Part shown: in pieces, positions 1 to 51,392 of the stretch | How the letters are laid out: each line of letters begins with the position of its first letter | Numbering within the stretch: position 1 is the stretch's first letter | Virus record (IMG/VR): IMGVR_UViG_3300049491_000696 | Location: 1-51,392 of that record | Direction: 5' to 3' (one strand) | DNA: 51,392 nt | DNA from: a virus | Notes under the pieces: model-generated | Told to the model about the DNA's origin: nothing | The model's database searches: none | Seen by the model: the letters and a program-made list of their open reading frames with translations, nothing else | Program-made: the position numbers and the translations under genes

Positions 1-561
1 GGGCATGTGGGGGACGGCAGGTGCAAGTTGCATGGGGGGCGGGCGCCTCAGGTGGAGCGCGCGGCGGAGGTGCGGGCTCGTGGGCGGGTGTTGGCGGAGG
101 CTGTGGTGACGTATGGGCTGCCGGTGGATGTGGATGCGGGGGACGCGCTCCTTGAGGAGGTGCGGCGGTCGGCGGGGCATGTCCGCTGGTTGGCGGAGAT
201 CATCCGCGGTCTGGACCCTGAGGCTCTGGTATGGGGTGCGCGGTCGACGTCGCGTCAGGTGGGCCGGTCGGTGGATGGGCCCGTGGATGTGACGACGTCG
301 GTGGAGCAGGCCGGCCTGAACGTGTGGCTGGACTTGTATCACCGGGAGCGGATTCTTCTCAGGAAGGTGGCTGAGGCTGCGGTGCGCGCGGGGATCGCGG
401 AACGTCAGGTCAGGTTGGCGGAGGCGGATGGTGAGCGGGCGGGTCGCTGGTTGCAGGCCACGCTTGCGGTTCTCGAGCTGTCGGCGGAGGACATGCGGGA
501 GGTGATGGCGTCGGGTGCCCGGCATCTGTCGCTGCTCGCGGGGGGTGACGCGGCGGGGTGA
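1..561 (+). CDS. Terminase small subunit, 5' end cut by window
   Basis: This is the probable DNA-recognition subunit of the packaging motor. The frame is open from base 1 and the first visible residues (GHVGDGRCKLHGG) are the end of the CxxH zinc motif that opens many actinophage small terminases, so the gene almost certainly begins upstream; the GTG at 7 would cut through the motif. The remaining 170 or so residues are charged and helical, as expected for the oligomerising part. The stop overlaps the GTG of the large terminase (GTGA), indicating translational coupling. The assignment rests on the zinc motif and position; no DNA-binding assay or homology search supports it. Confidence 0.75.
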   Translation, partial: GHVGDGRCKLHGGRAPQVERAAEVRARGRVLAEAVVTYGLPVDVDAGDALLEEVRRSAGHVRWLAEIIRGLDPEALVWGARSTSRQVGRSVDGPVDVTTSVEQAGLNVWLDLYHRERILLRKVAEAAVRAGIAERQVRLAEADGERAGRWLQATLAVLELSAEDMREVMASGARHLSLLAGGDAAG

Positions 562-2162
562 CTGCGGTTGAGGAGGCGTTCGCTCGGGGCCTCGCCCGCG
601 GACTGAGAGGAAAAGGGTGGCGGCAAGAACCATACCCGGGACCCCTGGACCTGCTGTTGGCGTTGCGACCCGACCTGGTGGAGACACCCGCGCTGCGATG
701 CATGTCCGACCGGCTCATCACCTCGACCGCGGCGATGGAACGGGAGGAGAACCCCCGGTACCTGGCAATCTCGATGGGACCCCAGGAAGGGAAAAGCACC
801 CTCGTAGCGTTCGCGTTCCCGGTGTGGTTGTGGCTCCGTAACCCAGACCTGCGGATCATGGTGATCTCGTACGACGATGAGACGGCCGTCAGGTGGGGAC
901 GCGCCATCAAGGAGGCGTTGGCGCAGCATGCTGGGGACGACCCCCTCCACGGGGTCCGCTTGCACCTGGATTTGCGGGCCGGGTCGGAAGCGGTGGCGCG
1001 GCTCCAACTGGACGGGTACCTGGGGTCGTTGACGTGCGTCAGCCTCACCGGCGGGATCTCCGGGAAACCCGCGGACGTCATCGTTCTGGACGACGTGGTG
1101 AAGGACCGGCGGACCGCCCGGTCCGCCGCGTTCAAGAAGTTGTGGCGGGCGCAGTGGCAGACCGCGATCACTGCCCGGTTGGCGCCGAAGTCGCTGGTGG
1201 TGATGGATCACACGAGGTGGGCGGAGGACGACCCGATCGGGCAGCAGTTGGCGGAGAACGGCGCCCGATGGGAGTACCTCAACATTCCTGCGGTGGTCGA
1301 GACGCGGGCCGACCCGAACACGCCGCAGCTCGGCACCCCGAACAAGGTGAGGGCCGCGGACCCGTTGGGGCGGGTTGAGGGCGAGTGGATGGTTTCGGCT
1401 CGGGGGCGGACGGTCGCGCAGTGGGAGAAACGTCGCGTAGACGTCGGGGAACCCGACTTCTGGGCCCTGTATCAGGGGCAGCCGTATGCGGCGGCGGGCG
1501 GCTTGTTCAAGCGCCGCTTCTTCCGTTACTGGGAGGCCACGGGGGACCGGTGGCGGGTGCGGATCCCGGGGCGTGAGGGCCCGGATGAGGACGTGAGGAT
1601 CGCGTTCCGGTTCTTGACCGTCGACCTCGCCGCGTCGACGCGGACGTCCGCGGATTGGACTGTCGCGGCGGCGTGGGCGGTCGCCGGGGTGGGGCAGCTG
1701 CTGTTGTTGGATGTGGCGCGTGGGCAGGTGTCACCGGAGCAGCATTGGGACGTGGTGGTGGCACCGTTGGCGCGGCGGTGGATGTGCCCGATCTATGTGG
1801 AGGGCTCCCAGTACGGCACGGACCTGGTGTATTCGGCGGCGCGGGAGGGGCACGTCATCCACGCGGTGCACCCCGACGCGGACAAGTACACCCGTGCTGT
1901 CCCCGCGGCGAGACGGCTGGGGCAGGGGATGATCCTATTCCCCCCGTCCGGGCATTGGGTGCCGGATTGGGAGGATGAGCTGTTGGCGTTCCCGCAGGGC
2001 CAGCATGATGACCAGGTGGATGTGTTGTCGTATGCGCATCGGGTGGTGGGAGAGTTCTGGGTGCCGCCGCCCGCCGACTACGGTCCCGGACCTGCTGCCG
2101 CCGATGTGGCGGCGGCGTTCGGTCGTGAACCGGCGACGGACCTCAGGTCCGTCGCCCTCTGA
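558..2162 (+). CDS. terL: Terminase large subunit (packaging ATPase-nuclease)
   Basis: This 534-residue protein powers DNA packaging into the prohead and cuts the concatemer. The N-terminal ATPase domain carries a Walker A motif GPQEGKST at about residues 74-81 and a Walker B strand VIVLDD near 174-179. The C-terminal RNase H-like nuclease domain has the first acidic strand TVDLAAS near 353 and the terminal HDDQVD acidic motif near 483-488. Length and motif order are normal for the family. It starts at GTG 558, overlapping the small subunit stop. Identification is firm. Confidence 0.96.
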   Translation: MTAVEEAFARGLARGLRGKGWRQEPYPGPLDLLLALRPDLVETPALRCMSDRLITSTAAMEREENPRYLAISMGPQEGKSTLVAFAFPVWLWLRNPDLRIMVISYDDETAVRWGRAIKEALAQHAGDDPLHGVRLHLDLRAGSEAVARLQLDGYLGSLTCVSLTGGISGKPADVIVLDDVVKDRRTARSAAFKKLWRAQWQTAITARLAPKSLVVMDHTRWAEDDPIGQQLAENGARWEYLNIPAVVETRADPNTPQLGTPNKVRAADPLGRVEGEWMVSARGRTVAQWEKRRVDVGEPDFWALYQGQPYAAAGGLFKRRFFRYWEATGDRWRVRIPGREGPDEDVRIAFRFLTVDLAASTRTSADWTVAAAWAVAGVGQLLLLDVARGQVSPEQHWDVVVAPLARRWMCPIYVEGSQYGTDLVYSAAREGHVIHAVHPDADKYTRAVPAARRLGQGMILFPPSGHWVPDWEDELLAFPQGQHDDQVDVLSYAHRVVGEFWVPPPADYGPGPAAADVAAAFGREPATDLRSVAL

Positions 2163-2181
2163 TGGGAGAACCCCCCCCGCG

Positions 2182-2469
2182 ATGACAGAGCCCGTCCCAC
2201 AGTTGCCGCCGATGGATCCGGGGAACCCGCACCTCGGTGACTATCAGACGTCTGTGGCGTTGACGCCGGTGACGACGCCTGGGGGGCCGCGTCTGGCGTT
2301 GACGATCCGGTCTGGTCCGGCGACGTTGACGGTGATGTTGAACCGGGAGTCGGCTGACCAGTTGGGTGGCCAGTTGACGCAGGCTGCGGGGTTGGTGTCG
2401 CCGTTGGTGGTTGCTCCGGCGGGGGTGGCGTTGCCGCCGTTGCCGTCGCAGAACGGGCACCGGTCGTGA
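2182..2469 (+). CDS. Hypothetical 95-aa protein
   Basis: A small protein between the terminase and a MazG-like/membrane gene. It starts at ATG 2182, 19 nt after the terL stop, behind a GGGAGA ribosome binding site. The central segment (VALTPVTTPGGPRLALTIRSG) alternates hydrophobic and polar residues and looks beta-rich, similar in style to small actinophage head proteins; the C-terminus is Pro/Ala-rich. I do not recognise the family. Its stop overlaps the next start (GTGA), so the two are probably translated together. Confidence 0.7.
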   Translation: MTEPVPQLPPMDPGNPHLGDYQTSVALTPVTTPGGPRLALTIRSGPATLTVMLNRESADQLGGQLTQAAGLVSPLVVAPAGVALPPLPSQNGHRS

Positions 2470-2816
2470 TCATGGGCGGGTTGAGGGAACGGCCTGGTGA
2501 TCAGCCGTTGCCGGTCCTCAACGACGCGGCGGACATCCAGTCCCAGGTGATCGCGGACATCGTGGCCCGTCGTGAGGTGGGCATCGGACGGTACGGGACG
2601 GCGTTGCAGCCGCACAACGGCCGCGATGCGCTCAGGGATGCGTATGAGGAGGCGTTGGACTTGGCGTGCTATCTGCGGCAGGCGATCGCAGAGAGGGACG
2701 GCCCGGATGCGGGGGTGGCGGTGGGTACGGCGGTAGCGGGGGTTGCCGGGTTGGTGGGGATCGTGGGGACGTTCGTCGGGCTGGTCGGTGTGGGGGTGAC
2801 CGCACTACGCCGCTGA
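2466..2816 (+). CDS. Hypothetical protein with MazG-like helix and C-terminal membrane segment
   Basis: This 116-residue protein contains RYGTALQPHNGRDALRDAYEEAL near residues 42-64, a pattern seen in widespread phage proteins resembling MazG/dATP pyrophosphohydrolase helices (acidic EE in a helix after a GRD turn). After residue 82 comes a Gly/Val-rich hydrophobic stretch long enough for one membrane segment. No complete catalytic set is visible, so enzymatic activity is uncertain. It starts at GTG 2466 overlapping the previous stop, and ends one base before the converging minus-strand immunity gene. Confidence 0.75.
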   Translation: MIMGGLRERPGDQPLPVLNDAADIQSQVIADIVARREVGIGRYGTALQPHNGRDALRDAYEEALDLACYLRQAIAERDGPDAGVAVGTAVAGVAGLVGIVGTFVGLVGVGVTALRR

Positions 2817-3206
2817 TCACGGAGTGGGCGGCATCCAGTCCGCTGGGTCGTGCCAGTGGCAGCGGCCAACCCCGGGATGTCGGGTCCCTTGCCCGGGCTG
2901 GGATTGGCACGGAGTCCCGTATTGGGTGGGCCCACCGCATATGTGAGCCCCCAGGGCGACGGGTACAGCGCAGGGGCTGGTTAAAGCCCACACCAGGGCG
3001 ATGACCCATCCGACACCGGTCCACCCGGTGAGCACACTCGTCGTGACGATCGCGAGGGTGTTGTGGTGGTGTCGGCGGATCGCGACGACGGCGGGGACCG
3101 AGTAGCCGACTATCAGCGTGGCGAGGGTCACGAACCCGATGAAGGTGTCCACGGCCGGGCAGCGTAGCCGCGCTGCCAGCCAGCACGGATGCTGGTCTGC
3201 CATCAT
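2817..3206 (-). CDS. Superinfection-immunity-like membrane protein with zinc tail
   Basis: This 129-residue protein matches the pattern of the phage superinfection immunity (Imm_superinfect) family: a hydrophobic helix, then IRRHHHNTLAIV, then a second helix containing GWTGVGWVIALVWALT. Family members sit in the inner membrane and, in T4, block DNA entry of related phages. An unusual C-terminal extension carries C90, C100, C116 and H119, a C-x9-C-x15-C-x2-H arrangement with identical spacing in this phage's portal fusion. It lies on the minus strand between two rightward structural genes, so it is probably expressed separately as a moron, perhaps from the prophage. ATG 3206 and ATG 3203 are both possible starts. 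Confidence 0.85.
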   Translation of the reverse strand: MMADQHPCWLAARLRCPAVDTFIGFVTLATLIVGYSVPAVVAIRRHHHNTLAIVTTSVLTGWTGVGWVIALVWALTSPCAVPVALGAHICGGPTQYGTPCQSQPGQGTRHPGVGRCHWHDPADWMPPTP

Positions 3207-3243
3207 GTGCTCGGGGTTGGGACGTCCCGCTGTGCCGGTCCGT
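3201..3243 (+). promoter_or_regulatory. Candidate G-rich-leader promoter for the portal gene
   Basis: A CATCAT hexamer (3201-3206) is followed after 6 nt by GGGGTTGGG (3213-3221), the order found upstream of five other starts in this genome. GGGACGTCCC is palindromic, and GGACG/CGTCC (3220-3224 and 3239-3243) can pair. No convincing -35 box is visible. The hexamer overlaps the start codons of the divergent immunity gene, so expression of the two may be mutually exclusive. Confidence 0.5.
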
Positions 3244-3261
3244 CCTCTGTGAGGTCACACG

Positions 3262-5472
3262 TTGGCTGCGTCCGACGCGCCCACCCGCCCCCTCGGCGGG
3301 TACACGGCGTGGCCGTCCGGGTGGGGATCCCCGGGCGACGAGTTGGAGCACATCCCGGACCTGACGTGGCCCCTGTCCGTCAGCGTGTACTCCCGGATGC
3401 GGACCGACCCGACGATCCAGTCGGTGCTCGCCGCGTACATAACCCCCCTCCTTGCGGCCAGGTGGCAGATCGACCCCCGCGGCGCGTCACCCGCCATCGT
3501 CAAGGTGTGCGCCGACAGCCTCGGCCTGCCGGTCGCGGGGGTCCCCGACGAGCCCGGCGCGATGCGCAGGCGGGGTGTGACGTGGCGGGAACACATGAGG
3601 TTGGCTGCCCTCCACCTCCTGTACGGGCACATGCCGTTCGAGCCGGTCTACGAGATCCGCGACGGGTCCGCCTACCTCGCGCGGCTGCCGGAGCGGATGC
3701 CGCACACCATCCAGGAGATCACCACCACCCGCGACGGCGACTTGAAGACCGTCACGCAGTACGTGTGGGGTGATAAGCAGCGGCAGAACGGCGGGGCTGG
3801 GATCGTGATTCCCGCGGACCGGCTCCTCTGGTATGTGAACGACCGGGAGGGCTCGAATTGGCAGGGCCGGTCCCTGCTCCGGTCGGCGTACGCGTCGTGG
3901 TTGCTGAAGATTGAGGCGCTGCGCACGAACGCGATCGGGTTGGACCGGTTCTCCGCGGGGACCCCGGTCGCGGAGCCGGTCCCGGGCACCAACCCCACGT
4001 CCGCGCAGGTGATGGAGGCGGCGCGGATGGTGGCGTCGGTGCGGGTCGGGCAGTCCGGTGGCGCCGTCCCCGTCGGGTTCGCGTTGAAGATCAAGGGGGT
4101 GGAGGGGACGCTCCCGGATTCGTTGGCGACGATCCGGTATTACGACGAGCAGATGGCCCGCGCGTCCCTCACCAGCCTGTTGGATCTGGGGTCGACGGCG
4201 AACGGCAGCCGCGCGTTGGGGTCGGAGTTCGCGGACGTCATGGCCCGCGCGTTGCAGTCCATCGCGGAACGGGTCGCGGAGACCGCGACCGGGTTGTGTG
4301 AACGGTTGACCACGTTCAACGAGGGTGACGACGCCAACGTCCCCGCGGTCGTCGCGGGGAGTGTGGGCGCGGACCCCGCGACGACCGCGCAGGCCATAGC
4401 GGGGCTGGTGCAGGCCGGGGCGATCGCCCCGGACCCTGCATTGGAGGCGTGGATGCGCGACGCGTACGGCCTCCCAGCAAAGGTCGAGACCCCCGAACAC
4501 GGCTCGGTCGCACCGGGTGGCGCCCCCGAGCCGGGTCCCGTGTCCGACGATGCGGACGCGAACGCGAACGAGGTCGCGGGGAAATGCAACGCACCGACCC
4601 AGTCGGGTGACCCGTGCAAGCTGGACGCCGGGGAGGGGACGCCGCATCCAGGGGAGGGGAAGTGCTACCGCCACGAGCGGCAGGGCAACCCGGTAGCCGC
4701 TGCTGCCGCCCAGCAGGGCGCGTACCGGGAACCCACGGACGCCGAGACGCAGGCCGGGGTTGACCCGCAGGCCGTCGACGACGCGCAGGACGCGCTCACC
4801 ACCGAAACGTTGGCGGCCGTCACCGCGGTCCTCCTGCTGTGGGGTGCGACCCTCACCCCGTTGATCGTCGCCGCGCTCGCAGCCGGTCGCCTCGCGGACA
4901 TGGCCCGCGTCGCCCTCCCGGACGGGGCCGTCACGGACATGGTCGACGTCCTCGCTGTCGCGGCGCTCGCCGCCGGTGACGCCGGAGCCGTCCTCGTCGC
5001 AGGAGAAGCCGCGGGCGGGAGCATCGACCGGGATGCCCGCCCCGACCCCGACGTGTTGACGGACGCCGCGGAAGCCGCCGCCGTTGAACTCGCATCCTGG
5101 TTCGCGGGGGTCGTCACCCGGGAAGCCGCCCGCCTCGCCGGGCCGGACGCCGACCCCGGCCAGGTCGCGGCGGACGCCGTCGCGCACGCGCTGAACCAGA
5201 CGGTTGCACCGCACGGCGCCGTCGTGTCCGTGATCACCCGCGGGATCGGCGCCGGTAGGGCCGCCGCGTTCGCGTCGCTCACCGGAGGGTGGGTGTTCTT
5301 CCATTCGGCGATCCGAGACAAGGCGACCTGCGGGCCCTGCCTCGACCACGACGGCCACCAATACGCCGACCTCACCGAAGCCGTCGCGGACTTCCCTGCC
5401 GGCCCCTACGCGGCGTGTCTCGGCCGGTACCGGTGCCGTTGCCTCATCGCCGCCCGACCCGAGGACGTCTGA
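3262..5472 (+). CDS. Portal protein fused to MuF-like minor head protein
   Basis: A 736-residue fusion. The first 420 or so residues resemble phage portal proteins (RTDPTIQSVLAAYITPLLAARWQI and later LLDLGSTANGSRALGSEFADVM), which form the dodecameric DNA channel. Residues 442-471 hold a C-x9-C-x15-C-x2-H zinc motif. The C-terminal third is Ala-rich and ends in a Mu gpF-like module with CGPCLDHDG and CLGRYRCRC cysteine pairs. Portal and MuF functions are separate proteins in many phages. The start is TTG 3262, fitting the open frame; the next gene starts within its stop (ATGA). Confidence 0.88.
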   Translation: MAASDAPTRPLGGYTAWPSGWGSPGDELEHIPDLTWPLSVSVYSRMRTDPTIQSVLAAYITPLLAARWQIDPRGASPAIVKVCADSLGLPVAGVPDEPGAMRRRGVTWREHMRLAALHLLYGHMPFEPVYEIRDGSAYLARLPERMPHTIQEITTTRDGDLKTVTQYVWGDKQRQNGGAGIVIPADRLLWYVNDREGSNWQGRSLLRSAYASWLLKIEALRTNAIGLDRFSAGTPVAEPVPGTNPTSAQVMEAARMVASVRVGQSGGAVPVGFALKIKGVEGTLPDSLATIRYYDEQMARASLTSLLDLGSTANGSRALGSEFADVMARALQSIAERVAETATGLCERLTTFNEGDDANVPAVVAGSVGADPATTAQAIAGLVQAGAIAPDPALEAWMRDAYGLPAKVETPEHGSVAPGGAPEPGPVSDDADANANEVAGKCNAPTQSGDPCKLDAGEGTPHPGEGKCYRHERQGNPVAAAAAQQGAYREPTDAETQAGVDPQAVDDAQDALTTETLAAVTAVLLLWGATLTPLIVAALAAGRLADMARVALPDGAVTDMVDVLAVAALAAGDAGAVLVAGEAAGGSIDRDARPDPDVLTDAAEAAAVELASWFAGVVTREAARLAGPDADPGQVAADAVAHALNQTVAPHGAVVSVITRGIGAGRAAAFASLTGGWVFFHSAIRDKATCGPCLDHDGHQYADLTEAVADFPAGPYAACLGRYRCRCLIAARPEDV

Positions 5473-6947
5473 TGCCGAAACCAGCACTGGTCACCGTCCC
5501 AGCCGTGGAGGTCTGCAAGGTCGGGGCGTGGCCCGCGGTCACCGACACGGGGGACCCGTGGGTCATCACCCCCGACGACATCGTCTCGGCTGTCGCAGCG
5601 TCACGGAACCCGTCATGGCGGGCGCCGGTCCTGAAACTGGGGCACGCGGACCCCAGGTTCACTACCGGTGACGGCTACTTCGGTCGCGACGGCAGCCCCG
5701 CGGTGGGCCGCCTGACGAACCTCCGCGCATCCCCCGACGGGACCGCCCTGTTGGCTGACCTTGCCGGTGTGCCGGAGTGGCTTGCGGAGGTCATGCCGTC
5801 GGCGTACCCGTCACGGTCCGCGGAAGCGCTCCTCGGTGACGTCACCGCCGCCGACGGCGCCACGTATTCGATGGTCATCACCGGGCTCGCCCTCCTCGGG
5901 GAGACCGCACCCGCCATCGAGTCCCTCGCTGACGTCGCAGCCCTGTACGGCGCGGACACCACCATCCAGACGTGGACCGCGGCCCGCCGGGTCGCCGCCA
6001 CCTTCACCCCGGAGCAGCCGATGCCAGCCCGAACATCCAAGGCCGCCGGATCCGCCAGGCTCGAGGACCTCTACCAGGCCGTCGAAGCGTTCGTCTCCGA
6101 CCATGACACGGTCCCGTCGCAGGCGTGGTGCCGGGAGATCTACACCGACTTCGTCATCGTCTCCGACTACGACGGGCGCCTCTGGCAGATCAACTGGACC
6201 GAAACCGGGGGCGAGTTCACATTCACCGACGTGACGCGCGTCGAAACGACGTACACGCCGCTCTCGGACACGATCGCCGCAACCGCAGCGGACACCCGCG
6301 GTCGTCCGCTACATTACGTGCGGGGTTGGGATGCATCCGCAGTAACTGCATCCCAAGGAGACCAGTTGCCATCGACCGCGCAGACCCTGCGTGAGGCGCT
6401 CGGGCTCGCCGAGGACGCGACCGACGACCAGGTGTTGGCGTCGGTCACGGAACTCCGGAAGCCCGTCCCGCCCGCACCCGACTCTCAGAAGCCGGAGGAC
6501 ACCGCGGTCATCACCCCGCCCGTTCCGGTTGCCGTCCCCGTCCCCTCCGAGGTGACGCCCGTACCGTCCGGGGAGACCGGGATCCCGGATGCGGTCGCGG
6601 AGCAGCTCGCCGCGGCCCGCGCCGGTCAGGACGCGATGCGCGTCGAACTGACCCGCGTGTCCGCCGAGCTCGCGGCGCGCCGCGAGCTGGAAGCGACCAC
6701 ACGTCGGGAGGAAGTCCTCCAGGCCGCGGTGTCGGCGGGGAAGATCCGGCCCGCGGACAAGGACCGGTACGCCCGCCTCTACACCGCTGACGCCGCCGCG
6801 ACCGTCGAAGTGTTGGCGGCTCTCTCACCCGGCGCCGCGGTCCCCGTAGCTGCCGCCGGGTACGCGGGCAGCGAGTCGACCAGCGACGACAACGCCCTCT
6901 ACGAGCAGTGGTTCCCCAGCATCAGCGGGGGTGGGTCCCGTGGCTGA
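5472..6947 (+). CDS. Prohead protease with C-terminal scaffold region
   Basis: This 491-residue protein resembles Mu gpI-type capsid maturation proteases: VLKLGHAD (His near 58), GDG..G..AVG, and AYPSRSAE (Ser near 114-116) appear in the usual order. Residues 195-265 form an additional beta-rich segment I do not recognise. From about residue 299 the chain is acidic, Ala/Glu/Arg-rich and likely coiled coil, typical of scaffold. The ATG at 5472 overlaps the portal stop; the longer upstream frame runs through the portal gene and is not used. An internal start at codon 299 is annotated separately. Confidence 0.88.
   Translation: MPKPALVTVPAVEVCKVGAWPAVTDTGDPWVITPDDIVSAVAASRNPSWRAPVLKLGHADPRFTTGDGYFGRDGSPAVGRLTNLRASPDGTALLADLAGVPEWLAEVMPSAYPSRSAEALLGDVTAADGATYSMVITGLALLGETAPAIESLADVAALYGADTTIQTWTAARRVAATFTPEQPMPARTSKAAGSARLEDLYQAVEAFVSDHDTVPSQAWCREIYTDFVIVSDYDGRLWQINWTETGGEFTFTDVTRVETTYTPLSDTIAATAADTRGRPLHYVRGWDASAVTASQGDQLPSTAQTLREALGLAEDATDDQVLASVTELRKPVPPAPDSQKPEDTAVITPPVPVAVPVPSEVTPVPSGETGIPDAVAEQLAAARAGQDAMRVELTRVSAELAARRELEATTRREEVLQAAVSAGKIRPADKDRYARLYTADAAATVEVLAALSPGAAVPVAAAGYAGSESTSDDNALYEQWFPSISGGGSRG
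6310..6360 (+). promoter_or_regulatory. Internal promoter, leader hairpin and RBS for the scaffold
   Basis: Inside the protease gene lie TACATT (6310-6315), 6 nt, GGGGTTGGG (6322-6330), a perfect 10-bp inverted repeat TTGGGATGCA/TGCATCCCAA (6326-6335 and 6347-6356, 11-nt loop) and AAGGAG (6355-6360). The next in-frame TTG is 5 nt further. This is the same -10/G-rich/hairpin order seen before whole genes, so it is unlikely to be a coding accident. Confidence 0.7.
6366..6947 (+). CDS. Nested in-frame scaffold protein
   Basis: TTG 6366 is in frame with the protease and preceded by AAGGAG at 5 nt spacing, so it would yield a 193-residue protein equal to the protease C-terminus. That segment begins with PSTAQTLREALGLAEDATDD, continues through a Pro-rich linker and then a charged Ala/Arg/Glu helix around EQLAAARAGQDAMRVELTRV, as expected for a scaffold. 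Lambda C/Nu3 and Mu I/Z use the same nested arrangement. The protein itself is inferred; the start signals are directly visible. Confidence 0.7.
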   Translation: MPSTAQTLREALGLAEDATDDQVLASVTELRKPVPPAPDSQKPEDTAVITPPVPVAVPVPSEVTPVPSGETGIPDAVAEQLAAARAGQDAMRVELTRVSAELAARRELEATTRREEVLQAAVSAGKIRPADKDRYARLYTADAAATVEVLAALSPGAAVPVAAAGYAGSESTSDDNALYEQWFPSISGGGSRG

Positions 6948-7317
6948 GTACACCCCGAACCACCTCCCCGGGGAGAACGTCTCCTACGTCGCCGGTGGCA
7001 CCATCACCGGCGGGCAGTGTGTGATCCTCTCCGCCACCGGCCGCACCGTCACCGCGTCCTCCGGTGACACCGCCGCGTGCGTCGGGATCGCAGTCCACGA
7101 CGCGATCTCCGGGCAGGCCGTGACCGTCGCCCGCGGCGGGGAACAGCGACCCATCGTCAACGCAGCCGTGGCCGCCGGGGCGCTGGTGAAGGCCGCCGCC
7201 GCAGGTCGGGTCATCACGTGGGTGTCCGGCACCGACAACCCGTCCCTGATCGTCGGTGTCGCGCTCGCCACGGCAGCCGCGTCCGGTGATCCCCTCGCCG
7301 TCGCCTGGAGGGCCTGA
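6940..7317 (+). CDS. Head decoration protein (DUF2190-like)
   Basis: A 125-residue beta-rich protein. The N-terminal segment (YVAGGTITGGQCVILSATGR) and the repeated GIAVHDAISGQAVTVARGG pattern match small capsid cement/decoration proteins of the DUF2190 type, which bind between capsomers after expansion. I chose GTG 6940, which overlaps the protease stop by eight bases; GTG 6931 would add three residues. Placement directly before the major capsid protein supports the role. The stop overlaps the capsid start (ATGA). Confidence 0.8.
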   Translation: MAEYTPNHLPGENVSYVAGGTITGGQCVILSATGRTVTASSGDTAACVGIAVHDAISGQAVTVARGGEQRPIVNAAVAAGALVKAAAAGRVITWVSGTDNPSLIVGVALATAAASGDPLAVAWRA

Positions 7318-8246
7318 TGCCTCTCTACCCGCCCTCCCCACCGACCCTCACCGGCGACACGTTCAACATTTCCCGGTTCCTGCTGTCCCCGACAATGGTG
7401 AACCGCCGGTTGCGGGACCTGTCCGACCGCCGGTTCCTCGCCGACTACCTCCTCGTCGGCCGGGCCCAGGCGTCCGGTGGCGCCATCGCCTACGGCATCG
7501 GTGAGTCCATCGAAACCGACCGCGACCCCGGCGCCGTCAACGCCGGCGGCGAGTACCCGCGGGCCCTCGCCCCCCTCGGCACCGCCGCGCTGGCGAACAT
7601 CACGAAGTGGGGTCAGGACGTCCCCCTCACCGACGAAGCCGTCGGCCGGCAGGACAATCAGCTGATCAACGTGGACCGGATCCTCACGAAGGTGTTGAAC
7701 CGGATCGTCGCGAAGGTCGACGGTGTCACGTTGGCGGCGGTCGCGGCTGCGGTGACGCAGACGCAGGCCGCAGCGTTCGCGTGGAACACCAGCACCGCTG
7801 ACCCGTTCCTCGACGTGATGTTGGCTGCCGCTCAGGTCGATGACCTCACCGAGGGATATGAGACGGACACCGTGGTCGTGACGTCCACCCTGTACGCGAG
7901 GCTCGTCGCGAACCAGAAGGTGATCTCGGGTCTGGCGCGGGAGTCCACGAACACGGTGACCTCGACGGGTGAGGTGAAGGTCATCGCCGGTCACACCCTG
8001 GTCCCGGTCCCGGCGTCCCGGATGCCGTCCGGGACGACCGTGATGGTGATGGACCGGATGCAGCTCGGCAGCCTCGGATATGAGCGGATCCCCAGCCCCG
8101 AGTATGCGGGGGACCCGGCGAACGGGATCGAGTCGTTCGTGCGCAGGGATCCGTCTGCGAACGATTCGTGGCTGGTGCGGGGTCGTCGTCCGGTGGTTCC
8201 GATCGTGCAGGAACCTGCCTGCGCCGTGAAGATCACGGGAGCGTGA
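7317..8246 (+). CDS. Major capsid protein
   Basis: This 309-residue protein follows the protease/scaffold and decoration genes, as the major capsid protein usually does. The N-terminal arm (TFNISRFLLSPTMVNRRLRDLSDRRFLADYLL) and the E-loop-like segment GGAIAYGIGESIETDRDPGAV resemble HK97-fold actinophage capsid proteins. The long helix around VDRILTKVLNRIVAKVDGVTL would be the spine helix. The fold is inferred from pattern and context. ATG 7317 overlaps the previous stop. Confidence 0.88.
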   Translation: MPLYPPSPPTLTGDTFNISRFLLSPTMVNRRLRDLSDRRFLADYLLVGRAQASGGAIAYGIGESIETDRDPGAVNAGGEYPRALAPLGTAALANITKWGQDVPLTDEAVGRQDNQLINVDRILTKVLNRIVAKVDGVTLAAVAAAVTQTQAAAFAWNTSTADPFLDVMLAAAQVDDLTEGYETDTVVVTSTLYARLVANQKVISGLARESTNTVTSTGEVKVIAGHTLVPVPASRMPSGTTVMVMDRMQLGSLGYERIPSPEYAGDPANGIESFVRRDPSANDSWLVRGRRPVVPIVQEPACAVKITGA

Positions 8247-8566
8247 CCCCGGTGACCGACCAGACCCAGAACCCGGACCCGGCACCCGATCCCGCCCCGA
8301 AGCCGACCCGGAAGGGTCCGGAGCCGGTGGGGGAGACGTATGTGGTGGCGTGGCCGAAGATCTCCCTCCATGTCCCGCCCCCCCCGTCGGGGAAGGCGCC
8401 CACTCAGGTGACCCTCGGGACCGGCGTCAAGGTCGACATCGTCGACGAGCACGTCACCCTCCTGAAGGGCACCCCCGTGGTCGCAGCCACCGAACAGGAG
8501 CTCGTCGACCTGCGGCTCCTCGCGTCGGTCGGTGCGCTCGTCGCAGCCCCGGGCTCCGCCCCCTAG
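8243..8566 (+). CDS. Hypothetical head protein, Pro-rich N-terminus
   Basis: A 107-residue protein directly after the capsid gene, with its GTG overlapping the capsid stop. The first 30 residues are Pro/Asp/Lys-rich and probably disordered; the remainder (VTLGTGVKVDIVDEHVTLLKGTPVVAATEQELVDLRLL) has the look of a small adaptor or capsid-associated protein. I do not recognise the family. GTG 8252 is an alternative start. It is followed immediately by a strong structured element. Confidence 0.72.
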   Translation: MTPVTDQTQNPDPAPDPAPKPTRKGPEPVGETYVVAWPKISLHVPPPPSGKAPTQVTLGTGVKVDIVDEHVTLLKGTPVVAATEQELVDLRLLASVGALVAAPGSAP

Positions 8567-8569
8567 GAC

Positions 8570-8649
8570 GCCTCTCAGGTAGGGGGCCGCGTGGCCGATC
8601 CCAACCCCAAGCTTCGGCTTCGGCCCCGGGCGCCCCCCACCTGAGAGGC
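8570..8649 (+). terminator. Structured element, probable terminator or attenuator after the capsid genes
   Basis: A 17-bp inverted repeat with one mismatch (GCCTCTCAGGTAGGGGG at 8570-8586 against 8633-8649) encloses two small hairpins: GGCC-gcgt-GGCC (8585-8596, competing with the last two bases of the outer arm) and AAGC-ttcg-GCTT (8609-8620, a stable TTCG-type loop). There is no T-run. In high-GC hosts such stems often terminate or attenuate transcription. Its position after the capsid gene would keep downstream minor genes at a lower level. A multi-branched regulatory RNA is an alternative. Confidence 0.65.
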
Positions 8650-8695
8650 AACACCCCCCACGGTACGACCACACGCAGAGAAGGGCGGCGGACAG

Positions 8696-9031
8696 GTGAG
8701 CCAGACGGTGCCGCTCCTCGCCGTGGAACGACGGTGGGAATGCCCGAACTGTCACCTCACCGACGTCACTCGGGAACCCCGCCCACACTCCCGGTTCCAC
8801 GCCTGCCGCGGACTCAAGGGGTTGACCGCGCCGATGGTCCCCGCTGGGACCCGCTGCAAGGTCGAAGCCGTCACCCGCGGCGACCACGTCGGTGCAGAGC
8901 GGGTGCAGACCGACGGGGACGGCCGGCCTGTGCAGGCGGTTGTGACGACCCGGGACGACGGCGTCGACTGCGCTGTCCTCGCCCCCACTGCGGTGGCGAC
9001 CCGAGAGGAAGTGAGGTCGTACCGTGACTGA
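8696..9031 (+). CDS. Hypothetical zinc-ribbon-like structural-region protein
   Basis: This 111-residue protein begins ERRWECPNCHLTDVTREPRPHSRFHACRGLKGL, with two Cys in a CPNC knuckle and a later HAC pair that could complete a zinc site. I recognise it as a type common in actinophage head-tail regions, but with no assigned function. GTG 8696 follows GAGAAGGG. Expression may depend on reading through the upstream stem-loop. The end overlaps the next gene by 8 nt. Confidence 0.75.
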   Translation: MSQTVPLLAVERRWECPNCHLTDVTREPRPHSRFHACRGLKGLTAPMVPAGTRCKVEAVTRGDHVGAERVQTDGDGRPVQAVVTTRDDGVDCAVLAPTAVATREEVRSYRD

Positions 9032-9515
9032 CCAGGACTACGCCGCCCGCCTGGCGGGGATGTCTGCGCGCCGTGAGGAATCCCGCGCCAGTCAGGCCCG
9101 CCGCGACCTGGCGGCCCGCCTCTTCGAAGAGCACGGCGAAGTGAACGTCGACGTCTTGGACGCCGCGTTCACCGCCGAGTACCAGCCGCTCACCGTCGTC
9201 GAGTTGGCGGCTGACGCGACCGCGAAGGCCCGCAGCGGCGCCGTCCACGCCCGGGCGCAGTCGGCCGCCGCGGTCGCCGCGGTCGAGCGGGCACGGGAGA
9301 AAGCGGCCCGGTTCGCGCAGCACGCAGCGGACGCCGCCGAGCAGGTCACAGCCGCGTTGGCCGAAGCGGACGCCGCCGAAGCGGACGCTGCCAGCGCGGA
9401 ACGGCTCGCCGAGTACGCGATCACCCAGATGGGGGGATGGTCCCCACCGGCCACCCCGCCCACCGCGGTGTCGGTGGACGCGGAACCCGCGACCGGTACC
9501 GGAGAGGTGGCCTGA
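9024..9515 (+). CDS. Hypothetical Ala-rich coiled-coil protein
   Basis: A 163-residue protein. Residues 60-135 are almost entirely Ala, Glu, Arg and Gln in a heptad-like pattern (VAAVERAREKAARFAQHAADAAEQ), predicting a long coiled coil. The N-terminus is charged (RREESRASQARRDLAARLFEEHGE) and the C-terminus is a Pro-rich tail. It sits between head genes and decoration-like proteins, so a structural or fibre-assembly role is plausible, but I do not recognise the family. Confidence 0.75.
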   Translation: MTDQDYAARLAGMSARREESRASQARRDLAARLFEEHGEVNVDVLDAAFTAEYQPLTVVELAADATAKARSGAVHARAQSAAAVAAVERAREKAARFAQHAADAAEQVTAALAEADAAEADAASAERLAEYAITQMGGWSPPATPPTAVSVDAEPATGTGEVA

Positions 9516-9516
9516 C

Positions 9517-9999
9517 GTGGCCTGGTCCAACAGCAAGATCATGCGGCCGTTCCTCGCGGACGTCCTCGACAACACCGCTGCCCTCGACTTGGGCGCAGAC
9601 TCATGTAAGGCCGCCCTCTACAACAACACGATCACCCCAGACAACGACGTCACAGCCGCGCTGTCCGCGTACAACGCTGGGTCCTCGCAGTGGTTGACCG
9701 CGCAGGAGCAGTTCGAGGCCGGGCAGTGGGCGCAGGGTGGGGTCGCGCTGACCTCGCAGGTGTTGAACTCGGGGACTGCGGACACCGTGTACTGGGACGC
9801 CGCGGACACCGTGTCCGGGACCGGCGCCGACTTGGCGAACGTGTACGGGTGCCTCGTCTACGACGACACGATCACTACGCCGGTCGCAGATCAGGGGATC
9901 TCCTACCACTACTTCGGTGGGTCGAACTCGGTGGTGAATGGGACGTTCACGATCATCTGGGCTGCGCCGCCGTCTGCGATCCTGTCGTTCGCGCTCTGA
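9517..9999 (+). CDS. Minor structural protein, function unknown
   Basis: This 160-residue protein belongs to a type I recognise from actinophage structural regions: KAALYNNTITPDNDVTAALSAYNAG, AQGGVALTSQVL, and a C-terminal GCLVYDDTITTPVADQGISYHYFGG. It is aromatic, Gly/Thr-rich and probably a compact beta sandwich, possibly decorating the head. GTG 9517 follows the previous stop by one base. The family is familiar; the role is not established. Confidence 0.75.
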   Translation: MAWSNSKIMRPFLADVLDNTAALDLGADSCKAALYNNTITPDNDVTAALSAYNAGSSQWLTAQEQFEAGQWAQGGVALTSQVLNSGTADTVYWDAADTVSGTGADLANVYGCLVYDDTITTPVADQGISYHYFGGSNSVVNGTFTIIWAAPPSAILSFAL

Positions 10000-10018
10000 C
10001 CGGGGGGGCTGGTCATCC

Positions 10019-10717
10019 GTGGCGGTCGGGTTCCGCGCCGCGACGAACACGGGAGCAGCGGCGTCCGTCACGTCGCGGGCCGTCAACGTCCCTGCCGGGG
10101 TGGCGTCCGGGGACGTCGCAGTGTGTTTCCTCGGCCTGTGGGACAGCAGCGGCGCCGGTGGAACCCCGACGGTCACCCCGCCGTCCGGGTTCGCGCAGGC
10201 GTACACGTTCTCGTCGGGGGATGGGAAGGCGAAGAACTCGATCTGGTGGAAACGTCTGACGGGTGCGGACTCCGGGACCTATTCGTGGTCCCTGTCGATC
10301 GCGTGTTTCACGACGGTCGACTGTGTCGCGTTCACGGGGGTCGTGTCGTCGGGCGACCCGATCGGGTCGTTGACCACCAGCGCCGTCGGGACGTTCGGGT
10401 CGATCACCTCCCTGAACCTCACGCTCGCTGCGGGGGACGCGGCACTCTGGTGCGTGTACAACGACTCGTCTGGGGCTCACACCCCGGCGACGGGGTTCAC
10501 CGAGGTGTCGGACGTCGATTCGGCGTCCGCGGCGTACCTGCTGTCGGGGGCCGGCGGGTCGACGACGGCGTCGGGTGGGTCGATCGGGTCGTCGTCGCCG
10601 GCGGGTGCGGCGATGGTCGGGTTGGTCGCGGACGGCGCCGTAGCGGGGCATCCGACGATCCTCAGGTCGCATTCGGTGCCGGGGATGCCGGGCGCCGCGC
10701 TACTCGGGAGGCGGTGA
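10019..10717 (+). CDS. Fibre/decoration-like beta-sandwich protein
   Basis: This 232-residue protein reads as a jelly-roll sandwich: alternating AVGFRAATNTGAAASVTSRAV, SGDVAVCFLGLWDSSG, and WWKRLTGADSGTYSWSL. The same arrangement (membrane-free, Ser/Thr/Gly-rich strands) recurs in the N-terminal 240 residues of the large repeat protein at 12073. I chose GTG 10019, which removes an Arg-rich upstream extension that overlaps the previous gene. The product is probably a virion surface protein; no enzymatic motif is visible. Confidence 0.72.
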   Translation: MAVGFRAATNTGAAASVTSRAVNVPAGVASGDVAVCFLGLWDSSGAGGTPTVTPPSGFAQAYTFSSGDGKAKNSIWWKRLTGADSGTYSWSLSIACFTTVDCVAFTGVVSSGDPIGSLTTSAVGTFGSITSLNLTLAAGDAALWCVYNDSSGAHTPATGFTEVSDVDSASAAYLLSGAGGSTTASGGSIGSSSPAGAAMVGLVADGAVAGHPTILRSHSVPGMPGAALLGRR

Positions 10718-10720
10718 GGA

Positions 10721-11218
10721 GTGGCTGCGTCTGATGCGCATCCGTGGCCGATCAAGGGCGCGGCGTGCCGGATAACGGTCCCCATCCTCGACGCGGACGG
10801 CGACCTGGTGACTGGCGCGACCGGTCTGGACTCTGAGGTCTCCAAGGACGCCGGAACGTTCACGGACTGCACGAACGAGGCGACGGAGATCGCCACCAGC
10901 TCGGGCATGTACTACCTGGACTTGACGGCCGCGGAGATGTCGGCGGACACCGTCGCCGTGATCGTGAAGACGTCCACCAGCGGCGCGAAGACGACACCGG
11001 TCGTCCTGTACCCGGTGGGGATCGTGGAACCGTCGGGGGTCCCGTCGTGGCCGTCGAACGTGGAGGCCGCGCTCGGCTGGCTGCTCGCGTTGGCGCGGAA
11101 CAAGATGACCCAGACGGCGGCGGCGACGGTGCTGCGGAACGCGGCGGACTCCGCGAACGTGGGGTCCGCCGCGACCACCGATGACGGGACCACCCTGACG
11201 AGAGGCGGGTGGGCCTGA
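10721..11218 (+). CDS. Minor structural (fibre-associated) protein
   Basis: The protein has 165 residues. The N-terminal half (WPIKGAACRITVPILDADGDLVTG ... GMYYLDLTAAEMSADTVAVIVK) is an Ig-like/BppU-like strand pattern found in many phage fibre genes. The C-terminus (ARNKMTQTAAATVLRNAADS ... TTDDGTTLTRGGWA) is a conserved ending I recognise from such proteins. GTG 10721 follows GGTGAGGA. The ATG of the next gene overlaps its stop. A role in a surface fibre complex is inferred from the family. Confidence 0.75.
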   Translation: MAASDAHPWPIKGAACRITVPILDADGDLVTGATGLDSEVSKDAGTFTDCTNEATEIATSSGMYYLDLTAAEMSADTVAVIVKTSTSGAKTTPVVLYPVGIVEPSGVPSWPSNVEAALGWLLALARNKMTQTAAATVLRNAADSANVGSAATTDDGTTLTRGGWA

Positions 11219-12054
11219 TGCCTGGGTTCGTTTCGCGTGACGACCTGTTGAACGAACTCACCGTCAACGGCAAGAGTGACCTGTGGAACTTCTACAAGGT
11301 CGCGCCTGCTGCTGCGGAGGCGGCGGGGGTGTGGCAGTCGCTGTGGAAGGGTGTCGGGAGTCCGGGTGCGGGGTCTGACCCTGCGACGACGCCGGGTAGC
11401 GTGCATGACAGTGACCAGACGACGCAGGTCGCAGGATCGATGTGGTTCCCGGATCGGTCCACGGATCAGAAGCACGGCCTGTCGTTCGGTGCGGTCGCGA
11501 CGCAGAACTGCACCCTCATGCTGTACGACCGCCTCGCCGGTGTCTCGGGTATCTCGCTGGCCACCACTGGGTCGAAGACCGTGAACAGTGGTGCGTTGAC
11601 CCGCTATTCGGGGACCGCCGCGACGTTGAATGAGGCGTGGCTCGAGGTGACGACGGCGACGACGACGACTGCGCCGGTCGTGAACCTGAACGCCTACACC
11701 AGCGCGGACGGTACGACCGGGCAGGTCGGTGGGTCGGTGACGTTCCCCGCCGCCGCCACCGACCTGCATAGCCTGATCCAGTTGCCGACGGCCGCGGGGA
11801 AGCAGGGCATCCGCTCGGTTGAGGCCGGGTTGAACGTGGGGACCGCTGCCGCTGCCGGTGCCGTGAACCTGATCCTGATCCGGCCGCTCGCGCGTCTACC
11901 GTTGCTCGCAAACGTGTGGAACGAGGTCAGCCTGCTGGACGACATCGTGTCCCTGCCGCGGGTGTTCGACAACGCCACGTTGGGTCTGGCCCTGCTGGCG
12001 TCGGTGACGACCGCTGCGACCGTGTGGGGGTCCATCTCCTGCGCCTACGGGTAG
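11218..12054 (+). CDS. Structural protein, function unknown
   Basis: This 278-residue, Thr/Ala/Gly-rich protein follows a fibre-associated gene with ATGA coupling. The N-terminal FVSRDDLLNELTVNGKSDLWNFYKVAPAAAEAAGVWQSLW is compact and probably a helical domain; the rest alternates strand-like segments with hydrophobic patches (NLILIRPLARLPLLANVWNEVSLL). I recognise this type from actinophage structural regions without an assigned role. The GTG at 11209 is less likely than ATG 11218. Confidence 0.72.
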   Translation: MPGFVSRDDLLNELTVNGKSDLWNFYKVAPAAAEAAGVWQSLWKGVGSPGAGSDPATTPGSVHDSDQTTQVAGSMWFPDRSTDQKHGLSFGAVATQNCTLMLYDRLAGVSGISLATTGSKTVNSGALTRYSGTAATLNEAWLEVTTATTTTAPVVNLNAYTSADGTTGQVGGSVTFPAAATDLHSLIQLPTAAGKQGIRSVEAGLNVGTAAAAGAVNLILIRPLARLPLLANVWNEVSLLDDIVSLPRVFDNATLGLALLASVTTAATVWGSISCAYG

Positions 12055-12072
12055 ACCGGGAGGGGGTGAGGA

Positions 12073-14454
12073 GTGGCACGGCAGGGCCTGAAGGGGTGGC
12101 GTAGGGGCAGCCAGTCGTTGGCGCGCAGACGTGGCCTCCTCCCCGGGGCCGACTCCCTGAACCGCAGGTGGTCGACGCCGTCGGGCGTCGTGGCGTACCG
12201 GTCGGGCCCGACGCTCGCGGCGTGTGAGGACTCCGGGACGTGGACCACGTCGTCGCCGTCCGGGACCGTGTTCACCGTCCCCGTCCCGGTGCGGGACGGG
12301 GACTGGCTGGTCGTCGTCGGCGGCATCGAATCCGGGGACGCCGAACTGTCCACCCCCTCCGGTGGTGGCCTCACCTACCTGTCCCGGGTGAAACCGAACA
12401 CCACCAACTCGGGGAGTTTCTGCGACGCGTTCGTCTGGACGACGAAAGCCACCAGCACGGCGACGGTCAGTGTGGCGTCGACGCTCACGTCCAGCATCAA
12501 CCGGATGGCCGGCCTCGCGGTCCTCGTGTTCCGCGGCGCCGCCGGTATCGGTGGGGTGGCCGGGAACCAGGACTGCGGCCTCGACCCGACGTTGAGTGTG
12601 ACGGCGACGGTCCCGGGGTCGCTGCTGGTCGGCGCGTGGTTCGACTGGAACGCCGTGCCCATCGCCGGGCGGGCGTGGGGGACGGTCAACGGGGTCACCC
12701 CCCACAACGCCAACGGCTACGAGAAGTTGGCGTTCTCCTCCAACCCGGGCACCTTCAATTGGGCGGGGTTCCTCGGCTACTGGCCTGACGCCGGGCCTGC
12801 TGGGAGTAAGACGGTCGGGGAGAACACCAACCCGAACAACCAGCTGGCGAACGGTGTCGCCATCGAAGTGCTGGCCGTGGGCATCGGTCAGACCCGCGCC
12901 GCGTGGCTGCACGTCCAGTCCGGTGCCGGGCCCCTGCCGATCCCGTCGGCAGGGTTGGACGTCACGGACCGGGAGACCCTGGCCCGGGTGCCGCCGTGGC
13001 CGCTCGCAGCGGCAGGTTCGAACGCTGCCGCGCAGGCCGCTACTGGGGCTGCCGTTGCGGGGGCGGCGCGGGTGTCGGTGTCTGTGCAGGCGCAGTCCGC
13101 TGCGGGGGTTGGCTCCGCGGCTGCCGGTCAGGTGGGGGTTGCGGTGCGGCCCGCTGCCGCCAACGGTGCGGGCGCCGCGTCCGGTGCGCAGACAGGGGTT
13201 GCTCCCGCCGCGCAGGCCGCGGCCGCCGCGGGCACGGCGGGTGCGGCGACCGGTACGGGGTCGGGGAACACCGCCGTGAACGCCGGGACCGCTACCGCAG
13301 GAGCGGCTGCGTCCGGTCCTGCGGTAGCGGTCGGAGTGCATGCCGGGACAGCTGCGGTGACCGCTTCAGCCTCGGCCGGGCAGACCGCCGCCGCGGTAGC
13401 GGCAGCCGCTGCGACCGTTACCGGTTCCGCGTCCGGTCCTCAGGTGGGGGGTTCGCCCGCTCCCGCCACGGCCGCAGGGGTGGGCGCTGCTGCCGGGGCG
13501 TCAGTGTCGACGTCCGGTGGCACCAACGCTGCCGCGGGCACCGCGACCGGCTCTGGGACCGCGTCTGGCGGGCAGCCCGCGGTCTCGGTGAACGCCGCCG
13601 CCGCGGCCGCCGCCGGGTCGGGGGCAGTCCCGCGGGTGGGTGTCGCCGTCACAGCGGGTACGGCCACCGGGGTGGCATCGCCCGGCGCGCCGCAGCCCGC
13701 GGTCGCCGTCCAGCCAGGCACCACGTCCGGCACCGCGGCAGCGGCTGCCGCGTCGGTGTCGACGTCGGGTGGCTCCACCGTCAACGCCGCCGCCGCGACA
13801 GGGGCTGGGACCGCGGGCAGCGGTCAAGTGTCGGTAGGGGCTCAGGCCGCCGCCGTCTGGGCCGCCGGGGCCGCCGGGGTGGGCAGCGCTGGGGTCGGTG
13901 TGCCAGGCCAGGCGGGGGCCGCCGCGGGTGTGGCGTCCGGTCCCCGGATCGCCGTCGCGGTCCAGCCCGGGACTGCCGTCGGGGCGGGGTCTGCGGGTGC
14001 CGCGACCGCGTCCGGGTCCGGGGGGACCGTGGTGGCCGCGCAGACCGCCCCCGCCGTCGCGACGCCAGCCGTCCCGACGGTCGCCGTCGCCCCCACTGCG
14101 GGCGCCCCGGCAGCGGCTGCCGCAGCGGGCGCCGCGCGGGTCACCATCACCACACTCGCCGGGGTCGCAGCCACGACAGCCGCAGCCGCCGCAGCCACCG
14201 CCGGCGTCGGGCCCGCCGCGGGCACCGCAGGCGCGGCCGGAGCCGCTGGGCCGCCACGCCCGGGCATCGCCCCAACATCGACCGGGGCCGCCGCGACCGG
14301 GACGGCGTGGCCCGCCACCATCGGAGGCGTCGCCTACCCCGACACCGTGACCAGGATGACCATCTACCGTCGGACCCGCGTCACCCTCGTCGCAGACGTC
14401 GGGCGGACCGCGCCCATCGAACAGGCCCGCACCTGGGTCGACGCATGGACATGA
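12073..14454 (+). CDS. Large Ala/Gly/Val repeat protein with N-terminal sandwich
   Basis: A 793-residue protein. A basic N-terminus leads to a beta-sandwich region to about residue 270, similar in style to the gene at 10019. Residues about 315-740 are degenerate repeats built from Ala, Gly, Val, Thr and Ser, in which a GxAxG step alternates with a VxVxA strand. The C-terminus (YPDTVTRMTIYRRTRVTLVADVGR) is normal sequence and may be the attachment or trimerisation end. It has the architecture of a long fibre shaft. GTG 12073 follows GGTGAGGA. I infer a virion fibre, attached to head or tail. Confidence 0.78.
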   Translation: MARQGLKGWRRGSQSLARRRGLLPGADSLNRRWSTPSGVVAYRSGPTLAACEDSGTWTTSSPSGTVFTVPVPVRDGDWLVVVGGIESGDAELSTPSGGGLTYLSRVKPNTTNSGSFCDAFVWTTKATSTATVSVASTLTSSINRMAGLAVLVFRGAAGIGGVAGNQDCGLDPTLSVTATVPGSLLVGAWFDWNAVPIAGRAWGTVNGVTPHNANGYEKLAFSSNPGTFNWAGFLGYWPDAGPAGSKTVGENTNPNNQLANGVAIEVLAVGIGQTRAAWLHVQSGAGPLPIPSAGLDVTDRETLARVPPWPLAAAGSNAAAQAATGAAVAGAARVSVSVQAQSAAGVGSAAAGQVGVAVRPAAANGAGAASGAQTGVAPAAQAAAAAGTAGAATGTGSGNTAVNAGTATAGAAASGPAVAVGVHAGTAAVTASASAGQTAAAVAAAAATVTGSASGPQVGGSPAPATAAGVGAAAGASVSTSGGTNAAAGTATGSGTASGGQPAVSVNAAAAAAAGSGAVPRVGVAVTAGTATGVASPGAPQPAVAVQPGTTSGTAAAAAASVSTSGGSTVNAAAATGAGTAGSGQVSVGAQAAAVWAAGAAGVGSAGVGVPGQAGAAAGVASGPRIAVAVQPGTAVGAGSAGAATASGSGGTVVAAQTAPAVATPAVPTVAVAPTAGAPAAAAAAGAARVTITTLAGVAATTAAAAAATAGVGPAAGTAGAAGAAGPPRPGIAPTSTGAAATGTAWPATIGGVAYPDTVTRMTIYRRTRVTLVADVGRTAPIEQARTWVDAWT
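13020..14290 (+). repeat. Low-complexity Ala/Gly/Val repeat region in the fibre gene
   Basis: This coding stretch consists of degenerate repeats of roughly 14-20 codons with GCN, GGN and GTN codons dominating. VSTSGG appears twice as an internal marker (near 13505 and 13757) and VAVQPGT recurs three times. The repeats are diverged at nucleotide level, so they are old or under selection for sequence diversity, but recombination between units is still plausible. Confidence 0.7.
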
Positions 14455-14467
14455 GAAGGAGCAACCC

Positions 14468-15181
14468 GTGATCGTTGACGCCGGTGACACCGTCACCCTC
14501 CGCTGGGAGCACCGCGACCCCATCACCGGGGCCCCCGCGGACCCCGCGACCGCCACCGCGGTCCGCCGCGAGGTGGCCACCGCCACGGACACGACCCTCA
14601 CCGTCACGCACCCCGCGGTCGGGACATACCAAGCGGAGGCCGCGTTCCCCACATCCGGGGACTGGCTGATCATCTGGACGTCCACCGGACCCGCCGAGGT
14701 CGACGAGTACGCCGTGTACGCCCGCCCTGCCGGGCAGGCCGCGTCGTGGGCTCCGACCCTCCGGCGGGTCGCGTCGTTCATCCCCTCCCGGACCCGGGCC
14801 GTGGTCACAGACAACAACCCGGTGGGGACGTTCAACGACGACACGTGGCCCACTGGTGACATGGTCGACGAGCTGGTCGGGTCCGCGGTCGCCGTGGTGT
14901 CCGGGCGGGTCGGAACCCCCGTCGCCATCCCCGCGTACGGGCTCGCGCAGACCGCCGCCGCCCTGTGGACGGCGTGGATGGTCGAACTCGGCTACCCGGA
15001 ACGCGACGCCGACGTCCAGGCGTACTCGGAGCTGCGGAAGGAAGCCGAGAACCTGATCAAGCAGGCGACGGCCGTGAACATCGGCGCCGGTGGCGGCACC
15101 GATGTGATCCCGGACGTCGATGGCCGCCCGGACGTCCTGTCGATGTGGTCGTTCCCCGACCCCGTCCCCTTCACCCTGTGA
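14468..15181 (+). CDS. Head-tail connector (adaptor) with N-terminal Ig-like domain
   Basis: The protein has 237 residues. The N-terminal 90 (VDAGDTVTLRWEHRDPITG ... GDWLIIWTSTG) look like an Ig-type beta domain. The C-terminal half (LRRVASFIPSRTR ... FNDDTWPTGDMVDELVGSAVAVVSGRVG) is helical and matches the style of head-tail adaptor proteins that bind below the portal; the last 40 residues (SELRKEAENLIKQATAVN) fit too. GTG 14468 follows AAGGAG. The fusion of an Ig-like module with an adaptor is notable but not unique. Confidence 0.75.
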   Translation: MIVDAGDTVTLRWEHRDPITGAPADPATATAVRREVATATDTTLTVTHPAVGTYQAEAAFPTSGDWLIIWTSTGPAEVDEYAVYARPAGQAASWAPTLRRVASFIPSRTRAVVTDNNPVGTFNDDTWPTGDMVDELVGSAVAVVSGRVGTPVAIPAYGLAQTAAALWTAWMVELGYPERDADVQAYSELRKEAENLIKQATAVNIGAGGGTDVIPDVDGRPDVLSMWSFPDPVPFTL

Positions 15182-15198
15182 TCGGGGGACCCGCCCGC

Positions 15199-15250
15199 TA
15201 GTATCCGTTCCGTTCCGACCGTTCCCGGCCGGGACACCCCCGATACGGGA
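15199..15250 (+). promoter_or_regulatory. Candidate promoter for the secreted protein gene
   Basis: TAGTAT (15199-15204) lies in the context CGCTAGtATCCG, almost identical to CGCTAGaATCCG before the spike gene at 16055. The GGGGTTGGG element is missing here. A palindrome TCCCGGCCGGGA follows, then GGGAGAAG before the start codon. No -35 box is clear. Confidence 0.45.
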
Positions 15251-15256
15251 GAAGTG

Positions 15257-16033
15257 ATGATCCGCAAGACGATCACGGCGGCAGCATTGACCGGTCTGGC
15301 CCTGACCGGGCTGGGCGCCGCACCGGCGAACGCCGCGGTCGACGCCGACTGCACCACCGTCGGCACCAGCGTGCACCTCACCGGCCGGGACGTCCCCATC
15401 GACAGGGTCCGCGTCTTCGACCTCGCCACCGCCACCCTCACCGTGGACGTCCCCACCGCCTGCACCGACCCGTACACCGTGCAGGTCCCCCGCCTGGGCG
15501 TCGATCTGACCCTGGCCGGTGGCGACGCCACCCTCACCGCTGCCGTGTCCGACGGGCTGCTGTCCAACGTCGACGCGGGCGTACCGGTGCCGGGGGCGCT
15601 GACCTACCGGGAGGACGTCCTGGTCGACCCCGACGCGGGCGCGGTGGTCCCGTTCACGGTGACCCCGCTGCGCTATACCAGGTGGTCGGCCACCAGCGCG
15701 TACTTCGAGGCCGGGTTCCTCGCGGGCGACACCGTCAACGTCAAGGCGAAACTGTCGGTGGCCGACTGGGACGCCGACCGGATGGTCCCGTACAGCAACC
15801 GGATCACCCGCCTCGTGGTCCGTGACAGCGCCGCCCCGTGGCCCGCGATCGGTGCGGGCACCCTCGTGAAGGGGGACACCGACGGCCTCTCCCGGACGAC
15901 TCGGACCCTCGGCAGTGTGGACGACACGGCGACCGTCGTGAAGGTGCTCCGCTACACATACAGCGGCAACGCGGTCGCGGCTCCGTCCGCGGCGATCGGC
16001 GACGGAGTGAAGGTGCTCGCGGTCGACGAGTGA
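15257..16033 (+). CDS. Secreted protein with signal peptide, function unknown
   Basis: This 258-residue protein has a classic signal peptide: positive MIRK, a hydrophobic stretch to about residue 21, and an APANA/AVD cleavage site. The mature part is beta-rich with two early cysteines (DADC and TAC) and no recognised catalytic motif. A virion part would not normally need export, so it may act outside the infected or lysogenic cell. It has its own promoter-like sequence. I prefer ATG 15257 (5 nt from GGAG) to GTG 15254. It could be a lysogenic conversion factor or an exclusion factor; neither is shown. Confidence 0.82.
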   Translation: MIRKTITAAALTGLALTGLGAAPANAAVDADCTTVGTSVHLTGRDVPIDRVRVFDLATATLTVDVPTACTDPYTVQVPRLGVDLTLAGGDATLTAAVSDGLLSNVDAGVPVPGALTYREDVLVDPDAGAVVPFTVTPLRYTRWSATSAYFEAGFLAGDTVNVKAKLSVADWDADRMVPYSNRITRLVVRDSAAPWPAIGAGTLVKGDTDGLSRTTRTLGSVDDTATVVKVLRYTYSGNAVAAPSAAIGDGVKVLAVDE

Positions 16034-16054
16034 GACCAGGGCGGACCCCGCCGC

Positions 16055-16105
16055 TAGAATCCGTGGCGGGGTTGGGTCCAGTCGTCTCCTCCGACGTAAG
16101 GACCC
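16055..16105 (+). promoter_or_regulatory. G-rich-leader promoter with hairpin covering the RBS of the spike gene
   Basis: TAGAAT (16055-16060), 7 nt, GGGGTTGGG (16068-16076), then a stem GGGTCC/GGACCC (16074-16079 with 16100-16105) with an inner GTCG/CGAC pair. The Shine-Dalgarno AAGGA (16098-16102) falls partly in the stem, so translation of the GTG at 16109 could be controlled by the fold. Confidence 0.6.
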
Positions 16106-16108
16106 CGC

Positions 16109-18667
16109 GTGGCGTTCCGCCTACCCAATGCCGGATCGGTGCTGGTCGCGGACCAGGCCGCCCCCGACGCGGGCGACTTCGACGTCCTCGCCTCCGCGCC
16201 CGCCCTGTGCGGGGTCCAGTTGGGCGGCGCCACCGACTGCCAGGTCACCGTCTCCACGGGGCTGACCCTGAACGTCGCGGCTGGGACGGTCCGCGTCCAA
16301 GGGTGGCGCACCGCCGTGACGGCGGGGACCGTCACGTTGGGGACCGCGCACGCCACCCTCGCCCGGTACGACCTCATCGTCGTCGCCAAGGGCACGGGCA
16401 CCAAGTCGGTGATCGCGGGGACCGCGTCGTCGGCGCCGGAGTTCCCCGCCTACAGCCCCACCACACAACTGCTGCTCGCCGCGGTCCGGGTCGCCGCCGC
16501 CACCGCCACGATCGTGTCAGGCAACGTCGTCGACAAGCGGGTCATGGTCGCCGCACCGCCAGCGGAGTTGGCGACGTGGTACGGCGCCGTCGACGACATC
16601 ATCTACACCACCGGGTCCTCCACCGCGTCCTCGGCGACCGTCACCTCCACGACCGGGATCTTCACGTCCACGGCCGTCGACGCGGGGAAAGTCGTCGCCA
16701 TCGCCAACGGGGTTTCGTCGGGTATCCACTTCTTGGGGAAGATCTCCACCGTCACCAGCTCGACTCAGGCGGTGCTCACCGCTGTCGTCCCCGCGACCAC
16801 CAGCGGGGTCCAGTTCGTGTTCGGCACCGACAGTTGGCAGGCGATCAAGGACGCGCAGACCGTGATCACCGGGATCGGTGGCGGGACCCTCATCTATCCG
16901 GACACCAAGACAGGCGCGTACCTCATCTCGCAGGTCATCCGGTGCCAGCCAGGCGTCTACCACCGGGCAGGGTCCCGCAGGGTCCGGATCACCAACAGGT
17001 GGTCCGGCGGGTCCAACGTGCACCCGATCAACCAGTCCGGGTTCGCGCCCGGCTTCGTCCACGGCGACGCGATCTGGACCAGCGGGAACGGGTCCGGGAA
17101 CAACAATCCCGGCAGCCCTGCGATGCCGCACTACGCGTTGACCGCGGTAGCGGTCGGCGCGACCACCGTCACCGGGTCCAGCGCCGGGCAGGTGTCCTCC
17201 AATGTGCAGGTCGGGGACTACGTCGCGGTCCGGTCACAGGCCGCCGCCACGTTGCCGTCGGGGGCCGCGTACTCGGAGTTCCCGTTCCAGATGTACTACG
17301 CCCGAGTCCTGGCCAAGAGCACGGACACGGTCACCCTCTCCGAAGTGTCGCCGTATGCGATCGCGGCGGGCGGATACATCGTCCGGATCACCGGGTCAGC
17401 GGTCGCGAACGGCACGTTCTTCACCGGGAACAGCGACTTCCCCGCCCACGGAGTCTCCGGGCAGGAAAACATGTGGATGACCCGGGACTGCGGGGTCGAC
17501 GGGTTCGTCGTCGACGCGAAGACCCCGATCTGGGGTGGCGGGGTCCTCGGATTCACAGTCCGCGACGTCCGGCCCGTCGACGGCGCGGCGTGGGACTCAT
17601 TCATCACAGCCAACGCGCTCTGCAACACCGTGATCCAGGACTGCTACGGCGTCGACTTCACGTTCACCTGGTGTGAACTGAAGTTGGGTAGCGGGAACGT
17701 GAAGGTCGAGAACTGCCACGGCCGGTGGACGTCCGGCTCCGCGGTGTACACGCCGGTGGGGATCGGTGAGTCCGCCCACGGCGTCACCATCGAGCACAAC
17801 ACGGTCATCCTCCCCTCGGCGTTCAACGACGCGAACAAGGTGATGTTCGACATTCAATGCTCCCTGGACGTGAAGGTGCGGAAGAACCTGATCCGCTGCC
17901 ACGCCACGGACATCGACTGTGTCGTGGCGGTCGCGGACACCAACGACAACGCATTGAACATCTCCGATGGGCTGGATTTCTCCGACAACCTGATCGCCGT
18001 GACCGGCGCGTCGACGACCGGCGCGGCCCGCGTGTTCAAGGTCGCTCTCGGCGCGGGCGCGTTCCTCCCGGTCCGCCTGCGGATCGTCGGCAACAAGATC
18101 ACCGGGTCGCTGCGGGCCAACGTCAACCAATGGTTGAACATCCAGAAGGGCAACGCCGACATCCGCGACAACGTCCCACCGGCGGGGACTACGGCGGTCA
18201 TCGGGACCGCGGTCACCGGGTACGTGCCGGCGGGGCGGACGGAGATCGCGTCCCTCTCCGCCGACGTCACGACCACCTCGACCAGCATCACGGACGTGTC
18301 GGGCGAGTTGATGCGGACCGTGGAAGTCGGTGTCTACGACGTCACCGTCGATGGCCTGTACCGGTCCTCGCTGACCAGCGCTGGGCCCAGGTTCGGGGTC
18401 GGTGGGTCGTGCACGGTCGGGACCATCGACGGTGCGGTGACGATGTGGTCGGCGCTCGCGACCGCACCGACCGTCACGTTGGCGACCGCAGCGAACACCG
18501 GGTATGGGGTGAACCCGGACGCGACGGGCGTGGACCGGCCTGTACAGATCAAGGTGCGCGTGAACGTGACCGCCGCTGGGACGCTCGGGCCGCGCTGGCT
18601 GGAGTCCGCCGCCTCGACAGGCACGTTCCGTCGCGGCGCCCGGTTGCAGTTGACCCGCGTCGGATAG
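16109..18667 (+). CDS. Beta-helix spike (receptor-binding) protein
   Basis: The protein has 852 residues. The first 150 (NAGSVLVADQAAPDAGDFDVLAS ... NVVDKRVMV) resemble the base domain of actinophage fibre proteins. From about residue 255 (SWQAIKDAQTVITGIGGGTLIYPDTKTGAYLIS) to about 680 runs a pectate-lyase-type right-handed beta-helix with short strand repeats such as VKVENCHGRW and VTIEHNTVILP. The end forms a sandwich cap. It probably binds or cleaves host surface glycan. Unlike most phages, the gene lies among head-tail connector genes rather than after the tail genes. Confidence 0.82.
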   Translation: MAFRLPNAGSVLVADQAAPDAGDFDVLASAPALCGVQLGGATDCQVTVSTGLTLNVAAGTVRVQGWRTAVTAGTVTLGTAHATLARYDLIVVAKGTGTKSVIAGTASSAPEFPAYSPTTQLLLAAVRVAAATATIVSGNVVDKRVMVAAPPAELATWYGAVDDIIYTTGSSTASSATVTSTTGIFTSTAVDAGKVVAIANGVSSGIHFLGKISTVTSSTQAVLTAVVPATTSGVQFVFGTDSWQAIKDAQTVITGIGGGTLIYPDTKTGAYLISQVIRCQPGVYHRAGSRRVRITNRWSGGSNVHPINQSGFAPGFVHGDAIWTSGNGSGNNNPGSPAMPHYALTAVAVGATTVTGSSAGQVSSNVQVGDYVAVRSQAAATLPSGAAYSEFPFQMYYARVLAKSTDTVTLSEVSPYAIAAGGYIVRITGSAVANGTFFTGNSDFPAHGVSGQENMWMTRDCGVDGFVVDAKTPIWGGGVLGFTVRDVRPVDGAAWDSFITANALCNTVIQDCYGVDFTFTWCELKLGSGNVKVENCHGRWTSGSAVYTPVGIGESAHGVTIEHNTVILPSAFNDANKVMFDIQCSLDVKVRKNLIRCHATDIDCVVAVADTNDNALNISDGLDFSDNLIAVTGASTTGAARVFKVALGAGAFLPVRLRIVGNKITGSLRANVNQWLNIQKGNADIRDNVPPAGTTAVIGTAVTGYVPAGRTEIASLSADVTTTSTSITDVSGELMRTVEVGVYDVTVDGLYRSSLTSAGPRFGVGGSCTVGTIDGAVTMWSALATAPTVTLATAANTGYGVNPDATGVDRPVQIKVRVNVTAAGTLGPRWLESAASTGTFRRGARLQLTRVG

Positions 18668-18699
18668 CCCACCACACCACCCCGCCAGGGTCGCCCCGG

Positions 18700-18745
18700 T
18701 AGCCTGTCCGGTGGGGTTGGGGAACCGTCTGCCACCGTGTGAGAG
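18700..18745 (+). promoter_or_regulatory. G-rich-leader promoter before a small virion-region gene
   Basis: TAGCCT (18700-18705), 7 nt, GGGGTTGGG (18713-18721), and a GGTT-gggg-AACC mini-hairpin, followed by GAGAGGG and the ATG at 18758. The rest of the 90-bp gap after the spike gene holds nothing else I recognise. Confidence 0.5.
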
Positions 18746-18757
18746 GGCACCCCCGAC

Positions 18758-19012
18758 ATGAGCGCCACCGAAGGGACCACCCAGGCGAAGCCGGAACCGG
18801 CCGCGTCCGCTGAAGGTGTCCCCATCCTCGCCCCCGACCCGCAGCCCGCGCCCTCCGGGGAACCGGACTATGCGGCCGAGTGGGGCCAGTACGTCGCCGT
18901 CACCGACTGCACCTACGCAGGGTTCCTCGCGGTCCCAGCCGGGGGTGCGGTCCCCGCGTCGCACCCATCCCGGCCGTACTGGGTCGAGCAGGGCATGGCC
19001 CGGCCCGTCTGA
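18758..19012 (+). CDS. Small hypothetical protein (84 aa)
   Basis: The N-terminal 40 residues are Pro/Ala/Glu-rich and disordered (AKPEPAASAEGVPILAPDPQPAPSG); the rest (YAAEWGQYVAVTDCTYAGFLAVPAGGAVPASHP) is compact and ends WVEQGMARPV. This pattern resembles small proteins encoded beside connector genes in actinophages. ATG 18758 follows GAGAGGG. Its stop overlaps the next ATG. Confidence 0.75.
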   Translation: MSATEGTTQAKPEPAASAEGVPILAPDPQPAPSGEPDYAAEWGQYVAVTDCTYAGFLAVPAGGAVPASHPSRPYWVEQGMARPV

Positions 19013-19413
19013 TGGGCACCCACGGCGGGATCGTCGTCGACGACGCGTTCGTCGAAGGTCTGTTCACCAGCCTGTCCTCCCCCGTCGGGCGGGAGCTGGT
19101 GGAGGTTACACAGTTGGTGACGCAGACCGCGAAGCTGTTCGCCCCGGTGGGTGCGCCGTCGAAGACCCCGTTGGGCCATCCCGCGGGATGGTTGCGGTCG
19201 AGGATCGGGTGGACGACGGATCCGATCGGGCCGCTCGCCACCCGCGTCTCCAGTCCCGCCCGAACGTCGGGCGCGAACCCGTTTCCCGGCGAGTCGTACG
19301 GCACGCACATCGAGTTGCCGCGCACTCGTCCGCGGAAGCCGCCACCGTTCGCGCGGCACACCGAACCGTACCTGTGGCCAGCATGCAAGGCCGTGTTCGA
19401 GGAAAGGTACTGA
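19012..19413 (+). CDS. Tail completion/connector protein (HK97 gp10-like)
   Basis: The 133-residue protein begins with a helix (LVEVTQLVTQTAKLFAPVGAPSKTPLGHPAGWLRSRIGW), continues with basic loop YGTHIELPRTRPRKPPPFARHTEPYLWPACKAVFEERY. This order (amphipathic helix, Gly/Pro loop, C-terminal basic tail) matches HK97 gp10-type neck or tail completion proteins. ATG 19012 overlaps the previous stop; a longer upstream reading frame is a shadow. Position before the tail terminator supports the call. Confidence 0.7.
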   Translation: MGTHGGIVVDDAFVEGLFTSLSSPVGRELVEVTQLVTQTAKLFAPVGAPSKTPLGHPAGWLRSRIGWTTDPIGPLATRVSSPARTSGANPFPGESYGTHIELPRTRPRKPPPFARHTEPYLWPACKAVFEERY

Positions 19414-19416
19414 CCT

Positions 19417-20721
19417 GTGCCTGGGTACACGCCCGTCCACTCGCCGTGGGTTGACTCCCCCGGAACGTCCACACCGATCATCGCCACGAAACTCGGCCTC
19501 ATCGAAGCCGGGGTCCGGTCGGCGTGGCGGGCCGCCGGCGACGCGATCCCCGTCCGCGACTATGTCACCGGGTCCGGGGATGAGACGACCGCGTTGCAGG
19601 CCGCGGTGACCGCAGCGTTGGCTGCGGACGTCCCCCTGATCGGCGCGCAAGGCCTGACCGTGTCGATCTCCTCGCCGATCGACATGCGCGGCGACGACCT
19701 CATCTACATCGGGAACCGGATGCAGATCCGGCAGACCGGCACCAACATCCCCGGCGTCCGCGTCGGTGGCACGAACCAGGAGATCGTCGGTCTGTCCGTC
19801 GACTACGCCACCCAACCCACGTCGGGGCATACGAACGCGAACGCCATCGAGTTGTATGCCGGGTTCCAGTCGTATTACCGGGATTTCCGGGCCGAGCGGT
19901 GTGGGCGCGGCATGTTCTTGGGCCAATCGTCGTGGGACGGGTCCGGGACGAACACCCTGTTCTCGTGCATCCTCGACAACTGGTTCGTGAGCGGGTGGGC
20001 CATCAGCGCGGTCGACTTGAAGACGTACCCGGGCGGCGCGGCCAGCACGGGGAACGTGATGCGGAACTGGTACCTCCACAACAACTACTCCGGGTCACCC
20101 GTCGCGACCAGCCAACCGCCGGTCGTGTTGCAGGACCACGACGAATCCCACATGTCACAGATCAACCTCGAATGGTGCGACCTGAACGGCAACGACAGCT
20201 GGTTCCTCCAACGGTGCCGGAACATCGTCCTCGACAGCCTCCACTTCGAAGGGTTGACCCTGTCGGGGACTGCGGCGTTGATGCGGGCGTACGAGAACTG
20301 CCGCCTCTCGATCCGCGGGATCAGCTTCACTAACAGCACCATCGCGAACAACGCCGGGCAGAAGTCGATGATCCGGTGCCAGCACATCACCGGATCCCCG
20401 ATGTCCATCAACGTGGTGGGGATGCGGGACCGGGACACCACCAACACCGGCGCCCAACCGTTCGCGCTCATCGAGGTCGAATCCGCGGGCGCCGGTGGCG
20501 CCAGGGTGGAGATCGTCGACGCCGACCTCGACCTCGTCGTCGGTGGCGCGATCGTCGGTGACGGCGCCGCAACCCAGGTCCGCCGCCTGAACGAGGACTT
20601 CCGCGGCGGTCTGAAGGGCACCAGGCCGGCGATCACCGGGTCGCGGGCGTCGAACGCTGCGCTCGCGTCGCTGTTGACGCAGCTCGCCGCGATGGGGCTC
20701 GTCACGGACTCGACGACCTGA
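19417..20721 (+). CDS. Second beta-helix spike protein
   Basis: This 434-residue protein has the pectate-lyase-like start GSGDETTALQAAVTAALAADVPLIGAQG and then helix-like repeats such as NVMRNWYLHNN, INLEWCDLNGN and IVLDSLHFEGL. The lack of a recognisable base domain suggests it binds another virion protein. It is a likely receptor-binding or glycan-processing spike. GTG 19417 lies 3 nt behind the gp10-like gene. A pair of spikes in the connector region is unusual. Confidence 0.8.
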   Translation: MPGYTPVHSPWVDSPGTSTPIIATKLGLIEAGVRSAWRAAGDAIPVRDYVTGSGDETTALQAAVTAALAADVPLIGAQGLTVSISSPIDMRGDDLIYIGNRMQIRQTGTNIPGVRVGGTNQEIVGLSVDYATQPTSGHTNANAIELYAGFQSYYRDFRAERCGRGMFLGQSSWDGSGTNTLFSCILDNWFVSGWAISAVDLKTYPGGAASTGNVMRNWYLHNNYSGSPVATSQPPVVLQDHDESHMSQINLEWCDLNGNDSWFLQRCRNIVLDSLHFEGLTLSGTAALMRAYENCRLSIRGISFTNSTIANNAGQKSMIRCQHITGSPMSINVVGMRDRDTTNTGAQPFALIEVESAGAGGARVEIVDADLDLVVGGAIVGDGAATQVRRLNEDFRGGLKGTRPAITGSRASNAALASLLTQLAAMGLVTDSTT

Positions 20722-21182
20722 TGGCCCGCCCGGTCTACACGATCGACGTCTCCGGGTTCACCCTGCAATGGGCGAAATCCTGGCCGGGCCTGGTGGGCCG
20801 AGACTTGCCCCTGATCGGGGTGCACCTGTCGCAGGTCCGGTCGCCGCAGCGGGGCGCCGTCTGTCAGCTCGCCCTGTCGGGTACCCCGACCGTCGACCTC
20901 GAAGGGTACGGGCACACCGCATCCTTCTCCTTCACGGTCACCGCAGTCGGCAGCGAGGGCGGCGCGCACCGGCAGGCGGAACGCGGGTGCCGCGCTGTCG
21001 CGGTCGCGATGCGCGCCATGACCGGGACCCGCCAGCAGGTGACCATCAACGCGGGCACCCCCGACGAAGCCACGGCCGTCCTGACGCATGTCCACACGGT
21101 CGGCGGGCCCTCGCTGGCGGGAGACAAGGGTGGGGAGATCGCGTACCGGGCGGACGGCACGTTCGTGTGGCAGACCCCCTAA
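20721..21182 (+). CDS. Tail terminator-like protein
   Basis: This 153-residue protein occupies the usual place of the tail terminator, after the gp10-like gene and before the major tail gene. Its pattern (a beta-rich core around PTVDLEGYGHTASFSFTVTAVGSEGGAHRQAERGCRAVAVAMRAM) fits the small terminator fold that caps the tail tube. ATG 20721 overlaps the previous stop. The role is mainly inferred from position and size. Its 3' end overlaps the minus-strand HTH gene by 4 bp. Confidence 0.62.
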   Translation: MARPVYTIDVSGFTLQWAKSWPGLVGRDLPLIGVHLSQVRSPQRGAVCQLALSGTPTVDLEGYGHTASFSFTVTAVGSEGGAHRQAERGCRAVAVAMRAMTGTRQQVTINAGTPDEATAVLTHVHTVGGPSLAGDKGGEIAYRADGTFVWQTP

Positions 21183-21370
21183 CCGGCTTCGCGGCGCCAC
21201 CGGTACAGGGTGTCGCGGGACACGTCCGCGGCGATGGCGACCTGCCGCAGCGGGACACCCACGGCGAGCGCGTCGACGCTGGAGCCTCTGAGAGCGGTGT
21301 ACGCCGCCGCCGCTGCCTCGCGGGAGGCGACGACGGCGGCGAGCCGTTCGCCGTGCTCAGTAGAGGACAC
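21179..21370 (-). CDS. Small HTH DNA-binding protein
   Basis: A 63-residue protein. Residues 33-60 (ALAVGVPLRQVAIAADVSRDTLYRWRRE) form a clear helix-turn-helix with a basic recognition helix. The N-terminus (LAAVVASREAAAAAYTALRGS) is a helix that could dimerise or bind the upstream partner. The start is GTG 21370; it overlaps the upstream 99-residue gene by 14 bp, so both come from one mRNA. The palindrome before the operon is the obvious binding site, making this a probable autorepressor. Confidence 0.75.
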   Translation of the reverse strand: MSSTEHGERLAAVVASREAAAAAYTALRGSSVDALAVGVPLRQVAIAADVSRDTLYRWRREAG

Positions 21371-21656
21371 GACTCAACGCTCCCCGCAGCTCAAGGCGCA
21401 GGTCCCCGGCGGTCGCCACGTGCTCCGGGACGTGGACGTCGATGCAGTCCTGGCCGCAGCCCGCGTAGTACGCGGGCCCGGCGGCCGAGAGTCCCGGCAG
21501 TGCGTCGATGGTCGCGGTGACCCGGTCGGAGTAGTCCGCGAGGGACTCCTCTTCCGTGATGGGGAACACGTCGAAGACGCGTTCGGTGTAGGTGCTCGGA
21601 GCCGTCCGGAGCATGGTCACTGCCTGGTAGAGGGTCTCCGGGGTGGTGGCCGACAT
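21357..21656 (-). CDS. First gene of minus-strand cassette, 99-aa protein
   Basis: The protein begins SATTPETLYQAVTMLRTAPSTYTERVFDVFPITEEESLADYSDRVTATIDALPG and ends with an LRLELRGALSRVLY helix; GCGQDC could bind metal or form a disulphide. I do not recognise the family. ATG 21656 follows AAGGAG. It is the first gene after a strong promoter and is coupled to an HTH gene. The layout fits a toxin-antitoxin pair, an autoregulated moron, or an accessory immunity unit; sequence alone does not decide. Confidence 0.68.
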   Translation of the reverse strand: MSATTPETLYQAVTMLRTAPSTYTERVFDVFPITEEESLADYSDRVTATIDALPGLSAAGPAYYAGCGQDCIDVHVPEHVATAGDLRLELRGALSRVLY

Positions 21657-21706
21657 GGTGGGCTCCTTCTGGTGGTGGGGGCCGCTGTCCGGCTCCGGTA
21701 CGACAC

Positions 21707-21746
21707 ACGATATGTCCGATCATCGGACATGTCAACTGATCGGACA
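21707..21746 (-). promoter_or_regulatory. Sigma70-type promoter with palindromic operator
   Basis: On the minus strand, TTGACA (21735-21730), a 17-nt spacer and TATCGT (21712-21707) form the best promoter in the window. The spacer and flanks are the 19-bp perfect palindrome ATGTCCGATCATCGGACAT (21712-21730). A second half-site ATCGGACA lies at 21739-21746, about 18 bp from the first. Binding here would block RNA polymerase, so the downstream HTH protein is likely to repress its own operon. Confidence 0.85.
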
Positions 21747-21808
21747 GTGCGGATCGGTGACCCCGATACACAGACACGCGGACGCCGCCCCCGGGCCTCC
21801 CCTGCCGC

Positions 21809-21913
21809 TATCCTGCTGCACAGGGTTGGGTCCGTAGCGGACCAGCGGTCGACCATCCTCCAGTAGCTGGAGGGTTGGGGCGGCCCGCGTGAGGCCTATA
21901 GGGGGCCCAACCC
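21809..21913 (+). promoter_or_regulatory. G-rich-leader promoter and three-hairpin leader of the major tail gene
   Basis: TATCCT (21809-21814), 7 nt, AGGGTTGGG (21822-21830). Three hairpins follow: GGTCC/GGACC (21829-21843), CCTCCAG/CTGGAGG with a 3-nt loop (21857-21873), and GGGTTGGG/CCCAACCC (21872-21879 with 21906-21913). The last stem ends one base before the ATG and its loop holds TAGGGGG, the likely ribosome binding site. Confidence 0.62.
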
Positions 21914-21914
21914 G

Positions 21915-22739
21915 ATGCCATCCATCACCGTCCCGAGGCTGTACCAGGTCGGACCTGGCTACCTGTTCCGCGCCCCCGTCGGGTCCGCGCTCCCCGGCCT
22001 GTCCTACACGGTCACGAACAAGGCGCTCACCACCAACGTCGCGACGATCACCACGTCGGTGACGCACGCCCTGATCGTCGGGGACGTCGTCACCGTCGCC
22101 CTGTCCCCCGCCGACTCCGTGTTCGACGGGTCGTACACGATCACCGCGATCACCGGCACCACCTTCTCCTACGCCCGGGTCAACGCGAACGTCACCTCCG
22201 GGGCGTCCGGTGGGTCCGCGGCCCGCCCCGGAGGTGTCGTCGCCGCGGGCATCTTCACCGACGCGTGGCCCGCGATCTGGCTACCCGTGGGGATCACCCG
22301 CGAAGGAACCACCTTCAACTACCAGGTCGCGACCGCGAACATTGAGGCAGCCGAGTACTTCGACCCGTTGGCGATCAAGACGACCGGGCGGACCATCGGC
22401 ATCCAGTTCCAGCTCATGCACCTCACCAACCGGTCGTTCCTGCTGGGCATGAACGGCGGCACCAGCGCGACGATCGGTGGCGCCGCGGCGACCCTCCTGA
22501 CGAAGGTGACACCACCGGCGGTCGGCGCGGAGCAGCGGGTCATGCTCGGATGGGAGTCCGAGGACGGCACCGAACGGAAGATCTACCGGCAGTGCATCCA
22601 GTCCGGCAGCGGGGATGAGCAGGCCGCGAAAGCCCCCAACGCTCGCGCCCTGTCCCTGCAGTTCGGGGTGGAGCAGCCCACCACCGGTGATCCCCTCGAA
22701 ATCTACATCGCGGGTGACACGCGGATCGCTGCGGCATGA
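21915..22739 (+). CDS. Major tail (tube) protein
   Basis: The 274-residue protein sits directly before the frameshifted chaperone genes, as expected for the tail tube protein. Strands in the N- and C-terminal parts (VGPGYLFRAPVGS, TTGRTIGIQFQLMHLTNRSFLLGMNGG, LSLQFGVEQPTTGDPLEIYIAGD) resemble siphophage tube proteins. An insert near residues 30-100 (TNKALTTNVATITTSVTHALIVGDVVTVAL) is an Ig-like module. ATG 21915 is fixed by the leader; the stop overlaps the next start. Confidence 0.82.
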   Translation: MPSITVPRLYQVGPGYLFRAPVGSALPGLSYTVTNKALTTNVATITTSVTHALIVGDVVTVALSPADSVFDGSYTITAITGTTFSYARVNANVTSGASGGSAARPGGVVAAGIFTDAWPAIWLPVGITREGTTFNYQVATANIEAAEYFDPLAIKTTGRTIGIQFQLMHLTNRSFLLGMNGGTSATIGGAAATLLTKVTPPAVGAEQRVMLGWESEDGTERKIYRQCIQSGSGDEQAAKAPNARALSLQFGVEQPTTGDPLEIYIAGDTRIAAA

Positions 22740-23266
22740 CCGCCGTCATCGACATCACCCCCGACGACGCGGAGTTGGTGGACGACGAACGGTTCCCGTT
22801 CACGTTCTGCGGGGTGGACTTCGCCCTGTCCCCGTGGTGCGGGGTCGGCGCCCTGCTGCGGTTCACGGCGGCCCTGTCGGACCGGGACACCCGCACCGTC
22901 GCCGCGACTGTCGACTATGAGCGGGCCACCACCGACGAAGCCCGCGAGACGGCGTCCCGGGAGTTCGGGCGCGCGGACCAGGACATGCAGGTCGCGGTCG
23001 TCCGGTTCCTCCGCGACGCCGTCGGACAGGACCACGTCGACCGGCTGCTGACGGCAGCGGACATGCACGGCGTCGATGACATCCTCGCCGTCTGCGGCCG
23101 TATCCAGGCAGTGCTCGGGGCGCGCCCTACCCGACGGTCCACCGACTCACCAGGTGGGCCGTCGAGGAATGGGCGGCCCTCAACGGACGGTGGATCTGGG
23201 GTCACGGCCCGGACCCCGGCGCAGGCGCAGCGGTCTGCGATCAGGGCCGCTTCCGAGGCGGTCTGA
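22736..23266 (+). CDS. Tail assembly chaperone, short form (G-like)
   Basis: This 176-residue product is the unshifted form of the tail assembly chaperone. It contains RFPFTFCGVDFALSPWCGVGALLRFTAALSDRD followed by Ala-rich helices and a VVRFLRDAVGQDHVDRLLTAADMHG segment, as in gpG-like proteins that coat the tape measure. The last 40 residues after the shift site are Ser/Pro/Arg-rich and look like non-selected sequence. ATG 22736 overlaps the tail gene stop. Confidence 0.8.
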   Translation: MTAVIDITPDDAELVDDERFPFTFCGVDFALSPWCGVGALLRFTAALSDRDTRTVAATVDYERATTDEARETASREFGRADQDMQVAVVRFLRDAVGQDHVDRLLTAADMHGVDDILAVCGRIQAVLGARPTRRSTDSPGGPSRNGRPSTDGGSGVTARTPAQAQRSAIRAASEAV

Positions 23267-23439
23267 CCCGCCTGTCGGTCCCGGACTTCTTGGACGTCGC
23301 GTGGGCTGCGCTCCTGGACCGGGTCGCCCCCGAGTCGGTGGACGCCGTCGCAGAGTGGTTGACGTCCCCACTCGACGCGGTCGACGGGCAGGGGTCGGCG
23401 GATCGGGTCGCGGCGTGGCGCGCAGAACAAGGATGGTGA
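22736..23439 (+). CDS. Tail assembly chaperone, -1 frameshift form (GT-like)
   Basis: From about 23080 the -1 frame is open to TGA 23437-23439 and reads as protein (RLTRWAVEEWAALNGRWIWG, then LTRLSVPDFLDVAWAALLDRV), but it has no ATG, GTG or TTG until well inside. A ribosomal -1 shift between 23080 and about 23135 would give about 234 residues. TGA at 23077-23079 bounds it upstream. The exact slip is not clear: CCCT at 23125-23128 is one candidate. The TMP gene follows by 6 nt. Confidence 0.72.
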
Positions 23440-23445
23440 GTAGGG

Positions 23446-26400
23446 GTGGCTGAGGGCGACAAGCTCGCCGGTGAGGCGTACCTGATCATCCGCGCCAAGG
23501 ACGGCGGGATCCACGACGACATCAAACGGTCCGGGGACCCCGCCGCCGAACGCGCCGGGAAGTCCGCGGGTGAGAAGTGGTCCGACGGGTTCACCCGCAC
23601 CGCTGACGGGAAGCTCAAGGATCATCGGGGTCGGCTCGTCAGGGACTCCGAACGCGCCGGGGACGAAGCCGGGCGGAAGGGTGGGGACCGGTACGCGGAC
23701 CGGTTCCGTGACGCCTCCAGGCGGGCGTCGAAAGGCCTTGAATCCGACTTGGTGAAGGGCATCGACAAGGGGTTGAAGAGGTCCCTGATCGGTGCGGTCG
23801 CGGTCGGTGGGTTGGCGTCGACGTTCGCGGCGACGGGGACGGTGATCGCGGGTACCGCTGGTGCGGTGGTGTCCCTGTCCGGCGCGTTGGGTGCCCTGCC
23901 GGCGGCGGGCGCGGCGGCTGTGACGGTGACGCAGGCGTTGAAGGTCGGCCTGTTGGGGGTCGGGGACGCGATCAAGAACTCGGGGGATCCGAAAGCTTAC
24001 GCGGAGGCCGTCAAGGGTCTGTCGGGGGAGGCCCGGGAGTTCACCGACACCATCCGGGTCCTACGCCCCGAGTTCGGCAAGTTCCAGGACTCCGTGCAGG
24101 ACAATCTGTTCGATGGGCTCGCGGAGTCCGCTGCCAGGCTGACGGGCCGGTACCTGCCGATCCTGGAACGCCAGTTCGGGGCGATCGCCGACGAGGCGAA
24201 CCGGGGCGCGAAGGACGTCGCCGCGTTCCTGTCGGCCCCGACCCAGGCGAGGTCGGCGGAACGGTTCTTCGCGTCCACGGCGGACGCCGCGAAGGGGTTG
24301 GCGTCGGCGTTGAAGCCTGCCGCGGGCGCGTTCCTGGACCTCGCGGAGGTCGGGGCCCGGTTCCTGCCCGCTGGTGCGGAACGTCTCGCGGGGGCGGCGG
24401 AGCGGTTCGCGGAGACCGTGGCTCGGGCGAAAGCCAGTGGGGCTCTGGAGGGGTGGATCCGTGACGGGTTGGATGCGGTCGGCGACCTGGGGTCCGCCCT
24501 GCAAGGGGTGGGCCGGATCTTCACGGGCATCCTGTCGGCGGGCGGCGGCGCGAACACCAGTGGTCTGGAGTCGTTCGCGGCCCTGTTGAACCGGGCGGCG
24601 GACGCGATCGAGCGGCCCGCGTTCCAGTCCGGCCTGTCGAGCGTGTTCAACGCGATCGGTGCCGCGTCGGATGCGATCGGTGCGTCGCTGCCTCAGGTCG
24701 CGGACGGTCTCGCCGCCCTGGCGCCCGGGATCGCGTCGTTGACCCGGGGGGCTGGCGTCGCGCTCGGGGACCTGCTGGAACAGGCCGGTAGGGCCGCGGA
24801 GAACCTCGCCCCGACGTTGAACGCCGTCGCCGCCGGGCTGGAACACGTGGCGCCGTTCGCTGGGGAAGCGGTCGCAGCGTTCCTCCTCTTCAAGGGCGCC
24901 CTACTCGGGGTGAAAGCCGCATCCACCGTCGTCAACGTCCTCGACAAGGTCAACGGCGGCCTCATCCAGGTCACCGGATCCGCGGGGAAAGCGGGAACCG
25001 CGATGCGCGGCCTCGCCGTCGGCGGCGCCGTCGTCGGTGGACTCCTCGCGATCGGCGCCGCGATCAACGCGATCGCCCCGAACGCTGAGGACACCGCCGT
25101 GAAACTCGGCGCGATGTCCCTGGCCCTGGACCGGTTCGGGAACGGCCGCTCCACCGGCGCGTTGAACACCCTCGGCAAGGACTTCTCCGAGCTGGGCGCG
25201 CAACTCGACGAACTCGCGTCCCCTGGGGCGGCCCGCCGTTTCGAGGACTTCATGGGTGTCGTCTTCTCGTGGGCCGGCGGGTCCACGAAGGGTGGGGAAC
25301 CACGGCGGGCACTGCTCGCGGACCTGTCGTCGTTGGATCAGTCGTTGACGCAGCTGGTGCAGGGTGGGCAGACGGATCAGGCAGCCGCCCTCTTCCAGAA
25401 ACTCAACAGCGAAGCCGTCGCCGGTGGTGCCGGGGTGCTCCAGTTGGCGCAACACCTGCCCACCTACTCCGACGCTGTTGCTGCTGCGGCAGCCGAATCG
25501 GGGGGCGCCGTCACCAGCGTGGAGGACCTGGCGCGGGGGATCCGCGGGCAAGGCGACTCCGCCGTCACCACCGCCTCCTCCATGACCGCGTTGGCGACCG
25601 CCACCAGCGACTACGCGGGCACCACCGTCGAAGGGAACGCGACGGCCCGCACCTACGAGGAAGCGTTGGACCGGGTCAGGGAAGCCGCCCGCCGCAACGG
25701 GAAGACCCTCGACATCACCACGGAGAAGGGGCGGGAGAACTCCGCCGCCCTCGACGCGATCGCCACGTCCGGGATCGCGTTGGCGAGATTCCAGGCAGGG
25801 GAAGGCGCCGGAGCTCAAACAAAGTTCCGGGAAGGCCTCGTCAAGGTGAGGGGCGACCTCATCGCTGCGGGGATCAGGTTGGGGTTGACGAAGAAGGAGG
25901 CCCGGGAGTACGCCAACCAGCTCGTCAAGATCCCGAAGAAGGCCAGCACGTCGGTCACCACACCCGGGTTGAAAGCGGCGGACCGGGCGGCGCGAAGCTA
26001 CCGGGACGCCATCGACCGGATCCCCAAGACCGTCACCGTCGTGTTCCGCGGGATCAGCGGCGGCACGTTCGATCCTCGGGTCCGGTACTCCGACGGGAAA
26101 CCTATCCTCCGCGCATCTGGCGGGGTCATCCCGACCGGCATCGGGACACCCGGAGTCGACTCGGTGCCGGCGCTCCTCACCCCTGGCGAGTTCGTGGTCC
26201 GCGCCCCGGTCGCACAGCAGACGGGGATGCGGCAGGTCCTCGACGCCATCAACTCCGGACGCGCCGCCCGGTTCGCGTCCGGGGGCCCCGTCGGCGGCGG
26301 GCCTCCCGGCACGGCCGCCGCCGGGTGGGGGCGGATGCACCCCGACGACCTCCGCCTCCTGGGCCAGGTCATCGGGCAGGCAGTGGCCCGCGCGACACGA

Positions 26401-26472
26401 AACCAGTCGATCACCGTCGACGGCAGACATCTCGCAACCGTCGTGGACCGGCAGATGGGACAGTCCCTGTGA
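23446..26472 (+). CDS. Tape measure protein
   Basis: A 1008-residue protein that sets tail length and spans the tail lumen. The N-terminus is charged helix; residues about 120-190 hold hydrophobic segments (SLIGAVAVGGLASTFAATGTVIAGTAGAVVSL), as usual. Long Ala/Leu/Gly helical stretches follow. The C-terminus includes GGVIPTGIGTPGVDSVPALLTPGEFVV, a conserved ending of actinophage tape measures. GTG 23446 fits the RBS. A tail of about 150 nm would be expected from the length (about 1.5 Angstrom per residue). Confidence 0.93.
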   Translation: MAEGDKLAGEAYLIIRAKDGGIHDDIKRSGDPAAERAGKSAGEKWSDGFTRTADGKLKDHRGRLVRDSERAGDEAGRKGGDRYADRFRDASRRASKGLESDLVKGIDKGLKRSLIGAVAVGGLASTFAATGTVIAGTAGAVVSLSGALGALPAAGAAAVTVTQALKVGLLGVGDAIKNSGDPKAYAEAVKGLSGEAREFTDTIRVLRPEFGKFQDSVQDNLFDGLAESAARLTGRYLPILERQFGAIADEANRGAKDVAAFLSAPTQARSAERFFASTADAAKGLASALKPAAGAFLDLAEVGARFLPAGAERLAGAAERFAETVARAKASGALEGWIRDGLDAVGDLGSALQGVGRIFTGILSAGGGANTSGLESFAALLNRAADAIERPAFQSGLSSVFNAIGAASDAIGASLPQVADGLAALAPGIASLTRGAGVALGDLLEQAGRAAENLAPTLNAVAAGLEHVAPFAGEAVAAFLLFKGALLGVKAASTVVNVLDKVNGGLIQVTGSAGKAGTAMRGLAVGGAVVGGLLAIGAAINAIAPNAEDTAVKLGAMSLALDRFGNGRSTGALNTLGKDFSELGAQLDELASPGAARRFEDFMGVVFSWAGGSTKGGEPRRALLADLSSLDQSLTQLVQGGQTDQAAALFQKLNSEAVAGGAGVLQLAQHLPTYSDAVAAAAAESGGAVTSVEDLARGIRGQGDSAVTTASSMTALATATSDYAGTTVEGNATARTYEEALDRVREAARRNGKTLDITTEKGRENSAALDAIATSGIALARFQAGEGAGAQTKFREGLVKVRGDLIAAGIRLGLTKKEAREYANQLVKIPKKASTSVTTPGLKAADRAARSYRDAIDRIPKTVTVVFRGISGGTFDPRVRYSDGKPILRASGGVIPTGIGTPGVDSVPALLTPGEFVVRAPVAQQTGMRQVLDAINSGRAARFASGGPVGGGPPGTAAAGWGRMHPDDLRLLGQVIGQAVARATRNQSITVDGRHLATVVDRQMGQSL

Positions 26473-27941
26473 CCGCGACCATGCAAGTCGTCGGCGGCAT
26501 CGACGGCGGCCTCATCTTCGACCTCAACGCGTGGGCCGGCGGACTCGGCACCCTGCTGGAAAAGGCCGGGCCCGACATCGCCGACGGACGCCTTGCGGGG
26601 ACCGACACGGCGCCGGTGTGGTCACCGCAGTCCGGTCCGGCCGGGTTGGGTCGCCGGACCATCACCATCCCCATCGTCGCCGCCGGATCCACGGTCGACG
26701 ACCTCGGTGTCCGTGTCGCCTCCCTGATGGCCGCAGTCCGCGGCCCCTGGTGGCTGAAAGTCAGACGGCACGGCGCGACCACCGACTCGTGGCTCCGCTG
26801 CTACGGGTGCGTCCCCCAGATCGCCACGGACATCGTGGCAGGGTCGTTGGGGCACCTCGCCCGCGGGACGATCGTCGCGGAAACCGACCCCTACGCGTAC
26901 GGCGCGAGGGTGGATCAGGCGGCGGTCGCCGTCTCCCAGAACCCGACGGTGTCCACGGCCTGGCGCGTCGACGTCAACTCTGTGCAGGGGGACTCGTTGA
27001 CCCCGGTCCTGCTACGCATGCAGGACGCCACCGCCCACGCGCAACCGTTGGGTGCCTTCATCTCCTGCCGGCGGCGCGGCACCCCCTCCAACCTGTCCGC
27101 GGACCTCCTGCGGACCCTCGCATCGAACGGCGGGAACACCCGAGAGGTCAACTCGGGGATGACGTGGTCGATCCTCGAAGACGCCGGGTTCTTCTCCGGC
27201 GGCACCGGCGGCGGGAGCGGGTGGCGGCTCACCCTGTCCGGCGCGTACCCCGCGTTGAACGCCGCATCGTTCAAGTTCGTCGCCCCGAGCTTGGTCGGCG
27301 CGGACGTCCCCGGCACGTACCGCATGTTCGCCCGCATCCGCCGGTCGGGTGGGGCTGCGACGAAACGGTACGTCCTGAAACCGTTCGCGACCGGTGGCAG
27401 TCTGAACCCGCAGGACATCACCATCCCCGTCGGGGTCCAAGGATCCACGGACATACGGGTCGTCGACCTCGGGTTGGTGCAGTGGCCCACGAACCGGCCC
27501 CCCGGGTTGGGTGCCCCCACCCCTGTGTCGGGGGCTTCACCGACGTCCGTGTACATCCAGGTGTGGGGGTTGGACTCCGGTGCCGGGATCATCGACTTCG
27601 ACTGGCTCGCCTGGGTTCCCGCCGACGAGGACGGCGGGTTCTTCTACCTCGAAGACTCGGGGGTGACGGCACCGTCCACGCAGTGGCTAGCAGTCGACGG
27701 GTACTCCAATCAGGGTGTCCTGACCGACAGTGACCCGGTCGGGGCGCACAACATCGTCGGTCAGGCGTACGGGCCCGGCCAAGAACCCTCCACCGTCTGG
27801 CTCGGCCGCGCCCCCCGCCTGCGGCCCGGAGACAACCGGGTCTTCATCGTGCCTGGGCTGTCGCAGTACAACGCGTGGCCGAAGACCCGGACCTGGAACG
27901 TGGCGGTGTCGTATTGGCCGCGGTTCACGTGGCTCCGCTGA
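26469..27941 (+). CDS. Distal tail / minor tail protein
   Basis: This 490-residue protein follows the tape measure, the position of the distal tail protein. Its first 170 residues (LAGTDTAPVWSPQSGPAGLGRRTITIPIVAAGSTVDDLGVRVASLM ... WLRCYGCVPQI) resemble Dit-type N-terminal domains, and the rest is a carbohydrate-binding-like sandwich (YRMFARIRRSGG, IDFDWLAWVP). GTG 26469 overlaps the tape-measure stop; a longer reading frame starting at 25269 is a shadow. Confidence 0.78.
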   Translation: MTATMQVVGGIDGGLIFDLNAWAGGLGTLLEKAGPDIADGRLAGTDTAPVWSPQSGPAGLGRRTITIPIVAAGSTVDDLGVRVASLMAAVRGPWWLKVRRHGATTDSWLRCYGCVPQIATDIVAGSLGHLARGTIVAETDPYAYGARVDQAAVAVSQNPTVSTAWRVDVNSVQGDSLTPVLLRMQDATAHAQPLGAFISCRRRGTPSNLSADLLRTLASNGGNTREVNSGMTWSILEDAGFFSGGTGGGSGWRLTLSGAYPALNAASFKFVAPSLVGADVPGTYRMFARIRRSGGAATKRYVLKPFATGGSLNPQDITIPVGVQGSTDIRVVDLGLVQWPTNRPPGLGAPTPVSGASPTSVYIQVWGLDSGAGIIDFDWLAWVPADEDGGFFYLEDSGVTAPSTQWLAVDGYSNQGVLTDSDPVGAHNIVGQAYGPGQEPSTVWLGRAPRLRPGDNRVFIVPGLSQYNAWPKTRTWNVAVSYWPRFTWLR

Positions 27942-27956
27942 CCGGGGGAGGGTGAC

Positions 27957-29942
27957 GTGCCGTATCCCGCTGCGACCCTCTACCCGGGGGGTGGGACGGC
28001 CGCGCCGTTCCTCCTCCGTTCCGCCGGGGCATCGATCCTCCGCGGTGGGCAAGCGCTCCGCGCGACCGCGGGTGCCCTGTATCCGGGGACCGACGCGAAC
28101 CCCGGCGGCAACGAACCCGACCCGCCCGCACCGGTCGCCGCGGCCGGGCAACCGATGGGCGTGTCCGCCGTCGACACGCTCATCCTCAGGGTCGCGACAC
28201 CCGACAGTTTCTACGACAGGAAGGCCGGGAACAGCTTGGTCGTGGACCTCCCCACCGACACCGCGTTCTCGTCGGTCGCGCCCGGCGGGTACGAAGCGCT
28301 GCGCGCGACGATCCCTTGGCCCGCCGGGGTGCCCCGCCCCTCATGTGTGATGCACGAGTCGGTGGTGCAGGTGTTGGACGGCCGGTCCGGGGCCGTCGTC
28401 TGGCACGGGCATGTCATCGACCCCGGCGGCACGTTGACGACCATCACGTCGGCGTACCAGGTGACCGCGCACGGCTACCAAACCGAGATGGACGCCGCCG
28501 CCGCAGCGTTGGCCTACATCGACCGGGACCCGACCCGCTGGCTGCCGCAACAGAACTACCCCCCCGGGTCCGCGCAGTGGAACTCCGAAGTGTCGTTGCC
28601 CGCGCACACCGGGGACTGGGTCGACCGGGGGGAAGGGACGTGGCAGTTCGACATCCCCGAAGGCGCGAAGGTCGACGCCTCCACCCCGTCGCACGACGAC
28701 ATCGTCTACCTTCCCGCGAAGTACGTCGACGCCACCGGCGGAGGAAACGGCAGCGGGCAGGACATCGAGATGGTCCTGTTCACCGCGAAAACCAACGTCA
28801 ACTCGGTCACATTGCGCGCCCAAGTACGAGTCACCAGCTCGTCGGGGACGGTGTACACGCCGTACCAGCCGCTGTGGGACGACATCAACGGCGCCCACGA
28901 CCACTCCTACATCTTCGAAGGGGCGGGCTCATGGTCGACGACCGCCGCGGAAGTGGTGACCCTCCGCTGGCAGATGATCGACCCCACCGACTACAACTCC
29001 CCCCAAGACCGGTACCTCCGCTTCGGGAACCTCGCTGTCGTGTACTCCCTCGTCGACACCAACGGCGTCGCAGCCGGTGCGCCGTCCACGTACCTCCCGG
29101 CGTGGCGGATCGTGTACGACGTCATCGGCCGCCTCCTCCGCAACCGCCTTGAGATCACCGCCGCGATCGCGTCCCCCGACACCCTGGTCGAACACGCCGC
29201 GTGGTTCGAAGGGGTCACCGCTCGGGGTGTGTTCGACTTCCTGGAAGACCTCACCGGTGGGACCAACTATTGGGCGGTGTGGGAACCCGGCGCGACCGGG
29301 CGGGCCCGCTTCTCGTACGTGCCGTGGGATGTGGAACCCCGCTACGTGATCACTCCCGACGTATGCGAACTCGACCTCGCGGGCGGGTCTGAGGGTCTGG
29401 TGAATGAGGCGCTCGTGGCGTATGTCGCGAACCGGGGTGTCCCCGCGTCGGTGAAGGTCGTCGGGTACGCCGCTGACCTGAACAACGCGGGGATCACTCG
29501 GACGATGCTCGTCGACGCGACGGACAAGGGGCAGATCTCGAAAGCGACCGCTATTCAGGCGGGGAAGGACGCCATGTCCCGGCAAGACGTCGTCCGCCTG
29601 TCGGGGCGGGCCCGCGTGTCCGGGCCGGTGTGGGACCGCAGGGACGGCAGGTGGGTGGAGCCGTGGGAACTCCGCGCAGGCTGGCAGGGCGTGTTCGGTG
29701 GCGGTGAACTCCGGTCGCGGGGCAAGGCGGTGGAGAACCTGTCCGCCAGGGACGGACGGTCGGTGTGGCGGATCACCGGAACCCAGTTCACCGCCTCCGA
29801 TGGGGTGTGCGAGTTGACGTTGGACGGCGGCGGGCGGACCGCGTACCGGAGGGTCCGCCGTGAACCCCCGATGTCCGCGCGCAGGTACCGGCCGGGGGAC
29901 CGGACCCGGGTGTTGGATGGCCGGACCTACGGCGCCGTCTGA
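27957..29942 (+). CDS. Tail hub/baseplate protein
   Basis: The 661-residue protein follows the distal tail gene. The middle part (WRIVYDVIGRLLRNRLEITAA ... WFEGVTARGVFDFLEDLTGGTNYWAVWEPG) and the C-terminal half are typical of actinophage minor tail proteins at the tail tip, likely equal to Tal/gp27-type hubs. A Gly/Pro linker near residues 45-60 separates a small N-terminal domain. GTG 27957 follows GGGGGAGGG. The gene ends 65 bp before the lysis cassette, with a promoter module in between. Confidence 0.8.
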   Translation: MPYPAATLYPGGGTAAPFLLRSAGASILRGGQALRATAGALYPGTDANPGGNEPDPPAPVAAAGQPMGVSAVDTLILRVATPDSFYDRKAGNSLVVDLPTDTAFSSVAPGGYEALRATIPWPAGVPRPSCVMHESVVQVLDGRSGAVVWHGHVIDPGGTLTTITSAYQVTAHGYQTEMDAAAAALAYIDRDPTRWLPQQNYPPGSAQWNSEVSLPAHTGDWVDRGEGTWQFDIPEGAKVDASTPSHDDIVYLPAKYVDATGGGNGSGQDIEMVLFTAKTNVNSVTLRAQVRVTSSSGTVYTPYQPLWDDINGAHDHSYIFEGAGSWSTTAAEVVTLRWQMIDPTDYNSPQDRYLRFGNLAVVYSLVDTNGVAAGAPSTYLPAWRIVYDVIGRLLRNRLEITAAIASPDTLVEHAAWFEGVTARGVFDFLEDLTGGTNYWAVWEPGATGRARFSYVPWDVEPRYVITPDVCELDLAGGSEGLVNEALVAYVANRGVPASVKVVGYAADLNNAGITRTMLVDATDKGQISKATAIQAGKDAMSRQDVVRLSGRARVSGPVWDRRDGRWVEPWELRAGWQGVFGGGELRSRGKAVENLSARDGRSVWRITGTQFTASDGVCELTLDGGGRTAYRRVRREPPMSARRYRPGDRTRVLDGRTYGAV

Positions 29943-29953
29943 CCCCGATACGG

Positions 29954-29997
29954 CATGATGGGCGCGGGGTTGGGGACTTGTGTCCCCCAGCGAAGGA
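29954..29997 (+). promoter_or_regulatory. G-rich-leader promoter of the lysis cassette
   Basis: CATGAT (29954-29959), 6 nt, GGGGTTGGG (29966-29974) and a hairpin GGGGAC-ttgt-GTCCCC that uses the last Gs of the element. AAGGA (29993-29997) follows and leads to GTG 30008. This is probably where late lysis transcription is boosted. Confidence 0.6.
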
Positions 29998-30007
29998 CGT
30001 TCCTGTC

Positions 30008-30775
30008 GTGGCGAGTTTCACCCCTGACGTGCCTGGTCGCGGCGCGTGGACCCTGACCGGTGGCCTGTTGAGGTTGCGGCCGGGGCACGCCAACTCGACC
30101 GGCTACTACCGGTTGAACGCCGATGGGGAACAGCCTGTCGGGAAGGCTGGGCAGAACCCGACCGCCCGGACGCACAGTCAGCGGGTCGTGCACGCCGCGG
30201 TGAAGGACATCCAGAGGCTGATCGGGGCGTGGCCGGACGGCGTGTTCGGTCCGAAGACGTCCGCCGCGGTCGTCACGTCACAGCGGCTGCTCGGCCTCGC
30301 CGATGACGGGATCGTCGGGCCCGCGACGATGCGTGCGCTGCTCGGCCCGCTGGTCCTGAGCACAGCGATGGGTAGGGACGTCCCGTCTGTGGCGGTCGGG
30401 GGGATCGCCGCCCATGAGTCACGGCTGGACCCCGCAGCGGTCGGTGTCGTCAACGGCCTGGACACGGGGGTCTGTCAGATCAACCTCGGTGCGGTCGCCG
30501 CGCGGGACATCAGCGTTGAGGCGGCCATCAGCCCGTGGTTCGCGCTCGCGTGGACGGCGCGGGAGTTGGCGGCGGCCCGGGACCGCTACGAGGGGCGGAC
30601 GCACGGCGCGCCACTCCTGTCCGTCATGATCGCGAACCACAACTCGCCCGCCAGCGCGCAGAAGTGGGCGGACACCGGGGTCCCGCCGTTCTCGCAGCGC
30701 CGCGCCGATCAGGGGTTCCCGCAGATCGACGAATACGTCGCGTCGGTCCTCGCCGCGTGGGAAGGCACCGCGTGA
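30008..30775 (+). CDS. Endolysin: peptidoglycan-binding plus transglycosylase-type domain
   Basis: A 255-residue lysin. Residues about 62-117 (VVHAAVKDIQRLIGAWPDGVFGPKTSAAVVTSQRLLGLADDGIVGPATM) are a PG_binding_1 domain. The C-terminal part has VGGIAAHESRLDPAAVG with a likely catalytic Glu near 136 and GLDTGVCQINL, matching SLT/goose-lysozyme-like folds that cut the glycan. GTG 30008 is preferred over the TTG at 29978, which lies inside the leader hairpin. It starts the lysis block. Confidence 0.87.
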   Translation: MASFTPDVPGRGAWTLTGGLLRLRPGHANSTGYYRLNADGEQPVGKAGQNPTARTHSQRVVHAAVKDIQRLIGAWPDGVFGPKTSAAVVTSQRLLGLADDGIVGPATMRALLGPLVLSTAMGRDVPSVAVGGIAAHESRLDPAAVGVVNGLDTGVCQINLGAVAARDISVEAAISPWFALAWTARELAAARDRYEGRTHGAPLLSVMIANHNSPASAQKWADTGVPPFSQRRADQGFPQIDEYVASVLAAWEGTA

Positions 30776-30939
30776 TCGCCCGGCTCCGGGAGGCCCTGCT
30801 CCGCCGCACGTTGGTGCCGATGAACCTGGACCCCGAACCCCCGGATCACGACGACCAGGAGCCCGACGAACTGGACGGGGCTGTCGCCGGGTCGCCGGAA
30901 GCGGACCTGACCGGCGACCCGCTCGGAGGGGACAACTGA
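30772..30939 (+). CDS. Small acidic protein (55 aa) between the two lysins
   Basis: The protein starts IARLREALLRRTLVPMNLD and continues with a strongly acidic tail (PEPPDHDDQEPDELDG). It has no signal peptide or membrane helix. GTG 30772 overlaps the endolysin stop, and the M15 gene ATG overlaps its own stop, so all three are translationally linked. It may be a lysis-timing or chaperone-type protein, but that is unproven. Confidence 0.65.
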   Translation: MIARLREALLRRTLVPMNLDPEPPDHDDQEPDELDGAVAGSPEADLTGDPLGGDN

Positions 30940-31496
30940 TGGCCGCCCCGCCCGAGGCCGTGACGATCCTCCGCCGCCTCGGGTGGCGGATCCGCACCAC
31001 CGGTGAAGCCGCCCAAGCCGTCCAGCATTTTCAGGGCCCGTGGATGCTCGGCCGACGACTGAAGGTCGACGGCCTGGTGGGGCCGAAGACGCTCGCCGCG
31101 TTGCGGGTGTCGGAGGCCCGCCGGAAGCGGGGCCTGCCCACGGCGTCCCCGCACTTCTCGTTCGTGGAGTTCCGCTGCAAGTGCGGGGGCCGACACACGG
31201 GGTGCGCCCGGATCTGGGTGACCCGAGGTGTCCTGTTGGAGGTTGAGCGGTACCGGCGGGCCCTCGGTCACGGAGTGTCCATCGTGTCCGGGTGCCGGTG
31301 CACCGGCCACAACCTCGCGGTGAAAGGCGCTTCGCAGTCCAAGCACATGACCGGTGAGGGGGTGGACTTCCCACCCGTCCGGTCGGTGGGCTGGTTCCGG
31401 TCCGGGCGCCTCTTCTCCGGCCTGGGGTACAACCCGTTGGCGAAGGTCCGGCACGGCGACACGGGGCGTGTCCGGTCCTGGCGGTACGGGTCGTGA
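30939..31496 (+). CDS. Second lysin: M15-type peptidase with PG-binding domain
   Basis: A 185-residue enzyme. The N-terminus (AVQHFQGPWMLGRRLKVDGLVGPKTLAALR) is a short peptidoglycan-binding motif. The catalytic domain has HFSFVEFRCKCGG, SGCRCTGHNLAVKGASQSKHMTGEGVDF with the H...SxHxxGxAxD-like zinc site of M15A/M15_3 D-Ala-D-Ala peptidases. It would cut stem peptides or cross-links. ATG 30939 overlaps the previous stop. Confidence 0.87.
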   Translation: MAAPPEAVTILRRLGWRIRTTGEAAQAVQHFQGPWMLGRRLKVDGLVGPKTLAALRVSEARRKRGLPTASPHFSFVEFRCKCGGRHTGCARIWVTRGVLLEVERYRRALGHGVSIVSGCRCTGHNLAVKGASQSKHMTGEGVDFPPVRSVGWFRSGRLFSGLGYNPLAKVRHGDTGRVRSWRYGS

Positions 31497-31834
31497 CCGC
31501 CCTGGACTGGCGGCCCAACCACCAGCCGCACCAGACCCGTACCGCCAGGACGGTGAGCGTCACGTACCGGGGGACGGAGTGGATGTCGCAAGCCACGTGG
31601 GACGCCACCGAAGAGTCCCGCGCCCGCGCCGCCGTGGCACGAGTCAACCACGCCGCCCGCCGCTCGCTGGCCGCCGCGCTCTGCGGGTTCACCGCCCTCA
31701 CCGGCCTCCTGTACGTGACCGGGCGGGACGTGCACGAGGCGTGGCCGTGGACGTTCTACGCCGTCACCGCCGCGCTGACCGCCGCCTGGAGCGTCCTGCT
31801 GCGGCGGGCCCGGCACCAGCATGCGGCTGGGTGA
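31493..31834 (+). CDS. Membrane protein, holin-like candidate
   Basis: The 113-residue protein has a soluble N-terminus (60 residues, no signal) followed by two membrane helices, AALCGFTALTGLLYV and TFYAVTAALTAAWSVLL, separated by a short loop. Size, position after the lysins and two C-terminal helices fit a small holin-type or lysis accessory protein. GTG 31493 overlaps the peptidase stop. No direct evidence distinguishes it from the other membrane proteins in this cassette. Confidence 0.72.
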   Translation: MTALDWRPNHQPHQTRTARTVSVTYRGTEWMSQATWDATEESRARAAVARVNHAARRSLAAALCGFTALTGLLYVTGRDVHEAWPWTFYAVTAALTAAWSVLLRRARHQHAAG

Positions 31835-31837
31835 CGG

Positions 31838-32152
31838 GTGGGGGACTTCCTGTCCGGTGTCACCGCTGAGGGGGGCGCCACCGGGCTACTCGTGTCCGCT
31901 GTCGTCGCCGTGCTGGGGTGGACGTTGCGGGGAGTGGACAAAGGCGGCGACGCCAACAGGGCTGACCTCGCCGCCCTCAACGAACGGCACCGCTCGGAAC
32001 GGGACCGCGCCGAATCCCGCGCCGAACTCGCGGAACGCGCGTTGGCGAGGGAGGCGGAGCGCCGGGTCCGGTGTGAGGAATACGCCCGAGCGTTGGAAGA
32101 CGAGTTGCGGATCCCGCACCGCCGCTGGTCCGACGGCGGTGACGGCACATGA
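31838..32152 (+). CDS. Membrane-anchored coiled-coil protein
   Basis: The 104-residue protein has an N-terminal helix (GGATGLLVSAVVAVLGWTL) then a strongly charged helix (RADLAALNERHRSERDRAESRAELAERALAREAERRVRCEEYARALEDEL), predicted to form a long coiled coil. One helix plus coiled coil is typical of phage membrane proteins next to holins, including spanin-like i-components, though the host presumably has no outer membrane. GTG 31838 follows the previous stop by three bases. Confidence 0.75.
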   Translation: MGDFLSGVTAEGGATGLLVSAVVAVLGWTLRGVDKGGDANRADLAALNERHRSERDRAESRAELAERALAREAERRVRCEEYARALEDELRIPHRRWSDGGDGT

Positions 32153-32805
32153 TGCACCGGCCTGAGCATCTGCCTCGTAGGCGCAGGGTGGGGTCGTGGC
32201 TGATCGGTGCGGCGGTCGCCGGTGTCGCGGTCGTCGCCGTCCTCGCCCTGTTGGGAGTGTCGAAGGCTCAGGACGGGATCGCTGACCTCCGGGTACGCGC
32301 CGCGGCGGGGGAGGCGGCGGCGGCTGCGAACGCGGCGGCGGTGCGGGAGGCGAACACCCGGCTGCGGGCGGTGGGGGAACCGACGGTGCCGATCCCGTCG
32401 CCTGGCCCGGCTGGGGCGCCCGGGTCGCAGGGCCTCCCGGGCCGGGACGGCCGCGATGGGGCGGCCGGTCCGGTGGGGGAGAACGGTGGGGACGGCGCTG
32501 CCGGCGCGTCCGGGAACGACGGGCCTGCGGGTGTCGACGGCGCCAACGGCGCGTCCGGCTCGGACGGCGCGGCTGGCGGTCAGGGTCCCGCCGGGGACCC
32601 AGGCCCAGCCGGGCCGCAGGGTGAGGCGGGCCCGGCTGGGGCGGACGGTCAGGCCGGGACCGACGGCCGTGACGGGCAAGCCGGGCAGGACGGGCAAGCC
32701 CCCGCCTCGTGGACGTTCACGATCTCCGGGCAGCCGTTCATGTGCCGCCGCTCCGACCCCTTCGACGCCGGGGCGCCCACGTATGCATGTGAGACGTCGA
32801 CGTGA
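32149..32805 (+). CDS. Membrane-anchored collagen-like protein
   Basis: The 218-residue protein starts with RRRR, a membrane helix (SWLIGAAVAGVAVVAVLALLG), a short helical stalk and then 33 uninterrupted Gly-X-Y triplets (residues about 83-181), ending with a Cys-containing tip. Pro is found in X/Y positions without hydroxylation needs. The triple helix would extend outward from the membrane or form a fibre. ATG 32149 overlaps the previous stop; ATG 32152 also possible. Its position in a lysis cassette rather than with tail genes is notable. Confidence 0.85.
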   Translation: MMHRPEHLPRRRRVGSWLIGAAVAGVAVVAVLALLGVSKAQDGIADLRVRAAAGEAAAAANAAAVREANTRLRAVGEPTVPIPSPGPAGAPGSQGLPGRDGRDGAAGPVGENGGDGAAGASGNDGPAGVDGANGASGSDGAAGGQGPAGDPGPAGPQGEAGPAGADGQAGTDGRDGQAGQDGQAPASWTFTISGQPFMCRRSDPFDAGAPTYACETST

Positions 32806-32985
32806 CCCCGGGCACCGTAGCCCGGCTCGCCGCGGTGGCACACGCTCGCGGCGGCCCTACTGCTGTCCCGCCCGCCGGATCCCCCGTGCCAGCACCCGAC
32901 CCTCCCCCGCGGGTCACCCGAGTTGTTCCACCCCGACCCACACCCCGACCTCATCAAGGTCACCGATCGAAGGAGCCACCTGTGA
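32802..32985 (+). pseudogene. Small frameshifted gene (about 60 aa)
   Basis: GTG 32802 overlaps the collagen-like stop, and TGA 32983-32985 overlaps the GTG of the next gene; both are the coupling style used throughout this genome, but they lie in different frames (184 nt). The first 11 codons (MTPGTVARLAA) plus the +1 frame (WHTLAAALLLSRPPDPPC ... PELFHPDPHPDLIKVTD) give a small protein with one hydrophobic helix. A single extra base, a sequencing slip or programmed +1 frameshifting near 32823-32838 would explain it. Confidence 0.6.
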
Positions 32986-33518
32986 TACCCGCAGCCGTCA
33001 CCACCGTAGGCCGGGACGTCGTGTCCCGCGCCGTCCGGCAGGCGTTGCAGACCCTCATCCCAACCCTCCTCGTCGTCGCCGCGGGGTCCACCGCCGGGAT
33101 CGACGTGGGTGCGGTGGGGGTTCTCGCCGGCATCACCGTCCTCGTCGGCCTCCTGGCGAGCGTGGCGGGGTTGAAGGCCCCCGCCGACAGCCCGCTGTGG
33201 CTGACCATCCTGGACCGGGCGGGGAAGGCCGCCGCCGGGACCGCCCTCGGGTTCCTGACCGTCGACGGTGTCACCCCCGTGACCGTCATCGAATGGGACG
33301 CCACCGTCACCGCCACGCTCGGCGCCGCGGCCCTGGCGGTCGTGATGCTGTTCACGAACCCCCCGCCCATCGTCGGTGACGTCATCGACATCGGAGACCC
33401 CGCCGCCGACCGGGGCGCCGTAGCCGTCCGGGTGCAGCTGTCCCTCGTCGCGATGACCGTCGCGTCCATGGCTGCGCTGCTGCTGGTGTCGTCGATCCGG
33501 GTGGCGCTCGACCGGTGA
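32982..33518 (+). CDS. Holin candidate (r1t-like), multi-helix membrane protein
   Basis: The 178-residue protein has at least four hydrophobic segments: LIPTLLVVAAGSTAGI, VGAVGVLAGITVLVGLLASVAGL, AALAVVMLF and LSLVAMTVASMAALLLV. The first pair with AVRQALQTLIPTLLV and SVAGLKAPADSPLW is reminiscent of r1t-type phage holins. It ends the lysis block. GTG 32982 with AAGGAG (32970-32975) is a better start than GTG 32802 in the same frame, which belongs to a small gene. Confidence 0.75.
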   Translation: MIPAAVTTVGRDVVSRAVRQALQTLIPTLLVVAAGSTAGIDVGAVGVLAGITVLVGLLASVAGLKAPADSPLWLTILDRAGKAAAGTALGFLTVDGVTPVTVIEWDATVTATLGAAALAVVMLFTNPPPIVGDVIDIGDPAADRGAVAVRVQLSLVAMTVASMAALLLVSSIRVALDR

Positions 33519-33682
33519 TCCCCGAGGACTACTACCGGGAGCCGCTGGACTCCCGGTGGCGCCGGTCCGCGCGACGCCGGGCCCGCCGCGTCATCGTCGT
33601 ACTCACAGTCACGGCGGGGGTCCTCGTCGGTGGGGGGTGGGCGATGGTCGCGTGCGCCGTCTCCGCGATCCCCGGCGGATAG
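33515..33682 (+). CDS. Small membrane protein (55 aa), last gene of the late operon
   Basis: GTG 33515 overlaps the holin stop. The protein has an acidic start, a basic stretch (SRWRRSARRRARR) and one membrane helix (VIVVLTVTAGVLVGGGWAMVACAVSAI), ending at TAG 33680-33682. Size and charge suggest a lysis regulator or holin partner. It is followed by the strong hairpin that closes the operon. Confidence 0.62.
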   Translation: MIPEDYYREPLDSRWRRSARRRARRVIVVLTVTAGVLVGGGWAMVACAVSAIPGG

Positions 33683-33722
33683 GGGGCCCAACGGAACTGG
33701 TGGTCCTGTTGGTGTGACGGGC

Positions 33723-33750
33723 CCTGCCCCCAACGAGTGTTGGGGGCAGG
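33723..33750 (+). terminator. Strong intrinsic terminator-type hairpin
   Basis: A perfect 12-bp inverted repeat CCTGCCCCCAAC-gagt-GTTGGGGGCAGG. It lies 40 bp after the last late gene. No T-run follows, as is usual in high-GC actinophages. It could also stop transcription coming from the integrase side. Confidence 0.82.
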
Positions 33751-33787
33751 ATCCGCGGACTTCACCCCCGACCGTCCGGGCCGCGGG

Positions 33788-33809
33788 TGCTACACCTTCC
33801 TGCTACACC
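33788..33809 (+). other. Left arm-type integrase binding sites
   Basis: Two direct copies of TGCTACACC (33788-33796 and 33801-33809), start to start 13 bp. Identical copies lie on the other side of the attP core. Repeated short sites flanking the core are what the N-terminal domain of tyrosine integrases binds. Confidence 0.7.
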
Positions 33810-33878
33810 TGCCCCCAGGGTATGGGCGCGGTTTGGACGGTTCGGGTGCATCGCCGCAGGTCGGCGGTAGTGCGGGGT

Positions 33879-33921
33879 GGTGGGCCCCCGGGGGATCGAA
33901 CCCCGAACCCGCGGATTAAAA
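33879..33921 (-). other. attP: attP core: 3' half of a tRNA-Lys gene
   Basis: Read on the minus strand, this segment runs from the anticodon loop CTTTTAA (Lys, UUU) through a T-arm (CGGGG TTCGATC CCCCG) to the acceptor GGGGCCC-A-CCA. The 5' half of a tRNA does not continue upstream: the anticodon stem does not pair. This is the usual signature of a phage attP whose crossover restores the host tRNA-Lys gene. The integrase gene begins about 220 bp away. Confidence 0.85.
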
Positions 33922-33952
33922 GCTCGCCGAACCGTGGCCTCCGTAGCCGGGT

Positions 33953-34015
33953 TGAACGCTCCGGCGCAGGTCACAGCGGGTGCAGTAGGCAGCCCGGGCC
34001 GGGTGAACGCTCCGG
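33953..34015 (+). repeat. 12-bp direct repeats in the attP region
   Basis: TGAACGCTCCGG occurs at 33953-33964 and 34004-34015, 51 bp apart, between the core and the right-arm sites. It is a candidate binding site for Xis, a host factor or a second integrase contact. Confidence 0.55.
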
Positions 34016-34019
34016 GGCC

Positions 34020-34066
34020 TGCTACACCCCGCTGCTACACCCGGGGCGCGCATCGGGTGCTACACC
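34020..34066 (+). other. Right arm-type integrase binding sites
   Basis: Three direct copies of TGCTACACC: 34020-34028, 34033-34041 and 34058-34066 (spacing 13 and 25 bp). Together with the two left copies they bracket the tRNA-derived core. The rest of 34067-34141 shows nothing I recognise. Confidence 0.7.
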
Positions 34067-34141
34067 AGTCGGGGGGCAGGGGTGAGCATCGGATAGTTTG
34101 CACGGAGTTCGATAACACCCTCCATCTTGGAATCCGCTGCT

Positions 34142-35434
34142 TCACTCCGCGGCATCCCGCCGCTTCCTGGGCTCCCGCAACTGGGCGTGATGGGTTTGCA
34201 GCAGGTCCCGCGCCGTGTCCGCGCCCTCCGCCGACAGATGCCCATACGTGCGGAGGAAGAACGCCTGCGACGCATGCCCCATCAGATCCGAGATCTGAGC
34301 CATCGGGACCCCCGAGTCGATCATCCCGACCGCGGCGGCGTGCCGGGCGTTGTGCAGACGCGTCGCCGCCAACCCAGCCCGGGCAAGGATGTCCTGCCAT
34401 GCCTGCCAGTCCGAGCGGGGTTCGATGGGCCGCCCGTCGGGGGTGCGGAACACCAGGTCCGTGTCCCGGCCGTGCACGGTCCACTGCTGGTAGGCCTCGC
34501 CGTGCATGAGTCGTTCCCTGGCCTGCTGGCGGCGGAAGTCCTTCAACAGGGCGACGATGTCCCCCGTCAACGGGATCGTGCGGCGGGCGCGGTCCGTTTT
34601 CACCCGCCGCAACGTCAACTCCCCACCCGTCCCGTCCGTGCAGAGGGACGCCCACCTCCGCCCACACGGCCACCCACCGTCAACCGACGGGCCGCACCGG
34701 TGCACACCCCGAGACCGCCGCAACTGCTGCACCACCGTCAACGTCTGCCGGGCAAGGTCGACGTGCTCCCACTCCACCCCCAACGCCTCACCCTGCCGCA
34801 ACCCATGCACCAGGGCGATCAGCCACCGCGCTTCCAACCGGTCCCGCCGGACCTCCCGATAGATGGCTTCAACATCCGCCCGGTCCGGGGGGCGGACCTC
34901 CCGATGCGGCACCCGCGGCGCATCCACATGCGCGATCGGGTTGAACCCGAGAACCTGAGCCTTCACCGCCGCGTCCAACGCCGAATCCAAGACGACGTGC
35001 ACGTGATGCCGCCGCGACGCGCCCCGACCCGCCGCCTTCATCGCGTCCTGCACCTTCCGGGCATGCCGGTCCGTGACCCTGTCCAGACGGACACCGCCGA
35101 CCTGGGGGGCCAGCCACGTCCGGATCAACGACTCATAGTCCCGGCGCGTGGACTCCGCGAGGTCGTCGTCACCGCGCAGGTCGCCCAACCAGTGCGTCAA
35201 CCACTCCCCGACCGTCCACTGCTCCGGGCGGGTCCGCAACCGGCCGGTGTCCCGGTCGTTCAACACGGCCCGCAACCGTCGCCGGCACTCCGGTTCCGTG
35301 GCAGCCATCCGGGTGACCCTGCGGGGGTGGCCCTCGTCGTTCCAGCCGACGACGACAGCGCCCCGCCACCGGCCCGCGTGCCTCCCGGACTTGACGAGGT
35401 AGACGGACCCCTCAGACTTCCCTCTCCCGCCCAT
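34142..35434 (-). CDS. int: Tyrosine integrase
   Basis: The 430-residue recombinase inserts the phage into the host tRNA-Lys gene. The arm-binding N-terminus is followed by a core-binding SAM-like domain (TVGEWLTHWLGDL). Catalytic residues appear as R213 (GLRQGEALG), K279 (RVKTDRARR), H361-R364 (HNAR), H387 (LMGHAS) and Y397 (RTYGH). An insert near 245-266 has three Cys. ATG 35434 lies three bases after the repressor stop, so repressor and integrase are probably one transcript. Confidence 0.96.
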   Translation of the reverse strand: MGGRGKSEGSVYLVKSGRHAGRWRGAVVVGWNDEGHPRRVTRMAATEPECRRRLRAVLNDRDTGRLRTRPEQWTVGEWLTHWLGDLRGDDDLAESTRRDYESLIRTWLAPQVGGVRLDRVTDRHARKVQDAMKAAGRGASRRHHVHVVLDSALDAAVKAQVLGFNPIAHVDAPRVPHREVRPPDRADVEAIYREVRRDRLEARWLIALVHGLRQGEALGVEWEHVDLARQTLTVVQQLRRSRGVHRCGPSVDGGWPCGRRWASLCTDGTGGELTLRRVKTDRARRTIPLTGDIVALLKDFRRQQARERLMHGEAYQQWTVHGRDTDLVFRTPDGRPIEPRSDWQAWQDILARAGLAATRLHNARHAAAVGMIDSGVPMAQISDLMGHASQAFFLRTYGHLSAEGADTARDLLQTHHAQLREPRKRRDAAE

Positions 35435-35437
35435 GGG

Positions 35438-35827
35438 TCAGGTGGTGAGGCCGCGGGCGTCCCCGAAGCGGAGGACGACGTCCCGGACGGCGAGCTGATC
35501 CCCGACGGGGAGGCGGCCCGTCCACTCCGGGAGGATCGACGCCAACGCGGACCCCCCGGTCGGCGGGTTCAAACCCAACGACACAGCGTTCGCGATGTAC
35601 ACGGTGGCGTGCTGCCACCCGAAGAGGTGGGAGATCGCCCGCATCGTGTTCGGCTGCACCCACCCCGTCCGCGGGGTGGTCAGGAGTTTCCACGCGGCTT
35701 GCCGGTTCACGACGGGTTCCCCATCCTCGCCCAGGAGGTTCGACGCGAACCACTGCGCGCCGCGGTCCCCTACCCCAGAGGCGAGCAGCGACGTGAGGCC
35801 GACGCTCACAGGTTCCGGTTCGGCCAT
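35438..35827 (-). CDS. Probable immunity repressor
   Basis: The 129-residue protein has a HTH-like centre (NRQAAWKLLTTPRTGWVQPNTMRAISHLFGWQHATVYIANAVSLG), in which QAAWKLLTT and NTMRAISHLFG would be the helices, and a C-terminal part that may dimerise. Location between integrase and a Cro-like gene, divergently from early genes, is the classical lysogeny switch. ATG 35827 follows GGGAGACC. The upstream -10 TAAAGT overlaps the proposed operator, suggesting autoregulation. Confidence 0.7.
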   Translation of the reverse strand: MAEPEPVSVGLTSLLASGVGDRGAQWFASNLLGEDGEPVVNRQAAWKLLTTPRTGWVQPNTMRAISHLFGWQHATVYIANAVSLGLNPPTGGSALASILPEWTGRLPVGDQLAVRDVVLRFGDARGLTT

Positions 35828-36046
35828 CGGGTCTCCCGGTTCGGTGGTCTGCCTGAACAGGACACGCGTTGCCCGCCAGGGTACGCCGGACTTTACCGTT
35901 CCCCCCAACGTTCTTCAGTAAATCTGTGCAGGTCACGGGCCTGTTAGGTGCGTTCCGCTTGCCTCCCGGTCCCCTCAGGGTTTACCGTTGTTGTCTAGCA
36001 GGATACGTGCCCGGCCCGGTCACGCATAGACGACGACAGGAGGACC
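35828..36046. promoter_or_regulatory. Lysis-lysogeny switch region with operator candidates
   Basis: This 219-bp gap separates the leftward repressor/integrase unit from rightward early genes. The leftward promoter is CTGAAG-17-TAAAGT (35918-35913 and 35895-35890). TTTACCGTT occurs at 35892-35900 and 35981-35989, 89 bp apart; the first copy overlaps the leftward -10. The rightward promoter is less clear, near the GTCTAGCAGGATAC segment (about 35993-36006). AGGAGG precedes GTG 36047. Confidence 0.68.
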
Positions 36047-36325
36047 GTGAAGTACTCGATGCGCGTGAAAGACCCGGACCGGTTCCGCGCCAGAGCCGTG
36101 CTCCGCGGACTCACACAAGCGGAACTCGCCAGGTCAGCGGGCATCGGGGACAGCATGCTCACCCAGATGCTGGCCGGTCGGAAGGGATGCACCCCCGACA
36201 CCGCGGGACGTGTCGCGGACGTCCTAGGCGCCCCGGTGGGCGACCTGTTCATCGCCCACGCGAAGGGGCCGTGGCCCATCCGGAAACCGTCGCCGTCCAC
36301 CCCGACTGAACAGGCCACGACGTGA
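36047..36325 (+). CDS. Cro-like HTH (XRE) protein
   Basis: The 92-residue protein carries a standard XRE fold: FRARAVLRGLTQAELARSAGIGDSMLTQMLAGRKGCTPDTAGRVADVLGAPVGDLF. It is the first rightward gene after the switch and likely competes with the repressor for the operators. GTG 36047 lies 3 nt behind AGGAGG; ATG 36059 is another option. The GTG of the next gene overlaps its stop. Confidence 0.85.
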   Translation: MKYSMRVKDPDRFRARAVLRGLTQAELARSAGIGDSMLTQMLAGRKGCTPDTAGRVADVLGAPVGDLFIAHAKGPWPIRKPSPSTPTEQATT

Positions 36326-36609
36326 CCCGCCCCGCCCTCCGAGCCGTCGACACCCCCGCTCCGGCGCGTGTCGCCACCCTCGACGCCGACGACGCCGACA
36401 TGTTCCCCCTCCGCACCGCCGCACAGGTCGCCCGGATCTGGGGGATGGGCCCCGACTACGTCCACCGACTCGCCGACCAAGGACGCATCCCCTACGTCCT
36501 CATCCCCTCCGGACGCGGCGACGACGCCACCGAATCCGAAGGGAGACGGCGCCGGTTCCGCAACGACCACCTGAGGACCGCAGTCCAGTCCTGGACACAG
36601 TCCACATGA
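36322..36609 (+). CDS. Excisionase-like HTH protein
   Basis: The 95-residue protein has MFPLRTAAQVARIWGMGPDYVHRLADQGRIPYVLIPSG, a MerR/Xis-type winged helix (helix-turn-helix then wing RRRRFRNDHLRTAV). It follows the Cro-like gene. It is the best candidate for a recombination directionality factor here, but could be a regulator. GTG 36322 overlaps the previous stop. Confidence 0.72.
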   Translation: MTRPALRAVDTPAPARVATLDADDADMFPLRTAAQVARIWGMGPDYVHRLADQGRIPYVLIPSGRGDDATESEGRRRRFRNDHLRTAVQSWTQST

Positions 36610-36612
36610 CCG

Positions 36613-36657
36613 GCGGTCCCCACCGCGATCACCAGAGGCGTGCGCGGTGGGGACCGC
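36613..36657 (+). terminator. 15-bp perfect inverted repeat after the Xis-like gene
   Basis: GCGGTCCCCACCGCG (36613-36627) and its exact complement CGCGGTGGGGACCGC (36643-36657), loop 15 nt. It begins 4 nt after the stop codon and may terminate or attenuate early transcription. The following 36658-36732 stretch is a leader ending in GAGAAGGG before ATG 36733. Confidence 0.75.
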
Positions 36658-36732
36658 TCTCCAACCCCCGCCAAGGGCACCGGGCTGGCAGGCCGCAACG
36701 GCGCCCCCACCAGAGAAGGGCAGGCACTACCC

Positions 36733-37086
36733 ATGATGACACTGCACCTGACGGGCGGCCAGCACGCCGCCGCCCTCGCCCCCATCCACGCACGCTTGGA
36801 CCGGGCGATGGCCGCGATCCGCGACCTCGAAGCCGACAGGGACACACGGATCCGACGCGCCGAGGACACCGCGGTCGCCGCGATCGGGACGCTCTCCAAG
36901 CACGGCGGGAGCTGGTCGACCGCAGCGCGGGAGGCGGCAGCCGCCAGGATCCTCACCGACGCGTCCGCCGCGATCAGCCGCGCCCACACCCGGTACGCCG
37001 TCGACTCCCTACCAGCCCGGCAGGCCGCGGAACGGGCCCGAGCCGGACGCGACCGCCTCACCACCCTCGTCGGGGGCACCCGGTGA
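36733..37086 (+). CDS. Coiled-coil hypothetical protein before Bet
   Basis: This 117-residue protein is helical throughout (HARLDRAMAAIRDLEADRDTRIRRAEDTAVAAIGTL and AAREAAAARILTDASAAISRAHTRYAV). It lies between Xis-like and Bet genes, with its stop overlapping the Bet start. A recombination or DNA-binding accessory role is possible. ATG 36733 or 36736 is preferred over a longer in-frame start at 36640 inside the hairpin. Confidence 0.7.
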   Translation: MMTLHLTGGQHAAALAPIHARLDRAMAAIRDLEADRDTRIRRAEDTAVAAIGTLSKHGGSWSTAAREAAAARILTDASAAISRAHTRYAVDSLPARQAAERARAGRDRLTTLVGGTR

Positions 37087-38084
37087 GCGGCACCGACATC
37101 GCGACCCGACCCGCCGGGGCCCTCGCCGTCGCCGACGACGCCACCGAATTCACGACCGCCCAACTCGAAGCGTTCGGGCTGGAGAAAGCGTCCCGCGGGG
37201 AACAACTCGTGTTCCTCCACACCGTGCAGCGCACCGGCCTCGACCCCGCCGCGAAACAGATCTACATGATCGGCCGGTGGGACAAGCGCGACCAGCGGCT
37301 GAAGCACACCATCCAGACCGGCATCGACGGGTACCGGCTCATCGCCGACCGCACCGGCCTCTACGCCGGATCCGACGAGACGTGGACGGAGAACGACAAC
37401 GGGTGGCCGGTGTCCGCGACCGCCACCGTATGGAAGATCGTCGCCGGGGAACGACGCCCATTCCCCGCGACCGCCCACTTCCGGGAGTACGTCCAAACCG
37501 ACAAGAACGGCAACCCTGCCGGACTGTGGGCGAAGATGCCGCACCGGATGATCGCTAAGTGCGCTGAAGCCCTCGCCCTGCGGAAGGCGTTCCCCCAGGA
37601 CCTGTCCGGGATCTACACACACGAGGAGATGCAGCAAGCCGACCACGCCGCGCCCCACGGAGGACCCGACGTCGTCCAGGGCGAGATCGTCACCGAGTCG
37701 ACCACACCGGACGGTCAGGCTGCGCCCCCAGCGCCGGAGGCCACGGCGACCGGGGAGGAGACCACCGAACAGGCCCGGACCGTCGCAGCCCGAGCCATGG
37801 ACTGCGCCGACATCGACGTCCTCCGCAGGACATACCGGGAAGCCGGCACCGACGTCCTCACCGTCGACGTCGGCACCGTCGTCCCGTTGATGGCTGCGCA
37901 CGCCGCAGGCGTGATGGACGCCGGTCGGGAGCCAGGAGACCCACTGCCGTTAGGCAGGTGGTTGCAGGCATGCGCTGCGGTCGTGCAACGCGAAGGCCTG
38001 TCCGTCGCGGACTACACCGCCGCGACCAGCCCAGACACCACCCCCGCCGCCGAGCCCATCACCGCCGAAGGAGACCAGCCGTGA
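37083..38084 (+). CDS. Phage recombinase Bet/RecT family
   Basis: This 333-residue single-strand annealing protein has the family core: GLDPAAKQIYMIGRWDKRDQ, HTIQTGIDGYRLIADRTGLY, and LWAKMPHRMIAKCAEALALRKAFPQDLSGIYTHEEMQ. It would anneal complementary DNA during recombination or replication. The C-terminal third (Ala/Thr/Glu linker then AARAMDCADIDVLRRTYREAG) is a separate helical domain that may bind SSB or a nuclease. No obvious partner exonuclease is next to it. Confidence 0.92.
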   Translation: MSGTDIATRPAGALAVADDATEFTTAQLEAFGLEKASRGEQLVFLHTVQRTGLDPAAKQIYMIGRWDKRDQRLKHTIQTGIDGYRLIADRTGLYAGSDETWTENDNGWPVSATATVWKIVAGERRPFPATAHFREYVQTDKNGNPAGLWAKMPHRMIAKCAEALALRKAFPQDLSGIYTHEEMQQADHAAPHGGPDVVQGEIVTESTTPDGQAAPPAPEATATGEETTEQARTVAARAMDCADIDVLRRTYREAGTDVLTVDVGTVVPLMAAHAAGVMDAGREPGDPLPLGRWLQACAAVVQREGLSVADYTAATSPDTTPAAEPITAEGDQP

Positions 38085-38839
38085 AGATCCAAGACCTCGT
38101 CACCCAAGCATCTGCGGCAGCGATCGACGCGGTAGGAGCTGCCGCCCGCGCCGCACGGTGGAAAGCCGCAGCCGTCGCGGAGGCGGAACGGATCCGCCTC
38201 GAAGTCGGGTCCGCGGACCGGTTCGGGTCCGACCAGAAACTCGGGGTGCTCCGGCTGGACGGCGCGGACCGACCCGCCGTCCCCATCGTGACGAAGCCCG
38301 CCGAGCTCGCGGGGTGGCTCGCGGAACGTGACCCCGGGCAGGTGTCCGCCACCATCACGGTCCCCGCTGACCGGTTGGAGGCCGCGTTGGAAGCGATCGG
38401 GTTCGCGGGGATCCCCGACGTCCGCGCCGACGTCACACCCCGATCTGGGGTGGTGGAGTGGTTACGGGACAACTGCGTGATCCACGGCGACCCTGACGCG
38501 CCCGGCCGGTGGAACGTCCTGTACCCGGATCCCGCAGGTGCGACAGATGTGGTGCCGGGGACAGACGCGGTGCAACCGCAGCCGCGGTGGGTGCTCACCC
38601 CAGCGGCTGAGCACCGGAAGGACGCGGAAGCGAAGGCAGTCGCAGACGTTGAGGGTGAACTCGTGGGGGACGCCACTGTCTGGGCCGCGTTGGCGGAACC
38701 TGAAGATGGCGCGTTGGACACGCTCAACGTGTCGGAGCTGCGGCGGAGGTGCCGGTCTGCGGGCCTCCCTGCGTCCGGGACGAAGGCCGAGCTGATCACC
38801 CGGATCGGGACAGCTTTGAACTCGGGTGCTGCCGCGTGA
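38081..38839 (+). CDS. DNA-binding protein with C-terminal SAP domain
   Basis: The 252-residue protein starts with an Ala-rich helix and a central Val/Ile-strand region, and ends with LNVSELRRRCRSAGLPASGTKAELITRIG, a typical SAP domain that binds DNA. It is coupled by GTGA to Bet, so it is a likely recombination partner, possibly filling the role usually taken by an exonuclease or clamp-type loader. The N-terminal part is unrecognised. Confidence 0.75.
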   Translation: MKIQDLVTQASAAAIDAVGAAARAARWKAAAVAEAERIRLEVGSADRFGSDQKLGVLRLDGADRPAVPIVTKPAELAGWLAERDPGQVSATITVPADRLEAALEAIGFAGIPDVRADVTPRSGVVEWLRDNCVIHGDPDAPGRWNVLYPDPAGATDVVPGTDAVQPQPRWVLTPAAEHRKDAEAKAVADVEGELVGDATVWAALAEPEDGALDTLNVSELRRRCRSAGLPASGTKAELITRIGTALNSGAAA

Positions 38840-38958
38840 CGGGGGCGCGGGCCCTCGCCGCTGTCCTGCGCCCCCACCTTGTCGGGGCGGTCCCGTCGTT
38901 CGATGACGCGAAGTGGGCGATGGCCATCTGGGACGCCGTCATGGGGGTCCCGTCATGA
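38836..38958 (+). CDS. Small hypothetical protein (40 aa)
   Basis: GTG 38836 overlaps the SAP-protein stop, and the stop overlaps the next ATG (ATGA). The sequence (ALAAVLRPHLVGAVPSFDDAKWAMAIWDAVMG) is amphipathic and well formed. Nothing more can be said from sequence. Confidence 0.6.
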   Translation: MTGARALAAVLRPHLVGAVPSFDDAKWAMAIWDAVMGVPS

Positions 38959-39287
38959 CCGAACCGCTGACGTCCCCGCCGGGCGTGGACCTGTTCGAGG
39001 CGGCGGCCCGGCTCCGCCTGGCTGCCGTGTTCGGTGGGGTCGTGAAAGTCCACGCCGCCGACCTCACTGCCGTCCTGGACGCGCCGGGCGGGCACGCGTT
39101 GACCGATGGGTCGGTGCGGCGTGCGGCGCTCGCGTTCCGGGCAGCGTCCCGGACCCGGTCACCGGCTCTCGCGCCACTTGACGCGGCGTTCGGTGACCCC
39201 GCCCCGGTCGGGGAACCGACGCCGTTGGAGCTCCGGTGGATCCGCGCAGCCATCGCCGCCGCACTCAGACTGGAGGAAACCCGATGA
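38955..39287 (+). CDS. Hypothetical helical protein (110 aa)
   Basis: The ATG at 38955 is coupled to the previous gene. The protein contains GVDLFEAAARLRLAAVFGGVVKVHAADLTAVLDAPGGHAL and a C-terminal basic/Ala helix. I do not recognise it. Its stop overlaps the next ATG. A helical DNA-binding or adaptor role is possible. Confidence 0.7.
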   Translation: MTEPLTSPPGVDLFEAAARLRLAAVFGGVVKVHAADLTAVLDAPGGHALTDGSVRRAALAFRAASRTRSPALAPLDAAFGDPAPVGEPTPLELRWIRAAIAAALRLEETR

Positions 39288-39970
39288 CCGGGCGGCGGAT
39301 CTACCCGCAACTGTACGACCGGGACTGGCTGCACCAACGGCACATCACCGACGGCGCAACCATCGCGGCCATCGCCCGCGACGTCGGGTGCACCGACGTA
39401 CCGGTGCTGCTCGCGTTGGCTAGGGCTGGGATACCCGTCCACATCCGAGGTGGCGCCCGGACGTCGTATCCCCGGATGATCCAGTTGACCCGCGGCGAAC
39501 TCGTGGAGGAGTACCAGCAGGCGGGCAGCGTCCCAGCGTTGGCGGCCCGGCTGGGTGTCAGCGCGGGCACCGTCCGCAACGAGTTCGCCCACCACAGCAT
39601 CGTGCCCGGGGACTACACGCCGGAACTGTTCCCCGAGCTGAAGGACCCCGACTGGCTGGCCCGCGCCGCGGAGACGATGGCCGTCACCGAGATCGCCGCC
39701 AAGGTCGGCTGCTCGTACTCGACAGCAAGGCTCGCGTTGAAAGCCGCGGGAGTCACCCCGCAGGTTGTTGCCCCGGGGCCACCCCGCACTGAGGCGGGGG
39801 TGAAGACCGTCGCGGTCCGGCTCTACCGGGATGGCCTCACCACCGTGGAGGTAGGGGCAGCGGTCGCCAGGCACCCGGCGACCGTCTACAGGTGGCTGCA
39901 AGCGGCGGGCGTCGACACAAAGGCGCGGCGCAGGACGCCACGGCGCGGCCGGGCTGGAGTGGACCGGTGA
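39284..39970 (+). CDS. Multi-HTH DNA-binding protein
   Basis: The 228-residue protein contains at least three or four helix-turn-helix-like units: ATIAAIARDVGCTDVPVLLALARAG, SVPALAARLGVSAGTVRNEFAHH, AVTEIAAKVGCSYSTARLALKAAG and LTTVEVGAAVARHPATVYRWLQAAG. The repeat of HTH modules suggests it reads a long DNA site. ATG 39284 follows TGGAGGA. Coupled to a RuvC-like gene, it may be a regulator or junction factor. Confidence 0.8.
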   Translation: MTGRRIYPQLYDRDWLHQRHITDGATIAAIARDVGCTDVPVLLALARAGIPVHIRGGARTSYPRMIQLTRGELVEEYQQAGSVPALAARLGVSAGTVRNEFAHHSIVPGDYTPELFPELKDPDWLARAAETMAVTEIAAKVGCSYSTARLALKAAGVTPQVVAPGPPRTEAGVKTVAVRLYRDGLTTVEVGAAVARHPATVYRWLQAAGVDTKARRRTPRRGRAGVDR

Positions 39971-40530
39971 ACGGCGCGTGGTGGATCGGCGTCGACCCCG
40001 GCTGCCGCACAACCGGGATCGTCGCCCGCGCTGGCCGCGGACCCGACGCGGAATGCCGGTACGACCAGACCATCACCCATGACCGGCCCGACACCGGGCA
40101 CGGCGTCACACCCGGGTACCTCCGCGCCGTCACGGCCGCCATCGCCGCCGTCCATGACCGGCTCGCCGTAGACCTCATCCGGGACGGCGTGTACGAGTCG
40201 ACGTCGGATGCGTGGCGCGCCATCCACGTCACCGCGGAAGACGTCAACGTCCCCAGCGGGCACGCCCGCGGCGGGTTCGCGCACCCCCGCGACCTGATCG
40301 GCCTCGGTGTGATCGTCGGCTATCTGACCGCTGAACTGACACCCCTCTTGGTCCCACCGAACAGCCACGGGAAAGGCTTGCTCGCCGGGTACCCGCCAGC
40401 CCTGGTGTCCGACGCTGAGAGGCGCCGCGGGCTGAACCGGCAGGCCGGGGAGTCGTCGTCGTTGCGGCATGTCCGGTCGGCGTGGGACGTCACCCTCACG
40501 GCGGAACGGCAGCAGGTGACGGTGTGGTGA
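39967..40530 (+). CDS. RuvC-like Holliday junction resolvase
   Basis: The 187-residue protein begins WWIGVDPGCRTTGIVAR (catalytic D10) and continues with a conserved acidic VTAEDVNVP strand and a C-terminal HVRSAWDVTL, the expected RuvC/RNase H acidic positions. It would cut four-way junctions in replication or packaging. GTG 39967 overlaps the previous stop. The family call is strong; the remaining catalytic residues were not checked by alignment. Confidence 0.87.
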   Translation: MNGAWWIGVDPGCRTTGIVARAGRGPDAECRYDQTITHDRPDTGHGVTPGYLRAVTAAIAAVHDRLAVDLIRDGVYESTSDAWRAIHVTAEDVNVPSGHARGGFAHPRDLIGLGVIVGYLTAELTPLLVPPNSHGKGLLAGYPPALVSDAERRRGLNRQAGESSSLRHVRSAWDVTLTAERQQVTVW

Positions 40531-40811
40531 CCCCGCAGATCCGGGTGACGTGTGAGGTGTGCGGCACCCGCCAGACGAAACCTGTTGGGGCGTGCACTGT
40601 CCTCCTCGCAGCCCGGGACGGGTTCCCCGCCCTCCGCCTGATCTTCCGCTGCCAAGGGTGCGGCGCAGGCCGCTACCACCCCCGTAACCGCGACGACGCC
40701 GCACTCATGTGCGCGTCCGGAGTCCAGTTACGCCCCGAGGTCGTGGACGCCATGGAACTGATCGCGTCCGCTCAGGAAGCCGCCAACCAGACCGAGAGGA
40801 CCACCCCCTGA
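40527..40811 (+). CDS. Small zinc-ribbon protein
   Basis: A 94-residue protein with VTCEVCGTRQ and FRCQGCGAGRY, four cysteines in two CxxC knuckles separated by about 35 residues, typical of a zinc ribbon. GTG 40527 overlaps the resolvase stop. A DNA- or protein-contact role next to replication genes is likely. Confidence 0.78.
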   Translation: MTPQIRVTCEVCGTRQTKPVGACTVLLAARDGFPALRLIFRCQGCGAGRYHPRNRDDAALMCASGVQLRPEVVDAMELIASAQEAANQTERTTP

Positions 40812-41818
40812 TGCTCGAAATCGACAGCACCCTCTTCTGCACCGCACTCCGCGCCGTCGTACCGCACGCGTCCACCGACGAAGACAACCCGATGCTGTGG
40901 CGAGTCCAACTCCGCATCGCCCACCACGAAGCCGTGTTCACAGCCGCGTCCGGACAGTCCGCCATCCTCGTCCGCGCGGGATGCACACAGCCCCCGGACC
41001 CCGACACCGTCGTCCACCTCCGCCCCACCGACGTCCAACACGTCGTGAAGCTGTTCAAACCACCGAAGGACGTCAGCTCATCGGTGCGGGTCACCACCGA
41101 CCCCGCCGGCCGGGTGACCATCGCGGAACGGGACGGCCTGTTCGATGGCCGCGCCCTCGAACTTCCCGCCATGTCCGACTCCGGGACCGACGTCACCGAC
41201 ATCGCCGCGCTCATCGCGAAGACACTCCGCGCGCCCGTCGGTGAAGCCCGACCCGTCACCGAGGTGTACCCCGCCGCCCTGCATGCGATCACCACCACCG
41301 CGGGGGCCCTCGGCGACAGTGTGGTGTTCGAAGCGACCACCGAGAACGGGCCCCTCCTCGTCAGGGTGGGGGACCGGTGCATCGGCCTGGTCGCCGCGAA
41401 ACACGTCGACGAGGACCAGGCGCTGCGGGACCGGGAGAGAGTCCGCGGTGAGTGGTCGCTGCGTCTCCCCGGCCTGGACGTCCCGGATCAGGAGCGGTTC
41501 GACCTGCGGACGGCGTCCGGGTTCATGGGCGGCGCCCGCGAGCAGGACGGCGGTGGTGGGCACGAGTCCGGGTACCGGGAACTCCTCGCGGAAGCCGCGA
41601 CCCTGGTGATCACGACACAGTTCGCGTCCACGTCGATGCTGCAACGGAAACTCCGCATCGGCCACGGCACCGCCGACCGGGTCATGGACGACCTCGAAGC
41701 GGCCGGGGTGGTCACCACCCGGCCGGAAGGCGGAGGACCCCGGGACGTCATCACCGGCCCCGGGGACGCTGATGATGTGGCCGCCGTCCTGAGGGAAGCC
41801 GCCCCGACCCCAGCCTGA
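40811..41818 (+). CDS. Sliding-clamp-like protein fused to FtsK gamma domain
   Basis: The 335-residue protein begins like a DnaN-type clamp (LFCTALRAVVPHASTDEDNPMLWRVQLRI ... AVFTAASGQSAILVRAG). From about residue 254 it carries YRELLAEAATLVITTQFASTSMLQRKLRIGHGTADRVMDDLEAAGVV, a textbook FtsK gamma winged helix that in bacteria reads KOPS sites. So it probably forms a ring on DNA with a sequence-reading tail. ATG 40811 overlaps the zinc-ribbon gene stop. The clamp part is a pattern match, the gamma domain is clear. Confidence 0.82.
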   Translation: MLEIDSTLFCTALRAVVPHASTDEDNPMLWRVQLRIAHHEAVFTAASGQSAILVRAGCTQPPDPDTVVHLRPTDVQHVVKLFKPPKDVSSSVRVTTDPAGRVTIAERDGLFDGRALELPAMSDSGTDVTDIAALIAKTLRAPVGEARPVTEVYPAALHAITTTAGALGDSVVFEATTENGPLLVRVGDRCIGLVAAKHVDEDQALRDRERVRGEWSLRLPGLDVPDQERFDLRTASGFMGGAREQDGGGGHESGYRELLAEAATLVITTQFASTSMLQRKLRIGHGTADRVMDDLEAAGVVTTRPEGGGPRDVITGPGDADDVAAVLREAAPTPA

Positions 41819-42017
41819 CCCCCCCCGGGGGGCCGGGAAGCAGCTCCAGGATTCTCGCCGGTCTCGTCGTCCACCCGCAGGAGACAACGGTAAAGTCCGG
41901 GCAGACCACGACCACCAACGGCTGTGGCCCCCACACCGTCAGATGTGGGGGCCACACGGTCCCGCCGCCAGCAGGACCAACCGTGATCGACAGTCCACCA
42001 CCCATAGGAGGCCCGCG
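41819..42017 (+). promoter_or_regulatory. Operator-like promoter and leader of the methyltransferase operon
   Basis: CCCCCCGGGGGG (41821-41832) follows the clamp gene and may terminate. AACGGTAAAGTCCGG (41886-41900) is identical to the 15 bp at the repressor promoter; TAAAGT (41891-41896) is the -10. Then a perfect 12-bp hairpin GTGGCCCCCACA/TGTGGGGGCCAC (41924-41935 and 41944-41955). AGGAGG precedes ATG 42018. The repressor may directly control this operon. Confidence 0.72.
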
Positions 42018-42308
42018 ATGCCCCCCCAGCCTACAAGCCGCCACGACATGACAACCCCCAGCGCCGTCCGACACCGGATGACCCCCGACGAATTCGCAGC
42101 GGAAGTCGCGTGGATCGTCGGGACCGACACCCCCGACAACATCGCCCGCCGCCTCGGGTTCAAGAACCTCGACAACCTCGTCCGACGTCTTCGCCGCGAG
42201 GGCCGCCACCACCTGATCAACCGGCTCGTCCCGGAACCGTTGGACGCCCGAGCGGCGACCCTCCGCGCCGACCGCCGCGACCGTGCAGGCAGCAGGGCCG
42301 CAGCATGA
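42018..42308 (+). CDS. Small HTH protein before the methyltransferase
   Basis: The 96-residue protein contains TPDEFAAEVAWIVGTDTPDNIARRLGFKNLDNLVRRLRREGRHHLINRL, with the middle NIARRLGFKNLDNLVRRLRR a good helix-turn-helix. ATG 42018 is preceded by AGGAGG. It may control the methyltransferase or bind the same sites. Its stop overlaps the next ATG (ATGA). Confidence 0.76.
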   Translation: MPPQPTSRHDMTTPSAVRHRMTPDEFAAEVAWIVGTDTPDNIARRLGFKNLDNLVRRLRREGRHHLINRLVPEPLDARAATLRADRRDRAGSRAAA

Positions 42309-43882
42309 CCGCGCTGAGGCTCACGGACTGGTTCTGCGGTGCAGGAGGAGCGACGCAGGGCGCGCACGCCGTCCACGGCGTCGAACCGGTGATGGCCGCG
42401 AACCACGATGCCCAAGCCATCGCCACGCATTCGGCGAACTTCCCTGACGTGGAGCACTTCCGGGGCGACATCCGGGACCTCGACGTCGCCGGGCACCCCT
42501 ACGCGGAAATCTTCTGGGCATCCCCGGAATGCACCAACTGGTCGCAGGCGAAGGGCGCGCCCGTCGACTACGACAAGCAGCCCGGCCTCTTCGGCGATCC
42601 CGAGATCGCCGAAGACGTCGAACGATCCCGGGCGCTCATGCAAGACGTCGTCCGCTACCTCGAAGGCATGACCCTCCGCCAGCAACCCGTCCTCGCCGGG
42701 GTGGTCGAGAACGTCACCGACATCCGGAAGTGGGTGCACTGGAGTATCTGGCGGGCCCGGATCGAGGGCCTCGGCTACCGGACCCGCCTCATCGCGCTGA
42801 ACTCGATGCACGCACGGTCGCAGTGGACACCCCGCGCCCCGCAGTCCAGGGACCGCCTGTACCTCGCGTACTGGCACCGCTCCCTCGGCCGGGACCCGGA
42901 CTGGGGCCGGTGGTTACGCCCCTCCGCGTGGTGCCCGGGCTGCGGGCGGGACGTCGCCGCGATCCAGTCGTGGAAGAGACCCGGTGTGGACATGGGCCGG
43001 TACGGGCGGACCGGGCAGTACGTGTACCGGTGCCCCACCATCCCTTGCCGGGGGCGGGCCGTCGAACCCCGGTTCGTGCCCGCGGCCGCCGCGATCGACT
43101 GGGCGTTGCTCGGTGAGCGGATCGGTGACCGGGCCCGCCCGTTGGCGGCCAAGACCGTCGCCCGGATCGAGGCGGGGATCCGGAGGTACGCCCAGCCGAT
43201 CACCTTAGAAGCTGCGGGGAACACGTTCGAACGCCATCCCGGGGTCCGGGCCTGGCCGGTCGACCAACCGTTGAAGACGCTGCACACCACCGCGTCGAAG
43301 GCGGTCGCGGTGCCGATGCTGGTGCCCGCCGGTGGGACCTGGAACGACACCCCGCAGCCGGTCTCGGAGGCGACGCGGACCCGGACCACCCGGGCCGCTG
43401 GGGATCCGCTGCGGGCGCAGACGGCACGGAATGAGACCGGCCTCGTGGTGCCGCCGTTCATCGCGGAACTGCGCGGAGGCGGGAGTGATCACCGGCCGGT
43501 CACCCAGCCACTCGCGACGTTCTCGGCGGGCGGCACCCATCACGGCCTGGTCACCATGCAGGAGTGGGCCGCGCTCTACGGGTACGACACCGGCGAACTC
43601 CGCGACCACCACCGGATGCCCCTACCGACCCAGACGACGGTCCAGGGCGACGGCGTGCTGTCCGGCACCGGCTTCCCGGCGGTCGAGGACTGCCTGTTCC
43701 GGATGCTGGAACCCCATGAGATCCACGCCGGGATGGCGTTCGTCCCGTCGTACATCGTCCTCGGCTCGAAGCGGGACAAGATCCGGCAACTCGGGAACGC
43801 CGTCACCCCACCCGTAGCGGAGGTCCTGGTCTCAGCGCTGGTCGAGTGCATCACCGGAGAACCGATCGAGGCCGCCGAATGA
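42305..43882 (+). CDS. DNA C5-cytosine methyltransferase
   Basis: The 525-residue enzyme methylates cytosines in DNA. Motif I is TDWFCGAGGATQG (about residue 7-19); motif IV with the catalytic Cys76 is WASPECTNWSQ, where PEC replaces the usual PPC; motif VI is ENV (135-137); SRDRLY (181-186) is motif VIII; GNAVTPP near the C-terminus is motif X. Residues 212-250 include CPGCGRD and CPTIPCRG, a zinc ribbon embedded in the variable region. It probably protects phage DNA from host restriction. No partner nuclease is nearby. Confidence 0.92.
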   Translation: MTALRLTDWFCGAGGATQGAHAVHGVEPVMAANHDAQAIATHSANFPDVEHFRGDIRDLDVAGHPYAEIFWASPECTNWSQAKGAPVDYDKQPGLFGDPEIAEDVERSRALMQDVVRYLEGMTLRQQPVLAGVVENVTDIRKWVHWSIWRARIEGLGYRTRLIALNSMHARSQWTPRAPQSRDRLYLAYWHRSLGRDPDWGRWLRPSAWCPGCGRDVAAIQSWKRPGVDMGRYGRTGQYVYRCPTIPCRGRAVEPRFVPAAAAIDWALLGERIGDRARPLAAKTVARIEAGIRRYAQPITLEAAGNTFERHPGVRAWPVDQPLKTLHTTASKAVAVPMLVPAGGTWNDTPQPVSEATRTRTTRAAGDPLRAQTARNETGLVVPPFIAELRGGGSDHRPVTQPLATFSAGGTHHGLVTMQEWAALYGYDTGELRDHHRMPLPTQTTVQGDGVLSGTGFPAVEDCLFRMLEPHEIHAGMAFVPSYIVLGSKRDKIRQLGNAVTPPVAEVLVSALVECITGEPIEAAE

Positions 43883-43932
43883 CCGCCGAGGCGCCCGCGC
43901 CCACCCTGTTCGATGCTGAGGCGGTGTCGTGA
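43879..43932 (+). CDS. Tiny 17-codon ORF
   Basis: The reading frame (TAEAPAPTLFDAEAVS) links the methyltransferase and the next gene with ATGA overlaps on both sides, matching the local coupling style. It is too short to prove by itself. It may be a real micropeptide, the remains of a gene, or simply a translational bridge. Confidence 0.35.
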   Translation: MTAEAPAPTLFDAEAVS

Positions 43933-44243
43933 TGGGCCCTGAGGTGACGGACCGGTCGGTGTGGAACGCGCTGGCCGCATGGCATAGATGGCGGCCCGGG
44001 GAGGGTGACCACCCGGCGTGGACGGACATGGAACGGGCCCGGATGCACGCCGCGCTGGTCGCGGGTATCGGCGCGTCGGGGTGGCCGGCGCACTTGGAGG
44101 CCGCGTGGGCGCAGGTCGCCGCGCTGCGTGTCCAGGTGGAGGCTCTCCGGGAGGCGATACAGGCGTGCCTGGTGGGTTGTGTCAGAGGGGACGACGGTAC
44201 CCCCGGGATGGACGGAACCGGATATGGTGGGGGCAAAAGGTGA
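43932..44243 (+). CDS. Hypothetical helical protein (103 aa)
   Basis: The protein starts GPEVTDRSVWNALAAWHRWRPGEGDHPAWTDMERARMHAALVAGIGASGWPAHLEAAWAQVAALRVQVEALREAI, with a coiled-coil-like end. I do not recognise the family. ATG 43932 overlaps the previous stop (ATGA). The 3' end of the gene contains the promoter-like TATGGT and the beginning of the leader hairpin for the replication operon. Confidence 0.68.
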   Translation: MGPEVTDRSVWNALAAWHRWRPGEGDHPAWTDMERARMHAALVAGIGASGWPAHLEAAWAQVAALRVQVEALREAIQACLVGCVRGDDGTPGMDGTGYGGGKR

Positions 44244-44272
44244 GCCCCCGGGATGCGACCCCCGAGGGCTCA
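44223..44272 (+). promoter_or_regulatory. Promoter-like hexamer and leader hairpin before the replication operon
   Basis: TATGGT (44223-44228) lies in the 3' end of the previous gene. TGAGCCC (44241-44247) pairs with GGGCTCA (44266-44272); an inner CGGG/CCCG stem (44249-44252 with 44261-44264) extends the hairpin after a mismatch. AAGGGAGG (44296-44303) then leads to ATG 44315. No -35 box is convincing. Confidence 0.55.
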
Positions 44273-44314
44273 ACCACTCCCGATCGACACGACCGAAGGG
44301 AGGTGGCCTCACCC

Positions 44315-44437
44315 ATGAGGCTACCTGATGACTCCTCACGCCGCGCCCTTGACGGCACGTGCCGCCCCAACGGTCACACGTCGGTCGAACGACCGCCGCC
44401 CCCTGGCTACCCGGGGACCTCAGGGGGCGTCCAGTGA
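44315..44437 (+). CDS. Small Arg/Pro-rich protein (40 aa) before the replication initiator
   Basis: ATG 44315 has AAGGGAGG at 11 nt. The protein (RLPDDSSRRALDGTCRP ... PPPPGYPG) is short, basic and Pro-rich. Its stop overlaps the GTG of the replication gene (GTGA). It could be a leader peptide for translational coupling or a real small protein. Confidence 0.5.
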   Translation: MRLPDDSSRRALDGTCRPNGHTSVERPPPPGYPGTSGGVQ

Positions 44438-45357
44438 CGTGGTTCTACGTCGACGACCACCTCCACGACCACCGCAAGGCCCGCCGTGCAGGGACTGAGG
44501 CGATGGGCATGTGGGTCCTCGCGGGATCCTGGTGCGCCGACAACCTCACCGACGGATTCGTCCCCGTCGACGTCGCATGGCGTTGGGGTGGCGGCGCGGA
44601 GAGCACCGAACGCCTCGCCAAGCAGCTCGTCACGGCCGGGCTCTGGGAAGACGCCGAAGTCGACGGCGAGGTCGGGTGGCGATTCCACGACTGGTCGGAC
44701 GTCCAGAAGACTCGCGACCAGGTGCTCGATCAACGACAGAAGCGTCAGGACGCTGGCCGCAGGGGTGGGATCCGGTCTGGCGAGTCGCGGCGGTCTGACG
44801 GTCCGAGCGCGCCAACCACCCTCCCTTCAAGCACGTCCGAAGCAAGCGCTGAAGCAAATGCTTCAGCGTTGCTTGAAGCAGAAACGAACCCCGTCCCGTC
44901 CCGTCCCGTCCCGTCCTTACCTAACTCACCTTTGTTGGGGGGTGCAGGGGGGAAAGCGTCGCAGCAAGCTGCTCCGCCGGACGAAGCCGAGGACCGACCG
45001 GGCGCCAAGCGCGCGCCGCGTCGGAAGGGCACGCGCATCCCGGACAGCTACGAGCCCTCCGAAGAACTCATCGCCTGGGCCAGAACCGAGGCGCCGCACG
45101 CTAGCCGACGAGACCACGAACAGTTCGTGGACTGGTGGGGCGCCAAGTCCGGCGCCGCCGCGCTGAAGACCGACTGGGACGCCACATGGCGCAACTGGAT
45201 GCGTCGGGCGTCCGACGAGAACGACGCCCGACGCACGCGGACTCCACGTCAGGGCGGCGCCACCTACCACGTCGACCTCGCCCCCCCGAAGAACGTCCCC
45301 AAGCCCACCTACGACCCGTTCGCCGAACGGCTCGCCGAACTGGACGCCGTCCGATGA
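44434..45357 (+). CDS. Replication initiator-like (DnaD/replisome organiser) protein
   Basis: The 307-residue protein starts TWFYVDDHLHDHRKARRAGTEAMGMWVLAGSWCADNLTDGFVPVD, a winged-helix pattern I recognise in actinophage replication initiation proteins. A Ser/Ala linker (residues 125-185) with the repeated PSRPVPS motif separates a C-terminal domain (YEPSEELIAWARTEAPHASRRDHEQFVDWWGAKSG ... WDATWRNWMRRA) that resembles DnaT/DnaD helicase-loading domains. GTG 44434 and the downstream helicase-type ATPase support a role in loading. Confidence 0.78.
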   Translation: MTWFYVDDHLHDHRKARRAGTEAMGMWVLAGSWCADNLTDGFVPVDVAWRWGGGAESTERLAKQLVTAGLWEDAEVDGEVGWRFHDWSDVQKTRDQVLDQRQKRQDAGRRGGIRSGESRRSDGPSAPTTLPSSTSEASAEANASALLEAETNPVPSRPVPSLPNSPLLGGAGGKASQQAAPPDEAEDRPGAKRAPRRKGTRIPDSYEPSEELIAWARTEAPHASRRDHEQFVDWWGAKSGAAALKTDWDATWRNWMRRASDENDARRTRTPRQGGATYHVDLAPPKNVPKPTYDPFAERLAELDAVR

Positions 45358-46625
45358 ACATCGAGGACGCCGAACGCTCCGTCGTCGGGGCATGCATCTA
45401 CGTCCCCACCGTCGTCCGGGACGTCACGTCCGTCGTCGCCCCCGCAGACTTCACTGACACCAGACTCGGCGAGACCTTCGGCCTGATCCTCGGGATGGTC
45501 ACAGCCGGAGGACCCGACACCGTCACACCCCTGACGATCGCTGCGGAAATCGAACGGCGCCGCGCAGCCGCCCGCACCGAGAACGGCCGACTCCGGGCGC
45601 GGTGGCTCACAGCCACAGACGTGGCGGTCCTAGCCACATCCGTGGTCCCGGGGAACGTCCTAGCCCACGCCCGTCTCGTCCGGGAAGCCGCCGTCGCCCG
45701 GGCCCTCGCCGCGTTCGGGCGCCGCGTCACCCTGGCCGCAGAGTCCGGTGCCGACCCGGCGCCCCTGGCGGCAGGCGTCGCCGAGGAGGCCCGCGCCATC
45801 CGCGACGGCTGGCGCCCCGCCGGCCTGCCCGCCCGCCCCCTCGGGGACGTCCTGGACGACGACGAGGACGACACCTACGACTGGCTGATCCCCGGCCTGC
45901 TGGAGTCCCGGGACCGCCTGATCCTCACGGGAGGGGAGGGGGCCGGGAAAAGCACGCTCACCTCCCAGATCGTCGTCTGCCTCGCGGCCGGGGTGCACCC
46001 GTTCACCGGCCGACAGGCCGAACCGGGGCGGGTCCTGGTGGTGGACTGCGAGAACAGTGAGCGGCAGTGGCGGCGCCGGGTCCGGGGTGTCGTCGCAGCT
46101 GCCGACCGTCTCGGGTCCGCGTCGGCCCGGGAGAACGTGACCTTGGCGTGCGTGTCCCGGATGGACATCACCACACCTGGCGCCCTCGGCGCGGTGCACT
46201 CCCTGATCGACGAGCACCACCCGGCCCTCATCTCGATCGGCCCGCTGTACCGGCTGGTCCCCCGGGCGATCACGAACGACGACGACGCGGCACCGGTCCT
46301 CGCGGCGCTGGACACACTGCGGGACCGGGGCGCCGCGCTGATCATGGAGGCGCATGCGGGGCATGCGATCGGTCGGGGTGGGGAGCGGGACCACCGGCCG
46401 CGCGGGTCGGCTGCGTTGATGGGGTGGCCGGAGTTCGGGCTCGGCCTGTCGCAGAGTCATGAGTCGGGTGAGGAGGCGATCTACAACCTGGTCCGGTGGC
46501 GTGGTGACCGGGACGAGCGGGACTGGCCTCCGCGTCTGCGGCGCGGGGGGACGTTGCCGTGGAGTGATGACCGCACGGAGCCGGGGCTGATCCGGCGGGA
46601 CTACGGATTACGGATGGTGGACTGA
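45354..46625 (+). CDS. DnaB/RepA-like ATPase (replicative helicase)
   Basis: The 423-residue protein has a DnaB-type N-terminus (MNIEDAERSVVGACIYVPTVVRDV) and a RecA-fold ATPase with Walker A GGEGAGKST near residues 199-207, Walker B-like strand ALISIGPLYRL, and a later IMEAHAGHAIG sensor. It unwinds DNA at the fork or loads it. ATG 45354 overlaps the initiator stop. Both RepA-type and DnaB-type assignments are possible. Confidence 0.85.
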   Translation: MNIEDAERSVVGACIYVPTVVRDVTSVVAPADFTDTRLGETFGLILGMVTAGGPDTVTPLTIAAEIERRRAAARTENGRLRARWLTATDVAVLATSVVPGNVLAHARLVREAAVARALAAFGRRVTLAAESGADPAPLAAGVAEEARAIRDGWRPAGLPARPLGDVLDDDEDDTYDWLIPGLLESRDRLILTGGEGAGKSTLTSQIVVCLAAGVHPFTGRQAEPGRVLVVDCENSERQWRRRVRGVVAAADRLGSASARENVTLACVSRMDITTPGALGAVHSLIDEHHPALISIGPLYRLVPRAITNDDDAAPVLAALDTLRDRGAALIMEAHAGHAIGRGGERDHRPRGSAALMGWPEFGLGLSQSHESGEEAIYNLVRWRGDRDERDWPPRLRRGGTLPWSDDRTEPGLIRRDYGLRMVD

Positions 46626-46825
46626 TGCGGTATCTCGATGGGTGCCCGGAGTGTGTGGGCGACGGGATCCCCCCGGCCGACGTAGAGATGCTCGAACGGT
46701 CGGTGCGTTGCTGGTATCGGTGCCCGGAGTGTGGGCACCGGTGGTGGACGTCGTACCTGGATGATGCGGCGGGTCGGGTGGCGCACGTCGTGGGGTTCGG
46801 TCACCAGCCGGGGGTGTCGTCGTGA
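46625..46825 (+). CDS. Small zinc-ribbon protein (66 aa)
   Basis: Two CPEC motifs (YLDGCPECVG and YRCPECGHRWW) form a rubredoxin-like zinc ribbon. ATG 46625 overlaps the helicase stop, and its own stop is overlapped by the next GTG. It is probably a DNA/RNA or protein contact factor. Confidence 0.78.
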   Translation: MRYLDGCPECVGDGIPPADVEMLERSVRCWYRCPECGHRWWTSYLDDAAGRVAHVVGFGHQPGVSS

Positions 46826-47457
46826 GTGGGTTGCGGGTGCATGTGGTGCGGGCGATGGTCGGTGACGGCCCGGACCGGGCTCGCGTCGACTACTTGGGTG
46901 CGGATGGCCGGTGGTCGTGTGACCGGTGCGCGAGTGTGCGCAGGTGCGCGCACATGGCTGCGCTCGCCCGGCACGTCACCGCAGGAGCGCCGGTGGTGGA
47001 CACGGATGCGCGGGGTGACGCCGCAGCGCTACTGGAGGCCGCGCTCACCGACGCCCTCGCGGGTGTCGCGCCGGACCTGGCCGCCGGCTTGGACCCGATG
47101 GCCGTGACCATCGCGTGTGTCCCCCTCGTCGACCTGGGGTGGACGCCGGGGATGTTGCGGGCGTGGGTGGAACACGCCCGCTGGGACGGATGCCGGCCCG
47201 GTGCTGTCCCTCTCAGGTTGCGGGAGTTGGGGTTGCCGCCGGAGCGGCCCAGGAGTGTGGAGCCGTCCCCGCAGGGGGTGTGCCCAACGCATGGTGTCCC
47301 GGCGCCGCAGGGCGCGTGTGAGGTGTGCGCGGAGGAGTCGCGGGCTGTGGATGTGGATGCTCGGGCTGGTGAGGTGCGGGCTGCGTTCGGGGAAGCCCGC
47401 CGCCGCGCGGACACAGCACCGGGTGGCCTGCCGCTCGGCGGCGGGGGGCGGCCGTGA
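46822..47457 (+). CDS. Cys-rich hypothetical protein (211 aa)
   Basis: The N-terminus has WSCDRCASVRRCAHMAALARH (zinc or SWIM-like CxC...CxH arrangement), and residues 150-175 hold CPTHGVPAPQGACEVC, a second zinc site. The rest is Ala/Gly/Arg-rich. SWIM-like motifs bind DNA or proteins, so this may be part of the replication or nucleic-acid-handling set. GTG 46822 is coupled to the previous stop. Confidence 0.72.
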   Translation: MSGLRVHVVRAMVGDGPDRARVDYLGADGRWSCDRCASVRRCAHMAALARHVTAGAPVVDTDARGDAAALLEAALTDALAGVAPDLAAGLDPMAVTIACVPLVDLGWTPGMLRAWVEHARWDGCRPGAVPLRLRELGLPPERPRSVEPSPQGVCPTHGVPAPQGACEVCAEESRAVDVDARAGEVRAAFGEARRRADTAPGGLPLGGGGRP

Positions 47458-47729
47458 GGGGTGTCCTGAGCGTCCCGGAGACTCTACAGGTCCGTGGGGG
47501 CGGGCCCACGCCTGACGGGGGCCAGTTGGTGGCGGTGGTGGACGGGCCGATGGCCGGGCAGTGGTACACCCTCGCCGACTGGTGGGGGCGGTGCGCAGCC
47601 GCTGAACGGATGACCAGCGTCGGGCAACCGCCCGGGGCGTGTCTCGGGTACCGGGTCGCGACCGCCGCGACGGTCCCGCATCCCTCCGGTGACGGCAGGG
47701 CCGGTCAGGCCGCGAGGTGGGAACGGTGA
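47454..47729 (+). CDS. Hypothetical protein (91 aa)
   Basis: The sequence (LQVRGGGPTPDGGQLVAVVDGPMAGQWYTLADWWGRCAAAERM) is compact and resembles short beta-sheet proteins found in actinophage early regions. I do not recognise the family. GTG 47454 and the following GTG are both overlapping coupling points. Confidence 0.65.
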   Translation: MRGVLSVPETLQVRGGGPTPDGGQLVAVVDGPMAGQWYTLADWWGRCAAAERMTSVGQPPGACLGYRVATAATVPHPSGDGRAGQAARWER

Positions 47730-48118
47730 CCGCCATCGACGAGGACGTTGTGACCGCTGCCGTTGACCTGGTCGGCCGTTCCGGCGCCACATCCCTACAG
47801 GTCGGCTACCTGCACGACGACGTGCCCACCGACGAGGCTGGCTGGTATGCGCACGCCCAGTACCGGGGCGCCCGGATCATCGCGGAGAACCATCGGGGGC
47901 CGGTGGAGGCGTGTGAGGCGCTGGCCCGTCGGCTGCTGACTGGCGCGAAGTGCGCGCACTGTTCGGGGCTGGTCGCCCTGTCCAGCCGGGGTGCCGCGTT
48001 CTACCCGGGTGCCGTGTTGGTCGACGGCAGCGAGTTCGCGGAGGGAGATGCGCGGGCCCGGCCGCAGTGCCGGTGGACCCGCCGGGGGCAGACGTGGAAG
48101 CGCGGGTGTGAGCGGTGA
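47726..48118 (+). CDS. Hypothetical Cys-containing protein (130 aa)
   Basis: The protein is well formed: TAAVDLVGRSGATSLQVGYLHDDVPTDEAGWYAHAQYRGARII and KCAHCSGLVALSSRGAAFYPGAVLVDG. CAHC and a later C...C pair suggest a zinc site. GTG 47726 overlaps the previous stop (GTGA); GTG 47717 is a less likely start. Confidence 0.7.
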   Translation: MTAIDEDVVTAAVDLVGRSGATSLQVGYLHDDVPTDEAGWYAHAQYRGARIIAENHRGPVEACEALARRLLTGAKCAHCSGLVALSSRGAAFYPGAVLVDGSEFAEGDARARPQCRWTRRGQTWKRGCER

Positions 48119-48279
48119 GGCACGCGAATCCGGTGCCTGCGGAGTCCCGGTTCCGGGCGGGGTTCGGGGTCGTCACGGTCGGGGTGCTGTTGGTGTTGGT
48201 GGCGCCGAAGACGGCCGGGTGGGTGTGGCTGGTCGTGTTCGGCGGCGGGGTCGCTGTGGCGGGGTGGGTCGCGCCGTGA
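48115..48279 (+). CDS. Small two-helix membrane protein (54 aa)
   Basis: GTG 48115 overlaps the previous stop. The protein has two hydrophobic segments (FGVVTVGVLLVLVAP and VWLVVFGGGVAVAGWVA) separated by KTAGW. Small early membrane proteins in phages can exclude other phages or affect host membranes; this cannot be assigned further. Confidence 0.62.
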   Translation: MRHANPVPAESRFRAGFGVVTVGVLLVLVAPKTAGWVWLVVFGGGVAVAGWVAP

Positions 48280-48635
48280 CCGGGGCGGGAGACGCGGGGT
48301 CCGTGTGGAGCGGCCAGCTAAACCGTGTTACGTCTGCCGGGGAGGACGGAGGTGTCCCCCAGGCAGGGCCCGGCGGTTCCGGGCCGTCTACGCGGCGCCC
48401 ACGGAGTCAGCTGCTGATCCGTCACGGCGCGTGCGGCAAATGGTGGACGGGCGCCAGCAACGGGCACTGCTCCGGCTGCCACGAGACGTTCAGCCGGGGC
48501 GCGTTCGACCGGCACCAGCGGATACACCGGGGCGTGGTCACGTGCTCCACGGACGGCCTGACCGCCCGACCCCAGCCGTGGGGGACGTTGTGGACGCTGC
48601 CCGGCGGGTACTGGCCGGAAAGGGACGCCACATGA
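48276..48635 (+). CDS. FDXHR-type zinc-binding protein
   Basis: The 119-residue protein contains a disordered N-terminal half and then HGACGKWWTGASNGHCSGCHETFSRGAFDRHQRIHRG: CxxC knuckle followed by AFDRHQR, matching the FDXHR family of phage zinc-binding proteins. This fold is close to C2H2 fingers. GTG 48276 overlaps the preceding stop. Role unknown. Confidence 0.78.
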   Translation: MTGAGDAGSVWSGQLNRVTSAGEDGGVPQAGPGGSGPSTRRPRSQLLIRHGACGKWWTGASNGHCSGCHETFSRGAFDRHQRIHRGVVTCSTDGLTARPQPWGTLWTLPGGYWPERDAT

Positions 48636-49009
48636 CCGGCGACTACCGGATCCTCGTTACAGGTTCCCGGGACTGGACAGACACGGACCTCATCCGGGAC
48701 GCGTTGATGGCCGCGACGGTGGATGTCCCCGACGCCCGGGTCGTGGTCGTGCACGGTGGGGCGGGAGGCGCGGACACGATCGCGGACCGGTTGGCGCTCA
48801 GGTTGGGGTGGCGGCGGGAACCCCACCCCGCGGACTGGGCCCGGTACGGGCGCCGCGCCGGACCGCTCCGCAACGACGCCATGGTGGCGTTGGGTGCGGA
48901 CCTGTGCCTGGCGTTCATCCTCGACCGCTCGCCCGGCGCTTCCCACTGCTGGAGCCGGGCCCGGTACGCGGGGATCCCCGACGTCCCCTACCACCGGTCC
49001 ACGCCGTGA
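48632..49009 (+). CDS. SLOG/DUF2493-type nucleotide-binding protein
   Basis: The 125-residue protein has YRILVTGSRDWTDTDLIRDAL and VVVHGGAGGADTIADRLALRLGW, the two Gly-rich motifs of the DUF2493/YspA branch of the SLOG superfamily, which binds nucleotide-like ligands such as ADP-ribose derivatives. In phages it is thought to act in NAD/nucleotide metabolism or defence evasion. ATG 48632 overlaps the previous stop. Confidence 0.85.
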   Translation: MTGDYRILVTGSRDWTDTDLIRDALMAATVDVPDARVVVVHGGAGGADTIADRLALRLGWRREPHPADWARYGRRAGPLRNDAMVALGADLCLAFILDRSPGASHCWSRARYAGIPDVPYHRSTP

Positions 49010-49389
49010 CTGAGGCCGCGGCCCGAGCCGCCCTGTACGCCCGGTCCGGTGGCGTCTGCGAGTTGACCGGCGCCCGCGCTGCCGAGGCGTCGCACCGGCA
49101 GGCTCGCTCCCAGCTCGGCGGGTGGCGGCCCGCGAACCTCCTCCACCTCTCCAGCGCGGCGCACGCGTGGTTGCACGCGCACCCTGTCCAGGCGCGGGAG
49201 GGCGGGTGGCATGTCCCGTCCGGGCAGGATCCGGGAGCCGTGGCGGTGTGGCTGGAATTGCCGTGGCCGGGCTGGTGGCGGCTGGACGACCATCCCGGCG
49301 ATGGGGGCGGACACCTGATGGTCCCGGTCGATGCGGGAGCCGCCCCGGTCGGCCTCGGAGCGCTTCTTGCTGCCATCTACGTATCGTGA
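49006..49389 (+). CDS. Degenerate HNH-like protein
   Basis: The 127-residue protein looks like an HNH nuclease: GGVCELTGARAAEASHRQARSQLGGWRPANLLHLSSAAHAWLHAHP retains His, Asn and His positions, but most zinc-binding Cys of the classical CxxC ... CxxC frame are missing. Either a zinc-independent variant or an inactive relative. GTG 49006 overlaps the SLOG stop. Confidence 0.68.
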   Translation: MTEAAARAALYARSGGVCELTGARAAEASHRQARSQLGGWRPANLLHLSSAAHAWLHAHPVQAREGGWHVPSGQDPGAVAVWLELPWPGWWRLDDHPGDGGGHLMVPVDAGAAPVGLGALLAAIYVS

Positions 49390-49390
49390 T

Positions 49391-49433
49391 AGTGGACGTT
49401 CGTATTGCGCGAGTGGACGAACAATGGTAAGGT
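49391..49433 (+). promoter_or_regulatory. Early promoter with repeated operator-like octamer
   Basis: TTGCGC (49405-49410), 17-nt spacer and TAAGGT (49428-49433) form a good sigma70-type promoter. AGTGGACG occurs at 49391-49398 and 49412-49419, 21 bp apart (two helical turns); GTTCGT/ACGAAC (49398-49403 and 49417-49422) also form an inverted repeat. AAGGAG precedes the next ATG at 49470. Confidence 0.72.
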
Positions 49434-49469
49434 CTGAGGATACGGACCGCCACCGTAAGGAGACCAGGA

Positions 49470-49688
49470 ATGCCCGCCACCCTCACCACCCCGAACCCGC
49501 CCGCCGACGTCGACGAGCCCGCGTGCGACCGGTGCGGCAACCACACCAGCCCCGCCCGGTACGACTGCTGCGGCGACGACGTGTGCGGCGACTGCGAAGA
49601 CGACCACAACGCCGCCTGCGATGTCTGGGGCCAGTGGCGGGAAGAGGACTACACCGCAGACCAGGGCATCGGCGGGTGGTCCGAGTGA
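49470..49688 (+). CDS. Small Cys-rich zinc-binding protein (72 aa)
   Basis: The protein contains ACDRCGNHTSPARYDCCGDDVCGDCEDDHNAAC, seven cysteines with a histidine in between, a likely treble-clef or B-box-type zinc site. ATG 49470 is the first gene after the promoter. Its stop overlaps the GTG of the next gene. Confidence 0.78.
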   Translation: MPATLTTPNPPADVDEPACDRCGNHTSPARYDCCGDDVCGDCEDDHNAACDVWGQWREEDYTADQGIGGWSE

Positions 49689-50050
49689 CCAACATCCAGG
49701 AACTCCGATCGAGCATCGACGGCGTCGACTTCCTCGACCGGGGCCCCGTCGTCAAGTTCATCCGCGCCGCGCTCCGCGCCCGGTCCGGGAAGGCGTGGTC
49801 CGTGACCGGTGGGACCGGCACCGCCTACGGGTGGCTGTCGATCAACGTGCCACCCCAGCAGCGCGGCGGCCTCGACGGGATGCCCCCCGACGTCGCCGCT
49901 GAACTCGCAGAACTCCTCGGCTTCCACCACGCCTACACGGTGAGCCCGCAGGGCGTGAACATCCCGGACGGCCGCGACTACTACCGCGAGTACTGCTACC
50001 GCGCCGTCGGGCTGACACCACCCGTGGTCGGCCGCCCGTACTGGGACTGA
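49685..50050 (+). CDS. Conserved phage hypothetical protein (121 aa)
   Basis: The protein has IRAALRARSGKAWSVTGGTGTAYGWLSINVPPQQR, VAAELAELLGFHHAYTVSPQGVNIPDGRDYYREYCYRAVG, and ends YWD. I recognise this architecture from many actinophage and host genomes, where it has no function assigned. GTG 49685 is coupled to the zinc protein. Confidence 0.75.
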   Translation: MTNIQELRSSIDGVDFLDRGPVVKFIRAALRARSGKAWSVTGGTGTAYGWLSINVPPQQRGGLDGMPPDVAAELAELLGFHHAYTVSPQGVNIPDGRDYYREYCYRAVGLTPPVVGRPYWD

Positions 50051-50066
50051 CCACCCCACCAGACCG

Positions 50067-50109
50067 CCGGAGGGGCCCGCGGGGAGGGAAGCCCCGCCAG
50101 CCCCTCCGG
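50067..50109 (+). terminator. Double-stem hairpin between early genes
   Basis: CCGGAGGGGC (50067-50076) and GCCCCTCCGG (50100-50109) form a perfect 10-bp outer stem; GCGGGG/CCCCGC (50079-50084 and 50092-50097) is an inner stem. It could be a terminator or leader; GAAAGGAAG then leads to ATG 50138. Confidence 0.7.
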
Positions 50110-50137
50110 CCCCCGCGACGAGAAAGGAAGCCGCACG

Positions 50138-50800
50138 ATGCCGACCGCCACGTTCATCCGCCGCCTCGACAACGACAACAACGCCCCCGCCGAACAGACC
50201 ATGTGGCGTCTCGACCCGCCCATCCCCGGCCCCCACGGACCCATGGCGTGGGTGTGGGTGGTGGCATCCACGCTCAAGGACAGTCACCGGGTCGCCGCCG
50301 ACGGCCGCATCGAAGCCGGAGGGGAAGTCCTCATCTTTCCCTCCGACCCATTCACTGGTGAGGTCTCCGGTGACGAGATCCCCGGGATCGGGGGGTACGG
50401 GTTCGCTGATCCCGTGGCAGCGTTCCGCGGTGCCGGGTACCGCGTTGTCACCGAAGTCATGACCGTCGGGACCTCGCCCACCGCGCCCACCAGTCGGGGT
50501 GAGCGACGGTCCTACCTCCTGTTCGTCGCAGGCCAACTGAACCTCCGGCTCCCCGACGACGCCGACGTGTGGATCAGCGTCCAGGACGGCGAGGTCCACG
50601 CCCTGGTCCAGGAGTTCGGTGACCGGGCCCGCCCCACCGCCGAAACCATCGCAGCGGACCCGGTTGTCGAGTGGGTGAAGCAGCCCCCCACAACCCCCCA
50701 GTACGCACACATCCACCGCTGGCGAGCCGTCTACCAGGGCGCCCTCTGTGAACTGTCCGTCGTCACCACACCCACCCACCTTGAGGGGACACCGTCATGA
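50138..50800 (+). CDS. Hypothetical protein (220 aa)
   Basis: The protein has FIRRLDNDNNAPAEQTMWRLDPPIPGPHGPMAWVWVVAST, LIFPSDPFTGEVSGDEIPGIGGYGFADPVAAFRGAGY and YLLFVAGQLNLRLPDDADVWISVQDGEVHALVQEFG; the pattern is mixed alpha/beta without motif. I do not recognise a family. Its start is set by AAAGGAAG. Its stop overlaps the next ATG. Confidence 0.68.
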   Translation: MPTATFIRRLDNDNNAPAEQTMWRLDPPIPGPHGPMAWVWVVASTLKDSHRVAADGRIEAGGEVLIFPSDPFTGEVSGDEIPGIGGYGFADPVAAFRGAGYRVVTEVMTVGTSPTAPTSRGERRSYLLFVAGQLNLRLPDDADVWISVQDGEVHALVQEFGDRARPTAETIAADPVVEWVKQPPTTPQYAHIHRWRAVYQGALCELSVVTTPTHLEGTPS

Positions 50801-51392
50801 CCACCATCGCTGTCCCGGAACGTCTCGCCGTCATCGACGGCATCCAGCTCGCTGTCTGCGACCACCAGCCGGGGGACCCCACCACAGGCGCCGAGGCCTG
50901 CCTCATGGAGCTCGCGGCGTGGCTCGCCGGGGAGGACTGGTCAGACCACCCCGAGTGCGTGTCACCCGTCCTCGGGGTGATGGGCCGCGCCCTGAACGAC
51001 GGGTGGAATGACGACTGGCGGCAGAGGCTGAAGCCGTTCCTGCCTCGGATGCTTGGCACCGGTGGTGACGGGCAGGACGAGGCCCGCTCCTATCTTGCTC
51101 TGGACTGGCTGATCCGCACCTACACGCCCACCTGGTTGGGCCTTGCTGGTCTCACAGCCGAAGCGGCGGCGTTGCGGGGGCCGCGGCGGATCGTGGACCC
51201 TGCGGCTGCGGAAGCGGCAGGCCCGGTGGTCCGGAGGGCCGCCGAGGCCCCCGCCGCCGCATCCGATGCGACCCTGGGATCACCCGCCGCCGCCGTCGTC
51301 CGGGACGCCGCCGGGGCCGCCTGGGACGCCGCCTGGCACGCCGCCGCCGTCGTCCGGGACGCCGCCGGGGCCGCCTGGGACGCCGCCTGGCA
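50797..51392 (+). CDS. Ala-rich repeat protein, 3' end cut by window
   Basis: The visible 198 residues start with a compact helical domain (LAVIDGIQLAVCDHQPGDPTTGAEACLMELAAWLAGEDWSDHPECVSPVLGVMGRALND ... ARSYLALDWLIRTYTPTWL) and continue in Ala-rich repeats of 18 residues (VVRDAAGAAWDAAWHAAA). The repeat end is beyond the window. Similar AAWDAAW repeats are known in actinophage and host proteins, but the function is unknown. ATG 50797 overlaps the previous stop. Confidence 0.7.
   Translation, partial: MTTIAVPERLAVIDGIQLAVCDHQPGDPTTGAEACLMELAAWLAGEDWSDHPECVSPVLGVMGRALNDGWNDDWRQRLKPFLPRMLGTGGDGQDEARSYLALDWLIRTYTPTWLGLAGLTAEAAALRGPRRIVDPAAAEAAGPVVRRAAEAPAAASDATLGSPAAAVVRDAAGAAWDAAWHAAAVVRDAAGAAWDAAW
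51295..51392 (+). repeat. 54-bp tandem repeat, continuing beyond the window
   Basis: A 54-bp coding unit starts at 51295 and again at 51349; the 44 bases of the second copy visible are identical to the first. In protein it is an 18-residue unit. Exact identity points to recent duplication and suggests copy number may vary. Confidence 0.82.

Follow-up and report, generated by a model that had tools for sequence, protein, structure and literature searches.

Within the window, which is the whole 51,392-bp IMG/VR virus record (GC 0.708), the minus strand from 21179 to 21746 reads directly as a compact cassette of two open reading frames, a promoter, and an operator. The first gene encodes P99 (99 aa, 21357 to 21656), an acidic protein (pI 4.4) whose ATG follows the Shine-Dalgarno sequence AAGGAG (AGAAGGAG) by 6 to 7 nt. 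The second encodes P63 (21179 to 21370), a 63-aa helix-turn-helix (HTH) protein that starts at a GTG with GGGGAG upstream. Both frames have phage-like codon usage, and each outscores every overlapping frame in coding score; they overlap by 14 bp, exactly as given in the first-pass annotation. The antisense position that it described between two tail genes also holds: on the plus strand, the cassette is preceded by a tail terminator gene (20721 to 21182; a weak match to phrog_123, 1.5e-3) and followed by a major tail protein gene (21915 to 22739; a weak match to phrog_584, with 17 homologues in the same operon position).

The stop codon of P63 overlaps that of the convergent tail terminator gene. 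A simple scan, which covers T-tailed hairpins only, recognised no intrinsic terminator at the 3' end of the cassette, so minus-strand transcripts could enter the tail genes as antisense RNA. An RNA family search gave nothing credible in the cassette region, and a structured leader ahead of the major tail gene was not significant (z of -1.3). Between the head-tail and tail genes, in an unusual place, lies a gene for a 434-aa protein (19417 to 20721) with a weak match to the baseplate family phrog_31122 (8e-5).

Promoter and palindromic operator

The predicted promoter (21707 to 21735, minus strand) is of the sigma70/sigmaA type, with TTGACA at 21735 to 21730 and TATCGT at 21712 to 21707 on either side of a 17-bp spacer (21729 to 21713). 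It alone passes a sigma70 consensus scan of the 51-kb window, in agreement with its earlier description as the strongest promoter present. The spacer, TGTCCGATGATCGGACA, is exactly the palindrome TGTCCGATNATCGGACA, and extension by the edges of both hexamers gives the 19-bp putative operator ATGTCCGATCATCGGACAT (21712 to 21730). The spacer had been described as a 19-bp perfect palindrome with a further half-site. The arms are indeed perfect and the half-site is exact, but the part that fills the spacer is 17 bp long and the central base is unpaired, the only such position. This third half-site, TGTCCGATCA (21737 to 21746, minus strand), lies just upstream of the -35 hexamer and 17 bp from the equivalent arm. 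The region can therefore be read as two 17-bp units in direct succession, TGTCCGATCAGTTGACA and then TGTCCGATGATCGGACA, with the right arm of TGTCCGATCAGTTGACA degenerate (TTGACA).

Taken singly, neither element is above chance, as shuffled sequences contain 0.3 to 0.7 such promoters per stretch and 0.8 odd palindromes with 9-bp arms are expected per window. For the coincidence of the two, defined as a promoter with at least 10 of 12 matches and a palindrome with an arm of at least 8 within its spacer, the expectation is about 4e-5 per window of this composition. ATGTCCGATCATCGGACAT occurs once in the window even when 3 mismatches are allowed (0.01 expected), and the promoter-operator arrangement was not repeated in any viral contig searched.

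Insertion into the tail operon of a probably temperate phage

No near relatives were found in a phage collection queried with positions 18000 to 26000, and searches with neighbouring proteins found no near sibling phages. A tblastn search with the major tail protein found 17 homologues in viral contigs of GC 0.69 to 0.71. In all 17, the cassette is missing from a compact plus-strand tail operon that extends up to the major tail gene, and there is neither the palindrome near that gene nor a significant match to P99 or P63. A single relative has a minus-strand ORF at this place (46 aa, weak). As the cassette is absent from these relatives, we regard it as an insertion; the relatives are distant (35 to 49% identity in the major tail protein) and do not fix its exact ends. 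The major tail protein also has an inserted domain (approximately residues 27 to 105), which is missing in homologues of 183 to 188 aa and recurs as tandem copies within an actinobacterial frame of 2578 aa.

The source is probably a temperate phage of high-GC actinobacteria. It encodes a tyrosine integrase (34142 to 35434, minus strand; phrog_1, 8e-51) and a repressor-like protein (35438 to 35827, minus strand; phrog_12831, 2e-6), and profile searches identify Cro-like (36047 to 36325) and excisionase-like (36322 to 36609) genes. An attP-like sequence (33880 to 33935), the 3' half of a tRNA-Lys(TTT) gene including CCA, lies some 200 bp from the stop codon of the integrase gene and has 1 to 3 mismatches to tRNA-Lys genes of Actinomycetia (best, 1 in 45). 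Exact TTTACCGTT repeats occur at 35892, 35981, and 41886 (0.02 expected in the window); the first two lie in the lysogeny region, and we consider the repeats candidate operator sites of the immunity repressor. The lysogeny region has these repeats and no palindrome of TGTCCGAT half-sites, which indicates that the regulator of the cassette should be local. Judged from its sequence, the cassette lies outside the lysogeny module and is independent of the main immunity system, and control by the main repressor is unlikely. A 228-aa protein encoded at 39284 to 39970 combines repeated HTH motifs with similarity to HNH endonucleases (phrog_8446, 1e-19) and a weak match to mad1.

The earlier view of a moron-like antisense unit with its own promoter and operator is thus partly sustained, and the phage that carries it has both an integrase and a repressor module. 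Like the morons of temperate phages, the cassette is inserted, lies on the opposite strand, appears to have its own promoter, and is absent from the same position in related genomes (here, 17 distant relatives). It differs from them in bringing its own regulator and operator and in the lack of a recognised terminator; an own terminator is usual in morons, not universal. On this reading of the sequence, the cassette is a genuine and well-formed insertion with its own promoter and operator, of a kind already known, and P99 is an orphan.

Candidate readers of the operator

P63 consists of an N-terminal helix followed by a C-terminal HTH. Its matches to Pfam HTH_23 (1.3e-4) and HTH_7 (1.9e-3) both fall under the Pfam cut-off (for HTH_7, 18.7 bits compared to a gathering cut-off of 23.8), and its weak full-length profile match is to phrog_686 (3.8e-4), a group of small HTH proteins with the same build among which P63 has no close pairwise relative. 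The best match in the PDB is the HTH of Gin invertase (E of about 1). The P63 helix SRDTLYRW resembles ARSTVYKV of gamma-delta resolvase (sequence from PDB 1gdt), although similarity to resolvase HTHs is weak in a pairwise test (BLASTP E of 1.2) and P63 has D in place of S173, a residue of the gamma-delta recognition helix. The profile matches bear out the first-pass assignment of an HTH protein and place the predicted domain in the homeodomain/resolvase/transposase type, not the cI/Cro type. A single-sequence structure model, made without an alignment and of poor quality, has two helices. No relatives of P63 were found in phages, and its one distant match is a low-GC protein of a terminase region. 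A search with phrog_686 gave matches in 311 of 395 genomes and is too common to inform. A few of the matches (three cases) sit in small overlapping gene pairs, with unrelated partners, and no P99-like neighbour was found beside the actinobacterial phrog_686 matches examined. PADLOC returned only a weak HTH match to P63 (mad1, E of 0.016).

The consensus half-site of resolvases is TGTCYGATA. Tn3 resolvase has been crystallised on a site III oligonucleotide with TGTCTGATA at its end (PMC9943657), and this differs from TGTCCGAT by one mismatch over 8 bases. P63 would thus share with the Tn3 and gamma-delta serine resolvases a type of HTH and a similar half-site (TGTCYGAT), but it lacks a catalytic domain, and the two arms of the operator abut, spanning 17 bp together, whereas res subsites are longer. 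Autoregulation by P63 is plausible because the operator and an HTH gene occur in one operon and because an HTH of the resolvase type binds a very similar half-site. The weakness of the resolvase similarity and the change of S173 to D count against P63 as an autorepressor.

So does a further identity of the palindrome, which matches the PobR operator motif of Acinetobacter baylyi, TTGTCCGATSATCGGACAR (PMC8222616), at 17 of 17 positions. Its arms also fit the IclR Group 1 consensus TGTYCRYW3RYGRACA, and PobR, PcaU, and HmgR sites carry an extra half-site, as the cassette does (PMC8222616). This identity, which the first-pass annotation had missed, opens an alternative in which the operator is read by a host IclR-family regulator (PobR/HmgR-like), the moron is tied to aromatic catabolism of the host, and P63 has another target. 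The switching of the corynephage tox gene by the host regulator DtxR offers a parallel.

The palindrome is present in 82 bacterial genome stretches, and in about 20 bacterial loci it adjoins genes for IclR-family proteins or homogentisate dioxygenase. In genome contigs, an IclR-family gene lies within 400 bp of it at 12 loci, compared to a background density, measured in three actinobacterial genomes, of approximately 1.6 such genes per Mb. At 8 loci of diverse actinobacteria, TGTCCGATNATCGGACA is upstream of a gene that we take, from its sequence, to encode homogentisate 1,2-dioxygenase. These last loci often have a AGCGGACA-like box 21 bp from TGTCCGATNATCGGACA, a candidate IclR-type operator. 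Many genomic matches were set aside as terminator-like hairpins (Catellatospora and Clostridia).

Despite these associations, we consider it unlikely that a host IclR protein reads the operator. Tandem IclR boxes are 18 to 22 bp apart, mainly 19 to 21 (PMC8222616), and wherever a clear extra half-site exists at the IclR/hmgA loci (12 cases) it is 20 to 21 bp from the matching arm, compared to 17 bp in the window. Twelve candidate host genomes, those with the best attB match (tRNA-Lys), lack the palindrome within 1 mismatch, and no IclR gene was found in the phage. Together, the 17-bp spacing, the 12 genomes without the site, and the lack of a phage IclR gene favour P63 over a host IclR protein as the probable reader.

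Single matches to the palindrome in viral contigs (9 contigs) are close to a rough chance estimate. Separately, three unrelated viral contigs (L006, L009, and L005, from records G004, G007, and G003) contain 9, 5, and 4 copies of TGTCCGATAATCGGACA at up to 2 mismatches, several of them immediately before start codons. These three records yielded no IclR protein and no shared regulator, and the existence of viruses that carry 4 to 9 palindrome copies without a recognisable common regulator is a further point against P63 as the reader.

Possible function and significance

We consider it somewhat better than an even bet (roughly 0.55) that the cassette is a moron autorepressed by P63 and expressed in the lysogen, with P99 as its effector. 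Under this proposal, the gene pair, inserted after the tail terminator gene and ahead of the major tail gene and running antisense to the late operon, would be expressed in the lysogen from its own host-type promoter. P63 would bind TGTCCGAT half-sites as a dimer; one dimer would occupy the 17-bp spacer of the promoter, and another the adjoining upstream unit. The bound dimers would exclude RNA polymerase, so that the cassette would repress itself and P99 would be held at a low or adjustable level. In lytic growth, late antisense transcription may silence P99. Autoregulation and lysogen expression are probable components of this scheme; binding by P63 and an effector role for P99 are predicted from the arrangement. 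Lysogen expression would have precedents in Sbash genes 30/31, a pair expressed lysogenically from its own promoter, and in CarolAnn genes 43/44, which are likewise prophage expressed (PMC6426596, PMC6426606). These too are two-gene units. They are located close to the immunity region, their products include a membrane protein and a DUF4747 protein, and they have no homology to the cassette.

The nature of the effector is less constrained. No homologues of P99 were found in phages, plasmids, viral contigs, genome contigs, 395 actinobacterial genomes, or the PDB, it has no family match in Pfam, PHROGs, NCBIfam, or PADLOC, and its single-sequence structure prediction, made without an alignment, is poor (pLDDT of 50). 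It is possible that P99 is a toxin, an exclusion factor, or a second-immunity factor, and by its architecture alone the cassette could be a toxin-antitoxin, exclusion, or defence pair; the first three roles had been suggested before, and none gained a match in any collection searched. An immunity repressor system shares its operator with early lytic promoters, but the palindrome occurs only once in the window. The two more specific proposals that follow are versions of the moron explanation, and their likelihoods overlap with its own.

A type II toxin-antitoxin system, with P99 as the toxin and P63 as the antitoxin and autorepressor, would account for two small overlapping genes, an operator of the autorepressor type, and a second gene of the DNA-binding type. 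We nonetheless find it doubtful, given that Pfam, NCBIfam, PHROGs, and PADLOC yield no toxin or antitoxin family match, P99 is without homologues, and P63 has no recognised antitoxin domain besides the HTH. Superinfection exclusion or defence, the activity of the prophage-expressed two-gene cassettes of Sbash and CarolAnn (PMC6426596, PMC6426606), seems improbable here, as the cassette encodes neither a membrane protein nor DUF4747, and P99 has no PADLOC match, P63 only the one to mad1. Least credible is that the cassette has no function and is an insertion that has decayed or is neutral. Its single occurrence and lack of homologues would fit such an origin, but the codon bias is intact, Shine-Dalgarno sites are present, and a perfect operator lies exactly within the promoter spacer.

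The identity with the IclR operator is either a warning that unrelated proteins can read identical operators or a sign of host control; if a host IclR protein does read it, a prophage gene would be wired to the aromatic-compound metabolism of its host. If instead the moron is autorepressed by P63, as we favour, it would be a self-regulated cassette of the lysogen that is very compact and whose operator is precisely defined. It would then offer a route to a repressor module of the small-HTH type for hosts of high GC, and P99 would be an orphan effector worth a phenotype screen.
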